Part shown: positions 1 through 37,620 of the stretch, piece by piece
Layout: each line of letters opens with the position of its first letter
Numbering within the stretch: position 1 is the stretch's first letter
NCBI GenBank assembly: GCA_946405785.1
Contig: CAMJIH010000004.1
Span: 1-37,620 of the forward strand
Source: an uncultured bacterium
GTDB lineage: Bacteria > Patescibacteriota > Gracilibacteria > Absconditabacterales > Absconditicoccaceae
DNA: 37,620 bases
Direction of reading: 5' to 3'
The notes under the pieces: generated by a model
Told to the model about the DNA's origin: nothing
The model's database searches: none
The model's input: only the letters and a program-made list of their open reading frames with translations
Program-made: the position numbers and the translations under genes

Positions 1-691
1 AATTATTATTTCAATGATCGCATTGTTCTCAATCTTCCACAAGTCAATTTCAACAAATTACACTTGTCATCTTACATTCAAATGAACACGTTCAATCGTA
101 TCAATTATTATTTCAATGATCGCATTGTTCTCAATCTTCCACAAGTCAATTTCAACATTCACTTGTAGTACAAATTCATACATCTTGAGGACATGTTAAA
201 CATGTTTCTCATTCTTCTATTATTCAATTTCAACATACTGGAGGATTATCTATTATCGTACATTCAATAGAACACGAATTACCCTCACTTCAGTTATTAT
301 TTCAATGATCACATTGTTCTCATGCTTCTAACAATCCATTTCAACATTCACTTTCAGATGAATTTCATACATCTTCAGGACAAGTTTGAAGAGATTCTCA
401 TTCATCTATTTTTCAATTTCAACATACTGGAGGATTATCTATTATCGTACATTCAATAGAACACGAATTACCCTCACTTCAGTTGTCATTTCAATTATCA
501 CATTGTTCTCATGCTTCTAACAATCCATTTCAACAATTACTTGCCGCGTTATCTCATGCATCACTTAGATTCAAAGTCGAATCTCATTGATTATCAACAA
601 TAGAATCATCATTGAATTGTATAGCGTAAGTATTTGTTAGGACGAGTACTAATAGACATAATAAAGATAGAAATCTATGTATTTTATTCAT
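1..691 (-). CDS. Secreted cysteine-rich repeat protein (DUF4215/Myxococcus Cys-rich type), 3' end beyond window
   Basis: Read with TGA as Gly, this minus frame starts at ATG 691 and stays open to the window edge (about 230 residues seen). Residues 1-24 form a signal peptide (MNKIH, then a Leu/Val-rich core ending TYA). The rest repeats a module of about 63 residues built from two units. One is CGNGLLEAGEQCDNGN followed by a CSIEC pair; the other is CGNGKIDEGE followed by TCPEDVG. These match the Myxococcus cysteine-rich repeat / DUF4215 pattern CGxGxxxxGExCDxGN...CSxxC, found in secreted or cell-wall proteins and presumably stabilised by disulfides. The role is inferred to be extracellular binding or structure. 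Repeats are nearly exact in DNA (offsets about 102 and 189 bp), so copy number may vary between strains. Confidence 0.8.
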
Positions 692-694
692 AAC

Positions 695-744
695 AAAAAA
701 TTAAGAATTAAATATATACATATTATATAATAATTCTTAATTTT
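695..744 (-). terminator. Terminator after the S41 protease gene
   Basis: A perfect 14-base inverted repeat (697-710 with 731-744) ends on the minus strand in a T run. It lies just after the S41 stop codon at 761 and just before the ATG at 691 of the cysteine-rich protein gene, so it should separate the two transcripts or attenuate read-through. Confidence 0.7.
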
Positions 745-760
745 GTCAAATAAGTGCTAA

Positions 761-2224
761 TTAATTATTTATTAGTCATATAATTTCTAACACTTCATCT
801 TTTTTAGTATATGGATTATCTATTACATTAATATCAGGTTGAATTCAGATTTTATCAATTGAAACATCTTGGTCAGCAATATACCAGATAGCGATAGTAT
901 ATTTAATTAGTGAATTATTTGGAAACTGAACAACTTGTTGAACAGATCCTTTACCATAAGTTTTTGAACCAACTAGTTTAACCTGGTTAGGGAAATAGTA
1001 TTTCATAACTCATGCAAAGATTTCTGCAGCACTTGCAGTATATCAATCTATAAGAATTATTGTTGGATTAGAGACTTCAAGTGATTGTTTTTTTTCTGAT
1101 TTTATTACCTCATTCACTGTTGTTCATTTTTCTGTCATAATTGTTTTTCATTCAGGGATGAATTCATCAAGAATTCAAGTTACTTCATCAATAACACCAC
1201 CTGGATTACTTCTAACATCAAATACATACTTTCAACATGTTCAGAATTCACTTAATTTACTCATAAAATTATCATGAGCTCAAATATCGAATGAATATAA
1301 ACGTATATAACAAATATCTCATAGTTTTACTCCATCCATTGTAGGAAGTTGAATTACTTCTCTGCTAATTTCTTTATTCATAATTCTTCAATTTCTTTGT
1401 ATTTGAACAGAAACTGTTGATCATTTTTCACCTTTTAATGCATCAATAAATTCATTAGCATCTTTAAAGTCTTTGAGATATTTTCATCAAATACTAACAA
1501 TGATATCTTCTGCTTGTAATCAAGCATCTTCAGCAGGAGACCCTTTTATTACTTCTGAGATTACAGGATTTTCATCTCATTTTTGAATAAGATACACTCC
1601 TATACCAGCAAATTCACCATTCAATGAATCCATAAATTTCTTTCATTCTTCAGGATTATAATATGCTGTATATTCTTCTCATAGATTATCAACAAAATGA
1701 GATAGATCATCATAAGAAAGATTATCAGTTCAAGAAAGTTGATCTTTATTAATATAATTTTCTTTTAATAGAAAGAGTACTGATTCAGCTATAGAGTCAT
1801 TAGCTTTATCAGTTTTAGTTTTTTGAGTTGTTCAATATACTTGTTTAAGTTGAGTTTGAAGATATTCAAATGTTAAAACCTTTTTATCAGTATAAACGAT
1901 TTTTGTACCAAAGTTATTCTTAATAAGATCAGCAAGATCTGATTCATATGCAGTTTTAGAAAGAGGCAAAGCTATTTCTAAGTTAGGGAACTTTTTATTA
2001 GCAACCGCTGTTGTTAGTAATGAGTGAAGCTTTGATCATTTTTCAACATTAGTATACAAAAGTGCTTGATTAGCATTTTGTTTCCATTCTGGAGCTAAGA
2101 CTCAAAAATAGAGAGTAAGTAAATCCTCATATGTGAGAGCATTCATATTCATAGCTGATACTGATCATACAGAAAAGAATGCTATAAATGATAAGATAGT
2201 TATGATAAGAGATTTTCTTTTCAT
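761..2224 (-). CDS. S41 family C-terminal processing protease (CtpA/Prc-like) with PDZ domain
   Basis: This 487-residue frame (TGA as Gly) begins at ATG 2224 and ends at TAA 761-763. It opens with a signal peptide or anchor (MKRKSLIITILSFIAFFSVG). A PDZ domain sits around residues 210-300 (GVYLIQKGDENPV, then GSPAEDAGLQAEDI). The S41 catalytic domain follows: FDVRSNPGG, then IDGYTASAAEIFAG with the nucleophilic Ser in TASAAE, then SKTYGKGSVQ with the general-base Lys. Family members cleave extracytoplasmic proteins near their C termini. The N-terminal 190 residues include YEDLLTLYF and LTRG-free helical stretches that I cannot assign. The protease is probably exported and may mature surface proteins such as its neighbours; the substrate is unknown. 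Confidence 0.93.
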
Positions 2225-2374
2225 ATTTTATTTTTAAGGTAAAATTTCTTACTAGAAGATAATAATTAATAATAAATTTTCAAACGATAATTTTATTTAT
2301 TTTCTTTATTATATTGGGAGGTAATTATTATAGTTGAATCGCTATTTAATGCAATTTTTATTAATTATTTTTAA

Positions 2375-2693
2375 CAAAAAAGGAGCAGAGGAAAATACCC
2401 TGCTCCTAGAGCTTTAAACAGTAGCTAGGGGCAAAGACCACGTGTCTTTTATAAAGTGATACGCACTTTATTCTGCATTTCTGCGTGAGCAGACCCCGAA
2501 GGTTCCAATGTTAGTTCCCAAGGATGGGGCACCGCTTAGTCCTCGGCTAAAACTATGACAAAGAGGATATCCAAATCCCTTAAACCTTACCAGGCGAATC
2601 GGCACTACCGTAACGATTTTCCATCTATCTGCATCCAAGCTCTACAAAATTACAGACAGGTAATGTGAAATAGGATATACATCCAATATCACG
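2375..2693 (-). ncRNA. Unidentified structured RNA, about 320 nt (long RNA 1)
   Basis: A G+C-rich island with no coding frame. On the minus strand it is preceded by a promoter (TTGACT, 17 bp, TATAAA) and closed by a strong terminator at 2381-2407 with a T run, defining an RNA of about 320 nt. Visible hairpins include GGATGTATATCC near the 5' end and TCTGCTCACGCAGA in the middle. I compared it by eye with tmRNA (no T-arm or tag frame), RNase P RNA (no GAGGAAAGUCC or ACAGA core), SRP RNA and 6S RNA, and found no convincing match. Its terminator loop shares GGTATTTTCC with the long RNA at 36004-36409. Confidence 0.6.
2381..2407 (-). terminator. Terminator of long RNA 1
   Basis: On the minus strand an 8-bp stem (AGGAGCAG with CTGCTCCT) closes an A/T-rich loop and is followed by a run of six T. 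The loop sequence GGTATTTTCC recurs in the terminator of the second long RNA at 36011-36038. Confidence 0.75.
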
Positions 2694-2699
2694 ACAAAT

Positions 2700-2728
2700 T
2701 TTATATGTATTAGTTTATGTAAAGTCAA
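2700..2728 (-). promoter_or_regulatory. Promoter of long RNA 1
   Basis: On the minus strand: TTGACT (2723-2728), a 17-bp spacer, TATAAA (2700-2705). It is close to the sigma70 consensus. The -35 context CTATTGACTTTACA recurs exactly in the promoter before the gene at 22238. Confidence 0.65.
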
Positions 2729-2803
2729 TAGATATTTTTGTTTTTCAATTTTTATTTTTGTGTAAATATGTATAGTAATTTCGTTTATCGACAATACTCA
2801 AAT

Positions 2804-4024
2804 ATGAAATTAACAAAACAACAAGCTAAGAGAAATATTAAAATACATTGATTGATTAACATAATTTCTTGAATCACTTTCTTAGTACCAATTATTACAC
2901 TTTTTTATAAATATACGGGATTATCTACTTTTGAAATTATTCTCATTTCTAATATCTTTACATTTTGAATGTGGTTCCTTGAGCTACCAACTTCTGTATT
3001 GGCTGATACTTTTTGAAGGAAACCATCATTATTAGCATCTGTAATTTCAAATTTCTTATGTACATTATTAATACTATTATATCCTAATTTATGGGGATTT
3101 TGTATCGCTAGTGTTTTTCAAGCATTATACTATAGCTTTTGGAGTTGAACAGCGCAAGCATTTCTAGAAGAAAACCTTACAGCTCTTTGAGAAGGAGGAA
3201 AATTCTGAAGATATTTTGGTAAATTCTCATTCTACTGAGAAATTTCTAGTCTGATTACACCATTAATAGCATCATTTATTCTTAAAGTACTACCTGATAG
3301 TTGATACACAGTTCTAGCTGGATTAGATTGTTTCTTTGCATTTATACTAATTATTCTCGCTTTATATTTAAAAGAATCATTTCTCGATAGAAAGAAAATC
3401 TCTACATTCAAAGAAGCTATTAAAGTTAATTATGAAACTTGAGTAAATGCAATAAAAAATCTTATCAATGATAACAAGTTAAAACTCTTTCTAATTTATC
3501 GTTCTTTTACACACCATGTAACATTTTTCTGAATACTACTTTTACCAATTCTTTCTGATAAAGGTATGGAAGATTGGATATCATGAGGAATTGTAACAGC
3601 ATTTACAATAGGTAGTATGTTCGCATCAAAATATACTTATTTATGGTGAGAGAAGTATTGATACAGTAGTTCATGGAAATGGAGTAATATATGCCAAGCT
3701 ATAATACTTATTATTGCATGATTATTCTTTAATTCATGGATTTTCCTAGTACTCCTCTACTTCATTTTCTCTATTTTTGATTGAATCATCAATCCTTCAT
3801 GGAATCATGAGCTTGTGCAACTTTCAAAATGAAAATCTATTGCAACAATTAGATCAATAATTTTTTGATTAGTTGCTTTATATATGACTTTCATGAAACG
3901 ATTACTATCTTATTTATCTCCTGATGTAGCATTAATAATTATATGAATAATAATTCTTGTAACTAATATTATATTTGTTTTTATAAACAAAAAAGGACTC
4001 TTCATAACAAATAAAGAGTTCTAA
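2804..4024 (+). CDS. Major facilitator superfamily transporter
   Basis: A 406-residue membrane protein (TGA as Gly) from ATG 2804 to TAA 4022-4024, the usual MFS size with about 12 hydrophobic segments. The loop between helices 2 and 3 carries the MFS motif A signature, seen as LADTFGRKPSLLAS; a charged cytoplasmic loop in the middle (ESFLDRKKISTFKEA) separates the two six-helix halves. MFS proteins move small solutes across the inner membrane by proton or substrate coupling; the substrate cannot be told from sequence. It stands alone, divergent from long RNA 1 and convergent with the surface-protein gene at 4041. There is no Shine-Dalgarno site before the ATG, as elsewhere in this window. 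Confidence 0.9.
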
Positions 4025-4040
4025 ACTTAATCTTTCTTAA

Positions 4041-7000
4041 TTATGATAAGATATTTTTGATACCCATAAATACCCCATATACTGTACCAAATACCACACT
4101 TTCTTCATCTCATTCTAGCTTTTTAAGTGCATCTTTGATTGTTGATAAATCTTTTTCGTTATATGTTTCAACTGATCTATTAATCACTTTTGAGAATTCA
4201 TCATTAGTTGATTTATCATTTACTAAAAATTCTTCTAGTGGTTTATTTGTATCATTATGAATTCACATTATTGATAATTTACAAAGTCTTGTAATAGCTT
4301 TCTTTTCATCTTTTGTAAAACTTTGTTCATCAGCATAATTAGAACATGCATTTGTAACATCATCTAGTTCTTGTTTTCATTCTACTAATTGTGGATATAC
4401 TTCCAATAAGATATTAGTCATAATAGCAACTTCTCATCTAGTAAGGGCTCTTCATTCAATCTTTTTTACTTGACCTTTAATTACTGAAGTATTAGCTGAT
4501 TGATTTGATGTTTGAGTTACTTCTGGTTCTACTGTATCAGCTGAGTTGTGCTCTTGTTCTGTAATCTTAGTTTCTTGTTTAGTTGCAATTGTCCTTCATC
4601 CTCATGCTGCAGCTGAACTTGTAGTTATATTTTCTACTGGTTTATTATTTTCTGTATATGCTACAAATGTTGATGCTGAACATGTATAGATTGTTGCATA
4701 TTTATTTGTATTTCATGTTACTAATACATCTTCTCAGTTATATTTATCATTTGCTGCTTCTCAATTATTACATTCATTTACTGGATTTAATGTTAATCAT
4801 TTGAATCCGAAGTCTTCATCACCATGTTTAACTTGTACTTTTACATATTCAGCATCACTGATAATTGGAATCTTTACGGCTACTGGAGCTGAGAATTTTA
4901 TTGTTCATGTTAATTTCTCCATTTCAGCATTCTCTGTTTTTTCCAGATATACTTCTAATCATCATTCATATTCTACTGTCTTATCAGATGTAACTTTAAT
5001 TTCTGAGTCTTGAACTTTTGTTGTATCTTCTTCTTTCTTTACTTCAGTATCTTCAACTTCTTTTGATACTAATCTTAGTGTTGAAGATCAACTTAATGTT
5101 TCTTCTGTAGTTTCATCTCAAACGGTTACTGTTGTTGTATTTGTATATACTACATTTTCTGTTGTTGTTTCCTCAGTTTTTTCCTCTAGAGATTTCCATT
5201 GTGCGTACAATACCAATCATGATTCATTAATTATATCTCATGATTTATATGTTGTTCAATTTCAATCACTTTGTGTATTCCATCCAATAAATTCATATCA
5301 ATTATTTATGAATGTATTATTTGTTACATATCTATAAATATTTATTTCATTTCACTTTCAATCATTTGAATTTAATGTTCAAATATTAGGATTACATGAA
5401 TTTAAATCTTCTGATAATGAGAATCATGATTCACATTCCCATTTTGCATATACATACATTGATTCTCATGTTGTAACATTTGATTCATTAAATTCGTTTT
5501 GAAAATTCAAATTATCAAAATACCATCATTTGAATATACTATTTTCTCTTGTTGGTTCAGGGATATTACTAAATGAATTTTCTGGATATATCACATATGG
5601 TATTTTTTCTATTCAAGTTATAGTTGCATAATATCAATAATAATTGGAACTAGTATCTGAATAAAATGAAAATGTTACCGTATCTCATTCCACATCAAAA
5701 CCAGTTGTATTTAATGCAGTGTTTGAATTTCATCAATGAAATGTATAGAGCTGTCAATCTTCTAATTTTGCTTTCGGAGTATCGCTATATACTCATTTAA
5801 AAACATATAAATAATCATAGTTTTCCTCTGTACTATATTTTAATTCGACATGTATATTTTCAGCTCAATTAATTTTTACAACATCATTAGTTTTAATACT
5901 AGTTCAATATGATGTGTTATTAGCATTTCAATCATCATCTATATTATTTGTATGCGAATATCTAATTGCATTGCTTAATTCATAATTTATCTGAGAGCTT
6001 ACATAATTAATATCTTCATCTCAGTATCTTCATCAATTTGCTATAAAATTTACAGATATAGGAGTACATAATTGTCAGTCCTCGCTTATTTCATATCAAA
6101 AATCACAACTCCATTTTGCATATAATTCAACAGTTGTTCATGTAGATTTTACAGGAATATTTGTTGTTAATACTCTCGAATTTTCATTAAAACCGCTTGT
6201 TGTATACCGTCATTCAAATACACTATAATCCTTTTCCGGAATTGGGAGCTTTTGAGGTGTTTCCCTATCACTTGTTGTTTCGTATAATGTTACGATTTCT
6301 GTTCATCAATTACTGTGAAATACAATTTCTTTTCTTTGAAAATCCTTAAAACAACGAATTGACATACCATAAATTGGTGTAGACGCGTATTCATATGTAT
6401 ATCATCAATTTTTGTATATAAACATTTCATAAATCTGATTTAATCATGCTGGTGTCACTACTCAATATCAAGCGGATGTTCCTAATCCATTTATGCTTGT
6501 ACTACTATATGTATATCATGGAGATGGTAAATTAAGAATATTGTTTATATCACTTCATCTTACATTTGAACCCATTAGATTAATTAACGACCTCCATTCT
6601 TCAATTTCTGGGACATGATATCATTTTGGACAAGGTCATTGCTTTAATGTATCAGGATTTGAAGATGGGTATCATCACCATATATTGCTATGGTAATTTG
6701 ACCGTCTTATAGATCTCCACGAACTATAATAATATGTTGATGCATTATCTGGAATTGAATTTTCTACAGAAGATTCTCATATTGTTTCTCAATTAGGAAA
6801 TGATTCACCATTATCTCATTTTAACTTAAATCAATAGTTATTTCACCACTGAAAATGATATCAATAAGAACCAGTATCTTCTCTATTTCAAGTTATTGCT
6901 CATATATTACGATCCATAATTATTATTTTAGAACCATCATTAAATACTACTTCTCTATCTTCGAATGGTAACCATCTTGCGTATACTTTCATATCTTTTG

Positions 7001-7439
7001 ATACATATCATGTCCATCTTGTTATTCATTCTTCTTCTAAATACCATCAATCAAACATACATTTCATATTAGTATTTACTCAGTCAGAACATAGATCTAA
7101 TTTACTTGGTGTTCTCCAATTTGTTAGTATTCATTGATTACCTAATTCATATGTCTTACTTTTTTCGTTAGTTGATTCTGTTCATTCTTCTGTCCAATAT
7201 CATCAATTTAGATTAAAAGTTACAGTATATTCAGTGTTTCAGAATGTATTCAAACTATCATTACCTTGCGTAAATCCAACATTATTTTCATTACTAAATG
7301 ATTCTCATACATTGTTTACTTCCTCCGTCAGAATTTGTATAGCTAATTCATTATCTCAACTATCTGCATATGTAAAAGCAGGTAGTACATTACTACTTAG
7401 CATTATTAACATACTAAATAGACTGAATAACTTTTTCAT
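4041..7439 (-). CDS. Large multidomain surface protein (InlB-like repeats, FISUMP, CUB-like, SLH-like C terminus)
   Basis: A 1132-residue secreted protein (TGA as Gly), ATG 7439 to TAA 4041-4043. It has a signal peptide (residues 1-26, ending FTYA), then Listeria-Bacteroides (InlB B-type) repeats around 65-150 (VTFNLNGGYW ... MKVYARW). Around 160-345 there is a Fibrobacter-paralogous-domain segment (IIIMDRNIGAITG and CPKGYHVPEIEEW). A CUB-like beta stretch lies around 510-620 (NYDYLYVFKG). More InlB-like repeats follow (FKGWYF ... YVYAKW; FIGWNT ... VLYAQW). A shared module (VKVQVKHG ... CSASTFVAYTE), a Ser/Thr/Glu linker and an SLH-like end (GRALTRGEVAIMTN) complete it. InlB-type repeats and SLH domains typify adhesins and cell-wall anchoring, so attachment is the likely role. 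The end resembles that of the 27057-30221 protein. Confidence 0.85.
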
Positions 7440-7611
7440 GTGTGTAGTAGATTATGTAATAAAATCCTTATACATAATTATACTAGCAAACTATTATTTT
7501 TTCAAATTTTACTTGACTTTTTTATATTTTATTATTTTTTATTGATTTTTGTTTCTAAAATAGTATTGTATTAGCATAAACAAAAAAACAAATAACTTAA
7601 AATTTTAAAGT

Positions 7612-8232
7612 ATGGTAGCATTTTATCTGTATGTGGGAATCCTTGCTGTATTAGCAATTTATTCCCTCGTTTGTGGTCTTAAAAACAGAGAACCCGAGAC
7701 TCTTATAGTCTCTGGTCTGTGCTTTGTGATGGTTTGCGGCATTGTTGCCTTAAAATCATTTGATCTCTATTCTCTCTTGTTATTGTTCTTCTTGTTCTCT
7801 GGCCTCGGCTTAGTGGTCGTAAGTGATCTTGGATTAGTATTCATGAATCCTACACCATGGAAAACTCTTATCAAAGAGTTCCCCACCTACGCAGGTCTTC
7901 TTGGCTTAGTTGCATTAGTAGCAGCAACTGAACTTTGGATGGAATATGACAAATATTGGGGAATCTTCCAGGTACTGTTTGGTGGTCTGATGACTATCAC
8001 TTTCATTACAGCATTTGTCAGAGTAATTCGGTGGAGAAAAACTGGAAATCTTATCACAGCAACGCTCTTATTTGCAGCAATACTGTACTATGCACTCAAG
8101 AAGAATTACATTGATATGAATGAGTATTTCTTCTTCTGGATAGCATCAGTATGTATCCAGTCTGTTATCCTATTCTTATGGAGAGCTGGTGTGAAATTAG
8201 GCGTCGCGAAGCTATCAGAAAATCCAGAGTAA
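7612..8232 (+). CDS. Polytopic membrane protein of unknown function (TGA-free class)
   Basis: A 206-residue protein with about six or seven hydrophobic helices (for example residues 3-22, 27-47, 52-74, 92-106, 122-140, 152-164, 175-192) and a basic C-terminal end. I recognise no family. All 15 glycines are GGN and there is no in-frame TGA, whereas neighbouring genes use TGA for most Gly; C- and G-ending codons are also commoner. The ATG follows an A/C-rich leader with two AAACAAA-like runs (7579-7595) and no Shine-Dalgarno site. The gene stands alone and ends at a strong terminator. It is a member of the code-neutral gene set described in the findings; function unknown. Confidence 0.8.
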   Translation: MVAFYLYVGILAVLAIYSLVCGLKNREPETLIVSGLCFVMVCGIVALKSFDLYSLLLLFFLFSGLGLVVVSDLGLVFMNPTPWKTLIKEFPTYAGLLGLVALVAATELWMEYDKYWGIFQVLFGGLMTITFITAFVRVIRWRKTGNLITATLLFAAILYYALKKNYIDMNEYFFFWIASVCIQSVILFLWRAGVKLGVAKLSENPE

Positions 8233-8260
8233 ACAACTCAAAAGATCAAAAAAAAGAAAT

Positions 8261-8297
8261 GACTGCGTAACGTATCGTTATGCAGTCCTTTTTTTAA
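8261..8297. terminator. Bidirectional terminator overlapping the PAP2 stop
   Basis: GACTGCGTAAC pairs with GTTATGCAGTC and is followed by seven T on the plus strand, ending the 7612 gene. The hairpin overlaps the last codons and stop (8278-8280) of the convergent PAP2 gene, so it forms part of that coding sequence. Confidence 0.8.
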
Positions 8298-8925
8298 AGA
8301 AAAAATCTTTTACGATAAATAGATAAATCAAAGAAAGTAGTATTCATCAAATGATATCCGAGAAATAATGTACTCATAAATAAATTCTACTTACTGTAAC
8401 TCATAGCATAATAAACAAAGAAGCTATAATAATTATTCGCTTTAATGATTTATTCTTTATGAGATGGAAAGATAATAATATTATCAATCAATAAAGTGCA
8501 ACTGTATGCATAGTATGTCATGATGGAAAGCTATATCAGGTTTCAGTAACTAGTCTTAAAATATCAGGCCTTGGTCTTTGTATGATATTTTTAATTATTG
8601 TATTCGTTAAATAAATAATCACAGGTGTTGAAATTGAAAGTATAGCATAGATTCTATATCTCTTTTTATATGCAAAAATAGCGGTTAATATTAAAGCAAC
8701 AATTGGAATTCAATATGTCCCTCAGATATGAGTAAATGCTATAAATATTGGAGTAAGATTTGGAGAAAAACTTTCAATAATTCGATTATATATTCATTCA
8801 TCCATTAACGCTGTTCATCAAGACAGAACATCATAAGTTAGAATAGCAAAAAATATCAAAAGTAAAGTTATTTTTACCGATAATCTCATATAAGTTGGTG
8901 TATTCTTTTTTCATTGTGTTTTCAT
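8278..8925 (-). CDS. PAP2-family membrane phosphatase
   Basis: A 215-residue membrane protein (TGA as Gly) with all three PAP2 phosphatase motifs: KNIIQRPRPD, PSGH, and SRIYLGVHYFSDIIGG. The motif histidines act as nucleophile and acid/base in a vanadium-haloperoxidase-like active site. Such enzymes dephosphorylate lipid phosphates such as phosphatidic acid, phosphatidylglycerol phosphate or undecaprenyl diphosphate on the outer face of the membrane. Five or six hydrophobic helices are seen. The start at 8925 lies only 10 nt after the rhomboid stop, so the two genes are probably one transcript. Thirteen of 14 glycines are TGA. The lipid substrate is not determinable. Confidence 0.93.
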
Positions 8926-8935
8926 TTTCGTTTTA

Positions 8936-9547
8936 TTATTCATCTATATCAACGACATGTTTTGTTTTCCTAAACTTAGTTAATACATAAGCTATAATGA
9001 ATCATCCTATTAATCATCATAGGTGAGCTGACATAGAAACTCAAGGTAGGAATCAAATAGCAATATTAAGAACAATTGTACTTGTAATATCTCTGGTATT
9101 AATTCTACTTCTAATACTTTCAGGTAATGACATTATAAGTGCAACGATAGCTCAAAGAAGTCAGAAAATTGCTCACGAAGCTCATGCACTAAAACTAAAT
9201 TCTCATGTAAACATTTCAACAGCATATACTGTTAGATTTCACATAATTCAACTAAAAAGATATATTATCAAATACTTTCGTCTTCAAAAAGCTCTTTCAA
9301 CTGTTGGTCATATACAATATAAGGCATACATATTCATCAAAAGATGAACTAATCAGAAGTGAAGAAACATTGCTGTGATAGCTCTCCATGGTTGTAACGT
9401 AAATACAGGAGAATAGAATACTCAGAAATTAGCAGCAACTACATTATTAGTTGATCCTCAAGCTAATGTCTCTAAAATAAAAACAATCACATTTATTAAG
9501 ATAATAATAAATGTAACCTCAGAATTCTTTATAAAGTTTTTAATCAT
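8936..9547 (-). CDS. Rhomboid-family intramembrane serine protease
   Basis: A 203-residue protein (TGA as Gly) with six transmembrane helices. It carries the rhomboid hallmarks: HFGLVHLLMNMYAL in the helix 2 region, GPTVERAFGRRKY in the following loop, the nucleophile motif SAGASGAIFGLLGA, and the partner histidine in SAHLGGLIGGF. Rhomboids cleave single-span membrane proteins within or next to their membrane segment. The gene leads a two-gene unit with PAP2. Seventeen of 19 glycines are TGA, including both glycines of GASGA, which is strong evidence for code 25. The cytoplasmic C-terminal tail is short and charged. Confidence 0.95.
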
Positions 9548-9685
9548 ATCTATAATAACCAATAAACTCAATTAAAATAGTAATATGCTGCATTATTTCA
9601 ACATATATAATTATTAGAGTTTTTTTTGTTTGTTTTATCATTATTAATTATTATATTCTCATACGTTTAATATTCGGATAATTTA

Positions 9686-10324
9686 ATGAAAACAATAATC
9701 AAAACTTCTATAAATCAGAATATATTTTCTAGTAATGTTTATGTTATCAAATGAGATAATACTGTAATTGTTGTTGACCCATGATTCTATGATTGAGATT
9801 TAAGGGAATATTTAAAAGAAATCTGAAAAGTTGATGCAATTCTTTTAACACATGGGCATTGAGATCATATTAGAGCTGTTGATGAAGTTGTTAATGATTT
9901 TCCTAATACAAAAGTATATATTCATCAACAAGATAAAGAATTACTAACAAATACCGAATTAAATTGTTCTTTTTTAGTCTGAAGAAAAGCAATAGAGATA
10001 AAATCAATGGTTAATTTTTTTGAGGAATGAGAATTTGATATTTGAGAATTTCATATGAGAGTATTTCACTTTCCAGGGCATACTGATTGATGCTCAATGT
10101 TTTATTTTGAGAAATTTGAGACATTATTTCTTTGAGATACAGTAATGTGAGATAGTGTATGAACATTACGTACCCCTACTTGAGATTTCAACAAAATGGA
10201 GGCATCTTTATGAAAATTTAAACATTTAGGATTACCTGAAAATACCCAATGCTATCCATGACATTGAGAAGTCTGTAGTTATTGAGAAATATTAAGAATT
10301 AATCCGTTTCTAAATATGAGGTAA
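9686..10324 (+). CDS. Metallo-beta-lactamase fold hydrolase (glyoxalase II-like)
   Basis: A 212-residue cytosolic protein with no signal peptide. The dimetal site is clear: LLTHGHGDHI (THxHxDH motif, residues about 55-63), FPGHTDG with the third metal histidine, FLGDTV with the bridging Asp, and a final YPGHGE histidine. Short proteins of this kind are usually annotated as hydroxyacylglutathione hydrolase-like or general thioester/phosphoester hydrolases; the substrate cannot be assigned. The frame is MKTIIKTSINQNIFSSNVYVI from ATG 9686 to TAA 10322-10324. It is convergent with the YkgJ-like gene, separated by a palindromic terminator. Confidence 0.92.
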
Positions 10325-10392
10325 AAGAAGTTTTATTATCAAAATATAGAAAATATAACTGATCTTGAAAGAATCAAACGATTGAACTTTAA

Positions 10393-10420
10393 AAAGCTAG
10401 TAATAATTATTACTAGCTTT
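10393..10420. terminator. Palindromic bidirectional terminator
   Basis: A perfect 28-base palindrome (AAAGCTAGTAATAA and its complement) lies between the convergent MBL hydrolase and YkgJ-like genes and should end both transcripts. Its last bases touch the stop codon at 10419-10421. Confidence 0.75.
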
Positions 10421-10787
10421 ATTGATTATCAGGATTAAGACACCTTTTTGTAGGATCTTTTGGATTCAATCCAAAGACTCTACAAACCTCAGGACGAAGA
10501 TCATAAATCATACAAGACGATTTACAATCTTTATCATACTGTAAGAATTCACATCTGAGAACAGGTTCTTTACCAACAAACGAGCCACGGCCTTTTATTA
10601 TCTCCATTAGCCGTTCATAAGTTTTTAACGGTGTATAAATATCACCATCTTCATGATGAATTTGTTTAAACTGAATTCCTCTTTGTAAAGCAATATCTCT
10701 TACTGCAAGATATTCTGCTTCTTCGAACTCAGGAATAGAATGAACACAACACCAACCACAACGTTTACATTCAAATTTTTTTGCCAT
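10419..10787 (-). CDS. YkgJ-type cysteine-cluster protein (TGA-free class)
   Basis: A 122-residue protein with the CxxCGxCC start (CKRCGWCC, residues 7-14) and later cysteines in RCEFLQYDKDC, SCMIYDLRPEVCRVFG and RCLNP. This matches the YkgJ/UPF0153 family, thought to bind a zinc or iron centre; the cellular role is unclear. Unlike its neighbours it has no TGA, and its seven glycines are all GGN. On the minus strand the ATG follows TTGAAT, 17 bp, TATAAA and a leader of about 22 nt containing AAACAAAT, with no Shine-Dalgarno site. It is a single-gene unit next to a small RNA gene. Confidence 0.9.
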   Translation of the reverse strand: MAKKFECKRCGWCCVHSIPEFEEAEYLAVRDIALQRGIQFKQIHHEDGDIYTPLKTYERLMEIIKGRGSFVGKEPVLRCEFLQYDKDCKSSCMIYDLRPEVCRVFGLNPKDPTKRCLNPDNQ

Positions 10788-10858
10788 ATTATATTTGTTT
10801 TATTTATGATTTTATAATCAACCAGCATTTCAAATTCAAATCATTATTATCAATTTTA

Positions 10859-10887
10859 TTGAAATTAATAACAGAAATTATTATAAA
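10859..10887 (+). promoter_or_regulatory. Promoter of small RNA A
   Basis: TTGAAA (10859-10864), a 17-bp spacer and TATAAA (10882-10887), placing transcription start at about 10893, immediately before the first hairpin of the small RNA. Confidence 0.6.
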
Positions 10888-10892
10888 AAAGC

Positions 10893-10958
10893 TGTCTTCT
10901 TAAAGACATTTTCGATGTGCCGCTGACTTTCGTTGAGATAACGCGAGTCAGCTTTTTT
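10893..10958 (+). ncRNA. Small two-hairpin RNA A
   Basis: About 65 nt. The first hairpin is TGTCTT-loop-AAGACA. After a short spacer comes a longer hairpin: GCTGACT ... CGTT GAGAT AACG ... AGTCAGC, followed by six T. The same plan, including a TTG(A)GAT/TGA loop between CGTT/TGTT and AACG/AACA, is seen in the RNAs at 31089 and 33722. It lies between the divergent YkgJ-like gene and the phosphatidylserine decarboxylase gene, so it could alternatively be a leader or attenuator of the latter. Confidence 0.5.
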
Positions 10959-11018
10959 AATTGAAAAAATTAAACAAATAATTAAGTATTATATGATTTA
11001 TTTAAGGATTCTCTATCC

Positions 11019-12200
11019 ATGAAAATTAAAAAAATTCTGTTTTGGATTTTTGTAGTCCTCAGTATAGCTTATTATTTATTCAAAGGATTTAACCAATTCT
11101 ATTTTTTACGTCAACCAACACGTAACGTACCACATGATGATTCTCTTTTTGTAAGTCCTGCGAACTGAACTATTATAAAAGTAATACACCAAGATGATTT
11201 AACGGATTGAGATACTGAACTTTATAAAGAGAATAATGTTGTTATCGATGATTGGACTCAAGGGTTTTCTTGAGCAACATTAGTTTCAATTATGATGACT
11301 CCACTTGATGCTCATTTTCAAAAAGCACCATTAGTTTCAAAACTTATAGATCAACAATATCATGAATGACATTTCTTCAATGCAACAAAAACAAGTTGAA
11401 CTATGAGATCAACATTCCAAAACGAATATAATAGTATGTTATATTTAACTCCAGAATGATATAAATTCCGTATTATTCAGATTGCTGGTGCTATGGCTCG
11501 AAGGATTGTTTCATTATTAGAGCCTAATGATATTGTAGAGCAATGACAGTTTATTTGAGCCATCAAATTATGATCACAAGTAAGTGTTGTTCTTGACAGC
11601 AATTTCGATGTTCAAGTAAAAGAATGAGATTATGTTATCGATTGAGAAACTGTTATAGCAACCAAGAAAGATCCAAGTCATATTAACGATGATTTCGATG
11701 AATGAAACATCATATGAGCACCAGAAGTTAATATGGATATCGATAATGTTATTAGATATTGATTATTTGAGGTTATTCACCCTTCAATTATCGTTGGTTG
11801 GGTTTGATTCTTAATATTAATTGTTCAGATTTTTACTTGGTTGAAGATTTTTGAGAAAGTTAAGATAAAAAAGCGAAAGCTATTTATTCCTTTTTATAAC
11901 CTCTACTTAGTATTTAAGCTTGGCTGAAGATGATGGTGGATCTGGTTTATCGTTTTCACTCCACTTGTTTTCTCAGCATTACTTGTAGTGATCAACTTTC
12001 TAGAAAAGCCATGAATTATTATTAATATTCATCCTATTCTTTATATGATATGTATGAGTATCCCTTGGATTGCTATACAACTACCAATTGCTAAAAAATT
12101 CTGAAAAAGTAAGTGGTTTGGATTATGAATGTGACTATGGCCATCTGTATTCTATCCATACTTAGCATTTATAGATAAGAACGAATATAAAGGGCATTAA
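11019..12200 (+). CDS. psd: Phosphatidylserine decarboxylase fused to a DUF5684-like membrane domain
   Basis: A 393-residue protein (TGA as Gly). After an N-terminal membrane segment (residues 5-23), residues about 45-240 match the decarboxylase: SPANGTIIKV, GFSGATLVSIMMTPLDAH, a GHFFNAT segment, IQIAGAMARRIV and the self-cleavage site in AIKLGSQVSV, where the LGS serine would become the pyruvoyl group. The family makes phosphatidylethanolamine from phosphatidylserine. Residues about 250-393 are hydrophobic and resemble DUF5684 (PFYNLYLVFKLG ... PIAKKF ... YPYLAF). The same kind of domain occurs in the 19350-21992 protein. This fusion is unusual. The decarboxylase call is strong; the role of the added domain is unknown. 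Confidence 0.88.
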
Positions 12201-12218
12201 TCTTAACATAAAGAAAAA

Positions 12219-12247
12219 ACTCCAAGCGCATCCACTGGAGTTTTTTT
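12219..12247 (+). terminator. Terminator after psd
   Basis: ACTCCA pairs with TGGAGT around an 11-base loop, followed by seven T, 19 bases after the stop codon. Confidence 0.8.
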
Positions 12248-12437
12248 AATCTTTTCTACTTTTATCAAGACTGAGGTTAAGAGTAAATGTCGTAAAGTGC
12301 GTTTTTGTTTTTGTTTTTGGCCTTGGTATTAAAAAGTAGATTTACAAGATTAATCGCTAGTTTTTCTAACGACAACTAAGTATATTCAGTATTTAATGAA
12401 AATGCAAATGTTTGAAGAGAAAGTTTTTACCAGTCCT
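12248..12437. other. Intergenic stretch with no recognisable feature
   Basis: Between the psd terminator and the stop of the convergent MscS gene. It is T-rich with no open frame of note and no promoter I would defend. Confidence 0.4.
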
Positions 12438-13322
12438 CTACTCTGTTTTCTTTCTATCTTCAACAAAACTAATTATTTTTTCTTTAATTTCCTTAGCTTT
12501 AGTTCTTTTTTCAACAAATCAAATTCGAATTGTTGCTCTTCAATCAGAATTATATGATACATCTCGTTTATATTTAACTCATATATAACTTATAAAATAC
12601 CCCGTTTCAGATGCAGATTTAACTGGAAATAAAGCATCAAGATAATGCGTAAGCTCATTAGAAAACTCTTTAAAAGATATTTCATAGAGTTTTGGATCGT
12701 AAATAACAGTTAGAGAATCCTTTGTATAATTATCTAAGGTTAAATCAACTTTTATTATTGGATTATTCCATAATTGATAATTAGGTATACTATAGAATTT
12801 ACCAGTATTTTCTCAGAAATCATTCTTTCAAGATAATCAGAGATGGAGTAGTTTAACAAAAAGAATCTGTCATTGTATTTTCTCTCAATTAATTACTACA
12901 CTAATACAATCTCAAATTTTATAATTTCTAATAAGTAAGAAATAGGTTAGTAATGAAACTGAAAAAGTTTGAAACGTAATAAGAAATCATCAAACTCACA
13001 CAGCCCAAACAGCTCAAATAATTTTATCTTTTGTGAGAAGATAAATAAACATTAATAAGATTAAGAATATTGCTCAGAATAATTCAATATACTGAACCTT
13101 CTTATAATATTTAATATAAAACTCTCTATTCACAGTATTTCATGACCATTCATATGGTTCTACATATTTTTTCTTTAATCTTAATTTAAAAATTTGAGAT
13201 ATTGAAGACCAAAGAGCTATTATAAGAATAATAACAAAAATAAAAGGCTGTTCATAAACGAATTTAACAATTGAATTCCAAACATATTCAAAAGAATTTA
13301 ACACCTGATTTCACCAATCCAT
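12438..13322 (-). CDS. MscS-family mechanosensitive channel
   Basis: A 294-residue protein (TGA as Gly), ATG 13322 to TAG 12438-12440, close to the 286 residues of E. coli MscS. Three membrane helices are visible (about 24-42, 73-91, 94-130); the third is Gly-rich (GAVWAVGVGGFLIT), as in the pore helix. It is followed by the MscS beta-domain signature (LIRNYKIGDCISVVINGE, then IPNYQLWNNPIIKV). A mixed alpha/beta cytoplasmic vestibule domain follows to the end. Family members open on membrane tension to release solutes. It is divergent from a TetR regulator with 133 bp between starts, so regulation by that protein is plausible. Confidence 0.88.
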
Positions 13323-13455
13323 ACTATTTATATATTAGTTTATAAATTATTTTTACTATACACAAACAGTATTTTTAAACAAGATTAAATTTAACTCTTG
13401 CAATGATAAAGGAAATTTCTAAATTACAGTCAATTTATTTAAAACAAATCAGCTC

Positions 13456-14058
13456 ATGGTTAAAAAAATCAACTCTTTAACAGAGAAAAAAATTAAACAA
13501 GCAGCTAAAGAAGTTTTTTTAAAGAAATGATTAAGCTGATCTAGAACAAGAGAAATAACAGAAAAAGCATGAGTTAATTTAGCTTTACTTAATTATTATT
13601 TTGGTTGAAAAGAAGAACTCTTCAATATTGTTATGTTTGAAATGCTCGAAGAGTTTCAATGAACAATGATAAAAATACTAAACAATAGAGAAACTACTTT
13701 TGAAGAAAAAATGAAAACATACACAGATAGTTATTATGATTCTATCGTAGCAGATCCAAAAATATTCCCATTTATTCTTGAAGTTATGAGACAAAATATT
13801 GATGAAATAAAAAAGAGAATAAAAGAGTGAAATTGAGTATTTACAAAAACATATTTTGCAGAACAATACATGGAAACTACATGAAAAACATTAGATGATT
13901 TTAGAGATTTCTTTGTTAACTTTCTTGGATTAGTAGCTTTCCCTATTGTTTGAGCTCCTCTATTTACAGTATTTTTTGAATTAAAAGAAAAAGAATATTA
14001 TGATTTTCTTATAAGAAGGAAAAAGTTTATCTTTAATATCATACCTCATCTTTATTAA
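13456..14058 (+). CDS. TetR/AcrR-family transcriptional regulator
   Basis: A 200-residue protein (TGA as Gly). Residues about 10-55 form the TetR helix-turn-helix: IKQAAKEVFLKKG, TREITEKAGVN, LALLNYYFGGKEELF, matching the family pattern closely. The C-terminal two thirds are helical, as in a ligand-binding/dimerisation domain (RDFFVNFLGLVAFPIVG). It is divergent from the MscS gene, and the 133-bp gap is the likely operator region, although I see no clean palindrome there. Such proteins usually repress an adjacent gene until a small hydrophobic ligand binds. Confidence 0.92.
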
Positions 14059-14062
14059 AATA

Positions 14063-14092
14063 AAAGACCCATTAGCTTATTACTAATAGGCC
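14063..14092. terminator. Terminator between convergent TetR and 14083 genes
   Basis: An imperfect stem (CCcATTAG with CTAATaGG) between two convergent genes, T-rich on the minus-strand side. The TAG stop of the minus-strand gene lies inside the hairpin. Confidence 0.55.
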
Positions 14093-14427
14093 TCTTGGAA
14101 GAGATATTCTAGATACTCAACAGCATCGCGATATTCACATTTCAGTTCAAGCATAGCAAATCCAGAAATGTCGTAGAAAGTGATATTATTCGATTTAACT
14201 TCGATTATTATCGCATTCAATGCTCTATACTTTTCTATTGAAGTCTTATCGAAATCAACGAGTACGAAGCAGTCGACAATTTTCCAATCATTACCATGAA
14301 CCATCATTGGAAGTGGATCATAATTATCAGGAAGTAGAACTACCAGATCTGCCTCTCGATATGCATCTCTTTGGATAACAAAATCGATGTTTTTAGCTAC
14401 ATAAAATGAATTGACTTCGAAAAGCAT
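14083..14427 (-). CDS. Small protein of unknown function (TGA-free class)
   Basis: A 114-residue soluble protein with alternating beta strands and acidic residues (EADLVVLLPDNYDP, CFVLVDFDKTS, NAIIIEVKSNN) and a helical end (RDAVEYLEYLFQEAY). I recognise no family. It has no in-frame TGA and only GGN glycines, and visibly more C-ending codons than its neighbours. The start codon at 14427 follows a leader with AAACAAAATACT about 22-33 nt upstream, the same layout as the other TGA-free genes. It stands alone with its own terminator. Confidence 0.75.
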   Translation of the reverse strand: MLFEVNSFYVAKNIDFVIQRDAYREADLVVLLPDNYDPLPMMVHGNDWKIVDCFVLVDFDKTSIEKYRALNAIIIEVKSNNITFYDISGFAMLELKCEYRDAVEYLEYLFQEAY

Positions 14428-14543
14428 AAATTATGGATTTTTAAGTTAGTATTTTGTTTTATCAGTAATATTGTAGTTATTTACCTTGTAAAAACAAGTA
14501 ACTTATATATAGTTACTGCTAATATTTAGTTTTCAGTTAAATT

Positions 14544-15686
14544 ATGAGTTGAGTTTTGTCGCGGATTTTGATAATCGTTTGAATCCTAGCTGTAATCTTT
14601 GTAATCTATATCCAGCATCCATTATTTTGAGCTTCACCTAAATGAAAAAGATTAGAATTAATAAAGAAATCTAAACATTATGTTAATGGTCAGTTTAAAA
14701 ATTTATCAAAGACACCATTAATTACTCATTCCAAAATTTCACCGCGTTGGAATTCATGATTAAACTTAATCAAGAAAGCAAAAGAATGAGTTCGTCCTCC
14801 AAGAATTCCATCAATAAAAACAGATCTTTTTTCTTTAGATAGAAATATAGATTGTTTAGTTTGGTTCTGACATTCATCATATTTTATGCAACTTGCATGA
14901 AAGAGATTTTTAATTGATCCGACATTAGTTTCATGATCGCCCGTACCTTTCATCAATAGACCTTTCCCATGTGCAGATGTTTATAAGACTCCAGACATCC
15001 CAGCAATAGATTATCTCATTATTACACATGATCATTATGATCATCTAGATTATTTCACAGTAAAACCATTAAAAAACAGAATTTGAAAAGTTGTCTGCGG
15101 ACTTTGAGTTTGAGCTCACTTTGAGAGATGGTGATTCCATCAAAAAGATATCATTGAAATGGATTGGGAAGATTCATTCCACGAAAATTGAATAACAATC
15201 ACTTCATTACCAGCTCGTCATTTCTCTTGACGCTTATTTTCTCAAAACAATACACTTTGGAGTTCATTTATGGTTGAAGGAAACTCTAAAGCAATCTATA
15301 TTGCTTGAGATTGAGGATATGATACTTTCTATAAAGAAATTGGTAAGAAATGGAAAATCGATTTTGCAATCTTAGAAAATGGTCAATATAGTAAGAACTG
15401 GAGATATATTCATACACTTCCTGAACAGCTACCACAAACTATTAAAGATTTGTGAGCTAAATATATTATTCCTGCACATAATTCAAAATATGCATTATCC
15501 ACACATTTATGGAAAGAACCACTAGAAATTCTAAGCAAAGAAGCAGAAAAGGATAAATTCAATCTACTTACACCAATGATATGAGAGTTGTTAGATTTTA
15601 ATGCAAAGCATTATGATTTTAAAAAATGGTGGGACGATGTAAAAGATAGCGATTATCTTTTTATCAACTTTGTTAAAAAATGATAA
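14544..15686 (+). CDS. NAPE-PLD/RomA-like metallo-beta-lactamase hydrolase
   Basis: A 380-residue protein (TGA as Gly) with an N-terminal membrane anchor (residues 6-24). It matches the RomA/NAPE-PLD branch of the MBL superfamily: WFGHSSYFMQLAGKRFLIDP, an extended SGSPVPFINRPF loop, ITHDHYDHLDYFTV as the metal-binding motif, PARHFSG with the third histidine, IAGDGGY and PAHNSKYAL. NAPE-PLD cleaves N-acyl phosphatidylethanolamines; bacterial members are often annotated as UlaG-like or outer-membrane hydrolases, so lipid hydrolysis is plausible but not shown. Its last codons (TGA TAA) overlap the ATG of the ABC gene at 15680, so the two are translationally linked. Confidence 0.85.
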
Positions 15687-17437
15687 AGATATTTCAGCAA
15701 TTATCTAAAAAAGAAATATTCTTACTAATCTTTAGTATTTTTCTTATTCTCTTACATGTTTGGCTCGACTTAGAGCTTCCTCAATATATGTGAAAAATTG
15801 CCGAACTTGTTGAAGGTTGATGAAGTAAAATATCTGAAATTATTGAGCAATGAGAAATGATGCTTTTAATAACATTATGAAGCGTCTTTGTTACCATAAT
15901 CTTAGCTCTTATTTCATCAAAAATAGCGGCCAATTTTTCTGCTAAATTAAGACTTAAGATCTACGAGAAAGTACAATGATTCTCAATGGAGAATGTTAAA
16001 GATTTTTCTATAGCATCACTTATTACTAGAGAAACAAATGATGTAACGCAAATACAAGGAGCAATTGTACAATGATTACAAATATTTACTAAAGCTCCAA
16101 TCTTAGCTACTTGGGCTCTAATAAGAATCTTAGATAAAAATCCTATTTGGTCTACAGCTACTGGTATTGCTATTGCCATATTATTAGTTGTTGCAACAAT
16201 AGCATTAGTACTTGTTATTCCAAGATTTAAACTTATCCAAAAATTAGTAGATAATGTTAATAGAGTAGCTAGAGAACATATTAACTGAATTAGAGTAGTT
16301 AGAGCATATAATGCTGAAACTTATCAAGAAAGAAAATTCAACGAAGCAAATGAAAAGCTTATGAAAAATAATCTATTTGCAACAAGGACATTATCATTAC
16401 TGATGCCATCCGTTGATGTTATTATGAATATTTTAACTCTCTCTGTTTATTTCTTATGAGGAGTTATAATCTCACAAGCTGCATTATGAGATAGGTTAGG
16501 ATTATTCTCTGATATGATGGTCTTCTCATCATATGCATCACAATTAATAATATCATTTGTAATGCTAGTATTTGTACTTGTTTTAATACCATGAGCTGCT
16601 GTTTCAGCAAAAAGAATTGCAGAAGTTCTTAATACTGAGAGTTGAATCATTGATTGAAAGTATAATAAAGCAACAAAAGAAAAATGAAAAGTTGAATTTA
16701 AGAATGTCTGTTTTAAATATCCTGATGCTGAAGAAGAAGTTATAAGTAATATTACATTTACAGCAAATAAATGAGAGACTATAGCATTAATATGAGCTAC
16801 AGGTTGTTGAAAATCTAGTATTATAAATCTTATTCCAAGATTCTATGATGTAACAAGTTGAGAAGTTTTCGTAGACTGAATTAATGTTAAGGATTATTCA
16901 CAAAAAGCTCTAAGAGATAAAATTTGATATATTCCACAAAAATCATTTTTATTCAGATGAGATATCAAGGATAATATTTTTCTATGATTAGATGATTGTA
17001 ATAAAACTCAAGAAAGATTAGAAGAAGCTTCAAAAGTATCTGAATGTGATGAATTTATTAAAGAATTAGAAGATTGATTTGATGAATATGTAGCATTATG
17101 ATGAAACAATTTCTCATGAGGTCAAAAACAGAGGATTTCTATCGCTAGAGCTATTGCAAGAAAGCCTGAAATACTAATTTTTGATGATTCATTTTCTGCT
17201 CTTGATTACAAAACTGATCTAAAAGTAAGAAGTAATCTAAAGGCTATTTTATCATGATGTACTATTTTTATTGTAGCACAAAGGATTTGAACCATCAAAC
17301 ATGCTGATAAAATATTAGTTATTGATGAATGAAAATGCGTCGGTATATGAAAACACGAAGAATTATTAAAAAACTGTGAAGTATATAAAGAGATTGCATT
17401 ATCTCAGTTATCTGAAGAAGAATTAAAAAAACATTAG
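15680..17437 (+). CDS. ABC exporter half-transporter, degenerate-site subunit
   Basis: A 585-residue half-transporter (TGA as Gly) with six membrane helices (residues 1-310) and a nucleotide-binding domain (about 345-585). Walker A is GATGCGKSS, the signature is FSGGQKQR, Walker B is [12 protein letters not shown] and the switch region is VAQR. The catalytic Glu after Walker B is Asp and the switch His is Gln, as in the degenerate halves of heterodimeric exporters such as TM287/288 and BmrCD. The partner at 17459 has the complementary pattern. The ATG overlaps the stop of the upstream hydrolase by seven bases. Substrate unknown; lipid or drug export is typical. Confidence 0.93.
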
Positions 17438-17458
17438 TTTTATATTAGGATTAACACT

Positions 17459-19306
17459 ATGGTGAAAAAAGATATGGCTGATAAAGAAATATCAGAAAAA
17501 GAAAACAAGGGGAGGCGTCCATGACCAGGATGACGTTATGTTGATCCTTCTAAAAGAACTGTTAAAAATCCAAAGAAAGCAATAAAAGATATTTTTGTAT
17601 ATTTTAAAAAATATTTACCATTTTTTTCTATAGCTGTACTTTGTGCTATTCTAAGTAGTATACTTTCTCTTGTTGGTCCAACATATTTAAAAGATATGAC
17701 TAACTTAATCGTTGACTGATTATGATCAACTATTGATATGGATTGAGTTATAAAAATCTGAATAATTCTTGTAGCATTGTATGGCCTTTCAGGATTACTT
17801 TCAATGACTCAATGATTTGTTACAGCAACATTAGCTTCAAAGATGGCTTTACATCTTAGAAGAGATATTATTAAGAAATTAAACGCTTTACCTATTAAAT
17901 TCTATGATAAGAATACTACTTGAGATATCCTTTCAAGAATAACTAATGACGTATCCTTACTAACAAATAATTTAAACAACTCGTTAACTACCCTAGTTAT
18001 TTCTTTCATAATGTTAGTATGATCTTTGTGAATGATGATTTATACTAATATTATACTTACTTTAACTGCAATAAGTTCTGTACTTATATGAGCTGTTATT
18101 GTATTTTTCATTATGAAGAAAAGTCAGACGCATTTTGATAATCAGCAAACTTATTTATGAAAGATTAATGGACATGTTGAAGAAGCTTTTAGCGGTCATT
18201 CTGTTGTAAAAGCCTACAACGCTGAAGATGAATTAAAAGAGAAATTTCTAGATTTAAACGAAACATTGAAAAAGAATACTTTTATGGCAGAATTCTTATC
18301 ATGAATAACAATGCCTATTATTCTTTTTATCGGAAATTTAGGTTATGTAATTATCGCTGTTGTATGAGCAATACTAGCTTTTAATGGAGATATTACTTTT
18401 TGAGTTATCGTAGCATTCTTAGTTTATATTAGATATTTTTCAGATCCATTAACAAGAATTTCTTGATTAGCTCAAAGATTACAAGTAGCAACTGCTGCAG
18501 CTGAAAGAATTTTCTCATTTATAAGAGAAAAAGAACTTGATGATGAATCTAAGAAATGAGAGTTTAATAAATTCTCTAAAGGTGAAGTTGTATTTGAACA
18601 TGTAAAATTCTGATACGATAAGAAAAGAACAATTATTAATGATTTAAGTTTTACTGCTAAAGCATGAGATAAAATTGCTATTGTTGGACCTACTTGAGCA
18701 TGAAAGACTACAATAGTTAATCTACTTATGAGATTTCATGAGATTGATGATGGTAAAATAACCATTGATTGAATTAATATCCAAGATATGACAAGAGAAT
18801 ATATCCATAGTTTATTTTGTATGGTTTTACAAGATACCTGGGTATTTGATTGAACAATTAGAGAGAATATCGCTTATAATAAGGAAAATGTAACAGAGGA
18901 GGAGATTATATGAGCTAGTAAAGCAGTTTGATTACACCACTTTATTACTACCCTACCTAAAGGTTATGATACCGTATTAGATGAAAAGGTTTCACTATCA
19001 ATGTGACAAAAGCAGCAATTAACTATTGCTAGAGCTATGGTTTATAATGCTCCTATGTTAATATTAGATGAAGCTACATCTTCAATCGATACAAGAACAG
19101 AACAATACATACAAGATGCAATGGATAAATTAATGGAAAGTAGGACATCATTTATTATTGCACACAGATTATCAACTATCAAAAATGCTAATCTTATATT
19201 AGTATTAAAAGATTGAGACATTATTGAATCGTGAAATCATAATGAACTTATGAAACAAGATTGATTCTATAAAGACCTCTATGAATCACAATTTTCTGAA
19301 GAATAA
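17459..19306 (+). CDS. ABC exporter half-transporter, catalytic partner subunit
   Basis: A 615-residue half-transporter (TGA as Gly). It has a basic, Gly/Pro-rich N-terminal tail (residues 1-40, [18 protein letters not shown]), six membrane helices (to about 355) and a nucleotide-binding domain. Walker A is GPTGAGKTT; both TGA codons fall on invariant glycines. Walker B is [12 protein letters not shown] with the catalytic Glu, and the switch is IAHRLST. The signature is altered (SLSMGQKQQ instead of LSGGQ), which fits pairing with the degenerate site of the upstream subunit. It starts 21 nt after that gene and ends at a strong terminator, closing a three-gene operon. Confidence 0.94.
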
Positions 19307-19308
19307 AA

Positions 19309-19332
19309 AAAGACATCAATCGATGTCTTTTT
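19309..19332 (+). terminator. Terminator of the ABC exporter operon
   Basis: AAAGACATC and GATGTCTTT form a hairpin with a four-base loop followed by T, three bases past the stop codon. Confidence 0.8.
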
Positions 19333-19349
19333 AACTATTTTTCATATTC

Positions 19350-21992
19350 TTATAAACTTTTATTATTGTTTGCCATTAATTGATCTAGATCAGAAATAGG
19401 CTCACTTGGATATTCTGTAGTATCTTCATTTTCTTCAGGAGCTACTTCAGCAGCTTCAGCATCATATGACTCCTCTACTATATCTTGTGGCATATCTTCA
19501 AATAATGAATCATCTGATCATATATCTTGTGTTTCTTGAGTATTAGGTTCGTTTTCAGCTGTTTCTTCTAACTGCTCTGCTTGTACTTCAGATTCAACAG
19601 CAGTTTCTTTTGGAACTATTCCTTCAGGTACTTCATTAATTATAGATTCCTCGCTCTCTGTATTTTCATATGATTCAGTATCTACTGAATTATCTTTAGT
19701 TAATTCTGGATCAAGTGATGGTAGAATCGTTTCAGTACAATTTTCTTCTACTGGAGTTTCTTCAACATCAGTAGTTTCAGTTGTTTCAGCAGATTCCGTA
19801 ATTTCTTCAGGTATTTCTTCAGAAATTTCAGTAGATTCAATTACATCGCTATTTTCTTCTACTGGAGTTTCTTCAACATCAGTAGTTTCAGTTGTTTCTT
19901 CTGATATTTCTGCTGTAGCTTCAGAAGTTTCTGTTACTTCACTTTCTGGTTCATCATCTAATATTATTTCATTTTCTTCTTCTGTTTTAATTTCTCAAAC
20001 AGGAGTTTCTGTATCATCTATTTGAGCGAATTCATCATCTAGATTTAATTGAAGTGAATCAGCTTCTTCATCTGATATTTCCTTATTATTTGAAAGATCA
20101 ATTTCATTATCTGAACCTTCTGGTGCTGCAATTTCAGAAGCAGTGACTTCTTCAGTTGATTCAGAATCTAATGTTAAATCAACATCTTCAGAAACTCATT
20201 CTGGTTCTTCTTCAGCCTTTACTGTTAAATCAACTTCATCAGATGTATTTAATTCTTCCTTATTTTCTTCTGTTTCAATTTGAGTATTTTCATCTACTGT
20301 TTCAGCAACAGTTTCAGTAGTTGATTCAGCAACAGTTTCAGTAGTTGGTTCATCAATATTTTCAGTAGCTGGTTCATCAATATTTTCAGTAGTTGATTCA
20401 GCAACAGTTTCAGTAGTTGGTTCAGTAACAGTTTCAGTAGCTGGTTCAGTAACAGTTTCAGTAGCTGGTTCAGTAACAGTTTCAGTAGCTGTTGTTTCTT
20501 CTTCTGGTCAAACAAAACGTTCAACGACATTATTTAATTGTTCTGATGCAACTACAGGAACTGGTATAGATTTTTCAGGTTCATTTACTTGTGGCTTATT
20601 TAAATCGTATGATAATTTCTTAGGTTGATATTCATCATTTCTAAGTCAAAGAAATAGTACAGTAATTGGGAAAAATAACACATTAAGAACTGATGCAAAT
20701 TTAGACCAACCAAATCTTCTAGCAACTCTATAATTCCACACAATACAAAGGATTAATGTAATAAGTCCCAAAACTCCAGTAGCAGCAAATGTAATCATAG
20801 TTCATAGATTTAAGAAACCAATTCATAAAGCAGCTAAAGGAACTAACCATGGAATAATTCACAACCATTTACTTGTTTCAGCAATTTCTGAATATACAAC
20901 TGTTCCATAAATTGGAATCAAGAAAGCCCATCATCTTTTTCATGCTTTTTTATAGATTTCCCATGTAGAAATAATCAATAATGTTTGATAAATTTTCCAT
21001 ATAAGTACTAATATAGATATAATTCAAAAGAATCCACTAACTACTGCTAATACTGATCCAAATGATCAACCAAACGCACCCAAAAAATCACTATCAAGTG
21101 ATAATCCACCAATAGAAGATTCTTCATTTGATACTTCTTCAGCAATTGTTTCATCTTCAAGACTTTCAATATCTTCGATTTCACCAGTTAATTCTTCAGT
21201 ATCTCATGTACCATCTTCAATTTCTAATTCATCAGATACATCTCAAGATAAATCTAATGTTTCATCACTAGTACTATCAACAACTCCTAATTCTTCAAGA
21301 GCTGAAGTTAATTCATCAACTTCTGGACTATCTGTTTTGATTCAATCTCAAAGTTTCTCATTAATTTCTGTTGAGAAATCAGTTTCAATTCATGCATAAG
21401 TATCTTCAACTGTTGATGCTTTAATTAATTTAAAACAAGAATTCTTCCAAGTCCATTCTAAATTATCACTTACTCAAATTACTTCATTACCTGCATTTTC
21501 ACAGAAAGCATTTTCACCTACTTTATTTAATCTTCCAGGTACAGAAATTTTTTCTAAATTGTTTTTATAGAAAGCTTCATCACCAATAGTTTTTAAAGAC
21601 TTTGGTAATTTGATTGCTTTAAGTTTATTATTTTTAAATGCATATTTATCAATTATTTCAACTCCTTCAGGAATTTCAATTTTTTCAATAATATTATCTT
21701 CAAATGCTGATTCACTTATTTGTTTAAGTGTTTCAGGCAACTTAACTGTAGTTAATACTGTATTTTTGAATGCTCATTTTCAGATTTCAGTTACTTTTTT
21801 ACCATCAATTGTTGATGGAATTTCAATTAAATTATCAAAACATTGATAGTTAATAATTACAGCTCAACCAAATCAAGCTTCAGAATCAGCTATTCAAAAA
21901 CAATCAGACTTTGTTTCAGCAAAAGTTGCTGTTGAAGCAAGTCATAAACCTAAAATTCATAATAACAATAATTGTTTCAAGTTCTTTTTCAT
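19350..21992 (-). CDS. BspA-like leucine-rich-repeat surface protein with membrane domain and acidic repeat tail
   Basis: An 880-residue protein (TGA as Gly), ATG 21992 to TAA 19350-19352. Residues 1-25 are a signal peptide. About 45-180 hold four or five LRR_5 (BspA-type) repeats, such as LPETLKQISESAFEDN and IPEGVEIIDKYAFKNN. After an acidic segment, about 320-450 form a DUF5684-like membrane domain (FLIPIYGTVVYSEIAE ... WNYRVARRFG). From about 460 to the end there is a very long Glu/Thr/Ser-rich acidic tail, including octapeptide repeats around ATETVTEP. BspA-type repeats mediate adhesion in oral bacteria and protists. The sandwich of exported LRR, membrane block and acidic tail is odd; the tail's side of the membrane is uncertain. 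Confidence 0.85.
20299..20493 (-). repeat. 24-bp tandem repeats in the acidic tail
   Basis: About eight tandem copies of a 24-base unit (TTCAGTAACAGTTTCAGTAG and close variants on the plus strand) encode repeats such as ATETVTEP, TTETVAES and ATENIDEP. In-frame expansion or contraction is likely. Confidence 0.85.
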
Positions 21993-22180
21993 AATAGTAA
22001 GTGAATAATAAAATAACAAATTAAGTATACCCAAAATTAAAAATAAGGCAAAAATTTAAGATTTAAATTAATACATAAAGAAGTTAGTTAAGAATTAGTG
22101 TTTCTCAATTTTTATAGTTTTGGAAAAATTAATTTTACAATTTTTTATGAATAATGGCTTTAATATGCAGTTTTCAACTA

Positions 22181-22209
22181 TTGACTTTACAAGTATCTTT
22201 GATTAAGAT
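22181..22209 (+). promoter_or_regulatory. Promoter of the 22238 gene
   Basis: TTGACT (22181-22186), a 17-bp spacer and TAAGAT (22204-22209) give a leader of about 22 nt containing AAAACAAAAAACAA before the ATG. The bases CTATTGACTTTACA match the promoter of long RNA 1 exactly. Confidence 0.6.
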
Positions 22210-22237
22210 AACATCTCAAAACAAAAAACAATACTAT

Positions 22238-23029
22238 ATGAAAAAGAATCTGAATTTAATCATCACTACCCTCATCGGCGTAGTGCTAGTTGCTCTCTTC
22301 TTTATTAGCAAATGTTCTCATGAAGAAGAAGTACCTGTAATTGTGAATGAAACTGAGTCTGTAGTCGCCAAACCCCATGCCAAGAAGATGATTAGTGGCT
22401 ATCGGAAGGAACGCGTAGTTCTTCCAAGTGTCCCCGAAGAAACTCCTACTGACGAAGGATTCCTCGTGGTCGATGGCACTGATAGTGTTGAATTCTGTAC
22501 TGATATCCTGTCTGGACGTCCCTACAGAATCATCATTGAAGGTCAGAGAAGACTACCATTATGTCAGCTCTTAAATGAAGAAGGAGATTCTACAGAATGG
22601 GATTATGCAACCCAAGTTCTTAGATTCAACAATGATTCCATCTTTATGGCAAGGCTCATGGTCGGCGATCAAGTGTTCCCATTCGGAATTTCAGAAGAAG
22701 TGGATTCCATTCCAACTAATGACTTCTGTAAATTCTCGTTTGCAGAAATTGTTAAGAACTCTGCTGATTCTATTCATTCAGGCACAACCAAATTCCCTAT
22801 ACTCGGTAGTGCAACAATTCTATTCCATACTGCTGCTGAAAATGCAGATAAGCTCTATTTAAAGGTTGTACAACCTGGACTTATCAATGTCACCGTAGTT
22901 TACGATGAGTCGGTATGCGGATATCCGCTCTTCTGGGATAATGATTCGGCTAAATTTAGTAATGACGAAAATCATGAAAATTTAATGCAGGACCATTCTC
23001 CCAATAATGAGCAATTTGCAATTAACTAG
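22238..23029 (+). CDS. Membrane-anchored or secreted protein of unknown function (TGA-free class)
   Basis: A 263-residue protein. I chose ATG 22238 (MKKNLNLIITT) over the upstream ATG 22154 because it gives a proper signal/anchor segment and lies at the right distance from the promoter at 22181-22209. Residues 8-24 are a membrane segment ending near CSHEE. It lacks a good lipobox, so anchoring is more likely than lipidation. The outer part is acidic and beta-rich with scattered cysteines (EFCTDIL, LPLCQLL, NDFCKFS, ESVCGYP); no family recognised. All 13 glycines are GGN, none TGA, and the G+C-rich codons (CTCATCGGCGTAGTG) contrast sharply with the flanking genes. It ends at its own terminator. 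Confidence 0.78.
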   Translation: MKKNLNLIITTLIGVVLVALFFISKCSHEEEVPVIVNETESVVAKPHAKKMISGYRKERVVLPSVPEETPTDEGFLVVDGTDSVEFCTDILSGRPYRIIIEGQRRLPLCQLLNEEGDSTEWDYATQVLRFNNDSIFMARLMVGDQVFPFGISEEVDSIPTNDFCKFSFAEIVKNSADSIHSGTTKFPILGSATILFHTAAENADKLYLKVVQPGLINVTVVYDESVCGYPLFWDNDSAKFSNDENHENLMQDHSPNNEQFAIN

Positions 23030-23053
23030 TGTAGAAAATCAAACATTACAATA

Positions 23054-23086
23054 AACACCCTTTCTTTTTTAGAAAGAGTGTTTTTG
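23054..23086 (+). terminator. Terminator after the 22238 gene
   Basis: AAACACcCTTTCT pairs with AGAAAGaGTGTTT and is followed by T residues, 24 bases past the stop codon. Confidence 0.8.
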
Positions 23087-23107
23087 TTTAATAAAATAAA
23101 GTTCCTA

Positions 23108-23902
23108 TTATCAATAAATACATTTACCATCTACAACTTCTGCAAGCTCTGTTTCCTCCTCTACTCCAGCCTTCTCCATAAAGCATTTGTTGTAATATTG
23201 GATTCAATCAACTCAACAAGCAGGTTCTTGTTCTTGAGCATAGCATTCAGATACATATTCTTGATAGGCTCTTTCTTCTTCATGGATATCAATAATCTCC
23301 TGAACGTCATATTTTAATAAATCACATTTTCAATCCATTACATCAGCCATATAACAGAAATTATCATCATCTAATATACATATAGGTATTCTATCCTCAG
23401 TTTCTGATAATTGACCATTACTATCTAAACAAGCTTGTTCAGCATAAGGATAATATGTCTCATAATAACCGACATCTACAAAATTCATATCTCATGGTTT
23501 ACAATCATTTAAATAATAATCATCTGAATAACAGAATGATTTATTATCATTATCTTCAAATACGCAGATTGAATTTTCTCGAGTATCTTCTCATAATGTT
23601 CAACCTTCATCCTCACAAAAAGTTTTTGCTTTCTCAATAAAACCAGTTGCAAATCATGGCACACATTCTCTATCAACAATATCAGTCACAGGACAGAAAA
23701 TATCAGTATCAGGATTATAACATCAATCTAATCCATCCCATCAATTTTCAAAATTTTCAGCAATATAATTCCATTCTCTATTTTCACAGTAGATTTGATT
23801 ATCAGACTTTACCATTCAATCTCCATCAAAAATAAGAGGCTTACATCCAGCAATACTTAAAGCAATTACTGATAAAGATACTACCATTAATAACTTTTTC
23901 AT
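23108..23902 (-). CDS. Cysteine-rich lipoprotein with a C-terminal Kazal-like domain
   Basis: A 264-residue protein (TGA as Gly). The N terminus is a lipoprotein signal (MKKLLMVVSLSVIALSIAGC), with Cys20 as the lipidation site. The mature part is rich in Cys, Asp, Glu and Tyr in paired patterns (IYCENREWNYI, IFCPVTD, TFCEDEGGTL ... ICVFED). The second half of that set resembles DUF333 weakly. Residues about 215-262 fit a Kazal-type fold: CYAQEQEPACGVDGIQYYNK, then CFMEKAGV and VVDGKC. Kazal domains often inhibit serine proteases, but bacterial ones are mostly untested. It is the last gene of a four-gene operon, 27 nt after idi. A surface protease inhibitor is one reading. Confidence 0.82.
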
Positions 23903-23929
23903 ACGATTACATAGTTAAATAAAATAGAA

Positions 23930-24451
23930 TTATTTATTTCCCATATATTTCTTTAGGATTATTTTAAACCATTCTGTATATTTATCTGGATTTTTATTTA
24001 TATCATCGAGCAATGCATTCATATCAATCCATTTATAATCATTAACTTCATCTGGATTAGTATTAGAAATTTCACCATTATAGATTCATTCAAATACATG
24101 ATCAAATTCATTTTCTATTAATCAATTATCGAACTTAGCAATATATTGGAATTGAAAAATCTCATCTAGCTCAGTATCAAATCACATCTCTTCTTTTAGT
24201 CTTCTATGAGCTGCAGAAAGGTTTGCTTCTTTAGGATAAGGATGAGTACACGTAGCATTGGTCCATAATCATCAACAATGATATTTAGTTAATGCTCTTT
24301 GTTGTAGAAGCATTTCTCATTTTGAGTTAAAAATCAGAACTGAAATTGCTCTATGTAAAATTCATTTTCTATGTACATCCATTTTCTCTCAGAATCAAAC
24401 TTCTACATCATTATTATCAACTAATACAATCTCATTATTTGGATTCATCAT
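23930..24451 (-). CDS. idi: Isopentenyl-diphosphate delta-isomerase, type 1
   Basis: A 173-residue NUDIX-fold protein (TGA as Gly), the usual size of bacterial Idi. Visible family features are EKMDVHRKGILHRAISVLIF, LLQQRALTKYHCGGLWTNAT with the following CTHP (metal- and substrate-binding Cys/His), the NUDIX-like helix AAHRRLKEEMGF, and ENEFDHVFEG with the catalytic Glu region. The enzyme interconverts isopentenyl and dimethylallyl diphosphate. It has two possible ATGs (24451 and 24448); I use the first. It lies 16 nt after the 24468 gene and 27 nt before the lipoprotein gene. In a genome likely to lack full isoprenoid synthesis it may serve salvaged precursors (inference). Confidence 0.93.
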
Positions 24452-24467
24452 ATATCTTAAGAATAAA

Positions 24468-24944
24468 TTATTTCAAACTATCAGGAGTTATTGTTTTAAT
24501 TTTTTCTGGGAACTGTTTTTTAAATTCATTAATAATTACTTGAATTGTTCTTCATGATGTTCATCAAAAAAATCATACAATATGCATATATTTTTTAGGA
24601 TCTTCAACATTATCATATAGTTTTCTTAATTCTTCTGCTCTTTTATTCATATCATCAATCGTTTCTTGATTATATACTCATATTAAAATCTCTAAAGGTC
24701 TTCATTCAGCTGTATGTTTATATCTTTTTAGAATTTCATAGATTCCTGGATGACTTTCCCATGTTTCAATATTAAATGGAGAACAACTAATGTAATAAAT
24801 TTCTGAAAATTTATTTCATATGATATTTACTGAATTTTCAAAATCCTGTAATCTAAAATTGTTATACAAGTCAAAAGAAGCGTCTCTAGAAGACTCTCAA
24901 TTAAAGTTATCTACAAAGTTATTTATATTTTCAGAATTCAACAT
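24468..24944 (-). CDS. Unknown protein of the idi operon
   Basis: A 158-residue soluble protein (TGA as Gly) that I do not recognise. It alternates strands and helices: SEIYYISCSPFNIETWES, HPGIYEILKRYKHT, RPLEILIGVYN, a helical segment QETIDDMNKRAEELRKLYDN, and MHIVGFFGGTSGRTIQVIIN. The pattern hints at a Rossmann-like or nucleotide-binding alpha/beta protein, but no motif is firm. Its ATG is one base from the stop of the pyrophosphatase-like gene, so translation is likely coupled. It sits between a pyrophosphatase-like protein and Idi, which suggests a part in diphosphate or isoprenoid metabolism. Confidence 0.75.
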
Positions 24945-24945
24945 T

Positions 24946-25272
24946 TTAAAGCATTTCAATATCTGTTATAAAGAACTTTTCTTGGAAATCTGTTTCTTGT
25001 TTTATCTGTTCTTTAGTAACTTTCATTCATTTTGGAACAACAATCCATTTATCTTCATTATCGTTACTACGATGGATTATTGCAACTACTTCTCATTCAA
25101 AAGTTTGAAGTGGTTCTGTTATTCATAAAATATATGCGTCCTGTTCTTCTCAATCTCATCACATAACTCAATCTACATATCAATAATTAACACTATAAAA
25201 AATATTCTTATGAGATGGATGATAAGTTCATATCGGTCTATCAATAACCACTTTAACCATTTGTTTCTTCAT
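24946..25272 (-). CDS. Inorganic-pyrophosphatase-like protein (short form)
   Basis: A 108-residue protein (TGA as Gly) that resembles the short inorganic pyrophosphatase-like proteins of Firmicutes: VKVVIDRPIGTYHPSHKN, YSVNYGYVDGV, GDGEEQDAYILG, EGEVVAIIHRSND and EDKWIVVPKG. The DGEEQDAYILG stretch aligns with the metal-binding DGDPLDVLVLG loop of family I enzymes, and one of those acidic residues is altered. It is shorter than the usual ~170-residue enzyme, so activity on pyrophosphate is not certain. First gene of the operon, followed by 24468, idi and a Kazal lipoprotein. Confidence 0.8.
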
Positions 25273-25309
25273 AATGTTTTTAAATATTATAAATAAATTA
25301 TCTTAAATT

Positions 25310-26140
25310 TTAAAGAAATTCAGAAGCTAAATCTTTAACAACCTCAACTATATCTTCATTATCATCATTTTTATCTTCTTCTACATTTTCAAGATTATCA
25401 TCTCGTTTATATTCAGGGATACATCTTCTACATGGATCAACTAGTCATTCTTCATAAGCATCTCTAACAGATCATTCATAAACTGTTTCACTATTTGAGA
25501 ATGCAGGACAATCTGGATCTACATGATATTTCTTACTATATGGAGCCCAATATACTTTACCTGTAGGACTAACTTGTAAGACTTCTTGTTCTGCTCTTAA
25601 AAGTTGTTCACTAGATACAGGATTATAATCATAACTAGCTAATCAAGCTATAGCAAGTGCAGCAACTGCAACTCATCAAACTAATTTCTTAGTATTTTTA
25701 TCTAGATTCTTACTCATTAAGACAACAATAATCATAGGTAAGAATGCTAGTATTGATAATATTGTACCAAGATTATTCCATGACCAGAATTTAAGTTTAT
25801 TTTTCTCTGAAATTGGGTCGATATGGTTTGCTTTCTTCCATACTAATGAACCGGCAATAAAGAATATTAAATCTAAAGCTATACAAATTAGTAAGAAGTA
25901 TTTAACCTCTAATCAACTAAACCAAGTAATTATATCCATCAATCTAAGGATTCAGATTGTTTCAAAAATAATTGCTATTAGTCGAAGTATAACAGCAATC
26001 CATCTTCTTGTAGTAGCTCTTTTAACTGGATCTCATTTATCTTCAATCTTTACAATTTTTCAATGTTTATCTTTTCAAAACACTTCATTTTCATTGCTTT
26101 CTTTAGATTCAACCTTAACAATAGTTTTTTCTTTTGCCAT
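25310..26140 (-). CDS. Membrane protein with cytosolic or exported Cys/His motif
   Basis: A 276-residue protein (TGA as Gly). A charged N-terminal part (residues 1-50) is followed by four hydrophobic segments (about 55-75, 80-105, 125-150, 160-180). The C-terminal domain has VYWAPYSKKYHVDPDCPAFS and then VDPCRRCIPEY. That His-x5-Cys followed by CxxC looks like a small zinc-binding site, as in Ada-like or other metal-binding modules. The last 25 residues are acidic. I cannot assign a family. It is divergent from the 26329 gene with 188 bp between starts and follows its own promoter region. Confidence 0.75.
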
Positions 26141-26328
26141 AGTTTTTACTGTTTAGAAAGTAAATAATTAGGATATTATCATCCTTGTTAGTTGTATGTT
26201 AAGAATTTTATTATTAGAGTCAACAAATAGCTACTTAGTTTTAATAAAAAAGATAGCTATAATTTGCTTAATTTTTTATTCTCAATAAAATTTTATTAAT
26301 AAATTTTTACATCATATATTAACATATT

Positions 26329-26985
26329 ATGTCTGAATTAGAAACAGCAGGTAAAATTGCAGATAAAGCATGAGAAGCTTTTGATAAGATTGAAGATGAA
26401 GAAAAAAAAGAATGATTCTTATCACTCATTGAACAAGCAAAAGAAAATGGTGCAATTAAATGGTGTAAAGAACAATGGAATAAACTAACTGAAGATCAAA
26501 AGATGAAATTATATAATAGATGAGAATTTAGTATTTGGAATAAATATGTAAAAAATCATCCAATTATCCAACTTCCAAGATCATATATTGAATGAGCAAA
26601 AAATACTATAAAGCATTGAGGTAAAAATGCTGCAAGATTTAAGTTTTTAGAAGAAATTCCAACTAGATTATTTGTTGAATTCGGAATCTTTGATAAACCT
26701 GAAGGACTAACAGATGAACAATTATGTAAAAATATTAAAAGTGATGCTAAGAATTTTGATTTATACTTATTAACTTGTGAAACTGTATGTACAGTAATAC
26801 CAGATGCTCAAGCAGCTGTCCCTATAATTAAATGATTTAGAACATACACAAAATGGTATAAGAAGAACTGAACTGAAGCTATTATTGCTAAAGTAAATGA
26901 AACAAAAGAAAATGAGATTAAAGAAAATACTTCTAAAGAACTCGCTTGAATTATTGGATGATGAGAAACAAAACAAGCAGCATAA
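26329..26985 (+). CDS. Unknown soluble helical protein
   Basis: A 218-residue protein (TGA as Gly) rich in Lys, Glu and Asn, with no membrane segment or signal peptide. It is mainly helical: ETAGKIADKAGEAFDKIEDE, SLIEQAKENGAIKWCKEQWN, FLEEIPTRLFVEFGIF, and a Lys/Glu-rich end. Four cysteines include CETVC in the second half. I know no matching family. It starts at ATG 26329 with no Shine-Dalgarno site, stands alone, and ends at a hairpin terminator. Divergent from the membrane protein gene at 26140. Confidence 0.7.
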
Positions 26986-27007
26986 AAAAATAATTCAATA
27001 CTAAAAG

Positions 27008-27036
27008 AAAGACTGGATTACTCCAGCCTTCTTTTT
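27008..27036 (+). terminator. Terminator after the 26329 gene
   Basis: CTGGA and TCCAG with flanking AAG/CTT pairs around a TTAC loop, followed by five T. Confidence 0.7.
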
Positions 27037-27056
27037 ATGTAAATAAAATTTTTAAA

Positions 27057-30000
27057 TTATTCAGCAGCTCAAGTTGATGCTGTTGCTCATGTTACAGCTT
27101 CTGCAGTTGTTCATGTAGCAGCTTCAGCTACAGAACCTGTTGAAACTTCTGCTACAGCTCAAGTCTCAGCTACAGCTCAAGTAGAAGTTTCATCTTTATG
27201 ATTAGCTCTAAAATATTCCCATTCTTCTACTTCAGATCAATCTTTTAATTTGCACATTCCATATTGACTTCAATCTTCAGCTGTTTTAATATTTAATGTA
27301 CCTCATTGTTCTACGCAATATGTAGAAGCAGGATTAGCTATAGTTACAGTATTTCAAGTTGCAGCTACATTTTCTTCTTCCTTAGTATTTTCAGTATCTG
27401 CTTTTTCTGAAGTTTTTGCAGATCTATACATCATAAGCATTACCCATCATCTTACTTCTTGAATTGTAGGATCATCATTAGAAAGGATTTCATGATCTTT
27501 AAGAGCTGCTATATGTTTAGAATAGAAGTCTTCTCATTCTGTATTATTTACATTACCATATAATACTCTAGAGAATACTGTAGCAAATTCTGCTCTAGAA
27601 ACTAATCCATTTGGATTAAAATACTCTAATGCAGATCCATCAGCATTAATTCCCATAATTTGATATTGATAAGCTTTTACAATATAACCAGCTAAATCTC
27701 CTAGTGTATCATCAACATCTTTATATTGAGGGATATCTGTCTTTATTGGAGTCTTTTTCAATACTGATGAAATGTATTGAGACATCATTTTAGCTAATTC
27801 AGCTCTTGTTAGAGGATCTGAAAGTCTAGCTTTATCTGCATCATTGATAGTAGTAATACCATTTTTGTAAGCCCATTTGTATGCTTCTAATTGTTCATTA
27901 TCATATAGTTTTTTAGCTGCATCAGAAATAATTACATCTGAGTTATCTCCTTCATTAGATATTTCTCCAGTAGTTGGTGTTTCATCTTTTACTTCTCATC
28001 CTAAGTTAATTTCTTCCTTATTACTTCAAGTTTCAACTTTAGATTCTTCTTTTTTAGGAGCTGTATATGATGATCCTCCACCTCAACCTACTGAACTTGT
28101 TGTTGTAGTTTTTTCAGTTTCAGTATATGCTACAAATGTTGATGCAGAACATGCATAGATTATAACAAATCAATTAATAGGAGTAATTGCTCATCAATTA
28201 TATTGATAACTAGTAGCCATACCATTTACAATATTACAAATTGCATTAGCACTTGTTGTTAATCAATCAAATCAGAACTTTCATGATCAATGTTTTACTT
28301 TTATTCTCAAAGGAGCACTTCAGTTAACAGCAATTCTAATGGCAACTGGTCTTGAAAATATAGCAGTTCATCAAAAATCTAAAGACAACCTTCATTTAAT
28401 AGACAAATTTTCATATCATTGATCCAAAATTTCATTATTTTCAGATGAAGAAATGTTTACATTTTCTCAAGTTTTTATACCATCATTACTTCATGAAAGG
28501 AAATCATAGATATCATTTAATTCAACAGATAATCCACCTGTTTTTATAGTTGTTCATTCAGCAATTTGTACTAAAGATTTATTATCTGGATCAACTGCAG
28601 CATCAGCCAATGATTCCACTACATGATTAGTTCATTTTTCAAAAACTGTATATCAAGGAACTAAAAACTCATCAAGAGTCGTTGCATTACATCATTGTTG
28701 ATTATTATTTCATCCATTAAACTCAGAGCATGCTGCTGTTTTTGCTACAGTATTTCAAATAAATGTTCATCAATCAATATTATAAATAGAACCTTCTGAA
28801 GCAGAAATTCTTCAATTAAATGTTCAACTATGTACATTTACAGTTCATGGTTTTGATCTGTTTTCACCATTACCCTGTGCTCATCAATAAAATACTTTAC
28901 CTTGTTTATCTGCAGGTCATGAGCATGATTCACCCCTTCCTGTAGTCTGCTCTGGTGTCTCTCAATAATATTCTCATCAATTAATATCTATTACTCATTC
29001 ATCATATGCATATACTGCTGCTGTATTACCACATATTGCTGTATATTCTCATCAATTAATTGTTGCTTTTGAACCAGCTCATGATATATATACAGCAACT
29101 CATGCTCTATATGTTCCTCCATTTAATACAAGCTCTCATCAATTAACAGTTATTGAACCAATTCATCAATCATTTCATTCGTCATTAATTATCAATTTTC
29201 AACTAGTTTGTGTTAATTTTCCACTGATTTTATAGCCATTTAAATCTAATGTAAGATCTTTAGCAATAGTAATATTTCAATTAATGTCTCATCATAGTGT
29301 TATAGAAGAAACCTCATTATTTCAAAGGCAATAATTTAAACCGTTTGATGTTGATATATTATCGCATAATATTTGTGAAACAATATAATTACTATTAGAT
29401 TCAATTACTTCATATCAATCAACTAGGAATGAATCAAGAGTCGTTGCATTACATCATTGTTGATTATTATTTCATCCATTAAACTCAGAGCATGCTGCTG
29501 TTTTTGCTACAGTATTTCAAATAAATGTTCATCAATCAATATTATAAATAGAACCTTCTGAAGCAGAAATTCTTCAATTAAATGTTCAACTATGTACATT
29601 TACAGTTCATGGTTTTGATCTGTTTTCACCATTACCCTGTGCTCATCAATAAAATACTTTACCTTGTTTATCTGCAGGTCATGAGCATGATTCACCCCTT
29701 CCTGTAGTCTGCTCTGGTGTCTCTCAATAATATTCTCATCAATTAATATCTATTACTCATTCATCATATGCATATACTGCTGCTGTATTACCACATATTG
29801 CTGTATATTCTCATCAATTAATTGTTGCTTTTGAACCAGCTCATGATATATATACAGCAACTCATGCTCTATATGTTCCTCCATTTAATACAAGCTCTCA
29901 TCAATTAACAGTTATTGAACCAATTCATCAATCATTTCATTCGTCATTAATTATCAATTTTCAACTAGTTTGTGTTAATTTTCCACTGATTTTATAGCCA

Positions 30001-30221
30001 TTTAAATCTAATGTAAGATCTTTAGCAATAGTAATATTACCATCAGAATTAGAATTGAGTATTACAGTATCACCATCATTTGCAGCGGCAATTGCATCTG
30101 CTAATGAATCATATCATGTAGTTCATACATTAGCCACATAATCTACAGCCACACTAATTCCTCCGAATCAGGCCCCAGCTGCAAGGATTGTTAGCAATCC
30201 AAATAAGAGGTTTTTCTTCAT
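27057..30221 (-). CDS. Large beta-helix/SLH surface protein with exact internal duplication and DUF333-like segment
   Basis: A 1054-residue exported protein (TGA as Gly). After a signal peptide (MKKNLLFGLLTILAAGAGFG), the N-terminal half repeats short Asn/Gly-rich units (TVNGGELVLNGGTY, ATINGGEYTAI, VNVHSGTFNGRIS) expected of a right-handed beta-helix. Residues about 62-263 and 316-517 are identical copies. A module (KVKHGSG ... CSASTFVAYTE) shared with the 4041-7439 protein follows. The C-terminal region has SLH-type repeats (LTRAELAKMMSQYISS and LVSRAEFATVFSRVL), then a DUF333-like segment (CVEQGGTLNIKTAEDGSQYG, then KLKDGSEVEEWEYFRA), and an Ala/Thr/Gly/Val low-complexity end. It is probably cell-wall anchored; adhesion is inferred. 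Confidence 0.85.
28671..29276 (-). repeat. 606-bp direct repeat, copy 1
   Basis: It matches 29433-30038 at an offset of exactly 762 bp (254 codons) with no difference I can find. It encodes about 202 residues of beta-helix repeats in the surface protein gene, so the duplication keeps frame. Confidence 0.9.
29433..30038 (-). repeat. 606-bp direct repeat, copy 2
   Basis: Second copy of the direct repeat, nearer the N terminus of the protein. Sequence diverges abruptly at both edges. An identity this complete implies a recent duplication or ongoing gene conversion. Confidence 0.9.
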
Positions 30222-30275
30222 GTTTGTATATATAAGATATAAAAAAAGAAGACTTATGTTACAAATTTATAAAAA

Positions 30276-30421
30276 CAAAAAAAGCGGCACAAAACTTATG
30301 TATCCGCCAAACTAAGATTTAATAATACTGTTATCCAACAGTAAAGATATAATATATTGCCTTTTTGAGGCTTGTAACATTATTTATATAAAAACAACAG
30401 TACTATTCTCAATTTGGCACA
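30276..30421 (-). ncRNA. Structured small RNA, about 140 nt
   Basis: On the minus strand, TTGAAA (30447-30452), 16 bp and TATATT (30425-30430) precede an RNA that starts near GTGCCAAATT. Its ends pair (GCCAAA with TTTGGC). Inside are ACTGTT-GGAT-AACAGT and GCC-loop-GGC hairpins. It closes with a terminator (GCGG..CCGC and seven T) at 30276-30307. No Rfam family recognised. It separates the beta-helix surface protein gene (read away) from the membrane protein gene at 30628. Confidence 0.55.
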
Positions 30422-30627
30422 TCTAATATATTAAACAAATACTCAATTTCAAGAGAAATACATACTTTTGTATATGTTTTTATATTAGTCAATATAATTT
30501 ACTTTTTATTATTTTAGATTTATTAGTTTAGAATTCATAAAATAAGTAAAAAAATCTACTTGTAAAATATTGTATAATTTATTATTATATTGTTAAAATA
30601 AATAATAAAATAAAAAAACAATTGCAT

Positions 30628-30999
30628 ATGAAAGAATTAGTTAAGTATTATTCTTTAGAGCTATTTTACTGCTTCCTTATTGGACTCAGTGCAGCTCTTG
30701 CGAAATTTGTCAGCCCTTTATTTATTCTCTTGATGATTTATCCTATCTGTAAAGGTAGGATAGTAGGAGTAATTGACAAAAAATTGAGAGAGGATCCAGA
30801 AACTGGTAAAGCATTTATCAGTGTCGCATTCCTAGCTCTTGTCGGTATACTATTACTCGGTGCATTCACCTTACCAGATGAATCCTTTCTATCTGTAACA
30901 TTAGGTGGAAGTCTATTCTGTGGTATAGTGGTTACCATCATCTTAATGTTTAGGCTCCATACATTCAGTATACCTAAATCAAAGACATCAGAAGAATAA
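30628..30999 (+). CDS. Small membrane protein of unknown function (TGA-free class)
   Basis: A 123-residue protein with three or four hydrophobic helices (about 9-25, 27-40, 64-82, 88-108) and a charged, Ser/Glu-containing tail. The second loop is basic (CKGRIVGVIDKKLREDPETG). I prefer ATG 30628 to the TTG at 30622 because it follows the same A-rich leader as the related genes. No family recognised. No in-frame TGA; nine glycines, all GGN. A plausible promoter is TTGTAA, 17 bp, TATTAT. It ends in its own terminator. Confidence 0.75.
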   Translation: MKELVKYYSLELFYCFLIGLSAALAKFVSPLFILLMIYPICKGRIVGVIDKKLREDPETGKAFISVAFLALVGILLLGAFTLPDESFLSVTLGGSLFCGIVVTIILMFRLHTFSIPKSKTSEE

Positions 31000-31013
31000 A
31001 TCAAAAAAGAATT

Positions 31014-31046
31014 CGATATCAGGGATTCCTCTGGTATCGATTTTTC
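31014..31046 (+). terminator. Terminator after the 30628 gene
   Basis: CGATATCAG pairs with CTGGTATCG around an eight-base loop and is followed by five T. Confidence 0.75.
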
Positions 31047-31088
31047 ATTTATTTTTGTATTTTAAAGTATTATAAGTATAATAACTTT

Positions 31089-31160
31089 ACTCGGCTTACC
31101 GAGGTAAATTTATTTTTGGCTCAACTGGTCTCCGTTGTGAAACGCAGGCCAGTTTTCTTT
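31089..31160 (+). ncRNA. Small two-hairpin RNA B
   Basis: A TATAAT box (31077-31082) with TTTGTA 17 bp upstream precedes a first hairpin CTCGG-CTTA-CCGAG (31090-31103). A second hairpin follows, AACTGG ... CGTT GTGA AACG ... CCAGTT, ending in T-rich sequence. The order, spacing and CGTT-loop-AACG core match small RNAs at 10893 and 33722. It lies between two TGA-free genes. Confidence 0.55.
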
Positions 31161-31251
31161 TAAGAAAATACTTATAATAAATTCTCTTGTTTTAAATCAA
31201 TAAAATACATATAAAAAGTATCGTAAACAACAAAACAAAATACTTAAATAT

Positions 31252-31452
31252 ATGATTTACAAAAACGACGAAGAAAGAATCAAAGTTTGGCACAAGAGAG
31301 CTGATGAAGGGAAAAGGCAAGCTCTCTCAAGAGAGAAAAAGATTATGTGTTTCGCGATCTTTGTCATAGCACTACTTGTCTCTATCGCCATCTTATTAAT
31401 TAAGATTATTTGGTCCGCTTTAATTGAATTAATTCAACTTATCGTACCTTAA
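31252..31452 (+). CDS. Small single-span membrane protein (TGA-free class)
   Basis: A 66-residue protein with a charged cytosolic-type start (MIYKNDEERIKVWHKRADEG), a basic stretch (KRQALSREKK) and one long hydrophobic helix (residues 30-65). No family recognised. No in-frame TGA; its one glycine is GGG. The promoter TTGTTT, 17 bp, TATAAA precedes a leader with AACAACAAAACAAAA just before the ATG. Being short, it is less certain than its neighbours, but the promoter, leader and terminator support it. Confidence 0.65.
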   Translation: MIYKNDEERIKVWHKRADEGKRQALSREKKIMCFAIFVIALLVSIAILLIKIIWSALIELIQLIVP

Positions 31453-31485
31453 AGCTAGAAGAAAATCTTCTAGCTTATTTTATTT
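31452..31485 (+). terminator. Terminator after the 31252 gene
   Basis: A perfect 11-bp stem (AAGCTAGAAGA with TCTTCTAGCTT) with a three-base loop begins at the last base of the stop codon and is followed by T-rich sequence. Confidence 0.8.
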
Positions 31486-31531
31486 AATAAAAAAATACTT
31501 GAAATTAATATAATTATTAATTATATTATAT

Positions 31532-31620
31532 GTGGTGATGAGATGAATAACGAATTCTCCCACCTCATTATACACCGTCTTTGACGTCCCAGGGCCTCTT
31601 GGATTTCCCAGAGGCTCTTT
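31532..31620 (+). ncRNA. Small structured RNA D
   Basis: TTGAAA, 17 bp and TATATT lie just upstream (about 31500-31528). The RNA starts GTGGTGATGAG; TGATGAG pairs with CTCATTA downstream, and GCCTCT with AGAGGC forms the final terminator with a T run. It is G+C rich against an A+T-rich background and has no coding frame. It differs from the two-hairpin RNAs A, B and C. Confidence 0.55.
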
Positions 31621-31681
31621 TTTATTTGAAATTAAACTATTAGATTACTATATTATAGTAAATAAACAAATACTAAAAAAT

Positions 31682-32179
31682 ATGAATCAGACAATTAAAT
31701 TTAAGCAACCTGTTCCGTTCTTTCTTATTCGAAAGGCTATAAAGAAAGTCATAGATGAATATCTACCAATAGGTGATTTGGATGAGTTTTCAAAAATGGT
31801 GTGGAAACATAATATGGAAGAATTCTATAAAGAATCAGCTTTCTGCACTATCTGTATGAATTCAAAAAAAATCATCCACGATAAGAAGTTCCCTATGTAT
31901 CGTGATTATGATTATAGTGATCTTCATACACAAGACTTTGTCCTTATTGATGCCGGATTACCTGGTAGAATTCTCCTCTGTGATGATGGAATGCATGGTC
32001 ATAACATTGTGAAACACTTTTCTAAAGATGATGTTTTCACAGGCATCCAATACAGGCTCTCAGAGACCTACGAGTTCACCGACGAAGAAAAAGAAGAATG
32101 GTTTGGAAGATTAAAGGGGATTATTACCTTTATCCTCAATGAGTTAGAACAGACTCCAAAGAAGTGAATTAGTTTTTAA
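31682..32179 (+). CDS. Protein of unknown function (TGA-free class, TGA then TAA at the end)
   Basis: A protein of 161 residues up to the TGA at 32165-32167; with TGA read as Gly it ends four residues later (GISF) at TAA 32177-32179. Features: a basic start (FKQPVPFFLIRKAIKKVIDE), one Cys pair in AFCTICMNSKKIIH, an acidic mid part and a short helical end (RLKGIITFILNELEQ). No family recognised. The eight internal glycines are all GGN. TTGAAA, 17 bp, TATATT precede a leader with AAATAAACAAATAC. The two possible ends matter: a standard-code reader and a code-25 reader would make slightly different products. Confidence 0.75.
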
Positions 32180-32191
32180 TTCACTTCTTTT
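32161..32191 (+). terminator. Terminator overlapping the end of the 31682 gene
   Basis: An 11-bp stem (GAAGTGAATTA with TAATTCACTTC) and T run. The stem contains the TGA codon, so the alternative four-codon extension lies inside the hairpin. Confidence 0.8.
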
Positions 32192-32276
32192 AAATATTTT
32201 AAGTTTAAACCTATTGATTCTTAAAGTAATATTAATATACTGTTGAAAACGTTTTATTTTTTATTTTCAATTTCTT

Positions 32277-32885
32277 ATGAAAACAAGAACACTATCACTT
32301 GTTGCATTACTAGCAGCATGAACTTTAATTCTAACTGGATGTAATAAAGAAGCTAGTGAAACTCCGGCTGAACAACCACTTAATGAAGCAGCTCAATACT
32401 GTGTTGATAATGGTGGAACTCATGAAATCGTAACATCAGAAACTGCTGTATATGGTGAATGTACATTACCTGATGGAACAGTTTGCGATGAATGGGATTA
32501 CTTAGAATGAGCATGTCCTGAAGCTACAACTGAAGGAAAATCATTAACTATGGAAGAAATTACAGATCTTTTTAAGACTCACTTTCCAAAATCATACTTT
32601 TACTCTAATTTCAATATTGAAACAAACCTTATTGAAGATGAAGGTGAACATACATATACAGCCGAAGAAGCAGGTATATTAACTCCTAAGCATTCTAAAA
32701 TTACAGAAAGTCAAGTTATTAGTTCTGGAATACAAAATGGAATGATTTATACTGACACACTTGCTACACTAGAAAACGGAAGTCTTGTAAGTATATTATA
32801 TATTATTAATCCAAACACATTGAATTTTGTATCTGCAAATGTTTCTGATTGAGATCATTCAGTCACTTATAAATTCTCTTACTAA
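32277..32885 (+). CDS. Lipoprotein with DUF333-like domain
   Basis: A 202-residue protein (TGA as Gly). A lipoprotein signal ends LILTGC, with the lipidated Cys at about residue 22. Residues about 42-82 fit DUF333: YCVDNGGTHEIVTSETAVYG followed by CTLPDGTVCDEWDYLEGAC. DUF333 is a small disulfide-rich domain in putative hemolysins. The remaining 120 residues are soluble and beta-rich (YFYSNFNIETNL ... SLVSILYIINPNTLNFVSA). Only a few glycines are TGA but they fall in the frame, so it belongs to the recoded class. It ends in a hairpin at 32921-32954. Confidence 0.85.
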
Positions 32886-32920
32886 TTTAGCATACACAAT
32901 TTTTTTAGTATTTAATGAAG

Positions 32921-32954
32921 CTGACACCATAAAATTCAATGGGGTCAGTTTTTT
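32921..32954 (+). terminator. Terminator after the DUF333 lipoprotein
   Basis: CTGAC with GTCAG plus CCAT/ATGG pairs and a T run (TTTTTTA). It lies back to back with the minus-strand small RNA terminator. Confidence 0.7.
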
Positions 32955-32957
32955 ATA

Positions 32958-33013
32958 AAAAAAGAAGAGTCAGATTATTTTGATCTGCTCTTCTCGGGGT
33001 CTCACTTTACCAC
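32958..33013 (-). ncRNA. Very short RNA E, about 55 nt
   Basis: On the minus strand TTGCAA (33043-33048), 17 bp and TATAAT (33020-33025) are followed by GAGTCGTGGTAAAG and a long hairpin (AGAAGAG ... AGAT / ATCT ... CTCTTCT) ending in seven T. A consensus-like promoter pointing at a terminator only about 50 nt away suggests a genuine small RNA gene. Confidence 0.5.
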
Positions 33014-33188
33014 GACTCAATTATAATATATAATTATTTTTTTTGCAAAAAATAGTGAATTAAATTTTATTAAAATAATACTAGTTCTCATGTGAGAATA
33101 ACATAACTATATAAATATTATATTTTTACTTTATCTTAGTAAATAATTATTTATACTGCTATTAGATATATAAATTAAAAAATAAACT

Positions 33189-33629
33189 ATGGAAGAGAAA
33201 AAGAAAATTGTTTATGTTGATATGGATGGAGTCCTCGTTGACTTTGATTCTGGTATTAGACACGCCGAACCTGATCTTTTAAAGGAATACAAAGGACAGT
33301 TGGATAATATTCCTCATCTTTTTTCATGGATGGATCCTATGCCAGGAGCTATAGAAGCTTTTAAAGCTTTATCTAAGAAATATGATGTATATATTCTTAC
33401 AACAGCTCCATGGAGAAATGAAACAGCCCTTCAAGACAAAAAAGATTGGCTTAACAAACATTTCGGAGATCTTATAAGAAAGAAAGTTATCTTTTCTCAT
33501 CACAAAGAACTCCTCATCGGTGACTTTCTTATTGATGACCGAATTGTCTCAGGATTTAAAGGTAAGCAGTTCCAATTCGGAAGTAAAGAATATCCTGATT
33601 GGGATTCTATTACTAAAGAATTACTCTAA
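33189..33629 (+). CDS. HAD-superfamily 5'(3')-deoxyribonucleotidase-like protein (TGA-free class)
   Basis: A 146-residue protein with HAD motifs: VYVDMDGVLVDFDSG (motif I, nucleophile and acid Asp, residues 9-23), TTAPWRN (motif II Thr), a Lys (KKVIFSHHKE) and DFLIDDRIVSGF (motif III/IV). This fits the NT5C family, found in bacteria and phages, which removes phosphate from deoxynucleoside monophosphates. The class is not certain at this length. No TGA and nine GGN glycines; the leader (TTAAAAAATAAACT) is A-rich. It has its own terminator and is flanked by small RNA genes on both sides. Confidence 0.88.
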   Translation: MEEKKKIVYVDMDGVLVDFDSGIRHAEPDLLKEYKGQLDNIPHLFSWMDPMPGAIEAFKALSKKYDVYILTTAPWRNETALQDKKDWLNKHFGDLIRKKVIFSHHKELLIGDFLIDDRIVSGFKGKQFQFGSKEYPDWDSITKELL

Positions 33630-33637
33630 AAATTTAA

Positions 33638-33668
33638 GAGCGTTTAGGTTATACCTATTCGCTTTTTA
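33638..33668 (+). terminator. Terminator after the 33189 gene
   Basis: AGCG and CGCT with an inner AGGT/ACCT hairpin, followed by five T, nine bases past the stop codon. Confidence 0.7.
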
Positions 33669-33721
33669 ATTATACTTGACTTTTTCTTGATTTTATATTT
33701 TAAATGTTTATATAATTCATT

Positions 33722-33790
33722 GTTGATTTTTCCAACAATGATAACGCCATTTTACTGACCTTTGTTGAGATAACACGGGTCAGCTTTTTT
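33722..33790 (+). ncRNA. Small two-hairpin RNA C
   Basis: Promoter TTGATT (33687-33692), 18 bp, TATAAT (33711-33716). The RNA begins with ATTGTTG-loop-CAACAAT, then a spacer, then CTGACC ... TGTT GAGAT AACA ... GGTCAG and six T. Spacing and the GAGATAAC loop are almost the same as in small RNA A, and RNA B follows the same plan. It lies between two TGA-free genes. Confidence 0.6.
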
Positions 33791-33841
33791 AGAGGGAATT
33801 ATCCTAATATAGAAAACAAAAACAAATAATAATAAAAAATT

Positions 33842-34417
33842 ATGGAAAAAGATTTTAAAAAACTAAAGTGTGATTTGCTGCTTTATCGGCACATCTATGC
33901 GATATATGTGATTATTATCGCTATATCGATTGGTTTCTTTGTTAATAGTATCATCAACAAGCATGCGATTTGGTTTCCTGTGTTACAAGGAGCTATCATC
34001 CTCTTCTTACTCTTCATCGCAATCTTCAGACTTTCAAAAGAAAGGAATGAAATTAAGAGAAAGTCGGATGTATTTCTACTAACTCTTGCTTCTCTCAGAG
34101 AAAGTATGAAGGTGCAGATTACAAAGCTCATGGTACTAGAAAATGAATTCGATGTACTAAAGGAGAAAGCTGGAGCTGTTGGACTAATCCAAGATCGTCT
34201 TGCAAGTATTCATATTGCCACAATTGAAGAAGGTGTAAAAACCGCTCAAAGACTTGGTGGTAGTACTGACAAAATCTTTATGACTCAATTTGCACTCCCC
34301 TCCACTATCCCAGAGCTCTATAAGCATATAAAGGATATGAAAGTTGATGCAGAGAAAGAAAAAGAAGAAATAACAATGATGTTCAACAAGATCGATAAAT
34401 TAGCAAAGAAATTCTAA
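33842..34417 (+). CDS. Two-span membrane protein with long cytosolic helical domain (TGA-free class)
   Basis: A 191-residue protein. Two membrane helices lie at about 14-36 and 42-62; the remaining 125 residues form a charged, mostly helical domain (NEIKRKSDVFLLTLASLRES, MVLENEFDVLKEKAGAVG, then KHIKDMKVDAEKEKEEITMM) that looks coiled-coil. It resembles small effectors with paired TM helices only in outline; no family assigned. No in-frame TGA; all seven glycines are GGN. The leader is A-rich with AAACAAAAACAAATAA just before the ATG. It follows small RNA C, which could also act as its leader. Confidence 0.75.
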   Translation: MEKDFKKLKCDLLLYRHIYAIYVIIIAISIGFFVNSIINKHAIWFPVLQGAIILFLLFIAIFRLSKERNEIKRKSDVFLLTLASLRESMKVQITKLMVLENEFDVLKEKAGAVGLIQDRLASIHIATIEEGVKTAQRLGGSTDKIFMTQFALPSTIPELYKHIKDMKVDAEKEKEEITMMFNKIDKLAKKF

Positions 34418-34430
34418 TTAAGTATTAAAG

Positions 34431-34466
34431 ACACTGGATAGTAACCCTATTCAGTGTTTTTCTTTT
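34431..34466 (+). terminator. Terminator after the 33842 gene
   Basis: ACACTG with CAGTGT plus an inner TAG/CTA, followed by five T. Confidence 0.75.
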
Positions 34467-34532
34467 ATTTTAAAAAGATTTTCTTATATTAACATTATTA
34501 TTACTCAATTTTATTCTTAACCCAATAGCATT

Positions 34533-35279
34533 ATGAAAAATTTCTGACTTTTAGCTGTACTACTTATGAGCAGTTTCTTATTGGTTTGATGTGATAATAC
34601 TACAGAGCCAGAAGTAACTGATGATTGTCTTATTGCTGAGGAATGTGAAAGCGAAGATTCTGCAGAAGATTTTATTTCTTACTACGATAATTGAAGTATT
34701 AGAGAAAAAGGACAATACATTAATGGTATGAAACAATGAATTTGGATCACTTATGATGAAAATTGAAATGTAATCGATATGGAAGAATATGAAGATTGAG
34801 AACTTATTGAAAATGAACCTGAAAAATACGATATTATGAATGATGAAAACCTACTAAAGCTCTATCCAGATTTAGCTGAACAAAATTGAAATATTATTAT
34901 ATGAGATACATTACAAACAAATTACGTTGAATGAGAAGATACTCTATATTATGATCCATATCGTTGAATCGCTTTGAAAATAGGAGAAGAATTCAATTGA
35001 TGATTAATTCGTGAAATTGATACTGATGAAGATGATTATCCAAAGCAAGAAATAATCTTCTTAATTAAGTGAGATGAGAATGAAGAAAATAGAACATGAA
35101 TTAATTGATATAGAGAGATATTCACTATTACAGCAATAAGTAAAGAAAATATCGAGAACTTCAAAGTAACACCTGATTTTGAAGATAAAATTATATGAGA
35201 AAATAATGAATATTATTTCATCAGTGAATCTGATAATTCTCACTACTCTAATCTAAATATCTTTGATGTTGAAGAATAA
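34533..35279 (+). CDS. Lipoprotein with MORN-like repeat
   Basis: A 248-residue protein (TGA as Gly) with a lipoprotein signal (MKNFGLLAVLLMSSFLLVGC, lipid Cys at 20) and an acidic mature part. Residues about 48-78 look like MORN-type motifs: YYDNGSIREKGQYINGMKQG, then IWITYDENGNV. Such variants of the repeat are common in Bacteroidota and candidate-phyla exported proteins; their ligand is not known. The rest is Asp/Glu-rich and beta-rich with no recognised domain. It is the second TGA-using lipoprotein within the row of TGA-free genes and small RNAs. Confidence 0.82.
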
Positions 35280-35300
35280 TTCTTAAGTTTATTATTATAG

Positions 35301-35330
35301 ATGGAGTGATTAGTTTCACTCCATTTTTTA
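35301..35330 (+). terminator. Terminator after the MORN-like lipoprotein
   Basis: ATGGAGTGA with TTCACTCCAT around a short loop and a T run, 21 bases past the stop codon. Confidence 0.8.
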
Positions 35331-35333
35331 TTT

Positions 35334-35425
35334 AAAAAAGGCTCCCCTGGAAACAGAAGAGCCAAAACGCCACACTAGGCTTTCGTGAGTTAATTAACAT
35401 GATCTGGTCTCACGACCTTTGAATA
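35334..35425 (-). ncRNA. Small structured RNA F
   Basis: On the minus strand a GGTC-GTGA-GACC hairpin is followed by a central region and a terminator (GGCTCtTC ... GGGGAGCC, six T at 35334-35339). It is G+C rich and has no coding frame. A weak promoter (TTGATT with a TTAGTA box) lies near 35440-35470. Transcription start is uncertain. Confidence 0.45.
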
Positions 35426-35579
35426 ACCAAAAACTACTAACCCTAAAACAATGTATGAATCAAAATTCGTATATTCCTTTTATTAATATTTTTAGAAAAT
35501 ACAAATAAAAAGTTTTGTATTCCTCTTGAAATAAAATTAACAAAATCATATATTTTAGTCATAACAAAACTTAAAGCTT

Positions 35580-35948
35580 ATGAGTTACTTAGAAGGTCAA
35601 TTAAAAAAGCTTGAGGAAATTGCTAGAAATCCGAATTTGAATGGTGGTGTTTATACAAGTTTTTCACTGTTCCTTTCTATCTCTGATGACTTAATCGAAA
35701 AGAAAGGAGTCTACAAAAGCTCCGCAACAAGTTTGGGTATTAGCGATGAAATCTTAGCTAAAGAGTTAGAGTCAATTCGAGAGAATTTCGAAAAGACTTT
35801 CGGGTTCCAAGTCGGATACAAAAACGACTTTGGTTCAAAATTTGAATCTAGGAAAAGTAGTCCATCTGCAGGTCCAAAATTTACAAGACAGCTCTCAAAA
35901 TTCATGGAGAGTTTCAGAGGACATTTCCTTACTTATTTAAAATGATAG
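35580..35948 (+). CDS. Protein of unknown function (TGA-free class, TGA-TAG at the end)
   Basis: A 121-residue protein up to TGA 35943-35945; with TGA as Gly it gains one residue and stops at TAG 35946-35948. Mostly helical (GQLKKLEEIARNPN, FSLFLSISDDLIEKKG, DEILAKELESIRENFEK) with a basic end (GPKFTRQLSKFMES). No family recognised. Ten glycines, all GGN. The promoter TTGAAA, 17 bp, TATATT precedes a leader with CATAACAAAAC. It ends at its own terminator (35949-35980). Confidence 0.75.
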
Positions 35949-35980
35949 AGCGTGGATAATATTCACGCTTTATTTTATTT
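35949..35980 (+). terminator. Terminator after the 35580 gene
   Basis: AGCGTG pairs with CACGCT around a nine-base loop, followed by T-rich sequence directly after the TAG. Confidence 0.75.
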
Positions 35981-36003
35981 AGGAATAAATTCTTTAATAA
36001 GTT

Positions 36004-36409
36004 AAAAAAAGGAGAGCAGGGAAAATACCTACTCTCTTGAAGCCTGGCGAAGATAGTGAGGGAGGTTACACCTCGAATTTATGGTCGGAAATCGCGGCCA
36101 GCTACTCAATGGTATGGCGGCGATGAATGACGAGATGACTTACTCTGACCTAAAGTATCGGTCCATTTCCTCAATAGAATCAATGTCTCAAAGCTAGTAC
36201 AACCTGTAACCATTACGCGCAGCTAGATTAACGCGCCTCAGGCATAATCGCTTCGTCCCATAAAAGACGGTAAGGACGTATTTTTGATTCTAAATCATAC
36301 GGGGATCCCCACGTACCTTTTTAAAGGGTATGTATAGGGAGACTCTATCTTCTTTTATCTAGTTTAACTACCATCAATAAGTTCAGACTTCTACAACTCC
36401 TTGATGAAG
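36004..36409 (-). ncRNA. Unidentified structured RNA, about 400 nt (long RNA 2)
   Basis: A G+C-rich region without coding potential. On the minus strand TTGATT (36438-36443), 16 bp and TATAGT (36416-36421) precede it, and a terminator at 36011-36038 (GAGAG ... CTCTC stem, T run) ends it. Internal hairpins include GGGGATCCCC, GTCTTTTATGGGAC and GAGGTGTAACCTC. Two short stretches vaguely recall the conserved P4 segments of RNase P RNA but the core ACAGA and GAGGAAAG boxes are missing, so I do not assign it. Its terminator loop shares GGTATTTTCC with long RNA 1. Confidence 0.55.
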
Positions 36410-36428
36410 GGCTACACTATAATATTCT

Positions 36429-36448
36429 ATTGATTAAAATCAATAGTA
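36429..36448. repeat. Perfect palindrome between histidine phosphatase and long RNA 2
   Basis: CTATTGATTA and its complement form a 20-base palindrome. It lies after the phosphatase stop and contains the -35 box of long RNA 2, so it may be a terminator, a protein-binding site, or both. Confidence 0.5.
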
Positions 36449-36465
36449 TTTTTTAAATTTATAAT

Positions 36466-37167
36466 TTAACCGTTAATATAAGACATAGACCTGTCTTTTA
36501 AGCTACGGAATGGATATACTTCATATTCATTATTCTCATGAACAATGACAGCTACTCATGATAAATAATTAATCCATTCTGCCTTATTAAATTTTATATT
36601 TTCTTCAGATAACCATGATAGTAATGGCATTAAAAATACATCATGTGTTGTAATCCATGAAAAATCATGTCATTCTGTTAATTCACATAAACCTTCCAGC
36701 ATCTTTAATGATTTTTTATTTCATTCTACCCTATTTTCTTCATATCGATGCTCAGTTTCTTCTCAAAAATAATACTCATATACTTCTCTAATTGGATGTT
36801 GTACCTGATTAAAATCTTCCCAGTCTTCTCTTAATTCTTTTTTTTCAATAAAAGACTTATATCAACGTGATGCTCATAAATAAAAAGATGTTTCTACTGT
36901 CCTTTTATAGAATGTTGATCAATAAAAGTCAGTTTTTGTATCTTTCAATTTTCATCAAGATAATCTTTTTCACAAATCCTTTGCTTGTTCTACTCAACTA
37001 GGAAGTAATCCTCAATATTTTCAATAATCTAATCAACGTTCTGCATGACGAGATACAAAAACTACTCTATCATTTGCTTTTAATGCATGATAGATTTCAT
37101 CAATTAGATTGTAATCATGAATATCAAATCAATAAGTATTCTTTCAACGTTGATAATTCTTCTTCAT
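36466..37167 (-). CDS. Histidine-phosphatase-family protein
   Basis: A 233-residue protein (TGA as Gly), ATG 37167 to TAA 36466-36468. The phosphatase signature SRHAERG (RHG-type, catalytic His) lies at about residues 41-47, and TTHDVFLMPLL provides the second His-Asp of the acid-phosphatase branch. Other features are FYGSTFYKRTVET, typical of the second Arg region, and the middle helical cap (REDWEDFNQVQHPIREVYEY). Proteins of this type act on phosphomonoesters such as phytate, sugar phosphates or phosphoproteins. No signal peptide is evident, so a cytosolic role is likely. Confidence 0.85.
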
Positions 37168-37256
37168 TTGTTTAGCATTTATTTTTATAAAGAATTCGGT
37201 TAGTATTATATCTGAAAATTGTAAAAAAAACAATTTTTTGAAAACAAAATATGAAA

Positions 37257-37280
37257 AGTCTCTAGTAAACACTAGAGACT
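37257..37280 (-). terminator. Terminator after the 37301 gene
   Basis: On the minus strand AGTCTCTAGTG and ACTAGAGACT pair around a short loop and are followed by TTTTC, about 20 bases after the TAA at 37301-37303. Confidence 0.75.
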
Positions 37281-37300
37281 CATCAATAAAGTTCTAAATT

Positions 37301-37620
37301 TTAGATACGCTTTTCAAACTCCTCCTTGTCCTCAAATTGGAACGAAAGCAGACATGACAGAATTGCTCCAAGAATGTTGTCTGAGCTACCCCAAAGGATC
37401 TCGTTGTTGCGTCTCAAGTTGTAAGGTACTGGAGTTGTACAGATATACTGTCCCCAACGCTTACAATAGAACACATCAATACTTCTTCCTGCCTTAATAT
37501 GTGCATCTAATGCATCATAAGGCAGAGAGTACGCACCAGTGAGATAGTGACGACGCTTAGCGTTTTCAGCTGTATACTGCTGTTCGTAGCTCAAGCCAAA
37601 ATCTTCATCAGCATGGACCA
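37301..37620 (-). CDS. Protein of unknown function (TGA-free class), 5' end beyond window
   Basis: The minus-strand frame is open from the window edge (reading VHADEDFGLSYEQQYTAEN) to TAA 37301-37303, so about 105 C-terminal residues are seen; an internal TTG is not a convincing start. No family recognised; it contains RRHYLTGAYSLPYDALDAH, YCKRWGQYICTTPVPYNLRR and an acidic end (FEDKEEFEKRI). No TGA; all glycines GGN; many C- and G-ending codons, unlike its neighbour. It resembles the other TGA-free genes in composition and in having a private terminator. Confidence 0.7.
   Translation of the reverse strand, partial: VHADEDFGLSYEQQYTAENAKRRHYLTGAYSLPYDALDAHIKAGRSIDVFYCKRWGQYICTTPVPYNLRRNNEILWGSSDNILGAILSCLLSFQFEDKEEFEKRI

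Follow-up and report, generated by a model that had tools for sequence, protein, structure and literature searches.

Phosphatidylserine decarboxylase (PSD) converts phosphatidylserine (PS) to phosphatidylethanolamine (PE), and the alpha chain of the ordinary enzyme is a short peptide that is held by the fold alone. A gene at positions 11019 to 12200 of the window (the whole 37,620-nucleotide stretch of DNA that we analysed) places a membrane domain of the DUF5684 family behind the active site of such an enzyme, in a genus of tiny bacteria that are probably host-dependent. Is this fusion real, on which side of the membrane would its enzyme work, and where would its PS come from? It is an open question by what route candidate-phyla bacteria that do not synthesise phospholipids form their membranes; one proposal is that they scavenge from other bacteria (PMC8080830 and its reference 29). 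A duplicated PSD that lacks an upstream PS synthase and is joined to a membrane module with its N-terminus facing outward would be a specific and testable enzyme for the fate and the side of scavenged lipid; with it, the uncharacterised DUF5684 family gains its first enzyme partner in the present data set.

A PSD and a DUF5684 domain in one reading frame

When TGA is read as glycine (table 25), positions 11019-12200 of the plus strand are a single open frame of 393 amino acids that holds 21 TGA codons and no internal TAA or TAG. Under the standard code (table 11) no open reading frame of 60 or more amino acids spans the same interval. Seven glycine positions are invariant across 23 PSDs, and six of these (G50, G117, G180, G185, G203 and G209) are TGA here. 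Because these codons fall on invariant PSD glycines, including Gly185 of the cleavage site, both the gene and the reading of TGA as glycine are supported.

The protein begins with a helix that is predicted to be a signal anchor (residues 1-27, MKIKK and then a hydrophobic run; 11019-11099, all features of the gene being on the plus strand; hydropathy over 6-24, AlphaFold helix 2-29). A PSD core of the short type follows (residues 28-217; 11100-11669) and matches PF02666 (PS_Dcarbxylase) over residues 28-214 with an E-value of 4.9e-31 and 108.4 bits against a curated Pfam cut-off of 22. Within it lies LGS (residues 184-186; 11568-11576), where self-cleavage is predicted between Gly185, a TGA codon, and Ser186, the future pyruvoyl group; GS is present in 23/23 PSDs. 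An acidic linker of about 35 residues (218-252; 11670-11774), 46-77% identical among three fusions, is predicted to be disordered (pLDDT 33-43 over 221-250). The remaining 141 residues (253-393; 11775-12197) make up the DUF5684 domain, which matches PF18936 over residues 289-392 (6.2e-08, 33.6 bits against a curated cut-off of 27.4) and carries PFYNLYL at 291-297 and AKKFG at 358-362. The original prediction had been of a PSD with an LGS self-cleavage site, followed by a DUF5684-like membrane tail of about 140 residues with PFYNLYL and AKKF, and the two Pfam matches and the positions of the motifs agree with it in each of these parts.

The whole fusion is present in all three genomes of the genus (G000, G014 and G015), with 73% and 61% identity to the window copy in the other two, and this conservation, taken with the Pfam E-values, excludes a chance origin. 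The fusion of PSD to DUF5684 is real. It might be attributed to an assembly chimera, a frame error or a wrong genetic code, given that the gene is undetectable under the standard code and that in G014 it is divided over two contigs, but we regard such an artefact as extremely improbable: the identical fusion occurs in three genomes and in two distinct genomic settings, invariant glycines are encoded by TGA, and the two G014 contig ends (C1 and C38) overlap exactly over 141 nt inside the tail and together carry the remainder of the tail. An assembly or frame error had been named beforehand as the refuter of the prediction and is itself refuted by the three genomes and the exact overlap. A further match to the tail, at the C38 end, had the appearance of a third fused copy in G014 and was discarded, as it is the other end of one gene and repeats the C1 end exactly over 141 nt.

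Distribution and origin of the fusion

Our search of 353 genomes of the class found 23 PSD genes in 20 of them; 20 of the 23 genes have no tail, in line with the claim that the architecture is unusual, and no fusion was found among these genomes outside the genus. In a phylum sample of 379 genomes the PSD part matched in G000 and G291 only and no additional fusion was found, the PSD counts for the phylum being lower bounds since a BLAST-type search may miss distant PSDs. A scan of genome contigs for the fusion returned two loci only, both in record CAMVNG01 (taken as G015), and viral contigs that were scanned for it gave no match. The open-licence literature contained no relevant prior mention of DUF5684, of PSD in Patescibacteria or candidate phyla, or of phosphatidylserine in Absconditabacteria. 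So far confined to one genus, the fusion gives a known enzyme family a new domain architecture.

Each genome of the genus has, additionally, a PSD without a tail (G000:C15, G014:C26, G015:C1). In a tree of the 23 PSD cores the three fusions form one clade (support 100/99), the three tail-less copies of the genus adjoin it (95/89) and G029 lies outside both, the fork that orders fusions, tail-less genus copies and G029 being drawn open. The fused clade has the longer stem branch (0.27 versus 0.10). As a sister clade with about 60% identity and identical catalytic residues, the tail-less paralogues resemble the fusion; they differ from it in stopping at about residue 217 and in having FGS instead of LGS and DVH instead of DAH. 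By the tree, the resident tail-less PSD was duplicated in the ancestor of the genus, with a single fusion event to follow, and the fused gene is the diverged copy of the pair.

The enzyme core and its catalytic residues

A phmmer search of the PDB matched E. coli PSD at an E-value of only 0.13, and fold comparison was used instead. The predicted core matched E. coli PSD 7cnz with a Z of 13.7 and an rmsd of 3.0 over 163 residues, and Foldseek found 7cnx_C at 3.6e-07. The E. coli enzyme (7cnw, 6l06) shares with the fusion its fold and the equivalents of Asp142, His144 and Gly-Ser254, and differs from it in having Asp90 and no tail. Set beside the short-type bacterial and archaeal PSDs (PF02666; NF003685, TIGR00164), the fusion has the same core fold, GS cleavage site, invariant His and N-terminal hydrophobic helix, but it falls below all NCBIfam PSD cut-offs (for the short equivalogs, 134 versus 183 bits with NF003685 and 133.6 versus 230 with TIGR00164), has Asn where SPADG has its Asp and adds the C-terminal DUF5684 tail.

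In the phmmer alignment to 7cnw, Asn49 of SPANG (residues 46-50; 11154-11168) corresponds to E. coli Asp90, and Asp97 and His99 of PLDAH (residues 95-99; 11301-11315) correspond to Asp142 and His144. His99, Gly185 and Ser186 are kept in 23/23 PSDs. An acid is not strictly kept in the group: the Asp142 position has Asp in 18 of the 23 and Asn in five, and four have Asn at both acid positions. That SPANG makes the enzyme inactive was dismissed as a simple reading, since the Asp90 position is Asn in 15 of the 23 PSDs of the class and Asp in one. We take Asp139 of the malarial PSD to be the Asp of SPADG. Its change to Ala abolishes processing, according to extracts from PMC10172927, and for that reason Asn49 is a real caveat for self-cleavage. 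For E. coli PSD, PMC7952604 describes Asp90 and Asp142 as able to stand in for each other in self-cleavage, and names His144 as the main partner of Ser254; with Asp97 retained at the Asp142 position, self-cleavage of the fusion is plausible. Among the fusions the PSD part is 81-89% identical and the tail 47-59%, and the stronger conservation of the PSD part suggests that the enzyme is under selection. We consider the fusion likely to be catalytically competent.

DAH is common to all three fusions, the remaining PSDs having D/N-V/I/M-H at this place; in the G014 and G015 fusions AWR replaces the ARR found in 19 of the 20 tail-less PSDs (the other, in G037, has AKR). These changes, along with Asn at the Asp90 position, mean that kinetics or substrate may differ.

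The DUF5684 tail and the side of the membrane

AlphaFold models the tail alone (25 rows) with a pLDDT of 90.0 and a pTM of 0.76, as long helices at 255-280, 305-327 and 333-360, a kinked helix at 365-385 and a short helix at 291-301 that bears PFYNLYL. The full-length model (23 rows; pLDDT 70.7, pTM 0.56) has a single N-terminal helix and a disordered linker, and placement relative to the core is not fixed in it. Compared with the PDB, the tail matched no chain at E <= 0.001, the best being VIA, with a Z of 2.6 over 59 residues and an rmsd of 2.7.

A second DUF5684 domain lies on the minus strand of the window (20568-21056) in a BspA-like LRR protein (19350-21992, or 22034 with a TTG start). 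It occupies residues 369-470 and scored 25.8 bits in one Pfam search and 29.3 in another against the cut-off of 27.4, as befits the shared domain that the original prediction had seen there. DUF5684 proteins (PF18936) have, like the fusion tail, a four-helix membrane domain, an IP-x-YN helix and an A(K/R)(K/R)FG loop; they differ in bearing LRR or acidic ectodomains, or none, where the fusion has an enzyme. A G014 member of more than 500 amino acids (C20, L059 2951-4522) has an N-terminal membrane domain with a long acidic stretch after it, and genus g4 (L034, L025, L030, L028) has small members with a long lysine-rich C-terminal tail.

In 24 of 24 DUF5684 proteins the net charge is more positive after the first DUF5684 helix than before it, and across this helix the fusions go from between -3 and -4 to between +2 and +6. 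A signal-peptide-like start, judged by eye and without a predictor, together with an acidic or LRR ectodomain is found in the BspA-like protein, in C48 and in the proteins of G034, G038, G039 and G040, and this points to an outside location, in these relatives, for the part that precedes the first DUF5684 helix. Together with the charges and the KIKK-led N-terminal helix, these relatives place the PSD domain of the fusion outside; by domain homology and the positive-inside rule, both of them indirect, we hold this location to be probable, with moderate confidence. In the fusions the N-terminal helix carries similar charges on its two flanks (N +3 to +4, C +2 to +3) and by itself leaves the side undecided.

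PSDs are usually cytoplasmic, and if the tail-less copies are too, the fusion would have needed a topological flip. An N-terminal membrane helix is already present in those copies, so what is new in the fusion is likely to be the membrane side and not the anchoring itself. E. coli PSD is monotopic via amphipathic N-terminal helices and acts on the cytoplasmic face, as described in extracts from PMC7952604. The G013 PSD has no Lys or Arg ahead of its N-terminal helix, unlike the copies of the genus, an arrangement that would suit a cytoplasmic PSD.

TgPSD1pv of Toxoplasma is a eukaryotic PSD that is released from dense granules into the vacuole and, to our knowledge, has no DUF5684 tail. The secreted enzyme can decarboxylate PS outside the parasite, according to PMC7949121, and it gives a host-dependent organism a PSD outside its own cell that can act on outside PS, as is proposed for the fusion. 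By analogy it offers a working precedent for an outside PSD; it is not a relative of the fusion architecture.

Supply of the substrate

PF01066, which includes the common PS synthase, matched in none of the three genomes of the genus and in 14 of 14 controls, and PF01148, the CDP-diacylglycerol synthase family, matched in none of the three and in 13 of 14 controls, in family searches of drafts that are 77, 90 and 99% complete. The PF01553 acyltransferase family is present in all three, which indicates that the family search works in these genomes. PF03034 (base-exchange PS synthase) matched in none of the three, with no control genome matching either. Across family f1, PSD occurs in 13 of 49 genomes and PF01066 in four; 12 of the 13 PSD genomes are without PF01066, and in the other, G013, the gene (C11, L051 7871-9029), a CDP-alcohol phosphatidyltransferase, adjoins the PSD. 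By these matches, the PSDs of f1 appear mostly to lack the enzyme that would feed them.

As PF01066 and PF01148 were not found in the genus, its PS is probably scavenged. We judge this moderately likely from the family searches, a PS synthase of another family being possible. Candidate-phyla bacteria without lipid synthesis are reported to recycle the lipids of other bacteria (PMC8080830). It had been suggested that the tail anchors the enzyme at contact sites for lipid uptake; uptake has become more plausible, there being no PS or CDP-diacylglycerol synthase matches, while for contact sites no evidence was found.

PF13091 (PLD-type) matched, within the genus, in G015 only, in a two-domain protein with a hydrophobic export-like N-terminus (C1, L079 1381-2559). 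It was considered as a cytoplasmic PS synthase and set aside, because with that N-terminus it looks like a secreted phospholipase D-like protein. In this 99% complete genome it is a possible tool to attack or process outside lipids.

A proposed mechanism and its rivals

We propose that the N-terminal signal anchor would hold the PSD core at the outer face of the single cell membrane, and that the proenzyme would cleave itself between Gly185 and Ser186. The beta chain (1-185) would be anchored via the N-terminal helix, and the alpha chain (186-393) would have the pyruvoyl group at its start, then the linker and the four-helix DUF5684 anchor; self-cleavage, an N-terminal helix and a DUF5684 tail on the alpha chain would together mean that both chains remain anchored. 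Scavenged PS, probably derived from the host, would be turned to PE in the outer leaflet before or during incorporation. An extracytoplasmic, self-cleaving PSD that has both chains anchored and turns scavenged PS to PE is in our estimate an evenly balanced proposition, in which activity, side and substrate source are what we infer. Rather more tentatively, this could be a bacterial surface PSD that remodels the PS of another organism to PE, in a bacterium that itself has neither a PS synthase nor a CDP-diacylglycerol synthase.

The enzyme might instead be active in the cytoplasm-facing position usual for PSDs, in which case PS would be flipped inward beforehand and the DUF5684 tail would serve as an additional anchor or as a docking module. 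The charges that flank the N-terminal helix leave room for this by not deciding the side, and MsbA-like ABC transporters are close by in two genomes. However, the first DUF5684 helix would then run opposite to that of the signal-peptide-bearing relatives and the K-rich loop (KIFEKVKIKKRK) would face outside, contrary to all 24 proteins compared, and we think a cytoplasmic location unlikely, though it deserves some weight. Less probable again is a changed substrate, or a non-catalytic lipid-binding role, for the fused copy, with housekeeping decarboxylation left to the tail-less PSD that each genome of the genus also has. The longer stem branch of the fused clade, the DAH and AWR changes that are specific to fused copies and a fold common to other pyruvoyl decarboxylases (PsiD 8zia, Z 10.8) would all suit such a change. 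It sits poorly with the retention of His99, Gly185, Ser186 and most invariant residues in all three fusions, with the PSD being the best-conserved part of the protein and with the presence of Asp97, given that Asp90 and Asp142 complement each other in E. coli (extracts from PMC7952604). The outward-facing, doubly anchored PSD is the reading that we prefer.

Genomic neighbourhood

The surroundings of the fusion (8278-19306) are common to G000 and G014 and not to G015; they comprise a PAP2 phosphatase, a rhomboid protein, a metallo-beta-lactamase, the fusion, a TetR protein, a metallo-beta-lactamase hydrolase and two MsbA-like ABC transporters. The part of the window at 13456-19306, with the TetR regulator, the hydrolase (PF12706) and the two transporters, is kept beside the fusion in G014. 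The PF12706 hydrolase may resemble NAPE-PLD-like enzymes.

In genus g19 a divergent DUF5684 gene with a signal peptide lies about 0.8-1.5 kb from a tail-less PSD in four of six PSD genomes (G034/L045, G038/L047, G039/L048, G040/L046). We rejected this adjacency as independent support, since the four genomes are one clade in the tree and count as one event. Co-occurrence across f1 is weak: DUF5684 is present in nine of 13 PSD genomes versus 13 of 36 others (Fisher p 0.054, relatedness ignored).

Elsewhere in the window, a gene for 1054 amino acids (27057-30221) contains antisense open reading frames with identical translations (28695-29126 and 29457-29888), which amounts to a long internal repeat with copies 762 bases apart. 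The repeat is visible in the protein translation and is either a real repeat or an effect of assembly.
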